Assembly (NCBI RefSeq): GCF_000172795.2
Contig: NZ_CP020948.1
Location: 151,248-215,247 of the forward strand
From: Rhizobium sp. CIAT894
GTDB taxonomy: Bacteria; Pseudomonadota; Alphaproteobacteria; Rhizobiales; Rhizobiaceae
Length of the DNA: 64,000 bases
Reading direction: 5' to 3'
A model generated the notes under the pieces. It worked only from the letters and a program-made list of their open reading frames with translations, was not told the origin of the DNA and did not search any database. A program made the position numbers and the translations under genes. Of the stretch, positions 1 to 64,000 are shown one piece after another (positions within the stretch are counted from its first letter, which is position 1; every line of letters starts with the position of its first letter).

Positions 1-1044
1 CGCCGGCTGCTGCTGCGCGCGCTTGAGCTGACCGACCAGGCGCTCGACATCGCAATCGAGACCGGCGACAGCTGGGCAGCCCGCATTTGTCTCGGCAACA
101 ACGCCGATTACTACAGCCATATCGGTGAGCACGAAAAGGCGCTCCAGTGCATGGAGCGCTATCAGCTGTTTCAAGAAAACAGCTATGTCAGGGACAGGCA
201 GCAATATCTCTACACCCTGGGTCAGATCTACATCAATTATGGAAAATTCGCGGACGCCCGCTCGCTGCTGCTCGAGGCGATGGAGTTGATCGGCGAGGGC
301 GGCAGTTTCGATTCCTATATCCAGATCTACTTTTATCTGTCGCAGGCGCATGAAGGGCTGGGGCAGTTCGATCTGGCGCTGGAGGCCCACAAAAAATACC
401 ACCAAGCCTACCTGCAGAACAGTGCCGAAAGAACCCAGCAGCGCACACGGCTGGCCGAAATCTACTATGAAACCAAGCGGCTGAAGGAAGTTGCCGAAAC
501 GGAAACGAAGCGTGCGGATACGCTGGAAGCCTCCTATCAGAAGCTGCAGGAAGAAACCGATATCCTTGCCAGTGCCGTCTATCTGGACGCGCTAACCGGG
601 CTTTATAACCGCAAATATCTCGACAGCCGCTTTAAGGAGCTGACATCCGAGAAGCGCCCCTATTCCATCGCGATGCTGGATGTCGATCACTTCAAGTCGG
701 TCAACGACAACTTCTCTCACATGATCGGCGACCAGGTTCTGAGTGCCATCGGAACCATATTGCGCAGCCAGTTGCGAGTTACCGATCAGGCGATCCGCTT
801 CGGCGGCGAGGAGTTCGTCGTGTTGCTGGCGGGCGCTCCGCGAGGGGCGGCCGATGTCTGCGAGAGGCTGCGCTCGGCGGTTGAACAATGGGACTGGTCG
901 GAGATCTGCAACGGGCTGCGTGTAACGATCAGCATCGGTGTCGCCAGCACCCTGTCTGCCAAGTCTCCGAACGAGATTTTGGCGATCGCCGATCAGAATC
1001 TCTACACGGCGAAAAAGACCGGCCGCAATCGCGTTGTGGCGTAA
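1..1044 (+). CDS. GGDEF diguanylate cyclase with TPR repeats, 5' truncated by window edge
   Basis: The reading frame is open from base 1, so the true start lies outside the window. The visible 347 residues begin with TPR-like helical pairs, continue through a charged coiled-coil linker, and end in a GGDEF domain. The catalytic signature is GGEEF, and an RVTD motif five residues upstream matches the RxxD inhibitory I-site. This predicts an active, product-inhibited diguanylate cyclase making cyclic di-GMP. No membrane segment or secretion signal is visible in this part, so the enzyme is probably soluble, with the TPR region sensing a partner. It converges on the phosphatase gene that ends at 1099. 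The family call is firm; the input signal is unknown. Confidence 0.9.
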   Translation, partial: RRLLLRALELTDQALDIAIETGDSWAARICLGNNADYYSHIGEHEKALQCMERYQLFQENSYVRDRQQYLYTLGQIYINYGKFADARSLLLEAMELIGEGGSFDSYIQIYFYLSQAHEGLGQFDLALEAHKKYHQAYLQNSAERTQQRTRLAEIYYETKRLKEVAETETKRADTLEASYQKLQEETDILASAVYLDALTGLYNRKYLDSRFKELTSEKRPYSIAMLDVDHFKSVNDNFSHMIGDQVLSAIGTILRSQLRVTDQAIRFGGEEFVVLLAGAPRGAADVCERLRSAVEQWDWSEICNGLRVTISIGVASTLSAKSPNEILAIADQNLYTAKKTGRNRVVA

Positions 1045-1098
1045 CGGCGTTCCGCAGCTTCCCGACAAAGTTCGCAGTATTCTCTGAGACAGGAGTCT

Positions 1099-1908
1099 CT
1101 AGAGCCCCTCGATGTCGAGAATGAAGGCGAATTCGCTAGCAAGCCCGGGCGCGTGGGCAATGACGGGTCCGCCCTGCGCAAGCAGCCTGTCGACATCGGG
1201 CATTGCCACCATTGCGCCGGCCTCTTCGGCGATCAGCGCGCCGGCAAGCATGTCCCAGGCGTTGAGATGGCGCTCGTAATAGAGATCGGCAGCACCCTCG
1301 GCGACACGAAGGAGGTCGATAGCGGCCGCGCCCATGCGGCGGTAGTCCATGCCGCGCTCGTGGAGGCGCCGCAGGAGCGCCAGGTGGTCGTCGAAGCTCG
1401 TCTTGCGGGAATGGCCGAGAATGACGAGCGCATGGGCTGGATCGGCGGTCGCAGCCGCATGGACCGGAAGCCCGTCCTTGAAAGCCCCGCCGCCGCGAAC
1501 GGCGTGAAAGACCTTGTCCGCGGTGGCATCGTAGACCACGCCGATCTCGACCGTGCCGCCGGCGACGAAGGCGATCGAGACGCCCCAGTGACGCAAGCCC
1601 CTGATATAATTGGTCGTGCCGTCGATCGGATCGACGACCCAGGTGCCGGCTCCGCCCGATCCTCCGCCGCCCTCCTCGCCCATGAAAGTGTCGTCGGGAA
1701 AGCGCGAGATGAGCGCATCGCGGATCGCCTGCTCGGCCTTTCTGTCGGCGATGGTGACGAAATCCTGCAATCCCTTGTTCTCGACGGCAAGCGTACCGGG
1801 ATTGGAGTCGCGCCGAAACCGGGCCGCTTCCCGTCCGACTTCGAGGGCGACTGACATCGCGACCTCTGATCGGGCGCGGATGGCGGCGGCATCAAATGCG
1901 GAACTCAT
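1099..1908 (-). CDS. Inositol monophosphatase family protein
   Basis: This 269-residue protein has the normal length for the Mg-dependent inositol monophosphatase/FBPase-like family. It carries the metal-binding motifs GEEG, DPIDGTTN and the C-terminal AWDMLAGALIAEEAG block. The family hydrolyses phosphate monoesters such as inositol-1-phosphate or sugar phosphates in the cytoplasm. The start ATG overlaps the stop of the LacI gene (ATGA), so it is the last gene of the ABC/GDPD operon. Inference: it removes the phosphate left on one product after the GDPD in the same operon cleaves an imported phosphodiester. The exact substrate cannot be read from sequence. Confidence 0.88.
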   Translation of the reverse strand: MSSAFDAAAIRARSEVAMSVALEVGREAARFRRDSNPGTLAVENKGLQDFVTIADRKAEQAIRDALISRFPDDTFMGEEGGGGSGGAGTWVVDPIDGTTNYIRGLRHWGVSIAFVAGGTVEIGVVYDATADKVFHAVRGGGAFKDGLPVHAAATADPAHALVILGHSRKTSFDDHLALLRRLHERGMDYRRMGAAAIDLLRVAEGAADLYYERHLNAWDMLAGALIAEEAGAMVAMPDVDRLLAQGGPVIAHAPGLASEFAFILDIEGL

Positions 1909-2912
1909 CAGGCAGTCCTTCTTTTTATCAACGTCACCGGCGTGAATTCGACACGCGCCGTCAAGTCCGGCTCTGCGATCCGGCTCATCAGCAGATCGAC
2001 GGTCTGTTCGGCCTGGATATCGCAGGGCTGGCGGATGGTCGTGAGATCGTAGGCGGTCCAGCTCGCCTGGGGAATATCGTCATGACCGATGATGCGTATC
2101 GGCGGCGCATCGTCGCGGCTGCGGCCCTGCATGGCCCGGTCGACCACGCCGCAGGCCATATAGTCGTTGGCGCAGAACAGCCCATCGATGCCGGATGCGG
2201 CAAGGTCGGCTGCCGCGTCGTAGCCGCTCCGATAATCGTTGATCCTGACCGGCAGCATCTGCGCTTCGACCCCGAGCTGCCTGCAGCGTCCCAGGAACGC
2301 TTCGCTGCGCCGCCGCGCCGTATAGGATATGGCGGGGGCCGCCATGACGGCGAGCTTTCGCGCGCCGCTTTCGATCAGGTGGGTGGCGGCGAGATGGCCG
2401 GCCATGCGATCGTCGGAGATGATGCGATCGACGAAGGGGATATCGTCGCCCTTGTTGATCAGCACGATCGGCACGCCCTCGGCCGCACATTGTTCGCAAA
2501 TCTCGGTCGGCGGCGCGTCTGAGGTGACGATGACACCTGAGACGGCGTAATGCAGCAGCTGGCCGATGACGGTCGAGGTATCCGCCTCCTGCGAGGTCGG
2601 CAGCAGGATGGGGCGGAAATTGCGGGCGATCAGCACTCTGGCCAGATTCTCGATCTGCAGCGTCCGGAACGGATTGTCGAGACCGGCGGCGACGACGCCG
2701 ACCAGATCGGAGCGTTTATTGGTGAGGCTTCGGGCAAGATAGTTCACCCGGTAGCCGAGTTTCTTGGCGGCCTCGAAGACCTTCTCGCGCGTCTTCGGCG
2801 AGACGCTGGCATCCGGCGTGAAGGCGCGCGACACGGCGGCGCGCGAGACACCGGCCACACGCGCCACGTCGAAGGAGGTTACCTTGCGCGGTCCCTTATC
2901 CTTGTCTGCCAA
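1908..2912 (-). CDS. LacI family transcriptional regulator
   Basis: The 334-residue protein has an N-terminal LacI helix-turn-helix at about residues 12-35 (TSFDVARVAGVSRAAVSRAF), the hinge region with NYLARSL, and a periplasmic-binding-protein-like sensor domain to the C terminus. Length is typical for the family. It lies inside the operon, overlapping the GDPD gene by 17 bp and the phosphatase gene by 3 bp, rather than being divergent from it. It most likely represses the operon in response to a sugar or polyol ligand; a candidate operator lies at 8416-8431. The ligand is not known. Confidence 0.92.
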   Translation of the reverse strand: MADKDKGPRKVTSFDVARVAGVSRAAVSRAFTPDASVSPKTREKVFEAAKKLGYRVNYLARSLTNKRSDLVGVVAAGLDNPFRTLQIENLARVLIARNFRPILLPTSQEADTSTVIGQLLHYAVSGVIVTSDAPPTEICEQCAAEGVPIVLINKGDDIPFVDRIISDDRMAGHLAATHLIESGARKLAVMAAPAISYTARRRSEAFLGRCRQLGVEAQMLPVRINDYRSGYDAAADLAASGIDGLFCANDYMACGVVDRAMQGRSRDDAPPIRIIGHDDIPQASWTAYDLTTIRQPCDIQAEQTVDLLMSRIAEPDLTARVEFTPVTLIKRRTA

Positions 2913-3675
2913 CTGCTTTTTCCCTCTCTACCGACGGTCGCATCAGATCGGGCAGATCCGTGCAGATGCCGAGAACCGGCAGTTTCATGATGTCATCGAG
3001 AACGACCGGCCGCTCCTCGTGCCAGAGCACGATCTCGCGGCCCGCCGCAAAAGCGCGACGCGTTAACGTGTCGGTTACCAGATCCTGCGGACGTTCGCCT
3101 GCTCTTTCCCAGCAGAGATGCAGGATATCGGCGCCGGCCTCGTCGCCCAGCGCATGCGGATCGTGGCCGACGCGGATCAGCACCGAAAGCGGAAAATCGC
3201 AGCCTGCGTCCCTGAGTTCGCGCACCTGCGCCGTATCGAAAGAGCCGAGGCAGGCGAAACGCTGGTTCATCTCGGCAAGATCGCGCCAGCAGCGCAGGCC
3301 GGTGCCGGGGGCCTTGAGCTCGACATAGAGGCCGGTCCCGGTCTCGCGGCCGAGAGCGGCTACCTCCGAAAAACTTGGCACATCGACGCCGTCGAGGGCG
3401 GCAAGCTCGGCGGCCGTCATTTCGGAAATGCGCCGATCGATGCCGAAGACGCGTTCGAGATGGTCGTCATGCGAAACGACGACCACGCCGTCTTTGGTCA
3501 GTTGCGTGTCGAGCTCCCACATCTCAGCACCGAGTTCGGCAGCGCGCCGGAAGGCGGCGATCGTGTTCTCTCGTTCGTGGCCGCTGGCGCCGCGATGGCC
3601 GATGCAGAAGGGAAGCCGGCCTTTGGCCGCCGGCCAGCCGTAGCGGGTGAAAAATGCCGAGAAATCGCGGGTCAT
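2896..3675 (-). CDS. Glycerophosphodiester phosphodiesterase family protein
   Basis: A 259-residue GDPD-family TIM barrel. The N-terminal block IGHRGASGHERENTIAAF holds the catalytic His-Arg and metal-binding Glu-Asn, followed by WELDTQLTKDG and the second catalytic His in VVSHDD. The family cleaves glycerophosphodiesters to an alcohol plus sn-glycerol-3-phosphate, and some members act on sugar phosphodiesters such as agrocinopine (AccF). There is no signal peptide, so it acts in the cytoplasm on imported substrate. Its start overlaps the ATPase stop by one base, and the binding protein, permeases, ATPase and a phosphatase share the operon. This context points to catabolism of a phosphodiester-linked sugar or polyol. 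Confidence 0.9.
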   Translation of the reverse strand: MTRDFSAFFTRYGWPAAKGRLPFCIGHRGASGHERENTIAAFRRAAELGAEMWELDTQLTKDGVVVVSHDDHLERVFGIDRRISEMTAAELAALDGVDVPSFSEVAALGRETGTGLYVELKAPGTGLRCWRDLAEMNQRFACLGSFDTAQVRELRDAGCDFPLSVLIRVGHDPHALGDEAGADILHLCWERAGERPQDLVTDTLTRRAFAAGREIVLWHEERPVVLDDIMKLPVLGICTDLPDLMRPSVEREKAVGRQG

Positions 3676-4730
3676 CAGAGCCTCCCGCCATTTTCATCGA
3701 AGACCAGCACGCCGCGGCTGTCGATCGCCCAGTGCACCTCGTCGCCGACGTGAATGTCGTTGCGCACCGGCTGGATCGACCGCAGCAGCGGCCCGCCGGC
3801 AAGCGCCACGTCGTAGAGGTTCTCGCGGCCCTGCGTTTCGGCGAAGGTGACCTTGCCGGAGACGGGTGTGTCGCCCGCCGGAGTGAAATGCTCCGGCCGG
3901 ACGCCGAGCATCAGCCTCGTGCCCTCGGCGGTGCCGATGGTACTGGGCAGCGGCACGCGGATTTCGCTTTGGGGGATGACAAAGGCGCCCTTGTCCATGA
4001 TACCGCGCAGGAAGGTGATCGGCGGATTTCCGAGGAAGCCGGCGACGAAGGCGGTCTTCGGATCGTTGTACATTTCGGCCGGCGTGGCGATCTGGACGAT
4101 CTCGCCTTCCTTCATGATGGCGATGCGGTCGCACATGCTCATCGCCTCGACCTGGTCATGGGTGACGAGAATGGCGGTGATGCCGGTCTCGCGCTGCAGG
4201 CGGCGGATTTCCGAGCGCATTTCGAGGCGCAGCTTGGCGTCGAGATTGGCGAGCGGTTCGTCGAGCAGCAGCACGTCGGGCTTGCGGATCAATGCGCGGG
4301 CGAGCGCCACTCGCTGCTGCTGGCCGCCGGAAAGCTGCGCGGGACGGCGTTCTATGAGGTTGTCGATGTGAACAAGCCCGGAAATGCGCTCGACCTCCTT
4401 GCGGATTTCGGCGGGGTTGACGCCCTTCACTTTCAGGGGAAAGCCGATGTTCTCGGCGACCGTCATGTGCGGGTAGAGTGCATAGGATTGGAAGACGACG
4501 CCGACATTTCGGGCTTGGCTCGGCAGGTCCGTCACGTCGCGATCGCCGAAGAGGATGCGTCCGCCGGTCGGCCGGTGAATGCCGCAGACCGCAAAAAGCG
4601 TCGTCGATTTGCCGCAGCCGGAAGGGCCGAGCAGCGCCAGCATCTCGCCGTCGCCGACTTCGAGCTGCATGTTCTCGATGACCTTGGTGGAGCCGAAGCT
4701 CTTCGAGAAATTGTCGAGGAGGATGCGCAT
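3675..4730 (-). CDS. CUT1 ABC transporter ATP-binding protein (UgpC/MalK type)
   Basis: The 351-residue protein carries Walker A GPSGCGKST (about residue 35), signature LSGGQQQR, Walker B VLLLDEPLANLD, and a C-terminal OB-fold regulatory domain typical of MalK/UgpC. It powers uptake by the two permeases encoded directly upstream in the transcript. The start ATG overlaps the stop of the permease gene at 4730. UgpC-type ATPases commonly serve glycerol-3-phosphate or glycerophosphodiester import, which fits the GDPD gene next door, but sequence alone does not separate this from other CUT1 sugar ATPases. Confidence 0.93.
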   Translation of the reverse strand: MRILLDNFSKSFGSTKVIENMQLEVGDGEMLALLGPSGCGKSTTLFAVCGIHRPTGGRILFGDRDVTDLPSQARNVGVVFQSYALYPHMTVAENIGFPLKVKGVNPAEIRKEVERISGLVHIDNLIERRPAQLSGGQQQRVALARALIRKPDVLLLDEPLANLDAKLRLEMRSEIRRLQRETGITAILVTHDQVEAMSMCDRIAIMKEGEIVQIATPAEMYNDPKTAFVAGFLGNPPITFLRGIMDKGAFVIPQSEIRVPLPSTIGTAEGTRLMLGVRPEHFTPAGDTPVSGKVTFAETQGRENLYDVALAGGPLLRSIQPVRNDIHVGDEVHWAIDSRGVLVFDENGGRL

Positions 4731-5578
4731 CAGCCTTTGCTCCCGCCGCCGTAGATGTTCATGAGGTATTTGTTGAAGAGTGCGTAGGCGATCAGAACCG
4801 GAAGGAAGTAGAAGATGCCGACCGCCTTGAACATGTTGAAATCATAATTGTTGTCATCGACCAGGAAGCCGGCGAGATAAACCGACAGCACCTGTACCTG
4901 GTTGCCGGGCGCCAGCACCTGCGGCAGGATGAATTCGCCCCAGCCGGAGAGGAAGGAGAACAGGCCGAGCGCCATGATGCCGGGCTTGACCTGCGGCAGT
5001 ACCAGGCTGCGCCAGACGCGGAAACGCGAGGCGCCGTCGACGACGCCGGCCATTTCGATTTCCCAGGGCACGGTGTCGTAGAAGCCTTTCATCAGCCAGA
5101 TGCCGAGCGGCAGGTCGATCGCCGCCTTCACCAGGATCACGCCGATCAGCGAATTGTAGAGGCCGATCATCTGCAGCACGATGAAGATGGCGATGATCAG
5201 CGTCACCGACGGGAAGGCATGCAGCACCATGACGCCGGCAAGGAAGAAGCCGCGCGCCGGTACATTCAGTCGCGACAGCACGTAGCCCGCCATCGACGAG
5301 ACGATGAGCACGACGCTGGTGGTGCAGGCTGCAAAGAGCAGCGTATTCACAGTCGCCTGCCAGATGTTGGCCTTGCCCGGCGTCGTCTGCCACAGGAAAC
5401 GCCAGTGATCGAGCGTCAGGCCCGAAGGCAGCAAGGCGTCCGGCTGCTTTACCGTCACGGTGTCGAGGAAGAGATAGACATACATCAAGAGCAGCGGCAG
5501 GCTGACGATCGTCAGTGCCGATATAACGGGCCAGCTGCTGTAATTTGCCGAGGGCTGCGATCGTTCGGCCATGGTCAA
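4730..5578 (-). CDS. CUT1 ABC transporter permease (MalG/UgpE type)
   Basis: A 282-residue inner-membrane permease with about six hydrophobic segments and the EAA cytoplasmic loop (EMAGVVDGASRFRVWRSLVLPQVKPG) that docks on the ATPase. Length and architecture match MalG/UgpE. It overlaps the upstream permease gene by 4 bp and the ATPase gene by 1 bp, showing tight translational coupling. It forms the translocation pore with the larger permease encoded at 5575-6876. Substrate is inferred only from operon context. Confidence 0.92.
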   Translation of the reverse strand: MTMAERSQPSANYSSWPVISALTIVSLPLLLMYVYLFLDTVTVKQPDALLPSGLTLDHWRFLWQTTPGKANIWQATVNTLLFAACTTSVVLIVSSMAGYVLSRLNVPARGFFLAGVMVLHAFPSVTLIIAIFIVLQMIGLYNSLIGVILVKAAIDLPLGIWLMKGFYDTVPWEIEMAGVVDGASRFRVWRSLVLPQVKPGIMALGLFSFLSGWGEFILPQVLAPGNQVQVLSVYLAGFLVDDNNYDFNMFKAVGIFYFLPVLIAYALFNKYLMNIYGGGSKG

Positions 5579-6876
5579 TCCTCGATCAGGGGCTTGGCGA
5601 CGAGCGTGCCGTAGTTGAAGACGCGCAGATAGAGCAGCGACAGCGTGACGCCGATAACGACGAGCACCAGCGCCATGGCGGCGCCCAGCCCATATTCGAG
5701 GTTGCCGGCATAATTCCTGAGCGCGGTATGATAGGCGGCGAGTGCCCAGACCTCGGTCGAATTACCAGGTCCGCCGTTGGTGGCGAGCAGGATCTCGTTG
5801 AAGGAGGCGAGCAGCGACAGCGTCTGGTAGCAGGTGACGAAGAGGATCGGCCAGCGCATCTGCGGCAGGATAATGTAGCGGATCTGCTGCCAGCGCGAGG
5901 CGCCGTCGACCTCGCTCGCATAGAACTGGCTCTTGGGAATGGCCTTCATTGCCGAAGAGAAAACCAGCATGCCCATCGAGGCGCCGATGAAACCGTTGAT
6001 CAGCACGACGAAGAACCAGGCATGATAGGCGGTGTCGAGCAGGTAGTTCTTCGGGGGATAGCCGAACTTGCCCATCAGGATGGAGATGAAGCCGCTATCC
6101 CAGGCGAGCCATTTCCACAGCAGGACATAGATGACCACGGGGGTGATGCGCGGCAGCAGCCAGATGCCGCGGAAGATCGAGGCCGGTCCCGGCGGCATGT
6201 AATGCGTCCAGATCGCCAGCAGCAGCGCATAGCCGACGTTGAAAAGCGTCAGTACCAGGGCGACGTAGAGCACGGTATTCAAGAGCACGCGCGCCATGTC
6301 GGGCGAGGTGGCCAGGCGCGAGAAATTGTCGGTCGTCCAGGTCCAGCCGGTATAGGTGGCCGTGGCGACGGTTTCCTTCTGTTCCGGCGTCAGCTTGAGG
6401 CCCAGCGTATCAAGAGCCGAAAACAGCTGCTCCTTGCTGTCGAAACGTGTGTTGACGACGGAGCGGTTGAACTGTTCGGAGATCTGTTTGACGTCGCGTG
6501 TCGAAGGTCTCTCGGAAAGATCCTTGATCATCCGCTCAGCGTCGCGGCGGGTCGCAAACACCTCGCCCGTATGTTTGGCGCGCAATTCGCCGGCAATCCC
6601 CGGCGCGAGCCCGAGGCCCTCCACGGCCTTGAGACCGGCTTCATCGATCGCGTAGCGCGGCTCGGAAATCTCGGCGGCGATGTCGGGCATCGCCGATTTC
6701 AGCGTGATCAGGGAATTGGGCGCAATCTGGTAGACACCGCCGGAGATGCCGGTCGCGGTCGTCATATTGGTCATTGAGAAAACCGCCGTCAGAACGACGG
6801 GCAGCAGGAAGAACAGGACGATCATGATCGCCGCGGGCGCGATCATCACCAGTCCGAGTGTTCTGGACGATTTCAT
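5575..6876 (-). CDS. CUT1 ABC transporter permease with enlarged periplasmic loop (MalF/UgpA type)
   Basis: At 433 residues this permease is clearly longer than the usual 290-320 of UgpA-type subunits. After a first membrane helix (about residues 7-30) comes a hydrophilic stretch of about 160 residues before the second helix near residue 200, comparable to the periplasmic P2 loop of MalF. The C-terminal half carries the remaining membrane helices and an EAA loop (SEVDGASRWQQIRYIILPQM). It pairs with the downstream MalG-type permease. The extra domain presumably touches the binding protein. The start ATG at 6876 has a purine-rich upstream region (gaggaggctgcc). Confidence 0.9.
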   Translation of the reverse strand: MKSSRTLGLVMIAPAAIMIVLFFLLPVVLTAVFSMTNMTTATGISGGVYQIAPNSLITLKSAMPDIAAEISEPRYAIDEAGLKAVEGLGLAPGIAGELRAKHTGEVFATRRDAERMIKDLSERPSTRDVKQISEQFNRSVVNTRFDSKEQLFSALDTLGLKLTPEQKETVATATYTGWTWTTDNFSRLATSPDMARVLLNTVLYVALVLTLFNVGYALLLAIWTHYMPPGPASIFRGIWLLPRITPVVIYVLLWKWLAWDSGFISILMGKFGYPPKNYLLDTAYHAWFFVVLINGFIGASMGMLVFSSAMKAIPKSQFYASEVDGASRWQQIRYIILPQMRWPILFVTCYQTLSLLASFNEILLATNGGPGNSTEVWALAAYHTALRNYAGNLEYGLGAAMALVLVVIGVTLSLLYLRVFNYGTLVAKPLIED

Positions 6877-6897
6877 GGCAGCCTCCTCGCGGGACCG

Positions 6898-6926
6898 GCC
6901 GGGCGGCGGGGTTGCCGCCGCCCGGC
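6898..6926 (-). terminator. GC-rich hairpin between binding-protein and permease genes
   Basis: A perfect 12-bp stem (GCCGGGCGGCGG paired with CCGCCGCCCGGC, 5-nt loop) lies 8 bp after the stop of the solute-binding-protein gene and before the first permease gene. There is no U-tract, so it is more likely a 3'-end stabiliser or partial attenuator that raises binding-protein expression, as known for malE-malF, than a full terminator. Confidence 0.6.
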
Positions 6927-6934
6927 GGAATGCT

Positions 6935-8281
6935 TCAGCGGATGACGATCTTGTCGCCGAGCGTGCTCTTTAGCTCGCTCTCGGCATCACTGACCGCGGC
7001 ATCGACGGTCTTGTCGCCGGTCCAGGATGCCTGGAGGTTCTTCCACATAATGTTCCAATAGGTGCCGAAATCGGAATTGTTCGGCATGGCATTGGCATGC
7101 GGCAGCAGGCGTTCGGTGGCTTCGCGGGTCCAGCGGTCGGCCGAGTAGAAATCGACTTGGGATTCTGCCTCGGAGATGCCGAGATGGGCCGATTTGACTG
7201 CATGCAGCGCGTTGATGCGCGGCTCGGAGGCGATCGTGATCAGCTGGGCGGCGATGTCGGTGTCTTCCTTGTCGTGACCGGCGGTCAAGAGGTAGACGAG
7301 CGGATGGGTCAGCGTGTTGGCCTTGCCGCCTTCGCCGGCCGGGATCAGCGTGAAGATCACGTTGCCGAAGAAGTCCTTGAGGCCTTCCTGGTTGACGAGA
7401 CGGGCATAGTGCCAGGTGCCGCCGTCCCAGATGCCGGCCTTGCCGGTGGCGACTTCCTTCCACCACTGGTCGCCCGGCATGCCGATGTGGTTCTTCTTGG
7501 TGACGCCTGATTTAACGGCATCGGCGAAGAACTGGTAGGTGCGCGTCATCGCCGCCTTGTCGAAGACGAGTTTGCCGCCCTCTTCCATCGTGCCGCCGAA
7601 GCTGGTGTAGAACTGCCAGTAGTCAGGGCCGTTGCTGGTGCGGGGATAGAAGCCGTAGCCCGGCTGGACGAGGCCCTTGTCCTGCATCTTCTTGGCGTCT
7701 TCGAGCAGGTTCTTCATGGTGTACTTGCCGTCCTGAACGCTCTGCGGCAGCGCGTCGAGATCGGCGTCGCTATAGCCGATCGCTTTCATGTACGGCTTCC
7801 AGAAGAACATCGGACGGGATTCGGCATCCTGCGGAATCCCGTAGACGGTGCCATTGTAGGAGGCGATCTGCAGCAGGTTTTCGTAGATGCCGTTGAGCGG
7901 CCAGGAGTCGAGATCGACGTAATCTTCGATCGGAACGATGAGGCCGGCCTGCGACCAGGGCGCGATGTCTTCATGACCGCTGACGACGATATTGGGCGCG
8001 GTCTTGGCTTCTGCAGCCAGCGTCAGCGCCTGCTTGAAGTCCTCCCAGGCCGAATAGGATTTCTTCTCGACGGTGATTTTCAGGTCTTCGCCCTTGAGGG
8101 CGGCCTGGCGCTGCAGCTGCTGGGCCGCGATCTCGATAGCGTCGAGGCGATAGACGTCGTTCGGGCCGGTGCCGCCTGCCCAGACGCTGATGGTAACGTC
8201 CTTGGCGAAGGCGAAAGCGGAGGTCGAGGCCAGGATGGCGGCCGCGATGGTGAGGGATTTCAGTGTCGGCAAAATGGTCAT
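6935..8281 (-). CDS. ABC transporter extracellular solute-binding protein (CUT1)
   Basis: The chosen start at 8281 gives 448 residues, with a good ribosome site (GGGAG about 9 nt upstream) and a Sec signal peptide (MTILPTLKSLTIAAAILAS, cleavage near AFA-KDV). The open frame extends 50 codons further, but that extension lacks signal-peptide character. The mature protein has the family 1 sugar-binding fold: TISVWAGG at the N terminus and a central GIWDGGTWHYARL segment. It binds substrate in the periplasm for the permeases downstream. It is the first gene of the operon running to 1099. Confidence 0.9.
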   Translation of the reverse strand: MTILPTLKSLTIAAAILASTSAFAFAKDVTISVWAGGTGPNDVYRLDAIEIAAQQLQRQAALKGEDLKITVEKKSYSAWEDFKQALTLAAEAKTAPNIVVSGHEDIAPWSQAGLIVPIEDYVDLDSWPLNGIYENLLQIASYNGTVYGIPQDAESRPMFFWKPYMKAIGYSDADLDALPQSVQDGKYTMKNLLEDAKKMQDKGLVQPGYGFYPRTSNGPDYWQFYTSFGGTMEEGGKLVFDKAAMTRTYQFFADAVKSGVTKKNHIGMPGDQWWKEVATGKAGIWDGGTWHYARLVNQEGLKDFFGNVIFTLIPAGEGGKANTLTHPLVYLLTAGHDKEDTDIAAQLITIASEPRINALHAVKSAHLGISEAESQVDFYSADRWTREATERLLPHANAMPNNSDFGTYWNIMWKNLQASWTGDKTVDAAVSDAESELKSTLGDKIVIR

Positions 8282-8415
8282 CTTCTTCGTCTCCCTGGAA
8301 GAGCAGTGTGAAGCCTCTTGGCGGGTCAGCACTGCTGATGATGGCCGCTCCGAAACCCCACGAAAACGTGACGATGTCCGCTCTAGGGGGTTGATGTAAC
8401 GACCGAATGACAAAA

Positions 8416-8431
8416 TTGAGCACGTGTGCAA
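8416..8431. promoter_or_regulatory. Candidate LacI-family operator
   Basis: TTGAGCACGTGTGCAA is an imperfect palindrome (12 of 16 positions) centred on CACGTG, with outer TTG/CAA arms like many LacI-family operators. It lies about 135 bp upstream of the binding-protein start, in an AT-richer segment suited to a promoter. Binding by the operon's own LacI protein is inference. Confidence 0.35.
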
Positions 8432-9284
8432 AAATTATTATGACGATCTTCTCGACGTGGTCAATGCCGATGAAAGGGTCAGTTTCAGCTGCCGGTCGAT
8501 ATCGATGCCGATAGCGCTGGGCAAGGTCCATCCATCGCCACGGGTCTCGCCACAATGGCACTCCCGGCCCGCGTTTCGCTCTTGCCTGTCTTTCGTCGAT
8601 CGGCTAATAATTGCTGCCGGAGCAATTCAACAACGGAGGCGTGCAATGACAGATATTTCCTCGTCCAACGCCTCTTTGGCATAGGCTTCCGAAGCTCCCT
8701 GCCTCGATTCAATCCGAGACCTTTCAAGCTTCACCATCCGAAGACGGCATCCGTTTCGCACGCAGCGTTTTGGCACGGCGACGTCCGCGCGACATGGCGT
8801 TGCGCTCTTCAGGCTTGAGAGAAGGGCGGTTCAGATTCTGACCGCGATTGATCATGAACAATCAGCACGCCGGCGACAGCCTGGCGACATCCATGAGCGA
8901 GCTTTGCTCGCGATTTAGCTTTCGGGAGATTCTCGTCGCAACCATCATTGCCCGGCGGAAACGTCGTCGCATGGTGAACAGCTTGGGCTTCTTTCCACCA
9001 TGGGTGCGCCGCGACCTCGCTTTATCAGACGAATAGATCGGCTTCCTTGCCGATATTGGCAATATCCGGCCGAGATGGTTTCAAGGCGAAATCATCCCGG
9101 CCGGCTTCTGCTTCTCATTGGCCATGAGGTCCATCTTCCGGATGGAATTCGAACCCACCATCACCAAGCGACCGAGCCACGCTTCGATTGAAATAGCTGG
9201 AACTTTAAGTTACGGAAGGATGCCTGCATTTCGGTATCCATCGCCTTCCGCATCCTCCGATCATCGTTTTTGCACGTTCATCCC
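8432..9284. other. Gene-poor region of about 850 bp
   Basis: No convincing gene of normal size is visible on either strand. Codon structure is weak, and the open frames are short and mutually overlapping. The only candidate is a short frame at 8848-9036, listed separately. An inverted pair GGAAGG/CCTTCC around 9213-9250 could form a weak hairpin. The 5' part probably holds the promoter of the ABC operon; the remainder may be decayed coding sequence or hold an unseen small RNA. Confidence 0.4.
8848..9036 (+). CDS. Possible small basic protein
   Basis: A 62-codon frame whose product has a highly basic centre (ARRKRRRM) followed by PPWVRRDLALSDE. The arrangement loosely recalls the short DUF1127 proteins abundant in rhizobia, where a basic helix precedes an R-D-I/L-G-like motif, but the match is not convincing and the frame stops right after the motif. 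No strong ribosome site precedes it. It may be real, decayed, or chance. Confidence 0.2.
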   Translation: MIMNNQHAGDSLATSMSELCSRFSFREILVATIIARRKRRRMVNSLGFFPPWVRRDLALSDE

Positions 9285-9743
9285 ATGAGCCTTGAATCCG
9301 TCCGCGCTTTCCTCCGTGCCCACGCGCCCGATATCGAAATCATCGAAACCGCCGAGAGCTCCTCGACGGTGGCGCTTGCCGCCGAAGCCCACGGCGTCGA
9401 ACCCGCCCAGATCGCCAAGACGATCTGTCTGCGTGTCGGCGAGCAGATGATGCTGGTCGTTGCCGGCGGCACGGCGCGGCTCGACAATCGCAAGTTCAAG
9501 GACACGTTCGGGGCCAAGGGGCGCATGCTCGATGCCGAGGAAGTCGTGGCCGTCACCAGCCATCCGGTCGGCGGCGTCTGCCCCTTCGGCCTGCCCTCGC
9601 CGCTGCCGATCTATTGCGGCATCTCTCTGAAACGTTTCGATGAAGTCGTGCCGGCGGCCGGCTCGACGAATTCGGCCGTGCGCATCGAAACCGGGCGGCT
9701 GGCCGAGCTGACCGGCGCCAGCTGGGTCGACGTCTGCCAGTAG
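9285..9743 (+). CDS. YbaK/EbsC family aminoacyl-tRNA deacylase
   Basis: A 152-residue protein of the YbaK/ProX editing family, starting at MSLESVRAFL. The ATG at 9285 was preferred over an in-frame TTG at 9270 because family members begin here. It has the conserved TAESSSTVALAAEAHGVEPAQIAKTI region, the KGRMLDAEEV segment and the GGVCPFGLP loop. Family members hydrolyse mischarged aminoacyl-tRNAs (for example Cys- or Ala-tRNA(Pro)) in the cytoplasm. It appears to be a single-gene unit between the gene-poor region and the Tim44-like gene. Confidence 0.88.
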   Translation: MSLESVRAFLRAHAPDIEIIETAESSSTVALAAEAHGVEPAQIAKTICLRVGEQMMLVVAGGTARLDNRKFKDTFGAKGRMLDAEEVVAVTSHPVGGVCPFGLPSPLPIYCGISLKRFDEVVPAAGSTNSAVRIETGRLAELTGASWVDVCQ

Positions 9744-9840
9744 GCGTGTGACAGCAATGGAGCCGAAGAGCTTCAAACCCGGGAAAGTGTACCTATATGT
9801 CTCCTGACATGCCGTGATTGCGCATGACAGGAGATCAAGA

Positions 9841-10848
9841 ATGCCGGGTGCCATTTCGCGTTTTGCCAAGTTTGCGGCCATTGCCGCTCTGACGAGCGCT
9901 ACCGTTTTTGCTTCCCTCGACAGTGCCGAGGCGCGCCGGGCCGGCAGCGGCGGTTTCGGAAGCCGCGGTACGCGCACCTTCCAGGCTCCTCCGATCACCA
10001 GCACGGCACCTGCGCCTGCCGCGCCGATCGAACGGTCGATGACGCCCCGTCCGCAGACGACGGCACCTGCAACCGCGCAGCAGCCCTTCAGCGCTCAGCG
10101 TCCCGGTCTCTTCGGCGGCTTCGGCCGTTCGATGATCGGCGGCCTGATTGCCGGCGGCCTGCTTGGCATGCTGCTCGGTCACGGTTTCGGCGGCGGCTTC
10201 GGCTTCCTCGGCATGCTCCTGCAGATCGCTTTGATCGGCGGTGCCGTCATGCTCGCCATGCGTTATTTCGCCAACCGCCGACAGCCTTCCTACGGCGTCG
10301 GCGGTCAGAGCCGATCCTACGCCCAGTCCTACGGCATGTCGCCAGCAGGCAATTCGTCCTTCCAGATCCCGGCGATCGGTTCGGGCGCGGGTTCGGGTTC
10401 GTCCTCGCGCGGCAACCGCCCGAGCGATGAGATCGGGCTGGCGCAGGCCGATCTCGACCAGTTCGAGGAACTGCTGACCGGCGTTCAGACCGCTTACGGT
10501 GCCGAGGATTACGGCACGTTGCGCCGCCTGACGACGCCCGAGGCGATGTCCTACCTTGCCGAGGAGCTCGGCGAAAACGCCACCAACGGCGTGCGCAACC
10601 GCGTTTCCGATGTCAAGCTGCTGCACGGCGATATCGCCGAGGCCTGGCGCGAGGACGGTCAGGACTATGCGACACTCGCCATGCGCTATTCCTCGATCGA
10701 TGCCATGGTCGAACGCAACAGCGGCCGCGTCGTTTCCGGCGACGATCGCCACCCGAGCGAAAGCACCGAGGTATGGACCTTCGTGCGCAAGCCGAGCGGC
10801 GACTGGAAGCTCGCCGCGATCCAGGGCACGGAGCAGCGCGCCGCCTGA
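9841..10848 (+). CDS. Tim44-like domain membrane protein
   Basis: The ATG at 9841 follows AGGAG by 7 nt; an in-frame GTG at 9814 lacks such a site. The 335-residue product starts with a signal/anchor segment (FAKFAAIAALTSATVFASL), continues with a low-complexity Gly/Ala/Pro/Ser region, a Gly-rich hydrophobic stretch (GGLIAGGLLGMLLGHGFGGGFGFLG region), another membrane helix, and a C-terminal Tim44-like domain of about 140 residues (DLDQFEELLTGVQTAYGAEDY onward). In alphaproteobacteria such proteins are inner-membrane proteins of uncertain role related to the mitochondrial import motor subunit. No operon partner is evident. Confidence 0.88.
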   Translation: MPGAISRFAKFAAIAALTSATVFASLDSAEARRAGSGGFGSRGTRTFQAPPITSTAPAPAAPIERSMTPRPQTTAPATAQQPFSAQRPGLFGGFGRSMIGGLIAGGLLGMLLGHGFGGGFGFLGMLLQIALIGGAVMLAMRYFANRRQPSYGVGGQSRSYAQSYGMSPAGNSSFQIPAIGSGAGSGSSSRGNRPSDEIGLAQADLDQFEELLTGVQTAYGAEDYGTLRRLTTPEAMSYLAEELGENATNGVRNRVSDVKLLHGDIAEAWREDGQDYATLAMRYSSIDAMVERNSGRVVSGDDRHPSESTEVWTFVRKPSGDWKLAAIQGTEQRAA

Positions 10849-10868
10849 GTGGCGCGCCTTTCCTGGTC

Positions 10869-10976
10869 TAAAGCGCGTCGCGATCTTTCAGAGTCGGCCC
10901 TCGCGCTTTAGGTCCTTGTTCTTCCGCATGTCGTTGGCGCAAAACCCGCTTACACACTTTTGCGCGACATGCTCTA
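10869..10976. repeat. RIME-like composite palindromic repeat, copy 1
   Basis: Two palindromic modules in tandem: TAAAGCGCG...CGCGCTTTA (10869-10910) and GCATGTCG...CGACATGC (10926-10972). The second module shares its interior (AAAACCCGCTtACAcaCTTTT) with the repeats at 20.4, 26.7 and 42.1 kb. The end at 10974-10976 supplies the TAG stop of the dehydrogenase gene on the minus strand. Such mosaics are known from rhizobia as RIME-type intergenic elements. Confidence 0.7.
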
Positions 10977-12005
10977 ATTCACTGCGACTGGTTTGGAGCG
11001 CATGCGGGAGACCGTCTCGCGCTCCGCCCGTTTGCAGCGCATCGGCGGCAGGCCGCGATCCATCAGGTCCATGTCCTCGAGCACCATGTCGCCCATCTTC
11101 TTGAAGGCGCTGTCGAGCGCGCCGGCCCGATGCGCCGAGCGGATGAAGCCTTTCAGGGCCCGCACCGGATGATCGGGCGGCAGCGGCTCCTCAGGATAGA
11201 CATCGCTTGCCGCGACGATATGGCCTGACGAAACGGCCGTCATCAGCGCGTCGAAATCGACGACATCGGCGCGGCTGAGCAGGATGAAGGCCGCGCCTTC
11301 GCGCATGCTGGCGAAGGCCTCTGTGCCGAGGAACCCCTTGTTTTCACTGGTGACGGCTGCAACGACGAAGACGAAATCGCTCTTCGTCAGCACATCTTCC
11401 AGGCTTGCCGGCTCCACGCCGTTTTCCTCGAGGATCGAGCGCGGCAGCCAGGGATCGAAGACCCGGATGCGCGCCTTGAAGCCGGAGAGCAGCCTGCGCA
11501 GCGCCTTGCCGAGATCGCCGAAGCCGACGATGCCGACCTCGGAGCCGGCGATCAGCCGCGCACTCCTATTGCCCTCCCCGCCCCAGAGTTCGCTGCCCTC
11601 GCGAAATGCCACATCCGCATCGACAATGCCGCGCGCCAAGGCCAGCGCGAAGCCGAGACCGATTTCGGCAACCGGCTCGGCAAAGACCTGGCCCGTCGTC
11701 ACGACATGAATGCCGCGCTCGAAGAGCACATCATAGGGCATATTGTTCAAGAGATTGCTTTCGACGTTGAGGATCGAGCGCAGGGCCGGCATTCCAGCCA
11801 GCGTTTCCGCCGCAAGAGGCGGCTGGCCGATGATATAGCGCGCCCTGCCGAGGATGTCGCCGCCGAGCCCGGCGATATTGTCGGGGTCGGCCTCGACGAT
11901 TTCGTATTTCGCATGCAATTCGGCGCGCGCCGTGTCGGTGAAGATCAGGTCGAGCGTGCGCGGTTCGGGCGCGCTGATCGCCAGCGGGCGTTCGGTGTTG
12001 GTCAT
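10974..12005 (-). CDS. D-2-hydroxyacid dehydrogenase family protein
   Basis: The start at 12005 has GGAGGAG 7 nt upstream; the open frame extends 48 codons further without support. The 343-residue protein has the NAD-binding motif VGIVGFGDLGKALRRL (about residue 165) and the family catalytic residues: Arg in LLSRADVVD, Glu in DVYPEEPL and His in SAHRAGA. It belongs to the phosphoglycerate-dehydrogenase-like family of NAD-dependent 2-hydroxyacid dehydrogenases in the cytoplasm. Substrate is unknown and no pathway partner adjoins. The stop codon lies at the edge of a RIME-like repeat. Confidence 0.88.
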   Translation of the reverse strand: MTNTERPLAISAPEPRTLDLIFTDTARAELHAKYEIVEADPDNIAGLGGDILGRARYIIGQPPLAAETLAGMPALRSILNVESNLLNNMPYDVLFERGIHVVTTGQVFAEPVAEIGLGFALALARGIVDADVAFREGSELWGGEGNRSARLIAGSEVGIVGFGDLGKALRRLLSGFKARIRVFDPWLPRSILEENGVEPASLEDVLTKSDFVFVVAAVTSENKGFLGTEAFASMREGAAFILLSRADVVDFDALMTAVSSGHIVAASDVYPEEPLPPDHPVRALKGFIRSAHRAGALDSAFKKMGDMVLEDMDLMDRGLPPMRCKRAERETVSRMRSKPVAVN

Positions 12006-12303
12006 GAGTGTCTCCTCCAACGCGCGGGCGATTTGTGTCGCCTCGTCCGGACGATTGATAGCCGCTGTGCCGGGCTGTTTCCAGCTCATGGAACAGGAAT
12101 TGAAGAGCCGAGGTCCTTCGAAGGATGGATGCGCTATCGAAAGCGGCATTTGCCTATCATATAAGCAATTGAATTGCCTTGTGATTTATGCCTTTCTCGT
12201 TGACCGGGCAGACTCTTTGAACTAGCCTGATGCGCGCGACTTGGAGCCATGCCGGATGTTCGGCGGCGGCAGGATATTCAAAAATTCACGAGGGAATCGA
12301 GCA
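12006..12303. promoter_or_regulatory. Divergent intergenic region between dehydrogenase and HupE genes
   Basis: About 300 bp without a gene. It contains a short palindrome GCAATT-G-AATTGC at 12165-12177 in an AT-rich stretch, which could be an operator or promoter element for either divergent gene. Nothing more specific is visible. Confidence 0.3.
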
Positions 12304-12903
12304 ATGAAATCAGCACTCAAGAGCGTCCTGCTGGCTTTGGCTGCCGCAGCGCTTCCGGCCGCCGCCTTCGCCCATCCCGCCATCGGCGACGCGGCCGGTT
12401 TCAGCCATGGTTTTGCCCATCCGATATCAGGCCTCGATCATGTCCTCGCCATGGTGATGGTCGGTATTTTCGCATTCCAGCTCGGCGGTCGCGCCACCTG
12501 GCTCGTACCGACGACCTTCGTTCTTGTCATGGCGCTCGGCGGCGCCCTCGGCGCTGCCGGCATCGATGTTCCCTTCGTTGAATTGGGCATTGCGCTTTCC
12601 GTCATCGTCCTCGGCGCTATCGTTGCGCTCGACGTCAAGGCGCCGCTCGCCGCAGCACTCGGCATTGTCGGCCTCTTTGCGATCTTCCACGGTCATGCGC
12701 ACGGCGCCGAAATGCCGGAAAATGCGGCTGGCGTCGCCTATGCCGCCGGTTTCATGATCGCGACCGCGCTGCTGCACGGCGCAGGCCTTGCCCTTGGTTA
12801 CGTCGTCGGCCGCGCCGGTGGACGCCAGGGCGCCTTCGTGGCGCGTGCGGCTGGCGGCATCGCTGCCATATCGGGTGTGGGCATCCTGGCCGGCTTGATC
12901 TGA
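12304..12903 (+). CDS. HupE/UreJ family metal-transport membrane protein
   Basis: A 199-residue protein with a signal peptide (KSVLLALAAAALPAAAFA) followed by the diagnostic HPAIGDAAGFSHGFAHPISGLDHVLAM segment, rich in His and Asp, and about six hydrophobic helices. HupE/UreJ proteins are inner-membrane nickel (sometimes cobalt) permeases serving hydrogenase or urease. No hydrogenase or urease gene is in the window. The adjacent cytochrome bd locus is transcribed in the same direction, but a strong hairpin separates the two, so it is probably a separate unit. Confidence 0.88.
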   Translation: MKSALKSVLLALAAAALPAAAFAHPAIGDAAGFSHGFAHPISGLDHVLAMVMVGIFAFQLGGRATWLVPTTFVLVMALGGALGAAGIDVPFVELGIALSVIVLGAIVALDVKAPLAAALGIVGLFAIFHGHAHGAEMPENAAGVAYAAGFMIATALLHGAGLALGYVVGRAGGRQGAFVARAAGGIAAISGVGILAGLI

Positions 12904-12919
12904 GCCGCCTCGATCAGCG

Positions 12920-12994
12920 GCGGCGTGCATAAACGCCGCTCATCATCACAGTCAGACCAGAACGCCCGGCATGCGCATCGCGTTGCCGGGCGTT
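12920..12994 (+). terminator. Two hairpins downstream of the HupE gene
   Basis: The first hairpin is GCGGCGT-gcataa-ACGCCGC (12920-12939). The second is a perfect 10-bp stem AACGCCCGGC...GCCGGGCGTT (12961-12994). Neither has a clear U-tract. Together they likely end or stabilise the upstream transcript. Confidence 0.5.
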
Positions 12995-13024
12995 ACTGCG
13001 TGATGGCTGCGAAGTGCTGCTGAA

Positions 13025-13038
13025 TTGATCCAAGTCAA
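13025..13038. promoter_or_regulatory. Anaerobox (FnrN/FixK-type site) upstream of the cyd locus
   Basis: TTGATCCAAGTCAA matches the rhizobial FNR-family consensus TTGAT-N4-(A/G)TCAA. It lies 162 bp upstream of the regulator that heads the cytochrome bd genes. This suggests activation under low oxygen by FnrN or FixK, as expected for a high-affinity oxidase. Confidence 0.65.
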
Positions 13039-13147
13039 ATCCGGCCGTGCCCCGCCCTGTTATATCCAGTTCACGATCAATGAACGGACATCCAAATTGA
13101 CGCAGGGTCGCCTTGCGAATTGTCGGCTGGTCGCGAAATTGACTATA

Positions 13148-13173
13148 GTGATTTCAGAAATTACTGAAATCAC
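13148..13173. promoter_or_regulatory. Perfect palindromic operator before the GbsR/MarR-like gene
   Basis: Two perfect 10-bp arms, GTGATTTCAG and CTGAAATCAC, flank a 6-bp centre (aaatta). The site ends 13 bp before the start at 13187, where bound protein would block transcription. It most likely binds the regulator encoded next to it. Confidence 0.6.
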
Positions 13174-13186
13174 AGACGCAACGGAA

Positions 13187-13771
13187 ATGACTATGAACCT
13201 TCCGCCTCTCGTTCAGTCCTTCGTTCTCCATTTCGGCGAAATGGGCTCCCGCTGGGGAATCAACCGCACGGTCGGCCAGATCTATGCCTTGCTCTACGTC
13301 TCGCCAGCGCCGATCTGCGCCGAGGAGATTGCCGATGCGCTCGCCATTTCGCGCTCCAACGTGTCGATGAGCCTGCGCGAACTGCAGGCGTGGAACCTTG
13401 TGCTTCTCAAACACAAGCCGGACGACCGCCGCGACTTTTTCACCACGCCCGATGATGTGTGGCTCATCTTGCGGACGCTTGCCGAGGAGCGAAAGAAGCG
13501 GGAAGTCGATCCGACGCTGTCGGTCCTGCGTGAGATCCTGATGCAGCGGCCGGCGAGCGACGCCGAACGGCATGCGCAGGCGCGCATGAGCGAGATGCAT
13601 ACGCTGATCGAGCAGCTGACGCATTGGTATGAAGACGTAAAACAACTTGAAACGGAAAGGCTTGCGACGCTACTCTCGCTGGGCGCGAAAGTAACCAAGC
13701 TTCTGGAGGCCAAGGACCGGGTCGTCTCGCTCGGCCGCAGCCGCCGGCCGAATCCTGCGAACAAGAGTTAG
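13187..13771 (+). CDS. GbsR/MarR family transcriptional regulator
   Basis: Starting at ATG 13187 (or 13193), the protein has about 194 residues. It has a winged helix-turn-helix (GQIYALLYVSPAPICAEEIA and DALAISRSNVSMSLREL), a wing DDRRDFFTTP, and a C-terminal helical region with a coiled-coil end. The pattern fits GbsR-type MarR relatives. It directly precedes cydD by 4 bp, indicating cotranscription and a role in controlling the bd oxidase operon. The open frame runs further upstream, but that part overlaps the operator and anaerobox and is not expected to be translated. Ligand unknown. Confidence 0.85.
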   Translation: MTMNLPPLVQSFVLHFGEMGSRWGINRTVGQIYALLYVSPAPICAEEIADALAISRSNVSMSLRELQAWNLVLLKHKPDDRRDFFTTPDDVWLILRTLAEERKKREVDPTLSVLREILMQRPASDAERHAQARMSEMHTLIEQLTHWYEDVKQLETERLATLLSLGAKVTKLLEAKDRVVSLGRSRRPNPANKS

Positions 13772-13775
13772 CGCC

Positions 13776-15506
13776 ATGGGCACTGCTTTCTTCGACGCGA
13801 GAGATAAATCGGGGGTACAGCCGCGGGATGGCGATGCTGTTTCATCCCGCCGTGACACGGCGAAAGGCCGGCTGCGAAGAGCCGCGATGCTGCAGGCGCT
13901 CGCCACGGCCATCTGGATCCCGCAGGCCGGATTGCTCGCCATCTCGGTCGGCCGTATCGCCGATGGCGGGGGATTGCAGGGCGTTCTCTGGCCGGCCTTT
14001 GGCATCCTCGTCCTCGGATTGGCGAGGAGCTGTCTCGACGCGGCTGGCGGCCGCTTCGCCTTTCGCGCCGCCCGCATAGAGCTCAGTCACAAGCGGCAGG
14101 CCGCCGTCGCTGCTCTTTCCCTGTCGTCGCCCGTCGATCGCGGCCGTCCGGCGTCCGGTAAAGCCGGAAGCGTCATCGGCGAACAGGCCGAACTGATTGT
14201 GCCCTATCTCTCGCGTTTCCAGCCGGCACGGATGAAGGCGAGCCTTGTGCCGCTGGTGATCCTCGCCTGCATCCTTCCCGTCTCCTGGATTGCCGCACTC
14301 GTGCTCCTGTTCGCCGCGCCGCTGATCCCGATCTTCATGGCGTTGATCGGCTGGCGCGCCCAAGCGGCCAGCGAAAGACAGCTTGTCGCGACCGGCGGTC
14401 TCAACGGCTTCCTGCTCGACCGGCTGCGCGGGCTGACGACGATCCGCGCGCTCGACGCGGTCGATGCGACGGCTTTTCGGCTGCGGCGCGAGGCGGAATC
14501 GCTGCGTTCGCGCACCATGTCCGTGTTGAAGATCGCCTTCCTCTCCTCGGCCGTGCTTGAGCTCTTCGCAGCACTCGGCGTGGCGATGATTGCCGTCTAT
14601 GTCGGCTTCAGCCTGCTTGGCGAAATCCGCTTCGGAACCTGGTCGGGCGGGCTCGACCTGGCCGAGGGCTTGTTCATCCTGCTGCTCGCGCCCGCCTTCT
14701 TCGAGCCGCTGCGCGAACTCTCCGCGGTCTGGCACGACCGGGCGGCCGGTGAAGCGGCGCTGAAGGCGCTGGACGCGCTTGCAACGGGTGGCTTGCCCAT
14801 CCGGGGATCGGCCGAACCCATGGCTCCGGCTGGCGGCATGGCTCCGGACATCCGCCTTGAAAATCTCGCCTTTCGTTACGGCGCCGACGAACCGCTTGTT
14901 CTCGACGGTTTCAATCTCGATATCGCCGCCGGCGAACACGTGGCGCTGCTCGGTGCCAGCGGTTCCGGCAAGTCGACGCTTCTTTCGCTCGTTGCGGGAC
15001 TGGCGCCCTGCAGCGAAGGCCGCATCATCATCGGCGGCACCGAGCTTGAGGATGATACTGCCGCTGCTGTGCGCGGCGGCATGGCGTGGATCGGCCAGAA
15101 GCCGCATATCTTTGCCGGTACCATCGCGGGCAATATCGCGCTCGGAAGGCCCGGCATCTCGCGCAGCGATTTGGCCGGTGCACTCGATGCCGCCAGCCTC
15201 GGAAGGGTTGCCGATGCGTATGGCAACCGGTCGCTAGGCGAGAGTGGGATCGGGCTTTCCGGCGGTGAGGCGCTGCGGCTTGCGATCGCGCGTGCGGCTT
15301 GCAATCCCGATCTCCAGATCATCCTGGCCGACGAGCCGACCGCCCATCTCGACGCCGCAACCGCGGCCGAAGTGACCGAGAGCCTGCTTTCGCTTGCCAG
15401 GGGCCGCACCTTGATCGTGGCGACCCATGACCCGCTGCTTGCCGCCCGCATGCATCGCAGCCTGCGCGTCGACGCTGACAGCATTATGAGGGAGGCGGCC
15501 GAATGA
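13776..15506 (+). CDS. cydD: ABC exporter CydD, cytochrome bd assembly
   Basis: A 576-residue half-transporter: N-terminal membrane domain with about six helices, then a nucleotide-binding domain with Walker A GASGSGKST (about residue 390), signature LSGGEALRLAIARA, and Walker B IILADEPTAHLD. CydD pairs with CydC to export glutathione and cysteine to the periplasm, required for assembly of cytochrome bd. Its stop overlaps the cydC start (ATGA), and cydA, cydB and cydX follow. The length and the pairing with cydC make this call firm. Confidence 0.93.
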   Translation: MGTAFFDARDKSGVQPRDGDAVSSRRDTAKGRLRRAAMLQALATAIWIPQAGLLAISVGRIADGGGLQGVLWPAFGILVLGLARSCLDAAGGRFAFRAARIELSHKRQAAVAALSLSSPVDRGRPASGKAGSVIGEQAELIVPYLSRFQPARMKASLVPLVILACILPVSWIAALVLLFAAPLIPIFMALIGWRAQAASERQLVATGGLNGFLLDRLRGLTTIRALDAVDATAFRLRREAESLRSRTMSVLKIAFLSSAVLELFAALGVAMIAVYVGFSLLGEIRFGTWSGGLDLAEGLFILLLAPAFFEPLRELSAVWHDRAAGEAALKALDALATGGLPIRGSAEPMAPAGGMAPDIRLENLAFRYGADEPLVLDGFNLDIAAGEHVALLGASGSGKSTLLSLVAGLAPCSEGRIIIGGTELEDDTAAAVRGGMAWIGQKPHIFAGTIAGNIALGRPGISRSDLAGALDAASLGRVADAYGNRSLGESGIGLSGGEALRLAIARAACNPDLQIILADEPTAHLDAATAAEVTESLLSLARGRTLIVATHDPLLAARMHRSLRVDADSIMREAAE

Positions 15507-17194
15507 GCGGCTTTATTGCCGATATCGAGCCGATCCTGCGGCTCTTCCTTGCCGAGCGCCGACGCGCGCTGCTCTTCGGCGCCGCGCTTTCTGCGGCGAC
15601 GGTGACGGCGGGCATAGCGCTGCTCGGCCTTTCCGGCTGGTTCATCACCGCCACCTCGCTTGCCGGGCTTTCGGCCGCTGCCGCCGTTACCTTCGACGTT
15701 TTTGCGCCGTCGGCCGGCATCCGGCTGCTCGCCATCGTCAGGACAGTGGCCCGTTACGGCGAAAGGCTTGCGACCCATGATGCGACGCTCGGCGTGCTCG
15801 CCGCTCTTCGCGAGAGACTGTTTCGCGGCTTTGCCGAACCGGATGCTGCGCACGCCCTCTCGCATCGTCCGGCAAGGCTGCTCTTCCGGTTGACCGCCGA
15901 TATCGATGCGCTCGACTCCCTTTATCTCAGAATTCTCGTGCCTGCCGCGGTCGCGATCGGAGCAGCATTGGCGGCAAGCGTGGTGCTGGGGCTCATGCAT
16001 CCCCTGTTTGGCCTGTGTTTCGGCCTCTTTCTCGGAGGCGCCGGTCTCGGCCTGCCCTTGATCGCCGGCCGGGCGGCGCGCAGCCATGCCCGCAGACGCG
16101 CCTATGGCATCGAGGCGCTGCGCTCGCGAGTGATCGATCTCGTTGCCGGCCAGACCGATCTTCTGATGGCCAGCCGGCTTGCCGCGCAGAGGAGCATCAT
16201 TGCAGATGCCGACAGTTACGTAGCCGCTGCCGACGACCGGCTGAATCGCGTCGAAACCGGCCTGACAATCGGCTTCGGTCTCGTCTCTACCCTGCTGTTG
16301 ACGGCCTCGCTGCTTGCCGTTGCTGCCCTTGCGGAAACCAAGACGATTACCGCGCCCGTCGCAGCCCTCGGCCTGCTCGTTGCCTTTGCGGCGGTCGAGC
16401 CCTTCGCAGCATTGCGCCGCGGCGCGCTGGAACTCGGGCGGACGCTGCTGGCTGCAAAGCGCATCGCGCCGCGGCTTGCCGCCGCTGATGTAACCGAGCC
16501 TTTGCCGTTGCCGCGGCCAGGATATGCCTTTTCGCTGGCTGCTGTGACTGCTTTCCATGAAAATTCCGCCGTTTCGGCGCTCCAGGGCATCGATCTCACG
16601 CTTGAGCAGGGTGAGCGCTTGGCCGTTATCGGCAGCAGCGGCGCCGGCAAGTCGAGTCTGCTCGCTTTGCTTTCAAACGAATTGTCGGCCAGGGCGGGAA
16701 GTGTCGCCGCGGTAGGGGCGACCCTGCTGACGCAGCGGACGGAACTCTTCGAGGATAGCTTGCGCGGCAACCTCGCCCTTGCGAACCCGGATGCGAGCGA
16801 GACCCAGCTTCGCGAAGCGCTCGCGGCCGCCGGCCTGCTTGCCGATGTCGAGGCCATGCCGCGCGGGATCGATGCGCCGCTCGGCGAAGGCGGGCTCGGC
16901 CTTTCCGGCGGCCAGTCGCGCCGGCTGGCGCTCGCCCGGCTCTTCCTGCGCGACACGCCGCTCTGGCTGCTCGATGAACCCACAGAGGGCCTCGACGGCG
17001 CCACTGCCCGCGACGTGCTCAGCCGCCTGTCGGCAATGGCTGACGGCCGCTCATTGGTCATTTCAACGCATATCCGCCGCGAGGCTGTTATCGCCGACCG
17101 CATCGCCGTCATCGAAGGCGGCCGTATCACAGAAGTTTCGTGCCGCGGAGAGGCGGCGTTCGAAAAGGCGCTCGACCGGCTTCGGCCGGACTGA
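15503..17194 (+). CDS. cydC: ABC exporter CydC, cytochrome bd assembly
   Basis: A 563-residue ABC half-exporter with an N-terminal membrane domain and a nucleotide-binding domain: Walker A GSSGAGKSS, signature LSGGQSRRLALARL, Walker B LWLLDEPTEGLD. It is translationally coupled to cydD by a 4-bp overlap. CydDC exports reduced thiols across the inner membrane and is needed for haem insertion into the bd oxidase. A perfect 16-bp GC palindrome (17214-17229) sits in the gap before cydA and may separate transcript levels. Confidence 0.93.
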   Translation: MSGFIADIEPILRLFLAERRRALLFGAALSAATVTAGIALLGLSGWFITATSLAGLSAAAAVTFDVFAPSAGIRLLAIVRTVARYGERLATHDATLGVLAALRERLFRGFAEPDAAHALSHRPARLLFRLTADIDALDSLYLRILVPAAVAIGAALAASVVLGLMHPLFGLCFGLFLGGAGLGLPLIAGRAARSHARRRAYGIEALRSRVIDLVAGQTDLLMASRLAAQRSIIADADSYVAAADDRLNRVETGLTIGFGLVSTLLLTASLLAVAALAETKTITAPVAALGLLVAFAAVEPFAALRRGALELGRTLLAAKRIAPRLAAADVTEPLPLPRPGYAFSLAAVTAFHENSAVSALQGIDLTLEQGERLAVIGSSGAGKSSLLALLSNELSARAGSVAAVGATLLTQRTELFEDSLRGNLALANPDASETQLREALAAAGLLADVEAMPRGIDAPLGEGGLGLSGGQSRRLALARLFLRDTPLWLLDEPTEGLDGATARDVLSRLSAMADGRSLVISTHIRREAVIADRIAVIEGGRITEVSCRGEAAFEKALDRLRPD

Positions 17195-17270
17195 GCGAAA
17201 TCGCATGCCCCCAAGCGCCGGCCGGCGCTGAGGGAGGCTCCGTACCCCGTGGGACCGTGGGAGAAAGACA

Positions 17271-18839
17271 ATGGAACTAGATATCGTCGCACTTTCGCGC
17301 TTTCAATTCGCGCTGACGGCGCTTTACCACTTCCTGTTCGTACCGCTGACGCTCGGCCTGTCCGTGCTGCTCGCGATCATGGAGACGGTCTATGTCATGA
17401 CCGGTCGCCAGATCTGGCGACAGATGACGAAATTCTGGGGCACGCTGTTCGGCATCAATTTCGTGATCGGCGTCGCCACCGGCATCGTCATGGAATTCCA
17501 GTTCGGCATGAACTGGAGTTACTACAGCTATTATGTCGGCGATATCTTCGGCGCGCCGCTGGCGATCGAAGGGTTGATGGCCTTCTTCCTCGAGGCGACC
17601 TTCGTCGGCCTGTTCTTCTTCGGCTGGGACAAGCTGTCGAAGGTCGGCCATCTCGTCGCCACCTGGGCTGTGGCGCTCGGCTCGAATTTTTCCGCCCTCT
17701 GGATCCTCATCGCCAATGGCTGGATGCAGAACCCGGTGGGATCGGCGCTCAATCCGCAGACGATGCGCATGGAGATCACAAGCTTCTTCGACGTGGTCTT
17801 CAATCCCGTCGCCCAGGCGAAATTCGTCCACACGGTCTCGGCGGGTTATGTCTGCGCCTCGATCTTCGTGCTTGGTGTTTCGGCCTGGTATGTGATCAAG
17901 GGCGGGCATATCGAGCTGGCCAAGCGCTCGATGACGGTTGCCGCCTCCTTCGGCCTCGCCTCGGCGCTGTCGGTGGTCGTGCTTGGCGATGAGAGCGGTT
18001 ATCTCGCGACCGAGAACCAGAAGATGAAGCTCGCCGCGATCGAGGGCATGTGGAAGACCGAGCCTGCTCCGGCCGCCTTCACCGCCTTCGGTTTCCCCGA
18101 CCAGGAAGCGCGTGAAACACATTTCGCCGTGCATATCCCTTGGGTCATGGGCTTGATCGGCACACGGTCGCTGACGACGGAAATCCCCGGTATCGACAAG
18201 CTCGAACAGCAGGCCGAAACCCGCATCCGCGACGGCATCAAGGCTTACGACGCGCTGATGCAGATCCGCGCCGCACCCGCCCAGGATCAGGTAGCCCAGG
18301 AAGTACGCAGCTCTTTCGAGGATCTCGGTTACGCCCTTCTTCTGAAGCGCTATGTCGACGATCCGCGCCAGGCGACCGACGCGCAGATCGTCCAGGCCGC
18401 GCGCGATACGATCCCGCACGTGCCGACGCTCTTCTGGTCCTTCCGCATCATGGTCGGCCTCGGCATCTTTTTCATCCTGCTGACATCAACCTTCTTCTGG
18501 CTGTCGGCGCGCCGCCATCTCGACAAATACCCGCTGCTACTGCGGATTGCCGTACTGGCGATCCCGCTGCCTTGGGTCGCCATCGAGCTTGGATGGGTCG
18601 TTGCCGAATTCGGCCGCCAGCCCTGGGTAATCGAAGGCGTGCTACCGACCGCGGCTGCCGTCTCCAGCCTCGGCGCCGGCACCGTGCTTTTGACGATCAT
18701 CGGTTTTGCCGCGCTCTACACGGTGCTGATCGTCATCGAGATGAGCCTGATGCTCAAGGCGATCGGCCAAGGCCCGGAGCCGGACGACGAGCCGGAAGCC
18801 GTGCTTATTTCCGAAACCCTCGTCCCGGCTGCGGAGTGA
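17271..18839 (+). CDS. cydA: Cytochrome bd ubiquinol oxidase subunit I
   Basis: A 522-residue CydA with the N-terminal RFQFALTALYHFLFVPLTLG helix carrying the haem b595 ligand His20. The conserved EFGRQPWVIEGVLPT block belongs to the quinol-oxidase family. About nine hydrophobic helices are visible, with the quinol-binding Q-loop around residues 245-330. It oxidises ubiquinol and reduces oxygen to water at the inner membrane with very high oxygen affinity. The ribosome site GGGAG lies about 10 nt upstream. It forms the oxidase with cydB and cydX directly downstream. Confidence 0.96.
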   Translation: MELDIVALSRFQFALTALYHFLFVPLTLGLSVLLAIMETVYVMTGRQIWRQMTKFWGTLFGINFVIGVATGIVMEFQFGMNWSYYSYYVGDIFGAPLAIEGLMAFFLEATFVGLFFFGWDKLSKVGHLVATWAVALGSNFSALWILIANGWMQNPVGSALNPQTMRMEITSFFDVVFNPVAQAKFVHTVSAGYVCASIFVLGVSAWYVIKGGHIELAKRSMTVAASFGLASALSVVVLGDESGYLATENQKMKLAAIEGMWKTEPAPAAFTAFGFPDQEARETHFAVHIPWVMGLIGTRSLTTEIPGIDKLEQQAETRIRDGIKAYDALMQIRAAPAQDQVAQEVRSSFEDLGYALLLKRYVDDPRQATDAQIVQAARDTIPHVPTLFWSFRIMVGLGIFFILLTSTFFWLSARRHLDKYPLLLRIAVLAIPLPWVAIELGWVVAEFGRQPWVIEGVLPTAAAVSSLGAGTVLLTIIGFAALYTVLIVIEMSLMLKAIGQGPEPDDEPEAVLISETLVPAAE

Positions 18840-18845
18840 CCTGTC

Positions 18846-20000
18846 ATGATCCTTCACGAACTCATCGACTATGAAACCCTGCGTGTCATCTGGTGGCTGC
18901 TGCTGGGTGTTCTGCTGATCGCCTTTGCGACGACAGGCGGCTTCGATCTCGGCGTCGGCACGCTTCTGCCTTTCGTCGCCAGGACCGATACGGAACGGCG
19001 CGTGGCGATCAACACCATCGGCGCCACCTGGGAAGGTAATCAGGTCTGGCTGATCCTCGGTGGCGGCGCCATTTTCGCCGCCTGGCCGCCGCTCTATGCG
19101 GTCTCCTTCTCGGGCTTCTATCTCGCGATGTTCGCGATCCTTTTCGCGCTCATCCTGCGCCCGGTCGGCTTCAAATACCGGTCGAAGCGGGAAAGTGCCC
19201 GCTGGCGCAACGGCTGGGACTGCGCGCTCTTCATCGGCGGCTTCGTGCCGGCGCTGATCTTCGGCGTTGCCGTCGGCAACGTGCTGCAGGGCGTACCGTT
19301 CCGCTTCGCCGACGATATGCGGATCTTCTACGAAGGCTCGTTCTTTGCCCTGCTCAACCCCTATGCGTTGCTTTGCGGCCTGCTATCCCTGGCCATGCTG
19401 ACGATGCACGGTGCCGCCTGGATGGTGTTGAAGGCGAGCGGCCCGGTTGCTGAGCGGGCGAGGAGCTATGGCAGCATCGCCGCCCTTGTTACCATCGTGA
19501 TGTTTGCCCTCGGGGGCCTCTTCCTGTGGATCGGGGTCGACGGCTACCGTATCACCAGCGATATCAGCCCAATCGGACCTTCCAATCCGCTGCTGAAAAC
19601 GGTGGTGATCGAAAAGGGCGCCTGGCTTGCCAATTACGGCGCCCATTCTTGGACGATCGTCGCGCCCGTCCTCGGCCTTGTGGGGGCGGCATTGGCTTTC
19701 ATCGCCATGCGGGCAAGGCGTGAGGTGATGACGCTGCTCTTCAGCAAGCTTGCGATCTTAGGCATCATCTCGACGGTCGGTCTCTCGATGTTCCCGTTCA
19801 TCCTGCCCTCCTCGCTCGATCCGCGATCAAGCCTGACGGTCTGGGATGCATCCTCTAGCCATATGACGCTGTTCATCATGCTCGTGGTGTCGGCAATTTT
19901 CCTGCCGATCATCTTTGCCTACACCGCCTGGGTCTACAAGGTTTTGTGGGGCAAGGTCGACGAGAAATCCATCACCGACAAGAACAGTCACGCTTACTGA
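18846..20000 (+). CDS. cydB: Cytochrome bd ubiquinol oxidase subunit II
   Basis: A 384-residue CydB with the typical N terminus (YETLRVIWWLLLGVLLIAF, ATTGGFDLGVG), the conserved GATWEGNQVWLI motif, and eight or nine hydrophobic helices. It is the partner of CydA in the bd oxidase and starts 6 bp after the cydA stop. Length matches the family. Confidence 0.96.
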   Translation: MILHELIDYETLRVIWWLLLGVLLIAFATTGGFDLGVGTLLPFVARTDTERRVAINTIGATWEGNQVWLILGGGAIFAAWPPLYAVSFSGFYLAMFAILFALILRPVGFKYRSKRESARWRNGWDCALFIGGFVPALIFGVAVGNVLQGVPFRFADDMRIFYEGSFFALLNPYALLCGLLSLAMLTMHGAAWMVLKASGPVAERARSYGSIAALVTIVMFALGGLFLWIGVDGYRITSDISPIGPSNPLLKTVVIEKGAWLANYGAHSWTIVAPVLGLVGAALAFIAMRARREVMTLLFSKLAILGIISTVGLSMFPFILPSSLDPRSSLTVWDASSSHMTLFIMLVVSAIFLPIIFAYTAWVYKVLWGKVDEKSITDKNSHAY

Positions 20001-20013
20001 GGGAGATGAAACA

Positions 20014-20136
20014 ATGTGGTATTTCGCATGGATTCTCGGCCTGCCGCTGGCGGCCGCCTTCGCTGTCCTCAACGCCATGTGGTATGAGCTGATGGACGAT
20101 GCAGCCAGGAAGAAGGCGCCCGAGACGCGCAAGTAG
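20014..20136 (+). CDS. cydX: Cytochrome bd small subunit CydX
   Basis: A 40-residue single-helix protein beginning MWYFAWILGLPLAAAFAVLN, the CydX/YbgT signature, with the conserved W and E in MWYELMDD. A GGGAGA ribosome site precedes the ATG. CydX stabilises the CydAB oxidase in the inner membrane. The TAG stop codon lies inside the 6-bp target duplication (TAGAAA) of the element starting at 20140, so the insertion landed exactly at the gene's end without altering the protein. Confidence 0.93.
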   Translation: MWYFAWILGLPLAAAFAVLNAMWYELMDDAARKKAPETRK

Positions 20137-20139
20137 AAA
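20134..20139. repeat. Target-site duplication TAGAAA, left
   Basis: TAGAAA directly abuts the left inverted repeat at 20140 and recurs at 24646-24651 directly after the right inverted repeat. Tn3-family transposition usually leaves 5 bp, sometimes 6 bp. Confidence 0.7.
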
Positions 20140-20177
20140 GGGGCTCCGTGGGCATTTCTACAATAATACCCGCTAAG
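20140..20177 (+). repeat. Left 38-bp terminal inverted repeat
   Basis: Begins GGGGCTCCGTGGGCAT and ends ACCCGCTAAG. It pairs with 24608-24645 in inverted orientation with about five mismatches. Confidence 0.75.
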
Positions 20178-20338
20178 GGAATTGAAGTTGTTTGGATTGA
20201 AGCGGTTCGCACGGACTGGCTTTAGTCGCCGGTGAGCGTGATATGGGCTCATGGGAGCGGTGCGCCCTGGGAAAACCATACTCTGGCCTCGGACGTAATC
20301 GACAGCGCGGCTACGCAAGTGCACGAAGGTTGCGGGGC

Positions 20339-20450
20339 TAGAACAGGATGATTTTAGGCCCGGTCGGCCCAAAATCTGAATCCTGTTCTAAATTAAAGAG
20401 TTAGAGCATGATGTCATGAGAAAACCGCTCACACTTTTCGGCATCATGCT
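20339..20450. repeat. RIME-like composite palindromic repeat, copy 2 (inside the element)
   Basis: A 112-bp unit. Module B is TAGAACAGGAT...ATCCTGTTCTA, with inner arms TTTTAGG/CC(A)AAA; module A is AGAGCATGATGTC...GCATCATGCT. It is the near-identical inverted counterpart of 26735-26846. Confidence 0.8.
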
Positions 20451-20535
20451 GGCGGCGCCGCCCGGCAGCTGCCTCCGTAACCACACGATTGCGGCCGGAG
20501 GTCTTAACGAGGTAGAGCGCCCGATCCGTCCGCTG
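20401..20535 (-). pseudogene. Remnant of a GGDEF diguanylate cyclase 3' end
   Basis: On the minus strand a frame ending at the TAA of 20401-20403 reads QRTDRALYLVKTSGRNRVVT. DRALY..K..GRNRVV is the conserved C-terminal end of GGDEF domains. No GGDEF core lies upstream, where the frame runs into unrelated sequence, so only about 25 family residues survive. The last codons run into the RIME-like repeat. It is a relic of earlier DNA inside the element. Confidence 0.5.
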
Positions 20536-20570
20536 CCCGCAACCTCCAAAATATGATAGCCCGCGGCACC

Positions 20571-20580
20571 CGGAGAAGGG
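20571..20580. repeat. 10-bp target duplication of the IS, left
   Basis: CGGAGAAGGG precedes the IS end at 20581 and is repeated exactly at 21746-21755 after the other IS end. Duplications of 8-10 bp are usual for ISAs1-family elements. Confidence 0.85.
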
Positions 20581-21745
20581 CAGGGGAATCGCATATAGGC
20601 GGTAAGCAGTTGTTTTATTGAGGCAGATCGATTCAAAGGCTCTCTGTTGATTTGGAGGGTCGGATGGATCGATTTGCCGCCTGTTTTAAAGCTTTGCCCG
20701 ACCCTCGGGGGCGCAATACGCGCCATCCGCTGATGTCGATCCTGTTCATTGCCATTGCCGCGATCGTCTGCGGCGCCGAAAGCTGTGCCGACATGGCCGA
20801 CTTCGGCATCTCCAAGAAGAGGTGGCTCAAGACGATCGTGCCGCTGCCCTACGGCATTCCCAGCCATGACACGTTCTCCACCGTATTCCGCTGCCTCAAT
20901 CCGGATGCCTTCGAAGCCGCCTTCCGCCGCTTTACCGAAGCCTTTGCAAAAGGCATCGAAGGCGTGGTGGCGGTCGACGGCAAAGCGGTGCGCGGCGCCT
21001 ATAAGCGCGGTGCCAAGGCGACGCCGCTGCACCTCGTCAACGTCTGGGCCGCCGGTTGCGGCCTGGTCATCGGCCAACAGACCGCACCGCGCCGCAACGA
21101 GGTGCAAGGCGTGCTCAAGGCGCTTGCGCTTCTGTCGCTCGAAGGCGCCATCGTCACGGCCGATGCTCTGCATTGCCGCGCCGACACGGCCCGCGCCATC
21201 CTGGCCACCGGCGGCGACTATGCCCTGGCGCTGAAAGGCAACCAACCCGGCCTGCTGGCCCAGGCGATTGCCCGCCTTGACGATATCGAGCCGCTCGACA
21301 GCATCCAGACCGCCGCCGAGAACGACCATGATCGCATCGACAGCCGCCGCGCCAGCATCGTCGCCGTCGATGATATTGACTTTCCCGGCCTGCAAGCCAT
21401 CGGCTCCGTCGAGGCCACCAGCCGCCATGCCGATGGCCGCCTGACCAGCCATGTCCGCTACTTCCTGCTCTCCACGGTCATGTCGGCCGCCGCCCTCATC
21501 GAGGTGACCCGAACCCATTGGGAGATCGAAAACAAACTGCATTGGGTGCTCGACGTCCAGTTCCGCGAGGATGCCGCCAGAAACAGAAAGGATCACGGGC
21601 CGGCAAACATCGCACTGCTGCGCAAGATCGCCCTCAACCTCATCCGATCCCACCCAGATAAGGCATCCATCCGACGCAAAATCAAAAAGGCGGGATGGGA
21701 CGATCAGTTCCTTATCTCCCTTATCGCTCATATGCGATAGCCCTG
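20581..21745 (+). mobile_element. Complete ISAs1-family insertion sequence
   Basis: A 1165-bp IS starting CAGGG and ending CCCTG. Its inverted ends share about 21 of 26 positions (core ATCGCATAT, then GCG.TAAG). It is flanked by a perfect 10-bp duplication CGGAGAAGGG. One intact transposase gene fills it, so it is probably functional and inserted fairly recently into the Tn3-like element. Confidence 0.88.
20664..21740 (+). CDS. ISAs1 family transposase
   Basis: A 358-residue DDE transposase of the ISAs1 family (relatives are labelled H-repeat-associated protein). Diagnostic blocks are ALPDPRGRNTRHPL at the N terminus, PSHDTFSTVFRCLNP, VAVDGKAVRG (first catalytic Asp), VTADALHCR (second Asp) and THWEIENKLHWVLDVQFRED (catalytic Glu). 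The ATG at 20664 follows GGAGGG; an in-frame TTG lies 4 codons upstream. The gene ends 5 bp before the IS right end. No frameshift or internal stop is visible, so it should be active. Confidence 0.93.
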   Translation: MDRFAACFKALPDPRGRNTRHPLMSILFIAIAAIVCGAESCADMADFGISKKRWLKTIVPLPYGIPSHDTFSTVFRCLNPDAFEAAFRRFTEAFAKGIEGVVAVDGKAVRGAYKRGAKATPLHLVNVWAAGCGLVIGQQTAPRRNEVQGVLKALALLSLEGAIVTADALHCRADTARAILATGGDYALALKGNQPGLLAQAIARLDDIEPLDSIQTAAENDHDRIDSRRASIVAVDDIDFPGLQAIGSVEATSRHADGRLTSHVRYFLLSTVMSAAALIEVTRTHWEIENKLHWVLDVQFREDAARNRKDHGPANIALLRKIALNLIRSHPDKASIRRKIKKAGWDDQFLISLIAHMR

Positions 21746-21755
21746 CGGAGAAGGG
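21746..21755. repeat. 10-bp target duplication of the IS, right
   Basis: Exact second copy of CGGAGAAGGG, directly abutting the right IS end. Confidence 0.85.
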
Positions 21756-21766
21756 GATCTGTGCTC

Positions 21767-22660
21767 TCAAACCAACATCGACTGCTGGGCGGAGATACCT
21801 GCCGTCGCGCCTTGCGATATTGCCGTGGTGACCGAGTTCATGGCTGGGTTTGCGAGATCGCCGGCAGCGTAGATGCCCGGCATGCTGGTTTCGCGGCGCT
21901 CGTCGACCTTGAGGGCGATGCCGAAGGGCGTATTGACCGTGGCGAGGCCCAGTGATTCATGCAGGCTTGAGGACGGCTTGTTGCGCGGATGCGCGAACAG
22001 GATATCGACCCCGGCATTGCGGCCGCCCTCGAGATTAACGGTGGTGATATGGCCCCGGTGATGCGCGATTTCGGCGATCCGGCCATCAACGACAGGTATG
22101 TTGCGGCGCGCCAGATCGGCGCGGATATCGGGTGCAATGTCGTGACCATCGGCGAAGACCGTCAACGTGTCGGTCCAATCCTGGTACAGCCTGACATAAT
22201 TGTGCGACGGCGGACCGGACCAGACGAGGCCCCAATGCTGGTCGGCGACTTCAAAGCCATCGCAATAGGGGCAGGGCACGATGGACGTGCCCCAGCTTTC
22301 GGCAAAACCGGGAACATCAGGCATCTGGTCGGCAACGCCGTAGCTCAGGATCAGGCGGCGCGCTCCAAGACTTTCGCCATCGCCAGTGAGGACGGAGAAG
22401 TCGTCGATGGCGCCGGAGATGCTGTCGGCTCGGGCATTGACCAGCTTGACAGTAGGATAACGCGCCAACTGCTGCCGCGCCTCGGCCAGGATGTCCAGCG
22501 GCGGCTTGTGATCGTGGCCGAGCAGACCATGCGAGTGGCCGGCGAAACGATTGCGCGGCAGGCCGGTATCGAGAATGGTGGCCTTGCGGCGGGCACGGCC
22601 GAGTTGCAGGGCAGCGGCGAGGCCGGCAAAGCTGCCGCCGATGATGATGACGTCATCCAT
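21767..22660 (-). CDS. NAD(P)/FAD-dependent oxidoreductase, thioredoxin-reductase-like
   Basis: The start at 22660 (GGAG ribosome site) gives 297 residues, typical for single-domain TrxB-like flavoproteins. It has the FAD-binding dinucleotide fold DVIIIGGSFAGLAAALQLGRA at the N terminus, a CPYCDGFE redox-type CxxC motif, and a C-terminal FAD-contact segment GIYAAGDLANPAMNSVTTAISQG. The NADPH-site glycine motif is altered (GLVWSGPPSH), so the electron donor is uncertain. It is divergent from the tetR gene, with palindromic half-sites between, and is probably controlled by it. Possible roles include disulfide or xenobiotic reduction. Confidence 0.88.
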   Translation of the reverse strand: MDDVIIIGGSFAGLAAALQLGRARRKATILDTGLPRNRFAGHSHGLLGHDHKPPLDILAEARQQLARYPTVKLVNARADSISGAIDDFSVLTGDGESLGARRLILSYGVADQMPDVPGFAESWGTSIVPCPYCDGFEVADQHWGLVWSGPPSHNYVRLYQDWTDTLTVFADGHDIAPDIRADLARRNIPVVDGRIAEIAHHRGHITTVNLEGGRNAGVDILFAHPRNKPSSSLHESLGLATVNTPFGIALKVDERRETSMPGIYAAGDLANPAMNSVTTAISQGATAGISAQQSMLV

Positions 22661-22807
22661 GGTGATAAGCTCCGTGCTGTTGAGAGAGTGTGATTGGCTG
22701 AGCCGTGGCGCGTCTCGTCCACCGATACGCATCGATATGGCCAAGCGGCTTAGAGAAACTCGATCTGAGGGACAGGATAAAATCCGTTCTTTGGCTTGCA
22801 TATTTCA

Positions 22808-22843
22808 GATACTGCATGGTATCGTAAACGTGAATAACGATAC
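22808..22843. promoter_or_regulatory. Candidate TetR operator with three half-sites
   Basis: GTATCGT (22819-22825) and ACGATAC (22837-22843) form a perfect inverted repeat with an 11-bp spacer. A further GATAC at 22808-22812 makes a second palindrome with GTATC. The site lies in the divergent gap, 21 bp before the TetR start. Confidence 0.6.
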
Positions 22844-22863
22844 TGTCAAGGATCTTAATAGTC

Positions 22864-23511
22864 GTGACCGAAAATAGTCGAGGCCGGCGCGGCCGGCCAG
22901 TCAACGAGGCGCTTGGCCAAACGATAGTCGACGCAGCATACGAACTCTTTGTGGAATTGGGTTTTCAAGCGACGACCTTGGACAAGGTCACCCAGCGCGC
23001 GAAGATATCCAAGCTCAGCATCTATCGGCACTTCGAGAGCAAGGAGGCGCTGTTCGGCGCGGCCGTCGCCGCCCGCTGCCATCAGTTTGCACCACAAGCC
23101 CTTTTTGAAGGGGTCGACGGTTCGGCCGAAGAGCAGCTCATGGCGGTGGGATCATCCCTGCTTCGCACGCTGTTGAGCCCGGACGTCCGCAGTGTCGAAG
23201 CCATGGTCATGGCCGACAAGACGAATCAAAAGTCGTTGAGCAAGCTCTATTACGAAGCCGGCCCCGCCCATGTCATCGCGCAAATCGAGGCCGTGTTGCG
23301 TCAGTTGCACGCGAAGGCGGTTCTGAACGTGCCCGATCCTCTTCAGTCCGCCCGCTTGTTTGGCGCGCTTATCAAAGGATCCGATCTCCTGATTATTGCG
23401 CGCTTCGATCAGGCAAGAGCAGAGGACGACAACGAAATCGAATCCTATTGCCGCTCGGCCGTCGCCATGTTCATCGCCGCGCACCGTGGCAGCGACCACG
23501 CGGGCGGATAG
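22864..23511 (+). CDS. TetR/AcrR family transcriptional regulator
   Basis: A 215-residue protein starting at GTG 22864, with no clear ribosome site. The helix-turn-helix is at about residues 18-60 (IVDAAYELFVELGFQATTLDKVTQRAKISKLSIYRHFESKEALF, shown in parts: FQATTLDKVTQRAKIS, SIYRHFESKEALF). The C-terminal domain resembles the TetR_C group with LFGALIKGSD. It is divergent from the oxidoreductase and 34 bp upstream of the methyltransferase, and probably represses both through the palindromes at 22808-22843. The inducer is unknown. Confidence 0.9.
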   Translation: MTENSRGRRGRPVNEALGQTIVDAAYELFVELGFQATTLDKVTQRAKISKLSIYRHFESKEALFGAAVAARCHQFAPQALFEGVDGSAEEQLMAVGSSLLRTLLSPDVRSVEAMVMADKTNQKSLSKLYYEAGPAHVIAQIEAVLRQLHAKAVLNVPDPLQSARLFGALIKGSDLLIIARFDQARAEDDNEIESYCRSAVAMFIAAHRGSDHAGG

Positions 23512-23545
23512 CCTAGTCAAGAATGGATCAGAACAAGGATATGGC

Positions 23546-24409
23546 ATGGCAGAGGAAAATGTTTATCAGGTAGCTGACTGGAATGGCCAAAGCGGGGAGC
23601 GCTGGGTCGCTTACCAGGCCCGGCTCGATGCCATGATGGTGGTGTTCGGCCAGGCCGCGATCGAAGCCGCCGCGCCCGCCACGGGTGAGCGCGTGCTGGA
23701 CGTCGGCTGCGGCGCGGGAGCGTCTAGCCTGGCTTTGGCCGCCCGCGTCGGCGCGGGGGGCCAAGTGCTGGGCGTAGACATATCCGAGCCGCTGATCGGC
23801 AGAGCGCGCGTATTAGCTCCGCAGGACACGCCGGTCTTGTTCCAGGTGGCCGACGCCAGCAGCACCGAGTTGCCCGAGGGCGCGTTCGACATCCTGTTCT
23901 CGCGCTTCGGAGTGATGTTCTTTGACGATCCGACAGGGGCGTTCGCCCATATGCGCCGTGCGCTCAAGCCGGGCGGGCGGGTCGCTTTCGTCTGCTGGCG
24001 GGGCATGGCCGAGAACGATTGGGTGCGCTTGCCGATGGGCGCGATGAAGGGCATCCTCCCGCCGACGGCGCCGCCCGATCCCGAAGCGCCCGGCCCGTTC
24101 TCGTTCGGCGATCAGGGGCGGGTGGCGCGTATTCTGACGGCGGCTGGCTTCACCGATATCGCTATCGCGCCCTTCGATGCCTCCATCCCGTTCGGCGAGG
24201 GCGGGACGCGGGACGCGGCGATCGACGACGCGGTGGAGATGACACTCGAGGTCGGCCCGCTGGCGCGCGCTCTCGCTGATCAGCCCGACGACATCCGCGC
24301 CCGCGCCTCGGCCGCGGTTCGTGCCGCCTTCGCGGGCTGCCCCGGTGAGCGGTCGGTGATGATCGACGGCGCGGCGTGGATCGTCACGGCGCGCAATCCG
24401 GCAAGCTGA
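23546..24409 (+). CDS. Class I SAM-dependent methyltransferase
   Basis: The ATG at 23546 starts MAEENVYQVADWNGQSGERW, giving 287 residues; upstream in-frame codons overlap tetR. Motif I is VLDVGCGAGASSLALAARV, the acidic post-I residue is in VLGVDIS, and motif III is ALKPGGRVAFVCWRG. It resembles UbiE/Methyltransf_25-type enzymes of sphingomonads and rhizobia. Base composition appears richer in GC third positions than the neighbouring tetR, suggesting an assembled cassette. It is probably cotranscribed with tetR. Substrate unknown; a small molecule is likely. Confidence 0.87.
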   Translation: MAEENVYQVADWNGQSGERWVAYQARLDAMMVVFGQAAIEAAAPATGERVLDVGCGAGASSLALAARVGAGGQVLGVDISEPLIGRARVLAPQDTPVLFQVADASSTELPEGAFDILFSRFGVMFFDDPTGAFAHMRRALKPGGRVAFVCWRGMAENDWVRLPMGAMKGILPPTAPPDPEAPGPFSFGDQGRVARILTAAGFTDIAIAPFDASIPFGEGGTRDAAIDDAVEMTLEVGPLARALADQPDDIRARASAAVRAAFAGCPGERSVMIDGAAWIVTARNPAS

Positions 24410-24513
24410 CAGGGATTGATAAGGGGAGACGCCCCGTCTCGATGGCTCGGCATGGCCCTGACGCGATCGTCACCGCTTGCGGCCGGAACGCAGGGGAGGT
24501 ACGGCGGCGGGCT

Positions 24514-24600
24514 TTTGTCCCATTAATTTATATCGCGCTTATCGGCGACTACCTTTGGAACAAAATTAACCGCCCCCTCGAACGATTCAGGACAATCCGC
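24514..24600 (+). pseudogene. Possible 3' remnant of a Tn3-family tnpA
   Basis: The frame reads FVPLIYIALIGDYLWNKI then NRPLERFRTIR. This resembles the C terminus of Tn3-family TnpA (pattern SPLxWxHIxLTGDYxW...FRPLR). It lies 7 bp inside the right terminal repeat, exactly where tnpA normally ends in these transposons. The rest of tnpA is missing and the preceding sequence is unrelated. The identification rests on a short stretch and is moderate. Confidence 0.5.
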
Positions 24601-24607
24601 GCTAACC

Positions 24608-24645
24608 CTCAGCGGGTATTAGTGCAGACATGCCCACAGAGCCCC
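24608..24645 (-). repeat. Right 38-bp terminal inverted repeat
   Basis: Read on the minus strand it begins GGGGCTCTGTGGGCAT and ends ACCCGCTGAG; it is the counterpart of 20140-20177. Confidence 0.75.
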
Positions 24646-24651
24646 TAGAAA
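24646..24651. repeat. Target-site duplication TAGAAA, right
   Basis: Second copy of TAGAAA, directly after the right terminal repeat. In the uninterrupted ancestor the cydX stop codon would have been followed directly by the hairpin at 24658. Confidence 0.7.
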
Positions 24652-24657
24652 TGCAAA

Positions 24658-24679
24658 GGGCGCGGCTCGCACCGCGCCC
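24658..24679 (-). terminator. Rho-independent-type terminator, originally shared by convergent genes
   Basis: Perfect 8-bp stem GGGCGCGG/CCGCGCCC with a 6-nt loop, followed on the minus strand by TTTGC. It ends the fusion dehydrogenase transcript (stop at 24691). Before the 4.5-kb insertion it would also have lain about 20 bp past cydX, acting bidirectionally. Confidence 0.65.
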
Positions 24680-24690
24680 ATTGCATTGCA

Positions 24691-26694
24691 TCAGCCTTCC
24701 AGCCATTTCACCTGATCGGGCGTCAGCTTGATGTCGAGCGCCGAAAGGCTGTCTTCCAGTTCGGCGACGGTGCGCGGCCCGATCAGCGGAATGACCGGGA
24801 AAGGCTGAGCGATCACATAGGCGAGCGCGATATGGATCGGATTGCGGCCGAGCTTGTTGGCGAGCTCGATGGCGCGGTCGCGGCGTCCGAAATTGCGCTC
24901 GGAATACCAGACCCGTACGATCTCCTCGTCATCCTTCTTGTCGCGGCCGGCGCGGTCGGTGAAGAAGCCGCGGCCCTGGCTGGACCAGGCGAAATTCGGG
25001 ATCTGTTTCTCGTTCAGCCATTTCTTCCAGTCGTCATCGGAGGCGGCGACGCAGCCGGCCCAGATCGGATCGAGCATCTCGGCAAGCGAGAAATTGTTGG
25101 AAAGTGCTGCCGGCGCCGCCTTGCCGGTTTTCTCTGCATAGGCGATCGCTTCGTCGAAACGCGCCCGTGTCCAGTTCGAACCGCCGAAGATGCCGCGGAT
25201 GCGGCCGCGTTTGACCTCGGCATCCATGGCGTCGACGAATTCGCCGACGGGCACGTCGGTATTGTCGCGATGCATGAAATAGATGTCGACATAGTCGGTT
25301 TTCAGCCGGGCGAGCGACTGGTCGAGCTGCTTGGCGATCATATCAGGATAGCAGAGCGGCGAATGCGCGCCCTTGCCGATCAGCACGATCTCTTCGCGCG
25401 GCACCTTGCGGCTGGTGTGCCAGTCTCCGAAAATCGCCTCCGTTTTGCCGGCTCCATAGACAAAAGCCGTATCGAAGGCATTGCCGCCGGCCTCATAGAA
25501 GGCGTCGAGCGTCAGCGAGGCGGCGGCGAAATTCGGGAAGAATTCGAAGCCGAGCGTGACGACCGAGGCCGGCTTGGAGATACCGGGTATCTGGCGCTTC
25601 GGAATGCTGCTGCCGCGCGTGACCGCGCCGCCTGATATGTTGGCCGTGCGCTTTGCCGCCTTTTCGACGCCGTATTCGAGGCCGACCGAGGCGCGCCACT
25701 GGTCGAGCACACGCAGATTTCCGATCGAATCCGCCCAGCTCATGCCGGGAGAGGTGAATTCGGTTCTGCCGGCGCGGATGGCATCGCCCGCCGCATCGGC
25801 TTCGAAGGAATAGAGCCAGCGATCTTCCTTGACCTCGACGGTTTCCTGCTTGCCGCCCTTGAAGATCTCGATCTTGCCGACGCCCCCCTTGTGGCCCGAG
25901 GCGAACCAGAAGTCGGCGACTTCGATCCGGCCCTCGGAGCCGATGATGCGCAGCACATTGTCCTGCTGTGCCATGATCGAGCAGGAGACTTCGGCGATGA
26001 TCTCGTTCGGGAATTTGAGCACTGCCGACGCCCATTCATCGACGCCGCTTTCTCCGAGATGGGCGACGCCCGAAACCTTTTCCGGTTCGAGGAAGGCTTT
26101 GCCTTCCGCAGCGCCCGCGATCAGCCGCGCCATCGAGACCGGATAGCCGCCGACATCGAGAATGCCGCCGCCGGCGGTATCGTTGGCGAACAGCCGGTGT
26201 TCCGGCCTGTAGCTGCCCATATTGAAGCCGAAGCTCGAGCGAATGATGCGCAGCGTGCCGATGACGCCGCTCTTGATGAGTTCGACCAGCTTCTCCGTCT
26301 GCGGATGCACCCGGTACATGAAGGCCTCGCCGGCAAAGACGCCGGCCTTCTTGGCTTCGTAGTAAACCGCCTCAGCATCATAGGCCGAAAGCGCGATCGG
26401 CTTTTCCACCAGGATATGCTTGCCGGCGCGGGCGGCCTTGATTGCCCATTCGGCATGGCCGGTATGGGGTACGGAAATATAGACCGCATCGACCTCGGGG
26501 TCGGAAAGCAGCGCTTCGTAGCCGTTGACGATGCGGGCGCCGGGGAAGTTTTCGGCAAGGCCAGGCTTGGAAGGATTGCGGGTAGCGATCGCCACCAGCT
26601 TGCCGGTGCGCGAGTGGGCGACGCCATCCGCAAAGGTGCGGGCGATGGTGCCGGGGCCGATAATGCCCCAGCGGATCGGTTGATCGGAAGTCAT
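24691..26694 (-). CDS. Fused Gfo/Idh/MocA dehydrogenase and aldo/keto reductase
   Basis: A 667-residue fusion, start at 26694 (AAAGAGG ribosome site). Residues 1 to about 350 are a Gfo/Idh/MocA dehydrogenase: Rossmann motif WGIIGPGTIARTF, and EKPIALSAYDAE with the family catalytic EKP. After a linker (about 350-370), residues 370-667 are an aldo/keto reductase with the D-Y-K-H tetrad: DTAFVYG, IGKGAH, YFMHRDN. Each half normally exists as a separate NAD(P) enzyme of 320-360 residues. The fusion suggests sequential redox steps or a paired epimerisation of one sugar. It lies downstream of the CUT1 genes, separated by a RIME-like repeat. Confidence 0.9.
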   Translation of the reverse strand: MTSDQPIRWGIIGPGTIARTFADGVAHSRTGKLVAIATRNPSKPGLAENFPGARIVNGYEALLSDPEVDAVYISVPHTGHAEWAIKAARAGKHILVEKPIALSAYDAEAVYYEAKKAGVFAGEAFMYRVHPQTEKLVELIKSGVIGTLRIIRSSFGFNMGSYRPEHRLFANDTAGGGILDVGGYPVSMARLIAGAAEGKAFLEPEKVSGVAHLGESGVDEWASAVLKFPNEIIAEVSCSIMAQQDNVLRIIGSEGRIEVADFWFASGHKGGVGKIEIFKGGKQETVEVKEDRWLYSFEADAAGDAIRAGRTEFTSPGMSWADSIGNLRVLDQWRASVGLEYGVEKAAKRTANISGGAVTRGSSIPKRQIPGISKPASVVTLGFEFFPNFAAASLTLDAFYEAGGNAFDTAFVYGAGKTEAIFGDWHTSRKVPREEIVLIGKGAHSPLCYPDMIAKQLDQSLARLKTDYVDIYFMHRDNTDVPVGEFVDAMDAEVKRGRIRGIFGGSNWTRARFDEAIAYAEKTGKAAPAALSNNFSLAEMLDPIWAGCVAASDDDWKKWLNEKQIPNFAWSSQGRGFFTDRAGRDKKDDEEIVRVWYSERNFGRRDRAIELANKLGRNPIHIALAYVIAQPFPVIPLIGPRTVAELEDSLSALDIKLTPDQVKWLEG

Positions 26695-26732
26695 GGAAAC
26701 CTCTTTCGTCTTTCTGCCTTGGGATTGCGACC

Positions 26733-26846
26733 AGAGCATGATGTCGAAAAGTGTGAGCGGGTTTTGGACGACATCATGCTCTAACTATTTAATTTAGAAC
26801 AGGATTCAGATTTTAGGCCGGGTCGACCTAAAATCATCCTGTTCTA
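26733..26846. repeat. RIME-like composite palindromic repeat, copy 3
   Basis: Module A has perfect 14-bp arms AGAGCATGATGTCG/CGACATCATGCTCT (26733-26782). Module B is TAGAACAGGAT...ATCCTGTTCTA with inner arms ATTTTAGG/CCTAAAAT (26795-26846). It is the inverted counterpart of 20339-20450. Its end contains the TAG stop (26844-26846) of the ATPase gene. Confidence 0.8.
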
Positions 26847-27926
26847 GCGAAGCCGTTTGCCGGCGCCGTCGAAAAGGAATGTGTGGCGGGCGGGAAGGCC
26901 GACGGTCAGCGTCTCGCGATTGCCTGTTGTGCGCGATTCCGGCCGCTCGATGATCAGCTGCTCGCTGCCAATGGCGGCATAGATGTAGCTGGTGTTGCCG
27001 AGATGCTCGGCAACGTCGATGGCGACGGTGAGATCGGCATCGCCAGCACCTGCATCGACGAAATGTTCGGGACGGATGCCGAGCGTCACCTTCGCGCCGG
27101 CTTCGACGGGATCGGCAATGGGCAGCGGCAGGCGCGTATTGGCATCGCTTTCCAGCGCGATCACCGCCCTGCCCGGCTGGGCCTCGACCACCACGGCCTT
27201 GAGGAAATTCATCTTTGGCGAGCCGACAAAGCCGGCGACGAACTGGTTGGCCGGGTCGTCGTAAAGGTCGAGCGGCGCGCCGATCTGCTCGATATTGCCG
27301 GCGCGCAGCACGACGATCCTGTCGGCAAGCGTCATCGCTTCCGTCTGGTCGTGGGTGACGTAGATCATCGTCGTGCCGAGCTGTTTATGCAGCCTGGAGA
27401 TTTCGACGCGCATCTGCACGCGCAGTTCGGCATCGAGGTTCGACAAGGGCTCGTCGAACAGGAAGACCTCAGGTTCGCGCACGATGGCGCGGCCGATCGC
27501 GACGCGCTGGCGCTGACCGCCAGAAAGCTGCTTCGGCCGCCGCTTCATCAGCTCGGTGATCTGCAGGATCTCGGCGACATGACGCACACGCCGCTCGGTA
27601 TCGGCCTTTGGATTGCCGTTCATGCGCAGGCCGAAGCTCAGATTCTCTTCGACGGTCAGATGCGGATAGAGTGCATAGGACTGGAAGACCATGGCGATGC
27701 CGCGGTCGGCCGGCTCGACGTCGTTGACGACCCTGCCGCCGATCCGAAGCTCGCCTGAGGTGATGTCCTCGAGACCGGCGATCATCCTGAGCAGCGTGGA
27801 CTTGCCGCAGCCGGAAGGACCGACGAAGACGACGAATTCGCCGTCCTTCACCTCCAGATTGGCGCCGTGGATGATCTCGAAGCCGCCGAAACGCTTGATG
27901 ATGTTGGTGAGTGAAAGCTCTGCCAT
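26844..27926 (-). CDS. CUT1 ABC transporter ATP-binding protein (MalK/UgpC type)
   Basis: A 360-residue ATPase with Walker A GPSGCGKST, signature LSGGQRQRVAIGRA, Walker B VFLFDEPLSNLD, and the C-terminal regulatory OB domain (TLGIRPEHF). It energises the importer encoded at 27940-29633 and shares a transcript with the two permeases and the binding protein. The stop codon lies in a RIME-like repeat. Substrate is likely a sugar or oligosaccharide, given the AraC/MelR-like regulator and the sugar dehydrogenase fusion nearby. Confidence 0.93.
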   Translation of the reverse strand: MAELSLTNIIKRFGGFEIIHGANLEVKDGEFVVFVGPSGCGKSTLLRMIAGLEDITSGELRIGGRVVNDVEPADRGIAMVFQSYALYPHLTVEENLSFGLRMNGNPKADTERRVRHVAEILQITELMKRRPKQLSGGQRQRVAIGRAIVREPEVFLFDEPLSNLDAELRVQMRVEISRLHKQLGTTMIYVTHDQTEAMTLADRIVVLRAGNIEQIGAPLDLYDDPANQFVAGFVGSPKMNFLKAVVVEAQPGRAVIALESDANTRLPLPIADPVEAGAKVTLGIRPEHFVDAGAGDADLTVAIDVAEHLGNTSYIYAAIGSEQLIIERPESRTTGNRETLTVGLPARHTFLFDGAGKRLR

Positions 27927-27939
27927 GCGGCCTCCCCGA

Positions 27940-28776
27940 TTATTTGATTGCGCCGGCCGCGATGCCGGCGATGAAATGGCGCTGGAGAGCCACGAAGACG
28001 ACGAGGATCGGCGCCGTCAGCAGCACCGCGCCTGCCATGATGCCGCCCCATGAGACCTTGGTGAGGCCGATCAGCGTGCCCAATGCCACCGGCGCCGTCA
28101 TCATTCCCGGTTTGGAATTGATCAGCAGCGGCCAGAGGTAGTTATTCCACGAATGAAGGAAGAGAATGATAGCCAGCGCCGCCATGGTCGGCCGCGCCAG
28201 CGGCAGGGCGATGCGCAGGAAGATCTGCCATTCCTTGACGCCTTCGACACGGGCCGCATCAAAGAGTTCACCCGGCATCATCGAGAAGGATTGCCGCATG
28301 AACAGCACGCCGAGCGAATTGAAGAGCGGCGGCACGATCAGCGCCACCCAGGTGTTGGCGAGCCTGAACTCGCGCGCCACCATGATGAATTGCGGGATGA
28401 CGACCACCGAGAAAGGCAGCGTGATCGTGCCGAGGATGATGGCGATGACGACGGAGCGGCCGACGAAACGGTAACGCGCCAGCGCCCAGCCCGCCATCGA
28501 GGTCAGCAGTACCGACAGGAAAGTATAGATGAGCGCGACGCCGATGGAGATCGTCATTGCGCCGATGAAATCGGTATCGGCCTGCAGGTTCTTGAAATTC
28601 GCGACGAAGTTGGTCGACGGCCAGAGCACGATGTCGGGGCTGAAGATGCCGTTGTCGGGCATCGTGGAGAAGACGAACATCATCCACAGCGGAAACAGCC
28701 AGATCAGCGCCAGCGGCGCGAGCACGGCGTGCAGGGCGATCTGGCGCATGAGGAGGGATTGCGATTTGGATTTCAT
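27940..28776 (-). CDS. CUT1 ABC transporter permease (MalG type)
   Basis: A 278-residue inner-membrane protein with six hydrophobic segments and the EAA loop ARVEGVKEWQIFLRIALPLARP. Family length is normal. It overlaps the partner permease gene by 4 bp and lies 13 bp before the ATPase start. Confidence 0.92.
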   Translation of the reverse strand: MKSKSQSLLMRQIALHAVLAPLALIWLFPLWMMFVFSTMPDNGIFSPDIVLWPSTNFVANFKNLQADTDFIGAMTISIGVALIYTFLSVLLTSMAGWALARYRFVGRSVVIAIILGTITLPFSVVVIPQFIMVAREFRLANTWVALIVPPLFNSLGVLFMRQSFSMMPGELFDAARVEGVKEWQIFLRIALPLARPTMAALAIILFLHSWNNYLWPLLINSKPGMMTAPVALGTLIGLTKVSWGGIMAGAVLLTAPILVVFVALQRHFIAGIAAGAIK

Positions 28777-29633
28777 TTGGGATCCCTCCCGACCCAGAGA
28801 TTGAGAAGCGAGATGACCACGGCAATGGCCGCCATCGTATAGGCAATTGCCGAGGCATAGCCGAAGTTCAGCGAGGTGAAGCCCTGGCGGTAAAGGAAGA
28901 GGCCGAGCGTTTCCGTGCCGCCGCCCGGACCGCCGCGATTGGTGATGAGGAAGGGCTCGGTGAAGAGCTGCATGGTGCCGATCACCGACAGCACGACACA
29001 GAAGAGGATGATCGGTTTCAGAAGCGGCAGGGTGATATGAAAGAACTGCTGGACCTTGCTCACCCGGTCGAGTGTCGCCGCCTCGTAGACATCGTCGGGA
29101 ATCGACTGCAGGCCGGCAAGGATGATGATGGCGTTATAGCCGGCCCAGCGCCATGTGACGGCGAGGATGATCAGCGCCATGGCGGCATTGGCATTGTCGA
29201 ACCACGATATCGGGCTGAGGCCGGTAGCGGAGATCAGCTTGTTGATGATGCCGAAATCGAGGCTGAACATCAGCCGGAATACGGCGGCATAGGCGACCTC
29301 GCCGACGACGACGGGCGCAAAGAAGGCGAAGCGGAAGAGCGGGCGCGCTTTCAGGAGCGGCGAATTGAGCAGCACCGCCATGACGGTCGCAAGCGCGATC
29401 ATGACGGGCACCTGGATCACCAGGATGATCAGCGTGTTGTAAAGGGCGTTATAGAATGCCGGGTCGTAGAAGAGCCGGCCCCAATTCGCCTGGAAACTGT
29501 ATTTCCACGGATTGATGCGGGTGTTCTGAAAGGAAATCAGGAATGAATCGATGATCGGCCAGACCCAGAAGGCGGCAAAGACCAGCAGATAAGGGGCGAG
29601 GAACGCATAGGCGCTCCGGGTTCTGAACGGCAT
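28773..29633 (-). CDS. CUT1 ABC transporter permease (MalF/UgpA type)
   Basis: A 286-residue permease with six membrane helices and the EAA loop ATLDRVSKVQQFFHITLPLLKP. Unlike the 433-residue permease of the first operon it has the ordinary short periplasmic loop. It follows the binding-protein gene after a hairpin and is coupled to the second permease. Confidence 0.92.
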   Translation of the reverse strand: MPFRTRSAYAFLAPYLLVFAAFWVWPIIDSFLISFQNTRINPWKYSFQANWGRLFYDPAFYNALYNTLIILVIQVPVMIALATVMAVLLNSPLLKARPLFRFAFFAPVVVGEVAYAAVFRLMFSLDFGIINKLISATGLSPISWFDNANAAMALIILAVTWRWAGYNAIIILAGLQSIPDDVYEAATLDRVSKVQQFFHITLPLLKPIILFCVVLSVIGTMQLFTEPFLITNRGGPGGGTETLGLFLYRQGFTSLNFGYASAIAYTMAAIAVVISLLNLWVGRDPK

Positions 29634-29661
29634 CGGGCCTTCTCCTCACAATGAACGGAAA

Positions 29662-29684
29662 GCCGGGCGCCTGAAGCGCCCGGC
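29662..29684 (-). terminator. GC-rich hairpin after binding-protein gene
   Basis: Perfect 9-bp stem GCCGGGCGC-ctgaa-GCGCCCGGC, 9 bp beyond the binding-protein stop, without a U-tract. Probably an RNA 3'-end stabiliser or attenuator. Confidence 0.6.
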
Positions 29685-29692
29685 ATCGTCAT

Positions 29693-30967
29693 TCATTGCG
29701 CGACCGGGAGGCCGGTCGCCGAAGCGATCTGCTTGGCGGCGTCGTCGAGAGCAGCCTTGGCGTCGGGATAACCGCCGGCGAAGAACTTCGTCTGCGTTGC
29801 CTTGAAGATGGCTTCGGCATCGCTCTGGAAGGCAGTGCCGCGGCTCGGTACGATCTTCGGCAGCGTCGCCAGGATATCGGCCCAGACTTTCTGGCCGCCC
29901 CAATAGGGCTGCGGCTCGTTGACGAAGGGATCCTTCTCTGCCGAAAGCAGCGACGGAACCAGGCCGAACTCCTTCAGCATGGTCACCTGACCCTCATTGG
30001 TGCCGAGGGCGTAGTTGACGAATTTCCAGGCAGCTTCCTTGTTGGCGGAGGTTGCGGAAATTGCGAGCGACGAACCACCGAGATTGGCCGCATGCGGGCC
30101 ATCGGCCGTCAGGCTCGGCATCTTGTAGACGCCCCACTTGCCCTTGAGATCGGGTGAGGTCGAGCGCACGGTGCCCTCATACCAGCCGCCATAGAGCTGG
30201 CTCGCCGCCTTGCCGGCGGTATTGGCCTGGATCTTTTCGTCCCAGTTGGCCGCCGTCAGCGTGCCGGCATCCTTCATCTCCTTCACCTTTTGCAGCGAGG
30301 CGACGCAGGCCGGCTGGTTGATGGTGATGTTCTGGCCGTCGGTCGAGAAATAGCCGCAGCCCTGTTCGTTGGCGATCATGCGGAACCATTCGCTGTCGCC
30401 GTTGAAGTCTGCCTGGGCCATGACGGTGCCGGGATTGGCGGCGGAGATCTTCTTGCCGGCGGCGATGAAATCGTCCCACGTGCTGATCGTGCTCGGATCG
30501 ACGCCGGCCTTTTCGTAGAGGTCGCGGCGATAGAAGACGGCGACAGGGCCGGAATCCCACGGCATGGCATAGGCGACATCGCCAACCTCAAGCTCGGTGC
30601 GCTTGAAGTCGGGGAATTTTGCCTGGATATCGGCGGTGTAGCCGAGCTCCTTCAGATTGGCGAAACAATCCGGGAAGCGGCTCCAGAAGATTTCAGCTTC
30701 GAAATTCTCGATGCTGACGATATCGGGCAGGCCGTCGCCGCCGGCAGCGCAGGCGGCAAGCGTCTTGTCGAAGACCTGGCTGTTTCCAAGGTCCTCGACG
30801 GTCACCTTGATATCGGGAAACTGTTTGTTGAAGCCTGGAAGCGTGGACTTCAACGCCGATGCGGCGACATTCCAGCTCCAGATGGTGAGATTGGCCGGTT
30901 CTGCAAAGGCAGAGCCGGAAGCAAGCAGTGCGGCAGCTGCTGTTGCAGCGAGAAGTTTGAAGCGCAT
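29693..30967 (-). CDS. ABC transporter sugar-binding protein (CUT1)
   Basis: A 424-residue periplasmic binding protein with a signal peptide (MRFKLLAATAAAALLASGSAFA, given here only as the first 22 residues in two parts: MRFKLLAATAAAALLAS then GSAFA). The mature N terminus TIWSWNVAASALKSTL and the central DFKRTELEVGDVAYAMPWDSG segment are typical of the family 1 fold. It is the first gene of the second CUT1 operon and is divergent from the AraC-type regulator at 31054. Ligand unknown. Confidence 0.9.
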   Translation of the reverse strand: MRFKLLAATAAAALLASGSAFAEPANLTIWSWNVAASALKSTLPGFNKQFPDIKVTVEDLGNSQVFDKTLAACAAGGDGLPDIVSIENFEAEIFWSRFPDCFANLKELGYTADIQAKFPDFKRTELEVGDVAYAMPWDSGPVAVFYRRDLYEKAGVDPSTISTWDDFIAAGKKISAANPGTVMAQADFNGDSEWFRMIANEQGCGYFSTDGQNITINQPACVASLQKVKEMKDAGTLTAANWDEKIQANTAGKAASQLYGGWYEGTVRSTSPDLKGKWGVYKMPSLTADGPHAANLGGSSLAISATSANKEAAWKFVNYALGTNEGQVTMLKEFGLVPSLLSAEKDPFVNEPQPYWGGQKVWADILATLPKIVPSRGTAFQSDAEAIFKATQTKFFAGGYPDAKAALDDAAKQIASATGLPVAQ

Positions 30968-31053
30968 TGAAAATCCTCCCTTTTCAATTGCCGATCTTTC
31001 ACGAACGCGGTTAGACTATCCGCAAAGGAGCGGCTGTCTCCTAAAAAGGGAAC

Positions 31054-31974
31054 ATGGATTTGGCGGAAAGTAAGATCGGCACGCGAGCAATCTACCGGCC
31101 CGGCGCCAGCAGCATTGAGGGTTCGCCGACGACGCTGCAGATGTTTCATGCCCATCCGCTCGTCATGGCCATGCCGCACTGGCATGCGCAGGTCGAGGTC
31201 AATTACGTGATGCGGGGCACTGTTCATTACCGGATGAGCGACCACGAATTCCGACTGAACGCCGGCGAAATGTGCCTCTTCTGGGGTGGGCAGCCGCATC
31301 AAATGGACGAATCCTCTGATGATTCGCTCTATGCCGGCGCCCATTTGCCGCTCATCTATTTCTTCCGGCTGCGTCTGCCGATCAGCATTTCCAGCCGGCT
31401 GATGAAGGGCGAGACGCTGCTGACTTCAGCAACCGATGCTGCCGACAACGAAAACTTCACGCGCTGGTTCCGCTATTCCAAGTCGGGCGATTCGGCCAAG
31501 GCCCAGCATGCCGTTGATGAATTGCTACTGCGCATCGAGCGCATTGCGCTCGAACCCTATTCGATGACGACATCGAAGACGGTCGCGAGCCTGGAAGGCG
31601 ACCAGCCGCATCCGAATTCCTCGCGCAGCGTCGCGCGCATGTGCGATTTCATCGCCGCCAATTTCCTGCAGGACATCGATTCGGTCGACATCGCCCGCGC
31701 CGCCGATCTGCACCCGAAATATGCAATGAATCTGTTCAAGCGATCGACCGGCATGACGATCAGCAAATATGTGACGCTGCTCAGGCTATCGCGCGCCCAG
31801 GCGATGCTGATGAGCGAGGGCGCCAATGTGTTGCAGGTGGCGATGGACAGCGGCTTCGGCTCGATCAGCGCCTTCAACAAATCGTTCCGCCATATCGCCG
31901 GCATGTCGCCATCGGACTTCCGCCGGGATATCCGGCTGGTGACGACGGTGCCCGCCGGCGCCTTCCAGAACTGA
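31054..31974 (+). CDS. AraC family regulator, MelR-like
   Basis: A 306-residue activator with an N-terminal cupin domain (PHWHAQVEVNYVMRG, AGEMCLFWGGQPHQM) and two C-terminal AraC helix-turn-helices (DSVDIARAADLHPKYAMNLF and NVLQVAMDSGFGSISAFNKS). The HWH-VE-NYV and FWG-PHQ motifs resemble E. coli MelR, the melibiose regulator. It is divergent from the sugar-binding-protein gene and most likely activates that operon when its sugar binds the cupin domain. The annotated start ATG at 31054 gives the standard family length. Confidence 0.9.
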   Translation: MDLAESKIGTRAIYRPGASSIEGSPTTLQMFHAHPLVMAMPHWHAQVEVNYVMRGTVHYRMSDHEFRLNAGEMCLFWGGQPHQMDESSDDSLYAGAHLPLIYFFRLRLPISISSRLMKGETLLTSATDAADNENFTRWFRYSKSGDSAKAQHAVDELLLRIERIALEPYSMTTSKTVASLEGDQPHPNSSRSVARMCDFIAANFLQDIDSVDIARAADLHPKYAMNLFKRSTGMTISKYVTLLRLSRAQAMLMSEGANVLQVAMDSGFGSISAFNKSFRHIAGMSPSDFRRDIRLVTTVPAGAFQN

Positions 31975-32052
31975 AGTGCCGCAACCTTTCAGATTCGCTG
32001 CGCCCCCGCCTCTTTCTTCCGAGCAAAAAACCAGCCTATGGTGACGGCAGGC

Positions 32053-32071
32053 TGCGCACATTTTTTGCGCA
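32053..32071. promoter_or_regulatory. Dyad upstream of the sigma-54 promoter, possible enhancer site
   Basis: TGCGCA is repeated with a 7-bp spacer, about 90-115 bp upstream of the predicted transcription start. The position suits an NtrC enhancer. The spacing differs from the classical NtrC site (TGCACC-N5-GGTGCA), so this is tentative. Confidence 0.3.
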
Positions 32072-32142
32072 AGTGCATGCACCATGCGATGTCGCCACGG
32101 GCGGCGCCATGATGCCTCCAGTGAAATCAACGATTTGGAACC

Positions 32143-32158
32143 TGGCACGCCGCTTGCT
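32143..32158 (+). promoter_or_regulatory. Sigma-54 promoter of the guanidine operon
   Basis: TGGCACG-CCGC-TTGCT is an exact match to the -24/-12 consensus TGGCACG-N4-TTGC(A/T). Transcription would start near 32169, just ahead of the riboswitch. It implies control by a nitrogen-type enhancer-binding protein such as NtrC. Confidence 0.85.
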
Positions 32159-32177
32159 TCGATATTTGCAGAGTTGG

Positions 32178-32278
32178 TGGCTAGGGTTCCGGCGTCGCAA
32201 GGCGTGACTGGTCCGAGAGCTGCCACCGGCAGGGGAGACATCCTGCCGGGTGCACGGCGGGATAAAAACCCGGGAGAC
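32178..32278 (+). promoter_or_regulatory. Guanidine-I (ykkC) riboswitch
   Basis: The segment holds the conserved ykkC blocks in order: CTAGGGTTCCGG (32181-32192), ACTGGTCCGAGAGC (32207-32220), and ACGGCGGGATAAAAACCCGGGAGA (32254-32277, described by its core GGGATAAAA and CCCGGGAGA). A terminator hairpin follows at 32291. The downstream genes are guanidine uptake and degradation genes, the expected regulon of this class. Guanidine binding should prevent termination. Confidence 0.9.
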
Positions 32279-32290
32279 CTCGTAAGCCAA

Positions 32291-32327
32291 GGGATTGGCG
32301 GCACGATGGTCATTGCCGATCCCTTTT
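32291..32327 (+). terminator. Riboswitch-controlled intrinsic terminator
   Basis: A 9-bp stem GGGATTGGC/GCCGATCCC (one G-U pair) followed by TTTT, 25 bp before the first gene of the operon. It is the likely expression platform of the guanidine-I riboswitch. Confidence 0.8.
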
Positions 32328-32352
32328 GATGAAAAGCAAAAGGGGAATTTCA

Positions 32353-33426
32353 ATGCAGACTTTTTCGAAGCTTCTTTCCATCACCGCACTGACGGCATCC
32401 CTGGCGCTGGGCCTCGGCTCCATCGCGAACGCCGAACAGAAGACCGATTTCAAGGTTGCCTGGTCGATTTATGTCGGCTGGATGCCCTGGGGCTATGCCG
32501 CCGATCACGGCATCGTCAAGAAATGGGCTGACAAATACGGCATCAAGATCGAGGTCACCCAATTCAACGACTACGTCGAATCGATGAACCAGTATACGGC
32601 CGGCGCATTCGACGCCGTGACGCTCACCAATATGGACGGCCTCTCAATCCCGGCAGCCGGCGGTGTCGACACGACGGCCGTGATCGTCGGCGACTTCTCG
32701 AACGGCAATGACGCGGTCATCCTGAAAGACAAGGCGAGCCTTGCCGACATCAAGGGCCAGAACGTCAATCTCGTCGAATTCTCCGTCTCGCACTATCTGC
32801 TGGCCCGCGCGCTCGAAAGCATCAAGATGACCGAGCGCGACGTCAAAGTGGTCAACACCTCCGATGCCGACATGGTCGCCGCCTACAAGACGGCTGACGT
32901 GACCGCTGTCGTCACCTGGAATCCGCTGGTCTCGACCATCCTCGAGGACCCCACGGCCAAGAAGGTCTTCGACAGTTCGCAGGTGCCGGGCGAGATCATC
33001 GACCTGATGGTCGCCAACACCGGCGTGCTGAAGGACAACCCGAATTTCGGCAAGGCGCTTGCAGGCATCTGGTATGAGACGGCAGCGCTGCTGACATCAG
33101 ACAGCGCCGACGGCAAGGCCGCGCGCGAGGCGATGGGCCAGGCGTCGGGCACGGATCTCAAGGGCTTCGAATCCCAGCTTGCCGCCACCAAGCTGTTTGC
33201 CAAGCCGGCCGATGCGGTTGCCTTTACCGCGTCGGGCAGCCTGCCGAAGACGATGGATCTCGTCCGCACCTTCCTGTTCGAAAAGGGTCTGCTCGGCAGC
33301 GGCGCGCCGTCCGCTGATGTGATCGGCATCGAAATGCCGGATGGCAAGGTTCTCGGCGACAGCGGCAACGTCAAGCTGCGCTTTACCGAGACCTACATGA
33401 AGGCGGCCGCCGACGCTTCGCTCTGA
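32353..33426 (+). CDS. ABC transporter substrate-binding protein, probable guanidine importer
   Basis: The ATG at 32353 follows AGGGG and gives 357 residues with a signal peptide (TALTASLALGLGSIANA). The mature protein belongs to the NMT1/SsuA/TauA-like group: WSIYVGWMPWGYAADHGIVKKWADKYG. In urea-carboxylase-type clusters this protein has been labelled a urea-carboxylase-associated binding protein. Under a guanidine riboswitch, guanidine (or a close derivative) is the natural ligand to infer. It is the first gene of a six-gene transcript. Confidence 0.88.
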   Translation: MQTFSKLLSITALTASLALGLGSIANAEQKTDFKVAWSIYVGWMPWGYAADHGIVKKWADKYGIKIEVTQFNDYVESMNQYTAGAFDAVTLTNMDGLSIPAAGGVDTTAVIVGDFSNGNDAVILKDKASLADIKGQNVNLVEFSVSHYLLARALESIKMTERDVKVVNTSDADMVAAYKTADVTAVVTWNPLVSTILEDPTAKKVFDSSQVPGEIIDLMVANTGVLKDNPNFGKALAGIWYETAALLTSDSADGKAAREAMGQASGTDLKGFESQLAATKLFAKPADAVAFTASGSLPKTMDLVRTFLFEKGLLGSGAPSADVIGIEMPDGKVLGDSGNVKLRFTETYMKAAADASL

Positions 33427-33439
33427 GCAATCTTCGAGA

Positions 33440-33462
33440 GCGGCGTGGGTTGCCCACGCCGC
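33440..33462 (+). terminator. GC-rich hairpin after binding-protein gene
   Basis: Perfect 10-bp stem GCGGCGTGGG-ttg-CCCACGCCGC, 13 bp past the binding-protein stop, followed by CATCTTTC. Partial attenuator or message stabiliser before the permease gene. Confidence 0.6.
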
Positions 33463-33488
33463 CATCTTTCATCAGCGGAGCTTCTCTC

Positions 33489-34307
33489 ATGCGTTGGATC
33501 AACACGAGGCCGAGCCGGGGTGCGCAGCTTGCTTTGACGCTGCTGCCCTTCGTGCTGCTGATCGTCGCCTATGTTTTCGGCTCGGCGGCGCGACTGGCGG
33601 AAAACGCCAATGACAAGCTGCTGCCGGGCTTCGCAGATTTCGCCGATGCGATCAATCGCCTGGTCTTCGTCGCCGATCCGCGCACCGGCGAATACCTGCT
33701 GTGGTCCGATACGGCGGCGAGCCTGGTGCGGCTGTTTGCCGGCCTCGGCATTTCCACCGTCACCGCCCTCGTCATCGGCATGCTGATCGGCATGCTGCCG
33801 TACCTCCGGGCGCTGCTCTCCCCATTCGTCGCCGTTATCTCGATGGTGCCGCCGCTGGCGCTGCTGCCGATTCTCTTCATCGCCATGGGGCTTGGGGAAG
33901 CCTCCAAGATCGCGCTAATCGCCATCGGCGTTGCGCCGACGATGATCCGAGACCTCGCGCTGAAGGCGCTGGAACTGCCGCGCGAACAGATCGTCAAGGC
34001 TGAAACACTCGGCGGCTCCTCGTGGCAGATCGGCCTTCGCGTCGTGTTGCCGCAGATCCTGCCGCGGCTGATCACCTGTCTCCGGCTTCAGCTCGGCCCT
34101 GCCTGGCTGTTCCTGATCGCGGCAGAGGCGATCTCGTCGGATTCCGGCCTCGGTTACCGCATCTTCCTCGTGCGCCGCTACCTCTCCATGGACGTGATCT
34201 TTCCCTATGTCGTCTGGATCACCCTGCTCGCTGTGGTCATGAATTACATTCTCGATCGCATCCGCATCGCTCTCTTCCCCTGGTCGGAGCTGGAGAAGCA
34301 GGCATGA
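33489..34307 (+). CDS. ABC transporter permease of the guanidine operon
   Basis: Start at 33489 (GGAG upstream) gives 272 residues with six membrane helices and the EAA loop LALKALELPREQIVKAETLGGSSWQIGLRVVLPQILP (core: EQIVKAETLGGSSWQ). It is of the SsuC/TauC/NrtB type, the right partner for the NMT1-like binding protein. Its stop overlaps the ATPase start by 4 bp. Confidence 0.9.
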   Translation: MRWINTRPSRGAQLALTLLPFVLLIVAYVFGSAARLAENANDKLLPGFADFADAINRLVFVADPRTGEYLLWSDTAASLVRLFAGLGISTVTALVIGMLIGMLPYLRALLSPFVAVISMVPPLALLPILFIAMGLGEASKIALIAIGVAPTMIRDLALKALELPREQIVKAETLGGSSWQIGLRVVLPQILPRLITCLRLQLGPAWLFLIAAEAISSDSGLGYRIFLVRRYLSMDVIFPYVVWITLLAVVMNYILDRIRIALFPWSELEKQA

Positions 34308-35134
34308 GCGAGTTGGTGATCGAAAGGGTCTGGAAGGAATATGGCGACCAGATCGTGCTTGAGAACGTGTCGCTGACCGTCGCCTCGCGCGCCTTCGTCG
34401 CCCTTGTCGGCCCGTCCGGCTGCGGCAAGACGACCTTCCTGCGCATGCTGCTTGGCCAGGAGCGACCGACGCGGGGCACTATACGGCTTGACGGTGAACC
34501 GTTGCCGCTCGAGCCAGGGCCGGATCGCGGCGTCGTTTTCCAACGCTACTCCGTCTTCCCGCATCTGACCGTGCTCGGCAATGTGCTGCTCGGCCGCGAA
34601 TTTTCCGCGGCGCGCTACAAGGCAAAGCTTTTCGGCGCTACCCGCCGCAGCGCGGTCGACGAGGCGCGGCGGTTGATCGGCGAAGTCGGCCTTGCCGGCG
34701 CCGAGGATAAATACCCGGCACAGCTTTCCGGTGGCATGCAGCAGCGCCTGGCGCTGGCGCAGGCGCTCATCATGAAGCCGAAAGTGCTGTTGCTCGACGA
34801 GCCATTCGGGGCGCTCGACCCCGGCATTCGCGCCGAAATCCATACCTTGATGAAACGGCTCTGGCACGAAACGCAGATGACCGTCGTCATGGTGACGCAC
34901 GACATGCGCGAGGCCTTCACGCTGGCGACGCGGGTCGTCGCCTTCGAGCGCCGGCGTGACCGCCCGGAGGAGAAGGAGCGCTACGGCGCGACCATCACCA
35001 AGGACATTTCCATCTGGCCGCCCCGGCTTGCCGGTGCGCCGTCCATCTTCAGCCCCGACCGGGACGGCCCGGTCATTTCTCTGGGCCATCGTCGGGACGA
35101 CCCGGCTTCCAGTCCGTCAGGAGAAAAACCATGA
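34304..35134 (+). CDS. ABC transporter ATP-binding protein of the guanidine operon
   Basis: A 276-residue ATPase of the SsuB/TauB/NrtD type: Walker A GPSGCGKTT, signature LSGGMQQRLALAQA, Walker B VLLLDEPFGALD, H-loop VMVTHDM. The ATG at 34304 overlaps the permease stop. The C terminus extends about 50 residues beyond the ATPase core and overlaps the next gene by 4 bp. It energises guanidine uptake (inference from the operon). Confidence 0.9.
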   Translation: MSELVIERVWKEYGDQIVLENVSLTVASRAFVALVGPSGCGKTTFLRMLLGQERPTRGTIRLDGEPLPLEPGPDRGVVFQRYSVFPHLTVLGNVLLGREFSAARYKAKLFGATRRSAVDEARRLIGEVGLAGAEDKYPAQLSGGMQQRLALAQALIMKPKVLLLDEPFGALDPGIRAEIHTLMKRLWHETQMTVVMVTHDMREAFTLATRVVAFERRRDRPEEKERYGATITKDISIWPPRLAGAPSIFSPDRDGPVISLGHRRDDPASSPSGEKP

Positions 35135-35952
35135 TGCATGTCAGGCGTTCGCCCGAAGAAATATCAGCCAACCGGCAGCGTTACGAGGAAGATCAGAAGA
35201 AGGGGCTGGAATTCGCGCCGAAGGCTCTGCCGGCGCCGAGCCCCCTGCCCGCTCCCGCCATCGATGCCGCGGCGATCATCCACCAGGAAACCATCCCAGG
35301 CGGCTGGTACTGGTCGACCGCGCTGAAGCGCGGCGAGGCGCTCCGCATCGATCAGGGCGACGGCGGATCGACCGTGGCGCTCGTCGCCTGGAACGCCGCT
35401 GACACGAGCGAGCGGCTCAATCTCGTCGATACGGTCAAGGTTCAGTGGACGACCGCCCTCGGCAAGGGACGCGTCATCTTCTCGGATATGGGCCGCGTGA
35501 TGTTTTCGCTGATCGAGGACAGTCCCGGTGCTCATGACTGCCTGATGGGCGGCTCGACAGCGGCCTCGAACGCCGTAAAATATCCTGGCGTCAAAACCCG
35601 CAACACCCGCGACAATCTCGTGCTCGTCGCCGGCAAGCTCGGTCTCACCAGGCGTGATATCCCGGCGATCCTCAATCTCTTCGCTCCTGTCCGCGTCGAC
35701 GATGATGGTGGCTTCCACTGGCGCGGCAAGCTTTCCAACAGCGGCGATTACGCCGAACTGCGCGCCGAAATGGACATGATCGTCGGCTTTTCCAATTGCC
35801 CGCATCCGCTCGATCCAGATCCGGTCTATGCGCCGAAGCCGATCATCGTGACGCGCTTTCGCGCAGCCGCACCCGCCGTCGACGATCTCGCGCGCACGGC
35901 GACCGCCGAAGCCCTTCGCGGCTTCGAGAACAACGCCGCGATGCTGGCCTGA
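35131..35952 (+). CDS. DUF1989 protein, probable carboxyguanidine deiminase subunit (urea-carboxylase-associated protein 1)
   Basis: A 273-residue protein of the urea-carboxylase-associated (DUF1989) family: GGWYWSTALKRGEALRI, DCLMGGSTAASNAVKY, TRNTRDNLVLVAGKLGL and FSNCPHPLDP. In guanidine-degrading bacteria two such proteins form carboxyguanidine deiminase (CgdA/CgdB), which removes ammonia from carboxyguanidine to give allophanate. Start overlaps the ATPase stop; the second subunit follows at once. I do not assign which of the pair is CgdA or CgdB. Confidence 0.87.
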   Translation: MMHVRRSPEEISANRQRYEEDQKKGLEFAPKALPAPSPLPAPAIDAAAIIHQETIPGGWYWSTALKRGEALRIDQGDGGSTVALVAWNAADTSERLNLVDTVKVQWTTALGKGRVIFSDMGRVMFSLIEDSPGAHDCLMGGSTAASNAVKYPGVKTRNTRDNLVLVAGKLGLTRRDIPAILNLFAPVRVDDDGGFHWRGKLSNSGDYAELRAEMDMIVGFSNCPHPLDPDPVYAPKPIIVTRFRAAAPAVDDLARTATAEALRGFENNAAMLA

Positions 35953-35964
35953 GGAGGGATGACG

Positions 35965-36615
35965 ATGACCGATTTCATCAAGACTTCAGCTTCACGCAGC
36001 CTCGAAAACGCCGTGCAGGATCATTTCATCCCGGCCGAAGCGCCGTGGTCCGGCATCGTGCGCAAGGGGCAGACGATCCGCATCGAAGACAGCTACGGCC
36101 AGCAGGCGATCGACACGCTGTTTTATCGCGCCGATGATTTTGCCGAGCGCTATTCCAACCAGGACACGATGCGGGCGCAGGGTGGCGCCTATATCGGCGT
36201 CGGCACGAAGATCATTTCGAACGAGGGCAACGTCATGCTTGTCATGACGGCCGACAGCTGCGGCCGCCATGATACCTCCGCCGGCGCCTGCTCGTGCGAA
36301 AGCAACACGGTGCGCTTCGGCCACGGCACGAAATACCTGCATGCCTGCCGCGACAATTTCGTGCTCGAGGTGACTAGGCACGGCATGAGCAAGCGCGACA
36401 TCGTGCCGAACATCAATTTCTTCATGAATGTCCCGATCAAGCCGAATGGCGAGATGACCATCGTCGACGGCATTTCCGCGCCCGGCGACTATGTCGAACT
36501 GACGGCTGAAATGGACGTGCTCTGCGTCATCTCCAACTGCCCGCAGGTCAACAATCCCTGCAACGGCTTCGATCCGACACCGATCCGGGTGCTGATCTGG
36601 GACGGCGAGGACTGA
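35965..36615 (+). CDS. DUF1989 protein, probable carboxyguanidine deiminase subunit (urea-carboxylase-associated protein 2)
   Basis: A DUF1989 family protein of 216 residues from ATG 35965, preferred over ATG 35959 because AGGAGG is 7 nt upstream. Motifs: YGQQAIDTLFY, DSCGRHDTSAGACSCESN with Cys and His residues suited to metal binding, and VISNCPQVNNPCNGFDPTPI. It pairs with the preceding gene product as carboxyguanidine deiminase. It lies 3 bp before the carboxylase gene. Confidence 0.87.
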   Translation: MTDFIKTSASRSLENAVQDHFIPAEAPWSGIVRKGQTIRIEDSYGQQAIDTLFYRADDFAERYSNQDTMRAQGGAYIGVGTKIISNEGNVMLVMTADSCGRHDTSAGACSCESNTVRFGHGTKYLHACRDNFVLEVTRHGMSKRDIVPNINFFMNVPIKPNGEMTIVDGISAPGDYVELTAEMDVLCVISNCPQVNNPCNGFDPTPIRVLIWDGED

Positions 36616-36618
36616 TCG

Positions 36619-39600
36619 ATGTTCGCCAAGGTTCTCATCGCCAATCGCGGCGAAATCGCCGTCCGGGTGATCCGGACATTGAGGAGGATGGGCATCGCCT
36701 CGGTTGCCGTCTATTCCGATGCCGATCGCTTCTCGAAGCCGGCGCTGCTCGCCGACGAGGCCGTGCGCCTCGGCCCGGCGCCCGCTGGAGAAAGCTATCT
36801 CAACGTCGATGCCGTCATCGCCGCCTGCAAGGCGACCGGTGCCGAGGCCGTGCATCCGGGCTACGGCTTCCTCTCGGAAAATATCGGCTTTGCCGAGCGG
36901 CTCGCCGCGGAAGGCATCGCCTTCATCGGTCCGCGGCCGGAGCATCTGTCGGCTTTCGGCCTGAAGCATACTGCGCGTGAATTGGCAAAAGCGAGCGGCG
37001 TGCCGCTGCTGCCGGGCACCGATCTGCTGCGAAGCGTCGAAGAGGCGCTCCTGGCCGCCGAGACCGTCGGTTATCCCGTCATGCTGAAAAGCACGGCGGG
37101 CGGCGGTGGTATCGGCATGCAGCTCTGTGCCGACGCGGCCGGTCTCAAGGCCTCTTTCGAAAGCGTGCAGCGGACGGCGCGAGCCAGCTTCGGCGATGCG
37201 CGTGTCTACATCGAGCGTTTCGTTGCCGAAGCCCGCCATGTCGAGGTGCAGATCTTCGGCGACGGCAAGGGCAGAGTGATCGCGCTCGGAGAGCGCGACT
37301 GCTCGCTGCAGAGGCGAAACCAGAAGGTGGTCGAGGAAACGCCTGCCCCTGGCCTGTCGGCGGAAACACGGGCACGGCTGCACAAGGCGGCGGTCGATTT
37401 GGGAGCTTCGGTCTCCTATGAATCGGCCGGCACCGTCGAATTCATCTATGATCCCCAGCGCGAGGAATCCTATTTCCTCGAGGTCAATACCCGCCTCCAG
37501 GTCGAGCATCCCGTCACCGAAGCCGTCTTCGGCATCGATCTCGTCGAGTGGATGATCCGGCAGGCGGCGGGCGAGGACGTGCTGTCGGGCGCGAGCGACC
37601 TGACGCCTACAGGTGCGGCGATCGAAATGCGCATCTATGCCGAGATGCCGCATGCCGATTTCCGCCCGAGCGCCGGCCTGCTGACCGAGGTCGTCTTTCC
37701 CGGCGATGCCCGTATTGACGGCTGGATCGAGACGGGAACCGAGGTGACGCCCTTCTACGACCCGATGATTGCCAAGCTGATCGTGGCGGCGGAGGACCGG
37801 CCGGCGGCGATCGAGAAGCTGAAGGCAGCGCTTGCCGCGACAGCGATTTCAGGCATCGAAACCAATCTCGATTATCTCAGGGCGATCGCCGCTTCCGAAC
37901 TGCTTGCCGGCGGCAAGGTGGCGACGACGGCGCTGCGCGACTTCGCCTTCGTTCCCGATATCGTCGAGGTTATCGCACCCGGCGCGCAATCGAGCATTCA
38001 GGAGCTGCCGGGCCGGCTCGGCCTGTGGCATGTCGGCGTGCCGCCGAGCGGGCCGATGGACGAGCGCTCCTTCCGCCATGCCAACCGGCTGGTCGGTAAT
38101 GCCGATGAGACGGCCGCGCTGGAACTGACGGTTTCCGGTCCGACGCTGCGATTTTATGCCGACCAGACGATCGCCCTTGCCGGGGCGCGGATGGCGATGA
38201 CATGCGATGGGATCAGGCTTCCCCACGACGAGCCGGTCCTGATCCAGGCCGGTCAGGTGCTGTCGGTCGGTGCGATCGAAGGACCGGGGCAGCGCGCCTA
38301 TCTTGCCGCTGCCGGCGGTTTTGCCGCGCCCGTCGTGCTCGGTTCGCGGGCGACTTTCGGCCTTGGCCAATTCGGCGGCAACGCCACCGGCACGCTGAAG
38401 ACGGGGCATGTGCTGCATTTCGCCCGGCAGGCGCCGGTGCAACCGGCCAAACCTGCATCCGAGCCGGCGGCCTTGTCCCGAGAATGGGATGTCGGCGTCG
38501 TCTACGGTCCGCATGGCGCACCGGATTTCTTTCAGAATGGTGATATCGAGACGCTGTTCTCCGCAACTTACGAAGTGCATTTCAACAGCGCCCGCACCGG
38601 GGTGCGCCTCATCGGCCCCGCCCCGATTTGGGCACGCCGTGACGGTGGCGAGGCGGGGCTTCACCCGTCCAACCTGCACGACAATGCCTATGCGATCGGA
38701 GCGATCGATTTCACCGGCGATATGCCGATCATCCTCGGGCCCGACGGTCCGAGCCTTGGCGGTTTCGTCTGCCCGGCGGTGATTGCGCGTGACGAGCAAT
38801 GGAAGATGGGGCAGTTCAAGCCGGGCGACCGTATCCGTTTTCATGCCGTGGCCCGGCCGCAAGATCCGGTCGCCGGCCCGGCGGTGCGACGGGCCGCGGA
38901 AGAGACGGGTTCGCCGATCGTCGGCGTCAGCAATGACGGCCCGGTCCCGGTCGTCTATCGCCGCCAGGGCGACGACAATCTGCTCGTCGAATATGGGCCG
39001 ATGACACTCGACATCGCGCTCCGTCTGCGGGTTCATCTGCTGATGCAGGCCGTCGCCGAGGCCCGCTTGCCCGGGATCGTCGATCTCACGCCAGGCATCC
39101 GCTCGCTGCAGATCCATTATGACGGCACGCAGCTGACGCGTCGGCGTCTGCTCGGGCTACTCGCCGAGATCGAGACGACGCTGCCGGCGGCACAGGATGT
39201 CAAGGTGCCGAGCCGGATCGTGCATCTGCCGCTCTCGTGGAACGATCCGGATGCGGAGCTTGCCATGCGCAAGTATCAGGAACTCGTCCGCCCAAATGCC
39301 CCCTGGTGCCCCGATAACATCGAGTTCATCCGCCGCATCAACGGTCTTCCCGACGAACAGGCCGTCCGCGATATCGTCTTCGATGCGAGCTACTTCGTTC
39401 TGGGTCTCGGCGATGTCTATCTCGGCGCTCCGGTTGCGACCCCGATCGACCCGCGCCATCGGCTCGTCACCACCAAATACAATCCCGCCCGCACCTGGAC
39501 GCCGGAAAACGCGGTCGGCATCGGCGGGGCCTATATGTGCATCTACGGCATGGAGGGCCCGGGCGGCTATCAGCTCTTCGGCCGCACCATCCAGGTGTGG

Positions 39601-40158
39601 AACACCTGGCGGGAAACGCCGGCCTTTGCCAGAGGCAAGCCCTGGCTCCTGAACTTCTTCGACCAGATCCGCTTCTTCCCGGTCAGCAATCAGGAGCTGA
39701 CGGAGGCGCGTGCGGCCTTCCCGCATGGCGGCTATCCTGTCAGGATCGAAGAGACCGAATTCTCCTATGCCACCTATGATGAGGAGCTGCAGGCGAATGC
39801 GGCATCCATCGGCCGCTTCAAGGCGACGCAGCAGGCGGCCTTCGATGCCGAACGCCAGCACTGGAAGGAGGCCGGGCTTGACAGCTTCGTCGCCGATGAA
39901 GGCACGAGCGAGGATCCGGACGCGGATATTCCAGACGGATGCTTCGGCGTTGCCAGCGCCGTGCCCGGCAATATCTGGAAATTGCTGGTCGAGCCGGGCG
40001 CCCCGGTTGCGGCCGGCGACACGCTTGCCATCATCGAATCGATGAAAATGGAAATCAACGTCACCGCCCATGCGGCAGGCCGCGTCCGCGACCTGCGCGC
40101 CGGGCCGGGGAGAAACGTCAAAGCCGGCGATATCATTGTCGTCCTGGAGGAATGCTGA
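36619..40158 (+). CDS. Guanidine/urea carboxylase, biotin dependent
   Basis: A 1179-residue multidomain enzyme. Residues 1-450 are biotin carboxylase (KSTAGGGGIGMQ, ERDCSLQRRNQKVVEE, EVNTRLQVEHPVTE). About 453-770 is the KipA/AHS2-type carboxyltransferase half (SSIQELPGRLGLWHVGVPPSG). About 770-1000 is the KipI/AHS1-type half (GVSNDGPVPVVYRRQGDD). A biotinyl domain at the C terminus has ESMKME with the biotin-accepting Lys1143. It carboxylates guanidine (or urea) using ATP and bicarbonate. The guanidine riboswitch and the deiminase pair favour guanidine as the true substrate. Length is normal for the bacterial enzyme without fused allophanate hydrolase. Confidence 0.92.
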   Translation: MFAKVLIANRGEIAVRVIRTLRRMGIASVAVYSDADRFSKPALLADEAVRLGPAPAGESYLNVDAVIAACKATGAEAVHPGYGFLSENIGFAERLAAEGIAFIGPRPEHLSAFGLKHTARELAKASGVPLLPGTDLLRSVEEALLAAETVGYPVMLKSTAGGGGIGMQLCADAAGLKASFESVQRTARASFGDARVYIERFVAEARHVEVQIFGDGKGRVIALGERDCSLQRRNQKVVEETPAPGLSAETRARLHKAAVDLGASVSYESAGTVEFIYDPQREESYFLEVNTRLQVEHPVTEAVFGIDLVEWMIRQAAGEDVLSGASDLTPTGAAIEMRIYAEMPHADFRPSAGLLTEVVFPGDARIDGWIETGTEVTPFYDPMIAKLIVAAEDRPAAIEKLKAALAATAISGIETNLDYLRAIAASELLAGGKVATTALRDFAFVPDIVEVIAPGAQSSIQELPGRLGLWHVGVPPSGPMDERSFRHANRLVGNADETAALELTVSGPTLRFYADQTIALAGARMAMTCDGIRLPHDEPVLIQAGQVLSVGAIEGPGQRAYLAAAGGFAAPVVLGSRATFGLGQFGGNATGTLKTGHVLHFARQAPVQPAKPASEPAALSREWDVGVVYGPHGAPDFFQNGDIETLFSATYEVHFNSARTGVRLIGPAPIWARRDGGEAGLHPSNLHDNAYAIGAIDFTGDMPIILGPDGPSLGGFVCPAVIARDEQWKMGQFKPGDRIRFHAVARPQDPVAGPAVRRAAEETGSPIVGVSNDGPVPVVYRRQGDDNLLVEYGPMTLDIALRLRVHLLMQAVAEARLPGIVDLTPGIRSLQIHYDGTQLTRRRLLGLLAEIETTLPAAQDVKVPSRIVHLPLSWNDPDAELAMRKYQELVRPNAPWCPDNIEFIRRINGLPDEQAVRDIVFDASYFVLGLGDVYLGAPVATPIDPRHRLVTTKYNPARTWTPENAVGIGGAYMCIYGMEGPGGYQLFGRTIQVWNTWRETPAFARGKPWLLNFFDQIRFFPVSNQELTEARAAFPHGGYPVRIEETEFSYATYDEELQANAASIGRFKATQQAAFDAERQHWKEAGLDSFVADEGTSEDPDADIPDGCFGVASAVPGNIWKLLVEPGAPVAAGDTLAIIESMKMEINVTAHAAGRVRDLRAGPGRNVKAGDIIVVLEEC

Positions 40159-40160
40159 AC

Positions 40161-41966
40161 ATGCTGCCGACCATTCTCGACCTCTCAAGCCTCCGTGCCG
40201 CCTATCGCTCCGGCCTGACGCCGCTCGACATCGTCGAAGAGGTGATTGCCCGCCGCGCCGCCTCGGAAGATCCGGCAATCTTCATTAGCCCGGTGCCGGA
40301 CGACGAGTTGCGCTCTGCCGCTAAAGCCCTGATGGCGCGCGCGCCTGAGGCAAACAGCCTGCCGCTCTGGGGCGTGCCGTTCGCGGTGAAAGACAATATC
40401 GATGCCGCCGGCCTGCCGACGACCGCCGCATGCCCGGCCTATGAATATCGGCCGGACGTCGATTCCACCGTCGTTGCCAGATTGAAGGCAGCCGGCGCCA
40501 TCGTGATCGGCAAAACCAATCTCGACCAGTTCGCGACCGGCCTCAACGGCACGCGCTCGCCCTATGGGGCGCCACGTTCGGTCTTCGATAAGGCCTATAT
40601 ATCCGGCGGCTCGAGCTCGGGCTCGGCGGTCACGGTTGCCTCCGGCCTCGCCGCCTTCGCGCTCGGCACGGATACGGCGGGCTCCGGCCGCGTGCCGGCC
40701 GCTTTCAACAATCTGGTCGGCATCAAGCCGACGCCGGGGCTTCTCCCGAATACCGGCGCCATTCCGGCCTGCAGGAGTGTCGACTGCATCACGATCTTCG
40801 CGCCGACCGTCGGCGACGGCATTGTGATCCGCAAGGTTGCCGAGGGGTTTGACGCTGCCGATCCTTTCTCGCGTCGAGCCAAGCCGGCGACGCTGCCGGT
40901 GTCGGGGTTGCGCATCGGCGTCCTGACCGGCGCGGAACGGGAGTTCTTCGGCGATAGGGAGGTGGAGGCGCTTTACGACCAGGCGATCGAGCGGGCCAGA
41001 GCGCTCGGCGCGACCATCGTGGCTTTCGACTACGTACCTTTCCGTGAGGCCGCCACCCTCCTTTACGACGGGCCGTGGGTCGCCGAACGCCTGGCGGCGG
41101 TCGAGGACTTCCTCGCCACGAATGCGGCCGATTTCGACCCGACGGTGCGGGGGATTATCGAGGGCGCCAGGGGCAAATCAGCGGTCGATGCCTTCAATGG
41201 CCGATATCGGCTGGAAGAACTGCGCCGAAAAACCGAGACCGAATGGGAAAAGGCAGACGTGCTTCTGCTGCCGACCGCGCCGACCACTTATACGGTCGCA
41301 GACATGCTGGCCGATCCCGTTGTGCTCAACGGTCGTCTCGGCCGCTACACCAATTTCGTCAACCTGCTCGATTGCGCGGCGATTGCCGTTCCGGCCGGCT
41401 TCGGAAAGAGTGGCTTGCCGGGCGGCATTACCGTGATCGCGCCTGCTTTCACCGACGATGCGCTGGCGCCGCTTGCCGATGCGCTGCATCGCGCAGCCGC
41501 CGCCGGCATGGGCATCGACCGGCAGGCGGCAGTTCCTGAGGCGAGCCGCGTTGCGGCCGTCGATGACGGCTTCGTCGAAATCGTCGTCGTCGGCGCGCAT
41601 CTGACCGGCATGCCGCTCAATCACGAATTAACCGGCGTCGGCGCCCGGTTGGTCAAAACCTGCAGCACATCAGGCGAATACCGTCTCTTTGTGCTGCCGG
41701 ATACGGTGCCGCCGAAGCCAGGCCTCATCCGCGAACCTGGCCACAAGGGCGCCGGACTGGAGGTTGAGGTCTGGGCATTGCCGGCCGATGCCTTCGGGCG
41801 CTTTGTCCAAAAGATCCCGGCGCCGCTCGGCATCGGAAAGGTGGTGCTTGACGACGGCACGAGTGTTTCCGGTTTTCTCTGCGAGGCACATGCGGTGAAC
41901 GGCGCCGAAGACATCACCTCGCTCGGCGGCTGGCGGAGCTATATCAGCGCCAGATTGGCGAGCTGA
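40161..41966 (+). CDS. atzF: Allophanate hydrolase
   Basis: From ATG 40161 (GGAGG 10 nt upstream; ATG 40152 is also in frame), 601 residues. The amidase-signature domain (1-450) has the Ser-cisSer-Lys triad region: AVKDNIDAAG with the Lys, and SGGSSSGSAVTVASGL with the Ser residues. The C-terminal 130 residues (VVVGAHLTGMPLNHEL onward) form the allophanate-hydrolase-specific domain. It hydrolyses allophanate to CO2 and ammonia, the last step of guanidine degradation in this operon. The start is within 3 bp of the carboxylase stop. Confidence 0.92.
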   Translation: MLPTILDLSSLRAAYRSGLTPLDIVEEVIARRAASEDPAIFISPVPDDELRSAAKALMARAPEANSLPLWGVPFAVKDNIDAAGLPTTAACPAYEYRPDVDSTVVARLKAAGAIVIGKTNLDQFATGLNGTRSPYGAPRSVFDKAYISGGSSSGSAVTVASGLAAFALGTDTAGSGRVPAAFNNLVGIKPTPGLLPNTGAIPACRSVDCITIFAPTVGDGIVIRKVAEGFDAADPFSRRAKPATLPVSGLRIGVLTGAEREFFGDREVEALYDQAIERARALGATIVAFDYVPFREAATLLYDGPWVAERLAAVEDFLATNAADFDPTVRGIIEGARGKSAVDAFNGRYRLEELRRKTETEWEKADVLLLPTAPTTYTVADMLADPVVLNGRLGRYTNFVNLLDCAAIAVPAGFGKSGLPGGITVIAPAFTDDALAPLADALHRAAAAGMGIDRQAAVPEASRVAAVDDGFVEIVVVGAHLTGMPLNHELTGVGARLVKTCSTSGEYRLFVLPDTVPPKPGLIREPGHKGAGLEVEVWALPADAFGRFVQKIPAPLGIGKVVLDDGTSVSGFLCEAHAVNGAEDITSLGGWRSYISARLAS

Positions 41967-41982
41967 GCGTGAGGAGCGAAAA

Positions 41983-42072
41983 ATGGCGGCGATGTTCAAG
42001 CAGCTGGTTGCGCTTCTCCTGGCGGGGCTGATCGCGCGAACCAGGGCGATCGGCAGGCCGGGCCAACGGTGA
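41983..42072 (+). CDS. Possible small hydrophobic peptide
   Basis: A 29-codon frame with a good ribosome site (GAGGAG, 6 nt spacing), 16 bp after the allophanate hydrolase stop. The product MAAMFKQLVALLLAGLIART has one short hydrophobic stretch followed by a basic tail. It could be translated as the last gene of the guanidine operon, or be chance. No family recognised. Confidence 0.25.
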   Translation: MAAMFKQLVALLLAGLIARTRAIGRPGQR

Positions 42073-42079
42073 CGGCTTA

Positions 42080-42183
42080 ATGCATGTCGCTCGGAGGTGT
42101 GCAGCGGTTCCCGGGATAACGACATGCATCAAAACAAAGAGCTGAAGCGCGTCACATGGATCAAGTGTAATGCGACGCGCTTT
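42080..42183. repeat. RIME-like composite palindromic repeat, copy 4
   Basis: Module TGCATGTCG...CGACATGCA (42081-42128) is followed by AAGCGCGTC...GACGCGCTT (42145-42182). It corresponds to copy 1 at 10869 read in the opposite orientation, though it is more diverged. Its outer end overlaps the TAA stop of the VOC gene at 42182-42184. Confidence 0.55.
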
Positions 42184-42577
42184 AGCGCTTTTCGGCGAGC
42201 TCGATCTGAATGCCGTCGGGATCGCGCAGGAAGGCCACCTTGTGCAGAACCTCGGCGTTAACTGCCAGGCGCGGCCGCTCCTTGATCTCGACACCGGCCT
42301 TTTCCAGCCGGGCGAAGGTCTCATCGACACTGTCGAACAGGAAGGTCAGATGGCGCAGGCCGGCCGTAGCCTCCGGCACATCGACAGCCCTTGCCGCACC
42401 GCCCGCCGGCGCGACGATTTCGAGCATGCCGCCGCCGGCATCGAGAAAGGCGATCTCCCCGCCGTCGGCCATGACCTTGCGCAGATGCAGGCTGAGGCCG
42501 AGCAGACCGCAGTAGAAATCAACCGTGCGGTCCATGTCGCTGACCGTCATGCCGACATGCTCGAAGGATTTCAGCAT
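42182..42577 (-). CDS. VOC family protein (glyoxalase/epimerase-like)
   Basis: A 131-residue single VOC module pair: FEHVGMTVSDMDRTVDFYCGLLGL at the N terminus, GLRHLTFLFDSVDETFARLEKAGVE centrally, and FLRDPDGIQIELAE with the metal-binding Glu at the end. The His in FEHVG and in LRHL, with Glu residues, are the usual metal ligands. Family members are glyoxalases, epimerases or dioxygenases acting in the cytoplasm. It is the third gene of a minus-strand unit with two Gfo/Idh/MocA dehydrogenases, suggesting sugar or sugar-acid metabolism. Confidence 0.87.
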   Translation of the reverse strand: MLKSFEHVGMTVSDMDRTVDFYCGLLGLSLHLRKVMADGGEIAFLDAGGGMLEIVAPAGGAARAVDVPEATAGLRHLTFLFDSVDETFARLEKAGVEIKERPRLAVNAEVLHKVAFLRDPDGIQIELAEKR

Positions 42578-42594
42578 GGAGCGCCCTTCCCTAT

Positions 42595-43689
42595 TCAGCC
42601 GGCAGCCGAGCGCCGTTCGTCTTCCGGAAGCCAGGATCGGTAGAGCGGGTGATCGGCGGCGATCGGCATCGGCGTCGGCCGGCCGGTGCGCTGCGAGAAA
42701 TAGGCCGCCGTCACCAGCTCCAGCGAATTGCGGGCATCCTGCAGCGTCACCGGCGGCTCCTTGTCTTCGATGATCGCCTTGTGGAAGAGTTCGAACTGAC
42801 GGGTGTAACCGTCCTCGCCGGGCACATAGGCTGAGAGCGCCGCATCGATTTTCGCCTGATGCTCCTCGGTTCCCGCGGTGAAGACCCAGGGATCGCGACC
42901 CATCGTGTAGGGCTCGATGATGCTTTCGGCGACGAGATCGCTGAAGCAGAAGCGCAGCCGCGATATTTCCTTGCGCGAGCCGAGCGTCATCGACAGCGTC
43001 GCCAGCGAGCCGTTCTGCATCTTCACCGAAAGCGCAGCCGTATCCTCGACCTGGATCGGGTTGACCAGGGTGGCGCCATAGGAAAACACCTCGGTGCAGG
43101 GGCCATGCACATAATTGAGCATATCATGGGCATGGATCGCGTGACCGAGAAGGCCGCCGCCGAGCTCGGTCGCCCATTTGCCGCGCCACGGCACGGCGTA
43201 ATAATCCGGGCCGCGCCACCAATGCGTCTCGATCGTCGTCAGGAATGGCTTGCCGGCGAGGCCCTGCTCGATCAGCAGCTTGAGCTTCTGGAGGCCGGAG
43301 CCGTACCGGTATTGGAAGATCGGCATCAGCTTGCCTCCGGGGAAACGGGCGAGGATGCGGCCCATCTCGTCGACCTCGGCGATCGAGCCGAAAAGCGGCT
43401 TTTCGCAGATCACATGTTTGCCGGATTCGATGCCCTTGCGGCAGAGTTCGAAATGCGAGCTCGGCGGCGTCGAAATGTCGATGATGTCGAGATCGTCACG
43501 GGCAAACAGCGAATCGGTATCCTGCGTATATTCCACGACGCCGTATTCTTCGCACAGCGCCCGGCCGCGCTCCTCGTCGAGCGAGCAGAGCACGGGAACC
43601 TCGAAGAGATCCTTGTTCCAGCCGAAGCCGGCCAGATGCCGCGCGGCAATCCCTGCGCCGATGACGCCGACGCGCAATTTCCTGGTCAT
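42595..43689 (-). CDS. Gfo/Idh/MocA family oxidoreductase
   Basis: A 364-residue NAD(P)-dependent dehydrogenase: N-terminal Rossmann motif GVIGAGIAARHLAGF, IIDISTPPSSHFELC, and the catalytic KHVICEKPLFG motif. The C-terminal alpha/beta domain begins near residue 130. The family oxidises sugars, inositols and their derivatives. It starts 10 bp after the paralogous dehydrogenase at 43700, and the pair may act on successive intermediates. Confidence 0.9.
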   Translation of the reverse strand: MTRKLRVGVIGAGIAARHLAGFGWNKDLFEVPVLCSLDEERGRALCEEYGVVEYTQDTDSLFARDDLDIIDISTPPSSHFELCRKGIESGKHVICEKPLFGSIAEVDEMGRILARFPGGKLMPIFQYRYGSGLQKLKLLIEQGLAGKPFLTTIETHWWRGPDYYAVPWRGKWATELGGGLLGHAIHAHDMLNYVHGPCTEVFSYGATLVNPIQVEDTAALSVKMQNGSLATLSMTLGSRKEISRLRFCFSDLVAESIIEPYTMGRDPWVFTAGTEEHQAKIDAALSAYVPGEDGYTRQFELFHKAIIEDKEPPVTLQDARNSLELVTAAYFSQRTGRPTPMPIAADHPLYRSWLPEDERRSAAG

Positions 43690-43699
43690 GATATCCTCC

Positions 43700-44710
43700 T
43701 CAGCGAGCGCCGATGCGCGCGGCTTTCGTCTGGGCTTCGAGCGAAAGGCGGCAGACTTCGAAAACGTGATCCTGCGTCATCGCCGTCTGCGTGCGGTTTG
43801 CGACGTCGGCGGTGAAAGCATCGAAATAGTCGAGCTTTTCATCGCTGCAATCGATATGGGTCATTTCCTTGCCGTTGACGAGGAAGAGGTGATCCTTGCC
43901 CGGCCGGCCGGCGATATCGATATATTTGCGCAGCTCGATATAACCCTCGGTGCCGAGAATGGTCAGGCGCCCGTCACCCCAAGTCGGCAGAGCCTCAGGG
44001 GTGAACCAGTCGACGCGGACATAGCCCGCAGCCTCGTCGGAGCGCAGCAGCACCTCGCCGAAATCCTGGAAGGCGGGTTTGTCGGGCATGCCGAAATTGC
44101 CGATCGAGCTGGCGATGACCTCGCCCGACGTCGAGCCGGTATAGAACAGGAACTGGTCGACCTGATGCGAGGCGATGTCGACGATGATGCCGCCGAAGGC
44201 TTCGGGGTCGAAGAACCAGTCCGGCCGGGTCGGCAGCTGCAGCCGGTGCGGACCGACGCCGAGCGTCTGGATCACCTTGCCGATCGCGCCTTCCTTGACC
44301 AGCTTGCCGGCTTTGACGGCGGAGCGCACGCAGTGACGCTCGGAAAAGCAGATCGAGAAGATCCTGCCGGTCTCGCCAACGGTGCGCTTGACTTCTTCGA
44401 GCTGGGCAAAGGTCGTCACACCTGGCTTGTCGGTCATCACGTCCTTGCCCGCTTTCATCGCGCGGATGGCAAGCCCGGCGCGGTCACGCGGGATCGCGGA
44501 GATGCAGATGACGTCGATCGAGGGATCCTCGAACAGTTTGTCCCGGTCGATCTGCGGGGCATCGGGATAGGTCTTCTCGAAGGCTTCCCGCAATGCCGGC
44601 ACGGAGGTCTGTGGGCAATAGCCGACAAATTCGCCGCCCGAGGCAAGCAATCCCTTCACGTGATCGAATGTATGCCCATGGTCGATTCCGACGACGGCAA
44701 ATCTCAACAT
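43700..44710 (-). CDS. Gfo/Idh/MocA family oxidoreductase
   Basis: Start at 44710 (AGGAGG 11 nt upstream) gives 336 residues. The N terminus FAVVGIDHGHTFDHVKGL departs from the usual GxGxxG pattern (GIDHGH), as in one Gfo/Idh subgroup. The catalytic block is MTDKPGVTTFAQLEE, with Asp in place of the usual Glu of EKP. The rest matches the family. It is the first gene of the unit, divergent from the FAH-family gene. Substrate unknown; the altered nucleotide motif could change cofactor preference. Confidence 0.88.
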   Translation of the reverse strand: MLRFAVVGIDHGHTFDHVKGLLASGGEFVGYCPQTSVPALREAFEKTYPDAPQIDRDKLFEDPSIDVICISAIPRDRAGLAIRAMKAGKDVMTDKPGVTTFAQLEEVKRTVGETGRIFSICFSERHCVRSAVKAGKLVKEGAIGKVIQTLGVGPHRLQLPTRPDWFFDPEAFGGIIVDIASHQVDQFLFYTGSTSGEVIASSIGNFGMPDKPAFQDFGEVLLRSDEAAGYVRVDWFTPEALPTWGDGRLTILGTEGYIELRKYIDIAGRPGKDHLFLVNGKEMTHIDCSDEKLDYFDAFTADVANRTQTAMTQDHVFEVCRLSLEAQTKAARIGAR

Positions 44711-45069
44711 CGCTGCAATATCCTCCTGGGATTTTCTGAGCACCGGCTGGGGCCGGCATCCTCCATATCGGGCAAAACAGATAACGAAAGCTCGCGCCTG
44801 TCAAGGCAAGATCAAGGGTGAAATCGCCTGGATGGAAGATTAAACATATGAAAAATAACGATTATTTTGTATCTAAATAGTTATTTTGCGGTTTTCCGCG
44901 ATTGGGAAGGTGCCCGCTCGATCCAATCGGGCGAAAGTCTTTTTCCCGTGCGTATCTTGCTCCATCTCGATGAATGTGATCGATTTTGGCCGCCGCCGGG
45001 CTGGAGGGCGGCAACAATCTCGAAATTCTTTCAAGAGCGCTCCCCGCTTGCCTGTACCGGAGGATCACC
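44711..45069. promoter_or_regulatory. Divergent promoter region with AT-rich operator
   Basis: About 360 bp. An AT-rich segment holds AAAATAAC (44852-44859) and its inverted partner GTTATTTT (44880-44887), with a further TTATTT half-site making AAATAA-CGA-TTATTT. This is the probable control region for both flanking operons; the regulator is not encoded next to it. Confidence 0.45.
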
Positions 45070-46230
45070 ATGTCTCATCCCCTTCTCGATGCTGCCGCTT
45101 CGGGTGGACTTTTTGTCGGCCGCGTCTGGAATCCGAAAGTCGCCGGCCCAAGCATCGTGACCCTTCGCGACGGGATGCTCATCGACATCACCTCGCGCGA
45201 GGCGCCGACGCTGAGCGCCCTGCTCGAGAGAGAGGATGCCGGGGGCTTCGTCCGCGCGGCAGGCGGCAAGGCGATCGGCTCGCTCGAAGAGATCGCCGCC
45301 AACAGCACCGGGACGCCGGATGCGGCGCGTCCTTTTCTGCTTGCTCCCGTCGACCTGCAGGCGGTCAAGGCCTGCGGCGTCACCTTCGCCCAGTCGATGA
45401 TCGAGCGTGTCATCGAGGAGAAGGCGGCCGGCAATCCCGATCGTGCCGCCGCAATCCGCGAGCGCGTCAGCACGCTGATCGGCGGCAGTCTCACCAATCT
45501 CAAGGCCGGTTCGCCGGAAGCCAGCAAGGTCAAACTGGCGCTGATCGAGGAAGGCATATGGTCGCAATATCTGGAAGTCGGCATCGGTCCCGATGCCGAG
45601 GTCTTCACCAAGGCGCCGGTGCTCTCCTCCGTTGGCTGGGGTGCGGATGTCGGCCTGCATCCGATCTCGACCTGGAACAATCCCGAGCCGGAAATCGTGC
45701 TCGCCGTCAACAGCCGCGGTGAGATCAAGGGGGCGACGCTCGGCAACGACGTCAATCTGCGCGACGTCGAAGGCCGCTCGGCGCTCTTGCTCGGCAAGGC
45801 CAAGGACAACAACGCCTCCTGCTCGATCGGTCCCTTCGTTCGCCTGTTCGATGCCGGTTACGGCCTGGATGACGTGCGCGAGGCCGAACTCGACCTGAAG
45901 GTCACCGGCCGGGATGGCTTCGTGCTCAACGGCAAGAGCTCGATGTCGCAGATCAGCCGCGACCCGACCGATCTCGTCAAACAGACGCTTGGCCCCCATC
46001 ATCAATATCCCGACGGGTTCATGCTCTTTCTCGGCACGCTGTTTGCGCCGACCCAGGATCGCGACGCGCCGAAGCAAGGTTTCACCCACAAGATCGGCGA
46101 TGTCGTCGAGATTTCCTCGGCTGGCCTCGGCGCCCTGGTCAACACCGTGCGCCTCTCCACCGAATGCCCGCCCTGGACCTTCGGCATTGCAGCGCTGATG
46201 CGCAACCTCGCAAAGCGCGGATTGCTCTAA
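45070..46230 (+). CDS. Fumarylacetoacetate hydrolase family protein, probable sugar-acid dehydratase
   Basis: ATG 45070 with GGAGG upstream gives 386 residues. It has FAH-fold motifs: APVDLQAVKACGVTFAQS, SQYLEVGIGPDAEVFTKAPVLSSVG, and EPEIVLAVNSRG with metal-binding acidic residues, plus GNDVNLRDVEGRSALLLGKAKD. It is most like the larger FAH-family enzymes that act on 2-keto-3-deoxy sugar acids (arabinonate/xylonate-type dehydratases). The divergent Gfo/Idh/MocA dehydrogenases support a sugar-oxidation pathway. Exact reaction uncertain. Confidence 0.82.
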   Translation: MSHPLLDAAASGGLFVGRVWNPKVAGPSIVTLRDGMLIDITSREAPTLSALLEREDAGGFVRAAGGKAIGSLEEIAANSTGTPDAARPFLLAPVDLQAVKACGVTFAQSMIERVIEEKAAGNPDRAAAIRERVSTLIGGSLTNLKAGSPEASKVKLALIEEGIWSQYLEVGIGPDAEVFTKAPVLSSVGWGADVGLHPISTWNNPEPEIVLAVNSRGEIKGATLGNDVNLRDVEGRSALLLGKAKDNNASCSIGPFVRLFDAGYGLDDVREAELDLKVTGRDGFVLNGKSSMSQISRDPTDLVKQTLGPHHQYPDGFMLFLGTLFAPTQDRDAPKQGFTHKIGDVVEISSAGLGALVNTVRLSTECPPWTFGIAALMRNLAKRGLL

Positions 46231-46667
46231 CTCTTTGATCTTGTACATGTCCGGGCGAAAAGCCGCTTCGCCGTTCGGGGAACGCATGACGGATGTGGAC
46301 GCCACGCCCCAGAACCGGGACATCGGCAGCTTTGCCTGCGCAGCTATCACTATCGCCAGCGCATGGTCCATGGCGTCGCTTTCGACGTGCCTCCGGGTAA
46401 GGTGCGAGAGCTGTCAGTAAGCATGCGTGTTCGTGGGCTCCGCCATCTTACGCAGTCCCAGATTGAGTCCTTCTGCAAGCAGCACATTGAGCAGGCCGAT
46501 CTGGCCACCGCATGGAATGCCGGTTCTCAAATGGCTAAAGGCTTCGGTACCACCTCACGGAGGCGGTTGTCGCCCTGGTGCTCGTCGCAGAAGGCCGCAA
46601 CTACAGCTGGACCGCCCGCTATCTCGGCATCAGCAAGAATACAGTGACCAGCATCGCTTTGAAGACC
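46231..46667. other. Decayed intergenic DNA
   Basis: About 440 bp without an intact gene. Short frames suggest broken coding sequence; the best is the HTH-like fragment listed at 46545. Otherwise nothing is recognised. Confidence 0.4.
46545..46667 (+). pseudogene. Possible remnant with a transposase/invertase-like helix-turn-helix
   Basis: The frame reads RYHLTEAVVALVLVAEGRN then YSWTARYLGISKNTVTSI. The AEG-(S/N)...AR-LGIS-NTV pattern is that of N-terminal helix-turn-helix segments of transposases and related proteins. No start, no downstream domain and no inverted repeats are visible. Confidence 0.25.
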
Positions 46668-47063
46668 CTAAACCTTACAATCCAGCATCCACTGAACCCC
46701 GTACCTATCCGTGAGCTTGCCATAGTAGCTCCCCCAAGGCTGCATCGCGAGTGGCGTCGTCACCTTACCGCCAGCCGCCAGCTTCGCAAACAGGTCGTTG
46801 GTCCGACCACGATCGTCCATGATGAGAATATGAGCCGAGCCTCTCATCGGCTCGGCGTCGTGATTGTCCGAGGCGAAGAACAGAATTCCTGGTCCCTCGA
46901 AACGGGCATGCATCACCTTGCCCTTCATCCCCTCGCTGGCGAGTGGAATGCCGTGATCTCCGTGGCGCATCACCGTGGTTACCCCACCAAGACCGCATTT
47001 CGTATAGAAGGTGAGCGCAGCATCGCACTGCGTGGTGAAGAAGACATAGTTGGCCAGTTGCAT
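46668..47063 (-). CDS. VOC family protein (PhnB-like)
   Basis: A 131-residue VOC protein of the PhnB/3-demethylubiquinone-like type: YVFFTTQCDAALTFYTKCGLG, HARFEGPGILFFASDN, and PWGSYYGKLTDRYGVQWML. The last block is typical of the PhnB group. No catalytic role is established for most members. It precedes a tautomerase gene on the same strand and may be cotranscribed with it. Confidence 0.87.
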   Translation of the reverse strand: MQLANYVFFTTQCDAALTFYTKCGLGGVTTVMRHGDHGIPLASEGMKGKVMHARFEGPGILFFASDNHDAEPMRGSAHILIMDDRGRTNDLFAKLAAGGKVTTPLAMQPWGSYYGKLTDRYGVQWMLDCKV

Positions 47064-47166
47064 AGCTCAAATTCCTGCTGCTGCCGGGCCTTCTGGCCCG
47101 GCTTTTCTGAATGTCTAATGTCGTTACGCAGCCGCCCCCGTGATGGCGCGTACAAGGTCATCGTTG

Positions 47167-47547
47167 TCATAGCTGCGGCCCAGCAATCCCCCAAGCTCCG
47201 TCAGGTGCATAGACGATGTTCGACCAAATATGTTCGCGTCGGAGCCGCCCGGCTGCGGCTCGTTCGACCACATCGGTTGCTTTCTCGATAAAGCTCCGCT
47301 TGGCTTCCTGCGTCGCCAGCGCGATCTCGGGCAGTTTCAATTCGACGAACGCAGCTTCTGCTGGTTTCCCGGCCACAAGCACATGCTCTTTAGGAAGGAC
47401 GTTTATCGAGCCGACAACATTCGAAGTCATGAACGCATTTCCGTTGAGGCCGGAAACCTCGAGGACGGCCTCCGTCAGCCCTGCAAAGGCCTCCGCCTGC
47501 GCGGCAGGCGACAGCAGGCCTTCCGGTATGGTCAGTGTGATGGGCAT
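47167..47547 (-). CDS. Tautomerase family protein
   Basis: A 126-residue protein starting MPITLTIPEGLLSP; after Met removal Pro would be the N-terminal catalytic residue, as in the 4-oxalocrotonate tautomerase superfamily. It is longer than the 62-residue classical enzyme and resembles fused or extended tautomerases of 120-130 residues. It is divergent from the TetR gene at 47665 with a palindromic operator between. The substrate is not predictable. Confidence 0.82.
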   Translation of the reverse strand: MPITLTIPEGLLSPAAQAEAFAGLTEAVLEVSGLNGNAFMTSNVVGSINVLPKEHVLVAGKPAEAAFVELKLPEIALATQEAKRSFIEKATDVVERAAAGRLRREHIWSNIVYAPDGAWGIAGPQL

Positions 47548-47592
47548 GGTCTCTCCTTGTTTTAGACATGTCCGGGTGCGATATGTACCGAA

Positions 47593-47614
47593 CGCTCTCT
47601 ATCTATAGAGAGCG
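47593..47614. promoter_or_regulatory. Palindromic TetR-type operator
   Basis: Perfect 9-bp arms CGCTCTCTA/TAGAGAGCG around TCTA, in the divergent gap between the tautomerase and TetR genes. A partial further copy of the arm (ACTCTCTA) follows at about 47618. Probably bound by the adjacent TetR protein. Confidence 0.65.
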
Positions 47615-47664
47615 ATGACTCTCTAATCAAGATAAAAAGAGTGTCTGCTCTTTATGGGATTTAT

Positions 47665-48264
47665 ATGCGCTATACCGCTGAACATAAGAAGCGTACCCAG
47701 GCGAAAGTCATCGCCGCTGCTGGGCAGGTGTTTCGTAAAGAAGGATATGGTGGCGCGGGCATCGACGCGCTGACAAAGGCAGCAGGAGTGACGAACGGTG
47801 CCTTCTACGGGCACTTTCGATCCAAGAGCGAAGCCTTCCGCATTGCCGTCCTTACTGGGCTGGAAGAATTACGGCTGGGAATATCGGCCCTTAGGGCCGA
47901 ACACCAACAGGGCTGGCTGAAAAACTTCGTCACCTATTATTTGGGATACAAGCGGACATGCGATCTCGGTGAAAGCTGCGCGTTGCCAAGCTTGTCGGCT
48001 GACGTCATGCGCACCGACAACGAAACCCGAGATGTCTATACCGAAGAATTGCAGCGCCTCATCTCGGAAATCGCTGCTGGTCTCCCAGAAGGTGCGCCAG
48101 ATGATCGTGAAGATACTTCGCGAGAAGATCGGGCCATTCTATTACTCGCCCTTCTTACCGGTGGTGTCACTCTCGCCCGGGCTGTATCGGATCCTGCGCT
48201 ATCCGAGAAGATTGCCGGGCTTGTGGCGACGGAAGCGCTACGCCGGGGGAGATCGGAAGCGTAA
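47665..48264 (+). CDS. TetR/AcrR family transcriptional regulator
   Basis: From ATG 47665, 199 residues; the open frame begins at GTG 47641, but family members begin MRYTAEHKKRT. Helix-turn-helix: AAGQVFRKEGYGGAGIDAL, TKAAGVTNGAFYGHF, RSKSEAF. The C-terminal domain has SCALPSLSADVMR, typical of the TetR_C group of YxaF-like regulators. It likely represses itself and the divergent tautomerase/VOC genes via 47593-47614. Confidence 0.9.
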   Translation: MRYTAEHKKRTQAKVIAAAGQVFRKEGYGGAGIDALTKAAGVTNGAFYGHFRSKSEAFRIAVLTGLEELRLGISALRAEHQQGWLKNFVTYYLGYKRTCDLGESCALPSLSADVMRTDNETRDVYTEELQRLISEIAAGLPEGAPDDREDTSREDRAILLLALLTGGVTLARAVSDPALSEKIAGLVATEALRRGRSEA

Positions 48265-48356
48265 GGCAGCAAGCCTATCAATTGGCGATTTGCCAAGCGG
48301 CCAAGCGGGTCAAAAGCTTAACGTGTCATTTCGCCCCCAGCCGCAACCGACCCCAG

Positions 48357-50495
48357 CTACTGATTCCGCCGCCTGCCCTCCAGCAGGTCGAGGACGGAGT
48401 TTGCCGCCTCGAGGACGTTGGTGCCCGGACCGAACACGGCCGCAACGCCGTGTTCATGGAGGAATTCATAATCCTGCCGCGGAATGACACCGCCGCAGAC
48501 GACGATGATGTCGTCGCCGCCCTGCGCTCTCAGCCTGTCGATCAACTGCGGCAGGAGTGTTCTGTGGCCTGCCGCTAAGGACGAGACGCCGACGACATTG
48601 ACCTTTTCGCCGAGCGCCATCTCGACGGCCTCGTCAGGCGTCTGGAACAGCGGGCCGGCGAGCACGTCGAAGCCGATATCGCCGAAGGCCGAAGCGATCA
48701 CCTTGGCGCCCCGGTCGTGCCCGTCCTGGCCGAGCTTGGCGACCATGATTTTCGGCCGGCGGCCCATCGTTTCCGTGACCTCCGTCATGCGTCCCTTGAG
48801 GACGGCGAGTTCCGGCTCGTCGTTATAGGCCTCGCCGTAGACGCCCGTGATAACTTCGGGTGTTGCGGCGTGGTCGCCGAAGGCAGCGCGCATGGCGTCC
48901 GATATTTCGCCGACGGTGGCCCGGGCCCGCGCCGCTTCGATGGCGGCTTCGAGCAGGTTGCCGCGGCCGCTGCGCGCCGTCTCCGCCAGGGCCGCCAGCG
49001 TCTCGCGCACGGCCTCGCCGTCGCGGCGGCGCTTGGTGTCCTCGATGCGTTTGATCTGGGCGGTGCGCACCGCGCTGTTGTCGATCTCCAGAATGTCGAT
49101 CGGCTGTTCGTTGTCGAGCCTGTAGCGGTTGACGCCGACGATGACCTCCTCGCCCTTGTCGACGGCGGCCTGGCGGCGCGCGGCGGCCTCTTCGATCAGC
49201 CGTTTCGGCAGGCCCTCGTTGACGGCCTTGGTCATGCCGCCGAGCGCCTCGACTTCCTCAATCAGCGCCCAGGCCTTGTCGGCAAGTTCCTTCGTCAGGC
49301 TCTCGACATAATAGGAGCCGGCGAGCGGATCGACCACCTTGGTCACACCGGTTTCGTGGCTCAGGATCAGCTGAGTATTGCGGGCGATGCGGGCGGAAAA
49401 TTCCGTCGGCAGCGCGATCGCCTCGTCGAAGGAATTGGTGTGCAGCGACTGCGTGCCGCCAAGCACGGCCGACATCGCCTCGAAGGCGGTGCGGATGATG
49501 TTGTTATAGGGGTCCTGCTCCTGCAACGAGACGCCGGAGGTCTGGCAATGGGTGCGCAGCATCAGCGAGGACGCCTTCTTCGGCTCGAACTCCTCCATGA
49601 TCCGGCTCCAGAGCAGCCGGGCGGCACGCAGTTTTGCCGCCTCCATGAAGAAGTTCATGCCGATCGCGAAAAAGAAGGAGAGCCTTCCGGCAAAATCGTC
49701 GACATTGAGGCCCTTGGCGAGCGCCGCCCTGACATATTCGCGGCCATCGGCCAGCGTGAAGGCGAGTTCCTGCACGAGCGTCGCGCCGGCCTCCTGCATG
49801 TGGTAGCCGGAAATCGAGATCGAATTGAATTTCGGCATCTCCCTTGCCGTATATTCGATGATGTCGGCAACGATCCGCATCGAGGGTTCCGGTGGGTAGA
49901 TATAGGTGTTGCGGACCATGAACTCCTTGAGAATGTCGTTCTGGATGGTGCCGGACAGGTCGGCCCTCGAAACGCCCTGCTCCTCGCCGGCGACGATAAA
50001 GGAAGCGAGGATCGGGATGACGGCGCCGTTCATGGTCATCGACACCGACATGTCGGCAAGCGGAATGCCGTCGAACAGGATCTTCATGTCCTCGACGCTG
50101 TCGATCGCCACACCTGCTTTGCCGACATCGCCCTCGACGCGTGGATGGTCGCTGTCATAACCGCGGTGGGTGGCGAGATCGAAGGCGACGGACAGGCCCT
50201 TCTGGCCGGCGGCCAAATTCTTCCGGTAAAAGGCGTTCGACGCCTCCGCCGTCGAGAAACCGGCATATTGGCGGATCGTCCAGGGCCGGCCGGCATACAT
50301 CGTCGCGCGCGGGCCACGAGTGAAAGGTGAAAAACCGGGAAGCGAGCCGAGGTGTTCGGCGCCCTCAAGATCCTCTGCCGTGTAGAGCGGCTTGACGGCG
50401 ATACCCTCAGGCGTCTGCCAGGTCAGCGTCTCGGGCGAGGCACGCAGCTCCTTCTGCGCAAGCTCCGCCCAATCCGACAGCGTCTTCTTCGTCAT
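48357..50495 (-). CDS. scpA: Methylmalonyl-CoA mutase
   Basis: Start at 50495 (GGAGGA upstream) gives 712 residues, the length of the single-subunit large mutase. The N-terminal TIM-barrel substrate domain has [24 protein letters not shown], and the C-terminal cobalamin domain has [15 protein letters not shown] with the base-off DxHxxG His ligand. It interconverts methylmalonyl-CoA and succinyl-CoA using adenosylcobalamin. It stands alone: no small subunit, propionyl-CoA carboxylase or epimerase gene adjoins. It is divergent from the LLM monooxygenase gene by about 95 bp. Confidence 0.94.
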
Positions 50496-50590
50496 GCGTT
50501 CCTCCGGCTCTTTCATCCGCACCCTACCATTTCATAGGATCGCCGTGCGATACCAATCCTTGAATTTTATTCCCGGCGAGGACCCGCCTC

Positions 50591-51949
50591 ATGAAGACAA
50601 TGCAGATCTATGCCTTCGATATGAATTGCGTCGGGCACATCAACCACGGCCTGTGGACGCATCCGCGTGACCAATCGGTGCGCTATACCGACCTCGACTA
50701 CTGGACGGAATTCGCGAGGACCGCGGAGCAAGGCAAGCTCGACGGCATCTTTCTTGCCGATATCGTCGGCGTCTATGACGTCTACAACGGTAGCCCAGCC
50801 CCGGTGATCGAGACGGCAGCGCAAATCCCCGTCAACGATCCGTTGATCCCGATTTCGGCGATGGCCCATGTCACTAGACATTTGGGCTTCGGTGTCACCG
50901 TCAACACCACCTACGAGCCGCCCTTTTTGCTGGCACGGCGCATGTCGACGCTCGATCACCTGACCAAGGGGCGGATCGGCTGGAACATCGTCACCGGTTA
51001 TCTCGACAGCGCCGCCCGCAGCATGGGTTTCGACAAGCTGCCGGAGCATGATGTGCGGTACGACGCAGCCGAGGAATATCTGGAGATCCTCTACAAGCTC
51101 TGGGAGGGCAGCTGGGACGACGATGCGGTCTTGGGCGACAAGGCGGGCGGCATTTATGCCGATCCGTCGAAAGTGCGCGCCGTCAGTCACACGGGCCGAT
51201 ACTACCGAATGGAGGGCATCCATCTCTGCGAACCCTCGCCGCAGCGCACGCCCCTGCTCTTTCAGGCCGGCGCTTCGGCTCGAGGGCAGGATTTTGCCGC
51301 CCGCCACGCCGAATGTGTCTTCATCGCCAGCCCGAATCCCGGGGCGGCCCGACCGACCGTCGATGCGCTGCGCGCGAAGGCGGCGGCATTCGGCCGTGGC
51401 GTCGACGCCCTGAAGATCCTGAACCTGATCACCGTTGTCGTCGGGCAGACGGAGAAGCAGGCGCAGGAGAAGCTGGAGGATTATCGCCGCCATGCGAGCG
51501 TCGAGGCCTCGCTTGCGCATTACTCCGCCTCCGTTGGCATCGACTTTTCGAAGTACGAATTGGATGACGTCATCGACCAGAGCTCGACCAACGCCAATCA
51601 ATCCGCGCTCGCGGCGATCACCAAGCAGGCGGCAAAGCCGGTGACGAAGCGCGAGATCGTCGACCAGATGGTGCTCGGCAGCCGGATGAAGCCGATGGTG
51701 GGCTCGCCGGAGCAAATCGCCGATCGTCTCCAGACATGGGTGGAGGAAGGCGACATCGACGGTTTCAACCTGGCACGGACGGTGGTGCCGGAGAGCCTGC
51801 GCGATTTCGTCGACTTGGTGGTGCCGGTGCTGCAGGAGCGCGGCCTCTTCAAGGCGGACTATGCGCAAGGGCCCTTGCGGCAGAAGCTTTTCGGCGGCGG
51901 GAACGGCAGATTGCCCGCCGCTCATCCCGCCGCGTTCTTCCGGCGCTGA
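50591..51949 (+). CDS. LLM class flavin-dependent monooxygenase (NtaA/SnaA/DszA type)
   Basis: A 452-residue bacterial-luciferase-like monooxygenase. Motifs: FAR(T)AEQGKLDGIFLADI, FGVTVNTTYEPPFLLARRM, GRIGWNIVTGYLDSAARSMG and LLFQAGASARGQDFAARHAE. This subgroup uses reduced FMN from a separate reductase and oxygen to cleave C-S or C-N bonds in sulfur compounds or chelators. It converges on the metQNI importer, and an FMN reductase gene (54849) lies beyond that. The arrangement suggests organosulfur assimilation; the substrate is unknown. Confidence 0.9.
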   Translation: MKTMQIYAFDMNCVGHINHGLWTHPRDQSVRYTDLDYWTEFARTAEQGKLDGIFLADIVGVYDVYNGSPAPVIETAAQIPVNDPLIPISAMAHVTRHLGFGVTVNTTYEPPFLLARRMSTLDHLTKGRIGWNIVTGYLDSAARSMGFDKLPEHDVRYDAAEEYLEILYKLWEGSWDDDAVLGDKAGGIYADPSKVRAVSHTGRYYRMEGIHLCEPSPQRTPLLFQAGASARGQDFAARHAECVFIASPNPGAARPTVDALRAKAAAFGRGVDALKILNLITVVVGQTEKQAQEKLEDYRRHASVEASLAHYSASVGIDFSKYELDDVIDQSSTNANQSALAAITKQAAKPVTKREIVDQMVLGSRMKPMVGSPEQIADRLQTWVEEGDIDGFNLARTVVPESLRDFVDLVVPVLQERGLFKADYAQGPLRQKLFGGGNGRLPAAHPAAFFRR

Positions 51950-51950
51950 C

Positions 51951-52604
51951 CTATCTCCGGTCCAGCCTGGCGACGAGCCGGTCGCCAAACCACTGAATGC
52001 CGCAGACCAGAACGATGAGGACGGCCACCACCGCGATCATCACACTGGTTTCGAACCGCTGATAGCCATAGCGGATGGCGAGATCGCCGAGGCCGCCAGC
52101 GCCGATCGCGCCGGCCATCGCCGAAGCACCGATCAATGTCACCAGCGTGACGGTGAAACCGGCGACGATGCCGGGCAGTGCTTCCGGCACCAGCACCTCG
52201 CGGATGATCGTCCAGCGGTTTCCGCCCATGGCGCGCACCGCGTCGATCAGCCCGCGGTCGACTTCGCGCAGCGACACTTCGGCGATGCGGGCGTAATAGG
52301 GCGTGGCGGCGATGGCGAGCGGCACGATCGCCGCCCAGGTGCCGAGCGCCGTGCCGACGATCAGCCGCGTCAGCGGGATCAGCGCCACCAGCAGGATGAT
52401 GAAGGGCACCGAGCGGAAACCGTTGATGACGGCGCCGAGCGTGCGGTTGATCCAGAGATTTTCGGCGATGCCGCCGCGTGCGGTGACAACAAGGGCAAGG
52501 CCGAGCGGCAGGCCGGCAACGAGCGAGATCACGCCCGAGGCGACGGTCATCAGCACCGTCTCCCACAGCGAGCGAAGAAGCAGTTCAAGCATGATCGGTG
52601 TCAT
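51951..52604 (-). CDS. metI: Methionine-type ABC transporter permease MetI
   Basis: A 217-residue permease from ATG 52604 (GGAGG 9 nt upstream); ATG 52592 is also possible. It has five hydrophobic helices and the conserved loop LREVDRGLIDAVRAMGGN and ALPGIVAGFTVTLVTLIGASAMAGAIGAGGLG (cores quoted: AVRAMGGN, GAIGAGGLGD), specific for the MetI family. It overlaps the metN gene. It imports methionine or related sulfur compounds with MetN and MetQ. Confidence 0.92.
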   Translation of the reverse strand: MTPIMLELLLRSLWETVLMTVASGVISLVAGLPLGLALVVTARGGIAENLWINRTLGAVINGFRSVPFIILLVALIPLTRLIVGTALGTWAAIVPLAIAATPYYARIAEVSLREVDRGLIDAVRAMGGNRWTIIREVLVPEALPGIVAGFTVTLVTLIGASAMAGAIGAGGLGDLAIRYGYQRFETSVMIAVVAVLIVLVCGIQWFGDRLVARLDRR

Positions 52605-53673
52605 AACCAAGCACCTCCACCCGGGCGGACCGGGCCGTCAGAAATTGTTCGACCTTTTCCGCAAGCGCGGGGTCGCGTGCGGGAACGGCGATGAAGAACC
52701 GCGCCACCGGCTGGTTCTGGATGTGGTCGATGCCGCCATGGATGAGGCGGAAGGAATGCGGCAGTGCTGCCGAGAGTTCGGCAAACAATCCACCCTGCGC
52801 TTGCGGCCCGGCGAGATCGACGCTGAGGATCGCCTCGCTGCCTCCAGTCGCCGACAGCCGGCCGGCGATATGACCGGGAAGCTGGGGACGGATGCCGCCG
52901 AGCAGGCTTCTGGTGATGGTTTCCTGCGGATCGGCAAAGACCGACCAGACCTGCCCCTCTTCGACGATCCGCCCGGCGTCGATGACCGCGACGCGATCGG
53001 CAATGCCGCGCACCACTTCCATCTCGTGGGTGATCAGCAGAATGGTCAGGCCGAGCTTACGGTTGATATCCTTCAGCAACGCCAGGATCGACCGGGTCGT
53101 TTCCGGATCGAGCGCCGATGTCGCCTCGTCGGACAAGAGTAGCGCCGGGCGCGCCGCAAGCGCCCGGGCGATGCCGACGCGCTGCTTCTGGCCGCCGGAG
53201 AGCGACGAGGGATAGGCTTTCGCCTTGTCTGCAAGGCCAACGAGCTCGAGCAGTTCATGCGCCCGTTTCAAGCGTTCGCTCCTGGCGATACCCTCGATCT
53301 TCAGCGGCAGCGCGACATTCTCCTCGACGGTCTTGGCGGACAACAGGTTGAAATGCTGGAAGATCATGCCGATGCGGCGGCGCAGCGGCTGCAATTGCTG
53401 TTCGGCAAGCGCCGTAATATCGCGGCCTTCGATCCGGATCTCGCCGCTGTCGGCGCGCTCCAGGCCGTTCAGGCAGCGGATCAACGTCGATTTACCGGCG
53501 CCGCTGCGGCCAATGATGCCAAGGATCTCGCCTCTCCTCACCGTCAGCGAAATACCGTCGAGCGCGGGTGTGGTCCCGAACCGCCGCTTCACGTCGGCCA
53601 GCTTCACCACCTCTTCGGCAGCGGCTGCTTGCGGCCGTACCTCGATCGCTGTGGCGGAAACAAAGGAATTCAT
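52585..53673 (-). CDS. metN: Methionine-type ABC transporter ATPase MetN
   Basis: A 362-residue ATPase with Walker A GRSGAGKST, signature LSGGQKQRVGIARA, Walker B LLLSDEATSALD, and the C-terminal NIL (ligand-sensing C2) domain from about residue 280 (AILSVDLAGPQAQGGLFAEL). MetN-type length is normal. In E. coli this domain binds methionine and inhibits transport. It follows metQ after a hairpin and overlaps metI. Confidence 0.93.
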   Translation of the reverse strand: MNSFVSATAIEVRPQAAAAEEVVKLADVKRRFGTTPALDGISLTVRRGEILGIIGRSGAGKSTLIRCLNGLERADSGEIRIEGRDITALAEQQLQPLRRRIGMIFQHFNLLSAKTVEENVALPLKIEGIARSERLKRAHELLELVGLADKAKAYPSSLSGGQKQRVGIARALAARPALLLSDEATSALDPETTRSILALLKDINRKLGLTILLITHEMEVVRGIADRVAVIDAGRIVEEGQVWSVFADPQETITRSLLGGIRPQLPGHIAGRLSATGGSEAILSVDLAGPQAQGGLFAELSAALPHSFRLIHGGIDHIQNQPVARFFIAVPARDPALAEKVEQFLTARSARVEVLGYDTDHA

Positions 53674-53697
53674 GTGCTTTTCCTTACAAATACCGAA

Positions 53698-53729
53698 GGC
53701 GGCCCGGGCAAAAAAACGCCCGGGCCGCC
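53698..53729 (-). terminator. Hairpin between metQ and metN
   Basis: Perfect 12-bp stem GGCGGCCCGGGC/GCCCGGGCCGCC with an 8-nt loop that holds seven T residues on the minus strand. It lies 34 bp after the metQ stop and likely lowers metNI expression relative to metQ. Confidence 0.65.
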
Positions 53730-53763
53730 TCTCGGCAGGCCTTAACCCCGGCCCTGTTTCGGA

Positions 53764-54603
53764 TCAATAGGCGCTAAGACCGGTGCCCTTGTAGACCTTG
53801 TCGAACTCGGCCTTGACGGTGTCGTTCTGATAGGAAGACACGAGCGTCTTGACCCAGTCGGCATCCTTGTTATCGTCCTTGACGGCGATGAAGTTGCGAT
53901 ACGGATTGTCGGCGATCGGCTCCTGGGCAATGCGCTCGGCCGGAGAAAGGCCGCTCTTCAGCGCCCAGTCGGTGTTGACGACCCCGGCGTCCAGATCGTC
54001 GATCGAACGGCCGACGATGCCGGCATCGAGCTCCTTGATCTCGATCTTCTTCGGATTGTCGGTGACATCGGCGACGGTTGCGAGAATACCGGTGCCGTCC
54101 TTCAGCTTGATCAAGCCCTGACTCTGAAGAACACGCAGCGCCCGGCCTTCGTTCGAGGGATCGTTCGGCACACCGATGACAGCGCCTTCCGGAATCTCGG
54201 CGACCGACTTGTACTTCTTGGTATAGAGGCCGATCGGCCAGACGCCGGTATAGCCGACGCGAGTGATGTGATAGCCGTGCTGCTTGATCTGATTATCGAG
54301 ATAGGGTTGATGCTGGAAAGCATTGGCATCGACCTCGCCGCGCTCCAGCGCTTCATTCGGCTGCGTGTAATCGTTGAAGATAACTGTCTCGATCTTGAGG
54401 CCCTTCTTGGCTGCTTCGCTGGCGACCACGCGCCAGATATCCTCTTCCTCGCCGGCCATGATGCCGACCTTGATCGACTTGTCCTCGGCAAAGGAAGGGG
54501 CAGGTGCTGCCAAGGCAAAGAGTGTCGCAGCGGAAACGGCGACCGCGGCAAGCGCCGTGCGGCGCGAAAGATGGAATCCGTGAAGATTTTTGTTCTTGGT
54601 CAT
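53764..54603 (-). CDS. metQ: Methionine-type ABC transporter binding protein MetQ
   Basis: Start at 54603 gives 279 residues with a Sec signal peptide (LSRRTALAAVAVSAATLFAL, cleavage near SFA-EDK). The mature protein is NlpA/MetQ type: KVGIMAGEEEDIWRVVASEA, VDANAFQHQPYLDNQIKQHG. No lipobox Cys is seen at the cleavage site, so it is a free periplasmic protein. It is the first gene of metQNI. The ligand may be methionine or another organosulfur compound, given the monooxygenase next door. Confidence 0.92.
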   Translation of the reverse strand: MTKNKNLHGFHLSRRTALAAVAVSAATLFALAAPAPSFAEDKSIKVGIMAGEEEDIWRVVASEAAKKGLKIETVIFNDYTQPNEALERGEVDANAFQHQPYLDNQIKQHGYHITRVGYTGVWPIGLYTKKYKSVAEIPEGAVIGVPNDPSNEGRALRVLQSQGLIKLKDGTGILATVADVTDNPKKIEIKELDAGIVGRSIDDLDAGVVNTDWALKSGLSPAERIAQEPIADNPYRNFIAVKDDNKDADWVKTLVSSYQNDTVKAEFDKVYKGTGLSAY

Positions 54604-54745
54604 TTTGTTATCCCGTCTGACTGAATGAGGCCAATCGCCCCGAGCAGGCCGATCATGGCAAACGTGGGTATCGGGAGCGAAGTACGAACGTCCGATGTGC
54701 GGGAGGGGGCAGAAAAACTCTTGCTCTGCCATTGATATCGGCAGG

Positions 54746-54766
54746 ATAAATTTCTATCAAATTTAT
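54746..54766. promoter_or_regulatory. AT-rich inverted repeat upstream of metQ
   Basis: ATAAATTT-ctatc-AAATTTAT, 8-bp perfect arms, about 145 bp upstream of metQ and 80 bp downstream of the FMN reductase stop. Candidate operator or part of the metQ promoter; the regulator is unknown. Confidence 0.35.
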
Positions 54767-54848
54767 GGATAATTACGGCTCGTGAGGATGTTCTAAAAAG
54801 CGAAATCGGCGCCTCTGGGGCGCCGTTTCCAAGCCGCTTGAACACTCT

Positions 54849-55409
54849 TCATTCGGCAGCGATAAGAGCCTGATGGCGGCTGGGAAAGAAGGCCGCGAGC
54901 TCGCCGATGACTTCTCCGATCCGCTTTGAAAGTGGTTCGGACGAGACGCGGTAATCGGTGAAGTCGCGGTCGGAGGCGTAGACGGCGGTCGGCAGCGTGT
55001 GAGACATGAAGAAGCCGAAGAGCGGCCGCAGCTGATGCTCAACCATCAGCGCATGCCGGTCGCCGCCGCCTGTGGCGGTGATGATGACCGGCTTGGCGCG
55101 CAGCTCATGCGGGTCGATCAGATCGATCAGATGTTTGAAGAGGCCGGGATAGCTGCCCTTGTAGGTCGGTGCGCCGATGACCAGCAGATCGGCATTGACG
55201 ATGTCGTCGATGACTGCCTTGGCGCGGCTGTCGAGATCGTCACGACGCAGCGCCTGGCCAAGCGAAGGGCCGACATCGGTCAGATCGTAGATGGTGTTCT
55301 CGAAGCCGTATTTCTCGCCGGCGAGGCCGGCAACGTGTTGAACCAGCGTGGAGGTCTTCGAGGGGCGGTTGAAGCTACCCGCAAGGCCGACCAGTTTGTA
55401 AGCAGACAT
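54849..55409 (-). CDS. NADPH-dependent FMN reductase (SsuE/MsuE type)
   Basis: Start at 55409 (GGAAGGAAA) gives 186 residues. Flavodoxin-like fold: VGLAGSFNRPSKTSTLV at the phosphate-binding loop and IGAPTYKGSYPGLFKHLIDL, the signature of SsuE/MsuE reductases. It makes reduced FMN for a partner monooxygenase, presumably the LLM enzyme at 50591, with metQNI between. This grouping is typical of organosulfur utilisation clusters. Confidence 0.9.
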   Translation of the reverse strand: MSAYKLVGLAGSFNRPSKTSTLVQHVAGLAGEKYGFENTIYDLTDVGPSLGQALRRDDLDSRAKAVIDDIVNADLLVIGAPTYKGSYPGLFKHLIDLIDPHELRAKPVIITATGGGDRHALMVEHQLRPLFGFFMSHTLPTAVYASDRDFTDYRVSSEPLSKRIGEVIGELAAFFPSRHQALIAAE

Positions 55410-55567
55410 GCCGTTTCCTTCCAATATCGTCCCGTGACCGACGTGATTATGGGATGAATATTATCTATAAAAATAGTGGATTAAAGGAATGGCGATCCCT
55501 CTTGCCCCATGGGGAGAGAAAAATACGTTCATGTCCTCGGTGATCGCATAACCTCGGCGATATCGCC

Positions 55568-56776
55568 TCAGGCTGGCCTTTGCTTGGGGATTCGCGGCAG
55601 GAAGATCGTCAGCAGGCCGAGCAGCGGCAGATAGGAGCAGATGCGATAGACGAAATCGATGCCGTGAGTATCGGCGAAATCGCCGAGCAGCGCTGCACCG
55701 AGCCCCCCTGCCCCGAACGCGAAGCCGAAAAAGACGCCGGCAATCAGCCCGACGCGCCCGGGCACCAGTTCCTGTGCGAAGACGACGATCGCCGAGAAGG
55801 CCGAAGCGAAGATCAGGCCGATGACGACGCTGAGCACGCCCGTCCAGAAAAGGTTGGCGTAAGGCAGGAGAAGCGCGAAGGGAATGACGCCGAGGATCGA
55901 AAACCAGATGACGAAACGGGCGCCGAAGCGATCGCCGATCGGTCCGCCGAGGAAAGTGCCGACGGCGACCGAACCGAGAAACAGGAAGAGCATCAGCTGC
56001 GCCTGCTGCACGCCGAGTGCGAACTTGTCGATGACATAGAAGGTGAAGTAGCTCGACACGCTCGCCATGTAGACGTTCTTCGTCGCCGTCAGCAGCACGA
56101 GGATCGCAAGCGTCCAGACGACCCTGTTGCGAGGCAGCGGCAGGGTCCTGCTCACTGCCGGTTTGCTGGCATTCTGACGCCTGTGGCTGATATACCAATT
56201 ACCAACCCAGCTCAACACGACCATGCCGATCATGGCGATGGCGGAAAACCAGGAGACGCTGTGCTGGCCGAGCGGCAGCACGATGAAGGCGGCGAGCAAC
56301 GGACCGATCGCCTGGCCGGCATTGCCGCCAACCTGGAAAAACGACTGGGCGAAACCGTGGCGGCCGCCGGAGGCCAGACGGGCGACGCGTGAGGATTCCG
56401 GATGGAAGACGGCCGAACCGAAGCCGATCAGGCTGGCGGCGACGAGCAGCAGTTCGAAGCTGCCGGCATTGCCGAGCAGAATGAGGCCGCAGAAGGTGCT
56501 CGCCATGCCGACCGGCAGTGAATAGGGCATCGGCCAGCGGTCGGTGACGATGCCGACCAGCGGCTGGAGCAGCGAAGCGGTGACCTGGAACGTCATGGTC
56601 AGAAGGCCGATCTGCACGAAAGTCAGATCGTAATTTGCCTTGAATAGCGGATAGAGCGAGGCGAGCAGCGACTGCATGATGTCGTTCAGCATGTGGCAGA
56701 AGCTGACCGCCACCAGGATAGACATTGTTGTTTTTTCGAAACGGGGCGCGCTCTCGGCAACGGTTGCCATGGACAT
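55568..56776 (-). CDS. MFS transporter, fosmidomycin-resistance (Fsr) type
   Basis: Start at 56776 (AGGAGAA upstream) gives 402 residues with twelve predicted helices. N-terminal motif SFCHMLNDIMQSLLASLYPLF and the GIVTDRWPMPYSLPVGM loop are typical of the Fsr/YfnC subgroup, also HPESSRVARLASGGRHGFAQS (core quoted: ARLASGGRHGFAQS). Fsr proteins export fosmidomycin and possibly other small molecules. The natural substrate is unknown. It is a single gene, with its own promoter region upstream. Confidence 0.88.
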   Translation of the reverse strand: MSMATVAESAPRFEKTTMSILVAVSFCHMLNDIMQSLLASLYPLFKANYDLTFVQIGLLTMTFQVTASLLQPLVGIVTDRWPMPYSLPVGMASTFCGLILLGNAGSFELLLVAASLIGFGSAVFHPESSRVARLASGGRHGFAQSFFQVGGNAGQAIGPLLAAFIVLPLGQHSVSWFSAIAMIGMVVLSWVGNWYISHRRQNASKPAVSRTLPLPRNRVVWTLAILVLLTATKNVYMASVSSYFTFYVIDKFALGVQQAQLMLFLFLGSVAVGTFLGGPIGDRFGARFVIWFSILGVIPFALLLPYANLFWTGVLSVVIGLIFASAFSAIVVFAQELVPGRVGLIAGVFFGFAFGAGGLGAALLGDFADTHGIDFVYRICSYLPLLGLLTIFLPRIPKQRPA

Positions 56777-57129
56777 TTCTCCTGGACGGCCCGGTTGGTC
56801 GCCGCGCCGCGTCGCTTTTGTTCGATGGATTTCGGGCGATCGGGGCTGGGGAAGATGATCAAGCGACGGTCGCTGAAGTGCATTTAGCGCAAGCCGGGGG
56901 GCAATCACAGCCCAGTTTCATCCGGATCGGTACGGCTTTCGCCCGATTTGGCCTTTTCGCCGCTGATTCCTGCTTCACTTGGCCCCTTTTCCGGACGGGG
57001 GCTTTCATACCACAGTCAGCCGCGATCGTTGCCCATAGAGTATGACATGTGAAAACAACCATGGAAAACCGGGGCGGGGAATACTACAGCTGCGCTGATT
57101 GAAAATGCGATCGAGGCTGAAAACACGCG
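56777..57129. other. Divergent intergenic region
   Basis: About 350 bp between the MFS gene and the HTH regulator. No gene, clear palindrome or known promoter was recognised. Short frames here have no family features. Confidence 0.35.
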
Positions 57130-57588
57130 ATGAATGTCAAGACACCGAATGCAATAGACGGCTATGTCGGAGCGCGCATAAGAACGCGCCGGCAGTTGCT
57201 CGGAATGAGCCAGGAAAGGCTTGCCGAACAAATCGGCGTCACCTTTCAGCAGGTTCAGAAATACGAGAAGGGCATCAACCGCATCGGCGCAAGCCGTCTG
57301 CAGCGAATCGCCGAGGTGCTTCACACGTCGCCGAGCTTCTTCTTCGAACAGGAAAATTCCGAGCCGCTGACGTTGCAGGGGCTGGATCTGCCCGCAAATA
57401 CCGATCCGGTCGCCGAATTCCTGCGTACGAAAGAGGGATTGGTGCTTAATCGCGCCTTTCTGAAGATCGCCGACCGGAATGTCCGTGAAACGATCATCGC
57501 ACTGGTGAATGCGATGGCGCAGGCGGAAAGCCGCGGTGTAACATTGGGTGCCTCCGTTGCGGATATCACCCTTCCGCTCGGAGAATAG
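57130..57588 (+). CDS. XRE-family HTH regulator, PraR/PhrR-like
   Basis: A 152-residue protein with an N-terminal Cro/CI-type helix-turn-helix at about residues 12-66: GARIRTRRQLLGMSQERLAE, QIGVTFQQVQKYEKG, INRIGASRLQRIAEVL. The motif is very close to the rhizobial PraR/PhrR repressors, which affect quorum sensing, biofilm and root attachment. The C-terminal half is weakly conserved. It lies 26 bp upstream of the BTAD/TPR regulator on the same strand. It is probably a paralogue of PraR rather than PraR itself. Confidence 0.85.
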   Translation: MNVKTPNAIDGYVGARIRTRRQLLGMSQERLAEQIGVTFQQVQKYEKGINRIGASRLQRIAEVLHTSPSFFFEQENSEPLTLQGLDLPANTDPVAEFLRTKEGLVLNRAFLKIADRNVRETIIALVNAMAQAESRGVTLGASVADITLPLGE

Positions 57589-57614
57589 TCAGGCAGTCGG
57601 CAGGCAATATCCGC

Positions 57615-59567
57615 ATGAAGCTCAGACTCGAGTCATTTGGTGAGTTGCGGTTGATCGACCCGGCCGGGCGGCCGGCGGCGTTCCCGGAAAAGGGCCTGCT
57701 GTCGATTTGTTATCTGCTGGACCGTGATCTGCGAGATGGGGCGGGAAGCGAATATCCGCGCTCGGCGCTGGCGCGGTTTCTGTGGGACAGCCATGACAAT
57801 TCCGACATCATGGCCAACCTGCGCAAAACCATATCACGCATCCAGGCGCGTCAGGCCGAGCTCGGCACCGAGCTCCTGGTCTTCACGGCGACCGGTGTTC
57901 GGGTCAGGCCGGATGCATTTGTCGACGATCTCTCCGAACTCGCCAACCCCGGCGGCGAAGGCGCAGTTGGCAAGCTGCGGCGGCTCGTTGCGATCCTTCG
58001 CCAGGATTTCCTGGCCGGGCTCGCCGACCAAAGCGTCAGTACGCGGCAATGGATCGCCGGTCAGCGCGACAGGCACATGGCAGTTCTGGTGGATGCGCTG
58101 AAGACGGCGCTGCCGATGGCCAGGTCGCGGGAGGATGTGAGCCTGATCAAGGAGGCGGCGCTCAGGATTTTCCGCGAGGCCCCGGATGACGAGAACATTC
58201 GTCGTATTCTTCTGGGGGCCTATGAGTCCGAAGGACAGCTGGAGAAAGCGCGCCGGCTTTTCGAGACGAACAAGCATGGACTGGAGAGCGCATTCGATAT
58301 CGGCCTCGACGTCCAGGCTCTCGGAGAGATCCGCAAAATCTTTGCCGGCGGCCAACCACCGCAACAAAGCCCTGCGGTGCCGCTAAACGACGGCGGCGTT
58401 CGCGTTGCCGGTCCCCTGCCCCGTCTGGTGCTGCTGCCGCCGGGAGCCACGGAGGCAGCCGGCGCCTTGCCGATGCTCTCTGCGGCGCTGATCGAGGACG
58501 TGACCATCGGCCTTTGCGCGCTGAATACGGTTTCGGTGGTGGCGCCTCATACGGCCGATCGGATCGCACGCAATGCCGACAAGGCTGAAGTGATCCAGCG
58601 TCATTCGATTTCTTATGTTCTCGACACGAGGCTGACCGATAATGCGGGCGTTCGCGCGCTCTTTGTCCAACTGATCCATACCGGCAGCGATGAGGTCATC
58701 TGGGCCGAGCGTTTTAGCCTCGAGAAATACGAATTGATAAGCCACCGGCGCGATATCGCCCGGCAGATCGCCAGAGAGCTCGCCGGGCAGGTCCGCCGGC
58801 ATGAAGCGATGCGCGATTCCTTCGCGGGTAATTCGGCCGCCTATCACAGCTACCTTCTCGGCCTGCGGGATGTGAAGCGGCTTGCCCTCCCCGATGTGCG
58901 CCGCTCCCGAAAGGCTTTCCGCGAAGCGCTTCAACACAGCGCAGACTTTGCCCCGGCGCTGAGCGGATTGTCGCGGACGTTTCTTGTCGAGTGGCTGCTG
59001 ACGGCACGCGGCGACAGCGAACTGCTCGGACTTGCGGAGGATTATGCCAACCGGGCGATCGTCGCCGATCCTTCATTTGCGGCCGGCTTTCGTGAGCTCG
59101 GCGTTGCCAAACTTTATCTCGGCGACCTTGATGAAAGCGTCCTGGCGTTGAAGCTCGCGGAGGAACTGAGCCCGCATTATGCCGACGGCATTGCAAGTTA
59201 TGCCGATACGCTCGTTCATGCGTCGCGCCCTGCCGATGCATTGGCCAAGATCGAGCGGGCCATCTCACTCAACCCGCTGAGCCCGACCGACTATCTATGG
59301 ACGGCAGCCGGCGCGAATTTCGCCCTCGGCCACTATGCCGAGGCGCTCGAGCAGATCGCCCTGATGGACGACCGCACGCCGGCCGACCGGCTTTCGGCTG
59401 CTTGCTGGGCCATGCTCGGCGATATGAAAAACGCGCGTATCTATATGCGCAAGGTCCGCGAGATCTATCCGGATTTCGATGTCGACAAATGGCTTTCGGT
59501 CGTTCCGTTCAAGGAGCAATGGCAGAAGGAACAATATCGCGAGGCTCTGCGCCGGGCCGGTTTCTGA
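57615..59567 (+). CDS. BTAD/TPR-domain transcriptional regulator (SARP-like)
   Basis: A 650-residue protein. Residues 1-100 form a winged-helix-like DNA-binding domain (SFGELRLIDPAGRPAAFPEK, SALARFLWDSHDNSDIMANL RKTISRIQ in parts). Residues 110-240 are a BTAD helical domain. About 275-400 resembles the TolB/FlgO-type domain seen in adenylate-cyclase-like regulators (ISYVLDTRLTDNAGVRALF, VIWAERFSLEKYEL). About 410-630 are TPR repeats. It is probably cotranscribed with the preceding HTH gene. Targets and signal are unknown. Confidence 0.8.
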   Translation: MKLRLESFGELRLIDPAGRPAAFPEKGLLSICYLLDRDLRDGAGSEYPRSALARFLWDSHDNSDIMANLRKTISRIQARQAELGTELLVFTATGVRVRPDAFVDDLSELANPGGEGAVGKLRRLVAILRQDFLAGLADQSVSTRQWIAGQRDRHMAVLVDALKTALPMARSREDVSLIKEAALRIFREAPDDENIRRILLGAYESEGQLEKARRLFETNKHGLESAFDIGLDVQALGEIRKIFAGGQPPQQSPAVPLNDGGVRVAGPLPRLVLLPPGATEAAGALPMLSAALIEDVTIGLCALNTVSVVAPHTADRIARNADKAEVIQRHSISYVLDTRLTDNAGVRALFVQLIHTGSDEVIWAERFSLEKYELISHRRDIARQIARELAGQVRRHEAMRDSFAGNSAAYHSYLLGLRDVKRLALPDVRRSRKAFREALQHSADFAPALSGLSRTFLVEWLLTARGDSELLGLAEDYANRAIVADPSFAAGFRELGVAKLYLGDLDESVLALKLAEELSPHYADGIASYADTLVHASRPADALAKIERAISLNPLSPTDYLWTAAGANFALGHYAEALEQIALMDDRTPADRLSAACWAMLGDMKNARIYMRKVREIYPDFDVDKWLSVVPFKEQWQKEQYREALRRAGF

Positions 59568-59698
59568 AGTCTGACACCGAAAAGTGTACGTCGACAAATC
59601 CTGTCACGCCTGTGTCACGCGCGTCTTTCGTTCGAGAGGATTAAACTGCCATTGCTCTGTCGGCATGCGCCTGGCAGGGGAAGCTGGAGAATTCTCAG

Positions 59699-59938
59699 AT
59701 GCACGACGCAGCCGAAGCAACGCCCACGCCGAAAAGTGATGAAGAGCTCAAGGAACTGGTATCGCTCGCCAGGCTCGTTGCTTATGCCCGAGAAAACGCC
59801 AGGGACCTGAACGCCGAATTCTCTGCCTATTGCCTGGACCTTGCGCTCGGCGCCCTGCTGCAGGACCTCGACAAAAGCGGCGTGTCCTTTTCCCACGAAA
59901 GCGGCCAGGACACTTATCTGCTCGGCACACGGCACTGA
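59699..59938 (+). CDS. Small hypothetical protein
   Basis: A 79-residue acidic protein with two predicted helices (DEELKELVSLARLVAYAREN, LNAEFSAYCLDLALGALLQD). A GGAG site lies about 11 nt upstream of the ATG. No family recognised. It sits between the BTAD regulator and the repABC module. Confidence 0.55.
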   Translation: MHDAAEATPTPKSDEELKELVSLARLVAYARENARDLNAEFSAYCLDLALGALLQDLDKSGVSFSHESGQDTYLLGTRH

Positions 59939-60248
59939 CCGGCCGTTACCGTCGGCGCCTCGCCGTTGCCGGCCGGCCTCGCCGAGCGGTACACATTGAT
60001 ATTTCGATTCTTACTTTTTCCGATCGGCTATGATGCCGATGCGGTCGCGGTGCTGCCGATTCGGCCCGTCAATACCCGGTTGCTGCGTCGACAGCGCCAC
60101 CGGACGGCATGTCCAAGCCGTTGAAAAAGATTGGACAACCCAGCGGTAGAGTCTTGTTAACCCTATTTGCCTTGCCACTCTTCCAGAATCGGCGCTAAAT
60201 GCGGTTTCAAAGCGCGTAGAGCTTTTAAATCGCATTTTCGAGATTTCC
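59939..60248. promoter_or_regulatory. Leader region upstream of repA
   Basis: About 310 bp without a gene, becoming AT-rich before repA (TTGTTAACCCTATTTG and TTTTAAATCGCATTTTC). It should hold the autoregulated repABC promoter. No parS palindrome of the type found at 61471 is present here. Confidence 0.5.
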
Positions 60249-61463
60249 ATGAATATGGCACCGCAGATAGAAAAAGCAATTTCCGATGTCGACCAGCTGA
60301 TCATTGGTCAGGCGCAGGAACTATCCGACAAGCTGAAGCAGCATCGGCTCGAGATGTTTCCGCCGCGCGCGCTGAAGGGTCTCAGGGAATTTCAGCTTGC
60401 CGAAGTGGCGCGTTTTCTCGGTGTGACCAGCGGCTATCTTCGCAATCTGTCCCTGGAAGGCAAGGGTGCCCTTCCTCAGGTCACGCCGTCGGGCCGCCGA
60501 TCCTATACGGCGGAGCAGATGGGAGAGATGCGCACCTTCCTGGAGCACAACGCCCGGGCCGGAACACATTATGTGCCTCGTCGCCGCGGCAACGAGCATC
60601 TGCAGGTCGTTGCCGTCGTCAATTTCAAGGGGGGCAGCGGCAAGACGACGAGCGCGGCACACCTTGCCCAGCACCTTGCCCTGACCGGCCACCGTGTCCT
60701 GGCCGTCGATCTCGACCCGCAGGCGTCTCTCTCCGCGATCCACGGCTTTCAGCCTGAGTTCGACGTCAACGAGAATGAGACGCTCTACGCCGCCATCCGC
60801 TATGACGATCAGCGGCGGCCGCTCCGAGAAATCATCCGGCCGACGAATTTCCCGAACCTGCATCTGGTGCCGGGCAATCTCGAGCTGATGGAATTCGAGC
60901 ATGATACGCCGCGCGTGCTTGCTCAAGGCAAGGCAGGCGATTATGGGCGCGTCTTCTTCGCCCGGTTGGACGAGGCGCTGTCCTCGGTCGCCGACGACTA
61001 CGATGTCGTCATCATCGACTGCCCTCCCCAGCTCGGCTTTCTGACGATGAGCGCAATCTGCGGCGCAACGGCGGTCCTGATCACCGTCCATCCTCAGATG
61101 CTCGATGTCATGTCGATGTGCCAGTTCCTGCAGATGCTCGGTGAGGTGCTGAATACGCTGAAAGGCGCCGGAGGCAACATGAACCTCGACTGGCTGCGTT
61201 ATCTCGTTACCCGCTACGACCCGCAGGACGGGCCGCAAACGCAGATGGTCGCCTTCATGCGGTCGATGTTCAAGAACCATGTGCTGACCAATCCGATGTT
61301 GCGCAGCGTCGCAATCTCCGATGCGGCGATGACCAATCAGACGCTTTATGAGGTCGAGCGGAGCCAGTTTACCCGTGCCACCTATGACCGCGCCATGGAG
61401 GCGATGGATGCCGTCAACAATGAGATCGGCGATCTCATTCACAAGGCCTGGGGGCGGAAATGA
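60249..61463 (+). CDS. repA: Plasmid partitioning protein RepA (ParA family)
   Basis: A 404-residue RepA: N-terminal helix-turn-helix region (FQLAEVARFLGVTSGYLRNL), the ParA ATPase domain with deviant Walker A VNFKGGSGKTT near residue 124, Walker A' VIIDCPPQLGF, and an LDPQAS motif. It partitions the replicon with RepB and represses the repABC promoter. First gene of the classical repA-repB-repC operon. Length matches the family. Confidence 0.96.
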   Translation: MNMAPQIEKAISDVDQLIIGQAQELSDKLKQHRLEMFPPRALKGLREFQLAEVARFLGVTSGYLRNLSLEGKGALPQVTPSGRRSYTAEQMGEMRTFLEHNARAGTHYVPRRRGNEHLQVVAVVNFKGGSGKTTSAAHLAQHLALTGHRVLAVDLDPQASLSAIHGFQPEFDVNENETLYAAIRYDDQRRPLREIIRPTNFPNLHLVPGNLELMEFEHDTPRVLAQGKAGDYGRVFFARLDEALSSVADDYDVVIIDCPPQLGFLTMSAICGATAVLITVHPQMLDVMSMCQFLQMLGEVLNTLKGAGGNMNLDWLRYLVTRYDPQDGPQTQMVAFMRSMFKNHVLTNPMLRSVAISDAAMTNQTLYEVERSQFTRATYDRAMEAMDAVNNEIGDLIHKAWGRK

Positions 61464-61470
61464 GCGAGAA

Positions 61471-61486
61471 GTTTACTGCGGTAAAC
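61471..61486. other. parS centromere site 1
   Basis: GTTTACTGCGGTAAAC fits the repABC parS consensus GTTNNCNGCNGNNAAC exactly. It lies in the repA-repB gap, 20 bp before repB. RepB is the expected binder. Confidence 0.85.
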
Positions 61487-61505
61487 CGAGGCGAGGAGCG
61501 GGTCG

Positions 61506-62558
61506 ATGGCGCGTAAGAATCTCCTTTCCGGACTGATGGACGATTCCAAGAAGTTTACTGCGGTAAACAATGAGGACGAAGCCCTCCATCGGGACGAGAA
61601 ACAGCAGATCACCTATAAGGGAATCGGCGCTCTCGGCGCCGTTACGCGCAGTATCGATGCGCTGGCTGCCAAGGCGGATGCGGCTAAAGCGATCGAGGAG
61701 AAGCTGGCGAGCGGCGAGACGGTGATCGACCTCGATCCTGCCCTGATCGAAGACTCTTTCGTAACGGACCGTCTGGCCCACACCGACGAACAGTTTCACG
61801 AATTGGTCGAAGCGATCCGCCTGCGTGGTCAGGACTCGCCGATTCTCGTTCGCCCGCATCCTGAGAAGGACGGCCGATATCAGATCGCCTTCGGCCACCG
61901 TCGCGCCCGGGCCGCCAAAGAACTCGGCAGATCTGTCCGTGCCGTGGTCAAGAAGCTCGACGATCGCGATCACGTCATTGCGCAGGGGCAGGAGAACTCG
62001 GCGCGCGCCGATCTCTCTTTCATCGAGAGGACGATGTTCGCCGACAAGCTCGACATATTGGGTTTCGACAGGGAAACGATCATGTCGGCCTTGAGCGCCG
62101 ACAAGACGACGGTTTCCAAGATGCTTTCCGTCACCAAGCGAATCCCTGCCGAAGTCCTGACCGCGATCGGTGCGGCAAAGACCACCGGCCGTGACCGCTG
62201 GCACGATCTGTCGATCAAATTCGAGACCGAAAACATCTCCGCTCGGGCGATCGAGTTCAGCAGCTCGGCGGAGTTCAAGGCGGCGGAACCGGATGCCCGC
62301 TTCGATATGTTGGTTGCCTTCATCAGTAGGCGGCAACCAACCGCCTCGTCCATCGCGGCGTTTCAGCCCGCGGCACGCGCCTGGCAGCGCAAGGACGGCG
62401 CGGTCAAGGCGAAGATTAGGGATGATGGGAAACAGTTCACCATCGCGCTGAAGGCGGAAAAGGCGTCTGCCTTTGGAGCCTATATCGCCAGCAATCTGGA
62501 TCGTCTCTACGAGGCGTTCGAGAAGACACAGGATTTGACGAAGAACGGAGATCAATAA
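61506..62558 (+). CDS. repB: Plasmid partitioning protein RepB (ParB family)
   Basis: A 350-residue ParB-type protein: the N-terminal ParB/sulfiredoxin-like box (LAHTDEQFHELVEAIRLRGQ, PILVRPHP, YQIAFGHRRARAAKELGRS), a helix-turn-helix (DKTTVSKMLSVTKRIP), and a C-terminal dimerisation region. It binds parS; a second parS copy lies within its own 5' coding sequence and encodes residues KFTAVN. 42 bp follow repA before its start. Confidence 0.95.
   Translation: MARKNLLSGLMDDSKKFTAVNNEDEALHRDEKQQITYKGIGALGAVTRSIDALAAKADAAKAIEEKLASGETVIDLDPALIEDSFVTDRLAHTDEQFHELVEAIRLRGQDSPILVRPHPEKDGRYQIAFGHRRARAAKELGRSVRAVVKKLDDRDHVIAQGQENSARADLSFIERTMFADKLDILGFDRETIMSALSADKTTVSKMLSVTKRIPAEVLTAIGAAKTTGRDRWHDLSIKFETENISARAIEFSSSAEFKAAEPDARFDMLVAFISRRQPTASSIAAFQPAARAWQRKDGAVKAKIRDDGKQFTIALKAEKASAFGAYIASNLDRLYEAFEKTQDLTKNGDQ
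61553..61568. other. parS centromere site 2, inside repB
   Basis: Identical 16-bp palindrome GTTTACTGCGGTAAAC, 82 bp from site 1, within codons 16-21 of repB. Two identical sites strengthen the parS call. Confidence 0.8.
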
Positions 62559-62560
62559 GC

Positions 62561-62613
62561 AAAAGAAAAGGCCCCCGAACGTTGCCGTCGCGGAAGCCCT
62601 CTCTGATCTAGAC
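62561..62613 (-). ncRNA. Counter-transcribed RNA (ctRNA) of the repB-repC region
   Basis: On the minus strand a -35 box TTGACT (62643-62648) with a -10-like GATTCT about 17 bp on predicts a start near 62613. The transcript ends in a stem GGCTTCCG/CGGGGGCC (62570-62598, two G-U pairs) followed by TTTTCTTTT. Size (about 50 nt) and position match the ctRNA that limits repC expression and sets incompatibility in repABC replicons. Confidence 0.75.
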
Positions 62614-62707
62614 ACCCAGAGAATCACATTTCCGCGAATCATAGTCAAGAGTCTTTGGCACCGAATTTGGTGAGCCGTGTTCTTTTGCCTTGAAGAAGGC
62701 GAAGACA

Positions 62708-64000
62708 ATGGAAAGCGGAAGTGTGACGACGCCCTTCGGGCGGCGGCCGATGACGTTTGGCATGCTGGCAAGCCAGGCGGCGGCTCGAAAAATCGAGCCC
62801 GGCCAATCGATTGATAAGTGGAAACTCTATCGTGCCCTGTGCGAGGCAAGGCCGCTGCTCGGCGTTACCGATCGGGCGCTCGCTATTCTGAACGCCTTGC
62901 TGAGCTTTTATCCGAAGGGAGAGCTCTCCGAAGGCAACGGGCTTGTCGTGTTTCCTTCCAATGCGCAGCTCTCCTTGCGTGCGCATGGAATGGCGGAGCA
63001 GACGATCCGCCGGCACCTGGCGAGCTTGATCGAGGCCGGATTGCTGATCCGCAAGGATAGCCCGAACGGCAAGCGTTACGCACGCAAGGAGCAGGGTGGG
63101 GAGCTGCGCGAGGCTTTCGGTTTTTCACTGGCGCCGCTGCTTGCGCGCGCTGAGGAGATCGAGCGGCTGGCGGCGGAGGTGGCTGCGGATCGATTGCACC
63201 TGCAGCGGCTCAGAGAGCGTCTGACGCTTTGCCGACGCGACGTCGCCAAGCTTATCGAGATGGCGTTGGAGGAGGGGGCTGCCGGCGATTGGAGTGCGGT
63301 TCATTTGCATTTTCGCAATATCGTCGAACAACTGCCACGGTCACCATCCGCCGAGCAGATCGCGGCCGCGCTCGACGAATTGGAGATGTTGCGCGAAGAG
63401 ATCACCAATCAATTGGAAATGCAGGCTAAAGCTCAAAATCAAAGCGGCAATGCCCGACATTCTGAGCGGCACATACAGAATTCAAACCCACACTCCATTA
63501 CTGAATTTGAACCAAGCTTCGACCCGAAGCAGGGCGCAACGGCGGATGATCGATCGGCAGGTCGGGCCGTACCGATAGCTGAAATACAGCAAGTTGGGGG
63601 GAAGAACGAGCATGTCTCGGGCGCACGCGCGGCCTCCGCTGCTCTCGGTACGCCGAAGTCCTTCCCGCTGGGGCTGGTGCTGCAGGCGTGCCCTGAGATT
63701 GCAGCCTACGGACCCCAGGGCTCGGTCGGCACTTGGCGCGATCTGATGGCGGCCGCTGTGGTCGTTCGTTCGATGCTCGGCGTCAGCCCATCGGCTTATG
63801 AGCAGGCCTGCGAAATCATGGGTGCGGAAAATGCCGCCACCGTCATGGCCTGCGTCCTCGAAAGGGCAGGGCATATCAACTCCGCCGGCGGTTACCTGCG
63901 CGATCTGACACGCCGCGCCGAAAGGGGAGAATTTGCCATTGGTCCAATGTTGATGGCCCTTGCCCGTACCAATTCACCGGTGAGAGGGAAGGTGGGATGA
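62708..64000 (+). CDS. repC: Replication initiator RepC
   Basis: From ATG 62708, 430 residues, ending on the last base of the window. The N terminus MESGSVTTPFGRRPMTFGML is typical of RepC. A winged-helix segment follows (LSLRAHGMAEQTIRRHLASL), then a central helical domain, a low-complexity linker (about residues 240-310), and a conserved C-terminal domain (CPEIAAYGPQGSVGTWRDLM). It initiates plasmid replication at an origin inside its own gene. Translation and transcription should be limited by the ctRNA upstream. Confidence 0.95.
   Translation: MESGSVTTPFGRRPMTFGMLASQAAARKIEPGQSIDKWKLYRALCEARPLLGVTDRALAILNALLSFYPKGELSEGNGLVVFPSNAQLSLRAHGMAEQTIRRHLASLIEAGLLIRKDSPNGKRYARKEQGGELREAFGFSLAPLLARAEEIERLAAEVAADRLHLQRLRERLTLCRRDVAKLIEMALEEGAAGDWSAVHLHFRNIVEQLPRSPSAEQIAAALDELEMLREEITNQLEMQAKAQNQSGNARHSERHIQNSNPHSITEFEPSFDPKQGATADDRSAGRAVPIAEIQQVGGKNEHVSGARAASAALGTPKSFPLGLVLQACPEIAAYGPQGSVGTWRDLMAAAVVVRSMLGVSPSAYEQACEIMGAENAATVMACVLERAGHINSAGGYLRDLTRRAERGEFAIGPMLMALARTNSPVRGKVG
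63415..63600. other. Probable oriV within repC
   Basis: This stretch of repC is visibly richer in A+T than its surroundings and encodes the low-complexity linker. In characterised repABC plasmids the origin is an AT-rich segment inside repC. The assignment is by analogy. Confidence 0.4.

Follow-up and report, generated by a model that had tools for sequence, protein, structure and literature searches.

A probable decayed Tn3-family transposon, with inverted tnpA-side ends and a cargo of three genes, downstream of cydX in Rhizobium sp. CIAT894

On a plasmid of Rhizobium sp. CIAT894, immediately downstream of cydX, three genes are framed by the ends of a Tn3-family transposon. Where did this unit come from, how has it moved, and what does its cargo do? 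The unit occupies 4506 bp, positions 20140-24645 of the window (the whole 64,000-nucleotide stretch that was analysed; Table 1). Sequence comparisons indicate that it is very probably, all points taken jointly, a non-autonomous and decayed Tn3-family transposon: its ends are both tnpA-side and inverted, its insertion beside cydX is shared with relatives, and other elements later nested within it.

Table 1. Features of the unit and its flanks (window coordinates)
Feature	Position	Strand	Basis or remark
cydX, 40 aa, intact	20014..20136	+	Pfam YbgT_YccB 6e-14; TIGR02106 7e-19
Left target-site duplication TAGAAA	20134..20139	none	sequence; single copy at empty sites
Left 38-bp terminal inverted repeat	20140..20177	+	tnpA-side (IRR) type; sequence, repeat search, recount
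tnpA 3'-end remnant, inverted	20140..20272	-	matches autonomous element 3732-3808 and 3638-3687
Dispersed repeat, 113 bp, in left end	20338..20450	none	absent from L034 and L039
8-bp duplication GGAGAAGG, left of ISAs1 element	20572..20579	none	sequence
ISAs1-family IS, 27-nt ends	20580..21746	+	NF033564 1.6e-97; inverted repeat
ISAs1 DDE transposase	20664-21740	+	NF033564
8-bp duplication GGAGAAGG, right of ISAs1 element	21747..21754	none	sequence
FAD oxidoreductase, 297 aa, CPYC motif	21767..22660	-	phmmer against PDB; DepH/HlmI/GliT dithiol-oxidase group
Palindrome GTATCGT-11-ACGATAC	22819..22843	none	between divergent genes; candidate TetR operator
TetR-family regulator (TetR_N + TetR_C_7)	22864..23511	+	domain search
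Class I SAM methyltransferase, 287 aa	23546..24409	+	predicted fold closest to GtmA/TmtA
TnpA C-terminal remnant	24511..24607	+	residues 948-979 of autonomous TnpA, 72% identity; DNA match autonomous 3666-3743
Right 38-bp terminal inverted repeat	24608..24645	-	tnpA-side type; sequence, repeat search, recount
Right target-site duplication TAGAAA	24646..24651	none	sequence
GC-rich hairpin	24650..24687	none	between convergent cyd operon and aldo/keto reductase; MFE, T-run scan

The unit and its target site

The terminal repeats agree at 33 of 38 positions and share the GGGG...TAAG form, and a copy of TAGAAA lies flush against each. Inverted repeats of about 38 bp starting with GGGG, together with a 5- or 6-bp target duplication, are features of the Tn3 family; the unit has both. 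It holds no functional tnpA or tnpR, and in this differs from an autonomous member. A first-pass annotation of the window had described the 38-bp ends, the flush duplication, the length of 4506 bp, and the lack of tnpA and tnpR. Sequence, repeat search and recount uphold that description, with only a TnpA C-terminal remnant, and no tnpR, inside. The annotation's proposal to search rhizobial genomes for the same ends was productive: 16 of 148 genomes of the genus are positive (control, 0), and an autonomous relative with the same ends was found. In the CIAT894 genome itself, at up to three mismatches, these two repeats are the only matches (backwards control, 0).

The product of the neighboring gene is a true CydX by both Pfam and TIGR models. 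Its stop codon, TAG at 20134-20136, falls inside the left TAGAAA; the 6-bp duplication on entry recreated the stop, and cydX has stayed intact, as annotated. The further claim that the insertion displaced the cydX terminator is plausible and no more than suggestive. The hairpin is stable (MFE -27.2 kcal/mol, z -5.1), but in CIAT894 a scan detects a T-run on the minus strand alone.

Sites lacking the element support insertion directly. With the element removed and the flanks joined, 124 plasmid records give a match; in 96 of them a single place accounts for 80% or more of the query. All 12 junctions fetched from these matches lack the element, and four of them contain TAGAAA. In Rhizobium leguminosarum A1, the sequence across the junction is identical to the joined flanks; this is the ancestral site with a single TAGAAA that the annotation had called for. 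The unit entered between cydX and the hairpin, duplicating 6 bp. In other relatives, the gap between cydX and the aldo/keto reductase gene holds different inserts, including RelE/ParE genes (H168, H171).

The cydX junction is common to four Rhizobium genomes, CIAT894 included (at least three others); a pattern search finds the insertion in three of 148 genus genomes, and WSM2304 is additional. In the window and in genome G036 the insertion has the identical base, orientation, and 6-bp duplication. R. acidisoli and WSM2304 keep the left inverted repeat and left TAGAAA; the right end is gone from both, at one common deletion junction. According to the annotation, finding the same genes in related genomes without terminal repeats would tell against a transposon. 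These two genomes fit that description superficially, but their surviving left ends and deleted right ends mark them as damaged copies.

Might the region downstream of cydX instead be a target hot spot, where the cassette inserted independently several times? The other inserts in the gap suggest as much, as does a tree of the cargo genes, in which the four cydX-site copies do not form one clade (3 changes). Repeated insertion nevertheless seems quite improbable, given the exact agreement between the window and G036, and a left end whose divergence resembles that of the flanks. Moreover, R. acidisoli and WSM2304, with their common deletion, are closest in their flanks (96.3 and 97.4%), whereas their cargo differs (FAD gene, 89.7%). 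We read the failure to group as a sign that the cargo tract was exchanged later, within a shared insertion, because identity between the window and R. acidisoli is 96.5-99.5% in 200-base bins across 21601-24000 but 87-95% over the left end and the left flank.

Ends, decay and movement

The autonomous relative is a 3.8-kb Tn3-family transposon with the order IRL-tnpR-tnpA-IRR (for example G036, L038:1028-4835), whose proteins match Resolvase (tnpR, 2e-42) and DDE_Tnp_Tn3 (tnpA, 4e-134). G036 has eight two-ended copies, six of them full length at 99.97-100%. Among plasmid records, 58 have a match and 38 of these hold at least 80% of the element in one place. Only one of the eight G036 copies has matching 5-bp flanks; some of the remaining copies have 5-mers in common with one another, a pattern that we read as replicative rearrangements. 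This element, found in Rhizobiaceae and relatives, and the CIAT894 unit are alike in their 38-bp GGGG...TAAG ends, 5- to 6-bp duplications, and end homology. The unit differs in lacking tnpA and tnpR, in having two tnpA-side ends, and in the cargo between them.

Both ends of the unit, with the DNA just inside, are inverted copies of one end of the autonomous element: the tnpA 3' end plus IRR. A sister copy (L039) is less decayed. Its left end corresponds to autonomous positions 3581-3808, inverted (228 bp at 86%), and its right end to 3625-3808; the window copy has short deletions in these remnants. Pfam assigns no family to the right-end ORF (24376-24648), although protein comparison finds the TnpA remnant there. 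Copies at another site, AATCTGCC, retain the tnpA start (804-938) beside the FAD gene, along with 3538-3808 in two copies (L043, L048) and 3702-3808 in a third (L047); on this alignment they are tnpA with an internal deletion. The tnpA 3' end at both termini, with more of tnpA kept elsewhere, argues for a decayed transposon. The annotation had proposed a passenger cassette mobilised in trans; mobilisation in trans remains sensible, but a unit transposase-less from the start does not. A further transposon copy, in genome G120 (L049), has a passenger region with no more than two ORFs of 170 aa or longer.

These stages suggest an order of events. The ancestor would have had one tnpA copy beside the cargo, with a second, inverted tnpA-side end replacing IRL; tnpA would then have eroded, and the cassette would thereafter have been mobile only where an autonomous relative supplied TnpA in trans.

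Inverted copies of one tnpA side at the two ends are also what a true composite, or TIME-COMP, would present. There, the cargo is flanked and mobilised by two complete Tn3-family elements, miniature or full, each with both inverted repeats. The available text of PMC4133298 describes TIME-COMPs with 5-bp and TIMEs with 5- or 6-bp duplications; in GR64, an IRL-tnpR-tnpA-start piece lies left of the cargo, oriented as a full left copy would be; and in Microvirga lupini a transposon of almost full length lies close to the cargo. In the CIAT894 unit, however, each end has one outward repeat only. Searches of the own genome (up to three mismatches) and of window positions 19000-26000 (up to 11) return the outer repeats alone, and L039 likewise has no inner repeat at up to 11 mismatches, a limit that more decayed repeats would escape. 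At site AATCTGCC, moreover, the cargo is joined at about the tnpA start (autonomous position 804) and not at IRL. A composite is thus unlikely, if still a serious alternative to a single decayed transposon with a duplicated end. As outlined in the available text of PMC4133298 and PMC13367494, TIMEs and TIME-COMPs resemble the unit in being Tn3-derived, non-autonomous, and able to mobilise chance segments in trans with 5- or 6-bp duplications; they differ in that each CIAT894 end is one outward repeat plus a tnpA fragment, and not a two-repeat miniature element. In composites such as Tn5271, with two IS1071, and Tn3434 (the same portion of PMC4133298), transposon ends also bracket cargo, but here only fragments of about 130-230 bp are left of the flanking copies.

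Two further elements lie within the unit. The first has the family transposase (NF033564, 326 bits against a cut-off of 70), inverted ends, and 8-bp duplication GGAGAAGG of an ISAs1 element; at least seven full-length copies occur in the own genome (query 20581-21746), and it is missing from same-site relatives. The second is a 113-bp dispersed repeat, presumably RIME-like, with at least 27 own-genome matches that span roughly 100 bp or longer, this copy included (40 of 63 candidates scored). From these comparisons both entered the unit later, and together they make up about 1.3 kb of its length. The first-pass annotation mentioned neither of them, nor the tnpA 3'-end remnants at both ends.

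The cassette occurs with a Tn3 end at a minimum of seven different sites in Rhizobiaceae, from which we infer that it has moved as a unit. Besides cydX and AATCTGCC, where the duplication matches at best at four of five bases, these include sites in BT03 (with a clean 5-bp TTACA duplication), N324, R711, GR64, and CFNEI73; at three of the seven, the fetched stretches contain a single inverted repeat. Several sites, one with a clean duplication, and an autonomous relative with the same ends make mobilisation in trans a sensible inference. Apart from the remnant, no matching TnpA was found in the CIAT894 genome, so that here the unit is apparently stranded. A tnpA relic elsewhere in the window (about 46291-46548) was considered as source or helper and rejected: its DNA shows no similarity to that of the 3.8-kb transposon, and its protein is only 29% identical over 84 residues. 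Transposition may be only one route for the cargo. At 22 of 30 methyltransferase loci examined in the genus, no transposon remnant lies within 1.5 kb of the gene; in three of these, all known carriers, the end that remains is farther off, and the rest suggest that the cargo travels by other means too.

The cargo and its possible function

The annotation's three cargo calls (FAD oxidoreductase, TetR regulator, and methyltransferase) are confirmed by phmmer, domain, and fold comparisons. In a phmmer search of PDB, the flavoenzyme matches 3fbs (3e-64), DepH (1e-56; 196 bits), 4ntd (7e-44; 153), 4fk1 (6e-33; 117), and GliT (2e-29; 106), and the next thioredoxin reductases follow at 4e-16 (62 bits). 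It is thus nearer to the DepH/HlmI/GliT group than to thioredoxin reductase, with CPYC aligned as the CXXC motif; DepH is its nearest characterised member, and we regard it as a putative dithiol oxidase. A true thioredoxin reductase is unlikely on these relative scores, though 4fk1, named a putative thioredoxin reductase, ranks between DepH and GliT. A protein search finds relatives at 83-96% identity in many bacteria, none of them with a name more specific than thioredoxin reductase or oxidoreductase.

For the methyltransferase, the predicted fold is best matched by GtmA, the gliotoxin S-methyltransferase (PMC5356443, in its available part), with OxaG and RoqN, which we take to be O-methylation enzymes, nearly tied. 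Sequence identity to GtmA/TmtA is about 20%. A role in anti-phage defence was set aside: the one PADLOC match (methyltransferase against mad2, 6.5e-23) covers residues 36-154, a general methyltransferase domain. The palindrome between the divergent genes is a possible TetR operator, overlapping a promoter-like site on the minus strand; it is kept as a suggestion because no more than 14 FAD-TetR pairs out of 51, with some near-duplicates among them, have these arms.

Homology and predicted fold leave some room for a cargo that protects against dithiol or disulfide natural products, gliotoxin-like or dithiolopyrrolone; the proposal is tentative. The flavoenzyme would re-oxidise reactive dithiols, the methyltransferase would cap thiols, and the TetR protein would control both. 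There is an even chance that the cargo is instead an ordinary redox or tailoring module (acting, for example, on quinones or other small molecules) with no link to dithiol toxins. Folds are poorly specific among class I SAM methyltransferases, as OxaG and RoqN illustrate; the position of 4fk1 slightly above GliT also suits an ordinary module; and the genes between flavoenzyme and methyltransferase vary, by eye, in other bacteria. Against it, DepH and 4ntd are far closer to the flavoenzyme than are the other listed thioredoxin reductases, and studies of organisms that make gliotoxin and holomycin report both an oxidase and a step of S-methylation (PMC5356443, PMC3826145, in their available parts). 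Like DnoP, DepH, HlmI, and GliT, as presented in the available text of PMC11317636 and PMC3826145, the CIAT894 protein is an FAD enzyme with CXXC; it differs in being transposon-carried, together with TetR and methyltransferase genes. Among the listed titles and abstract openings on rhizobial gliotoxin resistance and on transposon-borne dithiol oxidases, none describes the cassette. A resistance cassette of DepH-group oxidase, GtmA-like methyltransferase, and TetR sensor, spreading in rhizobia on decayed, inverted-end Tn3 units and otherwise across Proteobacteria, is possible but somewhat doubtful.

Together, the empty sites, the other insertion sites, and the intermediate stages document a route from a Tn3-family transposon to a transposase-less gene carrier. 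The oxidase-methyltransferase module is widely shared in soil and root bacteria, and its two enzymes are similar to the two defences known against gliotoxin and holomycin. If the proposed function is correct, the cassette would give mobile protection to bacteria exposed to toxins of this kind made by soil fungi and actinomycetes.

Anatomy and setting of the cassette

The first-pass annotation described a unit with Tn3-type ends overlapping cydX, and its anatomy is exact: the 38-bp inverted ends match at 33 of 38 positions, and the 6-bp duplication TAGAAA lies flush on both sides. Its left copy, as read from the sequence, does include the cydX stop codon. With up to three mismatches allowed, these two ends are the only ones in their own genome. 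The recommended search of rhizobial genomes was productive: matching ends occur in 16 of 148 genus genomes (backwards control, 0) and in 14 of 394 genomes drawn from the family.

Features of the window
Feature	Position	Strand	Details
Cassette with both TAGAAA copies	20134-24651		
113-bp repeat	20338-20450		At least 27 matches in the genome, each about 100 bp or longer, this one counted
ISAs1-family element	20580-21746		Transposase NF033564; inverted ends; 8-bp duplication GGAGAAGG
Guanidine-I riboswitch	32170-32278		
Guanidine-II riboswitch	35056-35105		
Tn3-family transposase relic	46291-46548	minus	DDE_Tnp_Tn3; one in-frame TGA
ctRNA_p42d antisense RNA and S-element	62559-62710		

The contig bearing the window is one of six in the genome, whose closest named relatives among the matches are probably Rhizobium. 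RNA signatures of repABC type are present elsewhere in the window: the ctRNA_p42d antisense RNA and the S-element, typical of repABC plasmids. The two guanidine riboswitches are separated by about 3 kb on this plasmid.

The window copy has acquired later inserts. Neither the ISAs1 element nor the 113-bp repeat is present in the same-site relatives (loci L034 and L039), and the unit minus both is about 3.2 kb, comparable to its 3319-bp sister in the related genome G036. The genome has at least seven full-length copies of the ISAs1 element, including that in the window, at about 100% identity, which suggests a recent burst. Among the 491 plasmid records with a match, none covers at least 80% of the window stretch at a single location, as recent nested inserts would predict.

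Source of the ends

G036 contains eight two-ended transposon copies (at L038, L040 and L063-L067) with the same ends as the cassette: six are full-length (3808 bp, 99.97-100% identity), a seventh is nearly complete, and another element interrupts the eighth. This autonomous transposon encodes a 204-residue resolvase and a 989-residue Tn3 transposase, and at least 80% of it is found in one place in 38 of the 58 plasmid records with a match. Seven of the eight copies lack matching flanks; different copies share 5-mers (for example TTGTT and AAAAT/ATTTT), as expected from replicative rearrangements. The transposase relic in the window, also considered, has no DNA relation to this transposon.

Judged by DNA comparison, both cassette ends derive from the tnpA side of the autonomous transposon. 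The cassette repeats are of the IRR type (the tnpA-side end), and in L039, the sister copy, transposon positions 3581-3808, inverted, correspond to the left end and 3625-3808 to the right. The window tnpA pieces are shorter, although the right piece still encodes TnpA residues 948-979 (72% identity), too little for recognition by Pfam. At the AATCTGCC site, the left end retains the tnpA start (804-938). In L043 and L048 this piece is joined to 3538-3808, and in L047 it is followed by 3702-3808; L043 is a collapsed 1.36-kb remnant with both ends present. Other tnpA fragments are retained in N324. We read these pieces as a decay series, which tells against a cassette that lacked a transposase from the outset.

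Tn3-family carriers without a transposase are a known kind, according to PMC4133298 and PMC13367494. Among the literature matches listed, no title or abstract opening describes this end structure and cargo, which seem, to our knowledge, new.

Occurrence at other sites

Cassettes with at least one Tn3 repeat occupy seven different sites: cydX; BT03, with target duplication TTACA; the AATCTGCC site; N324; R711/G081, which share their right flank; S. fredii GR64; and S. americanum CFNEI73. Both ends are kept, at least in part, at four.

Thirty methyltransferase loci were examined, from the 73 of 148 genus genomes with any match. Transposon remnants lie within 1.5 kb of the gene in eight and in none of the other 22, of which three (L197, L201, L202) are known carriers with their remaining end at a greater distance. 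The 19 others suggest additional routes of movement for the cargo.

In other bacteria (L127, L130, L114), a flavoenzyme and a methyltransferase flank varying third genes: by eye, a small membrane methyltransferase, an alpha/beta hydrolase or SDR-like. In a Pseudogulbenkiania MAG (L108, 2906-7861), the methyltransferase gene is located immediately beyond one end of a more distant Tn3-family transposon (TnpA identity 38%), a hint that a second transposon captured it.

The cydX site, occupied and empty

The junction of cydX with the repeat is found in three of 148 genus genomes (G000, G002, G036) and in WSM2304; with G002 and R. acidisoli FH23 counted as one (same coordinates), four genomes carry the insertion. 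One deletion, removing the right repeat, is common to R. acidisoli and WSM2304.

Empty sites, sought as the annotation had advised, were found. The joined flanks match 124 plasmid records, 96 of which cover at least 80% of the query in one place. All 12 fetched junctions lack the element (TAGAAA is present in four), and the predicted empty site is identical to L056 across the junction. N324 (locus L052) has an element-free cydX junction and carries the cassette elsewhere. Some records matching the joined flanks hold other, shorter inserts. In relatives (H168, H171, L058), other inserts, a RelE/ParE-CopG toxin-antitoxin pair among them, occupy the gap between cydX and the aldo/keto reductase gene; this gap may be a tolerated insertion spot.

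The cargo genes of the four cydX-site copies do not form one clade. Compared with R. acidisoli in 200-base bins, the window is 96.5-99.5% identical over 21601-24000, but identity drops to 95% for the left end and 87-95% for the left flank. The two strains whose flanks are most alike (96.3 and 97.4%) differ more in their cargo (FAD oxidoreductase, 89.7%). We read this pattern as a single old insertion at cydX, after which the cargo tract was exchanged.
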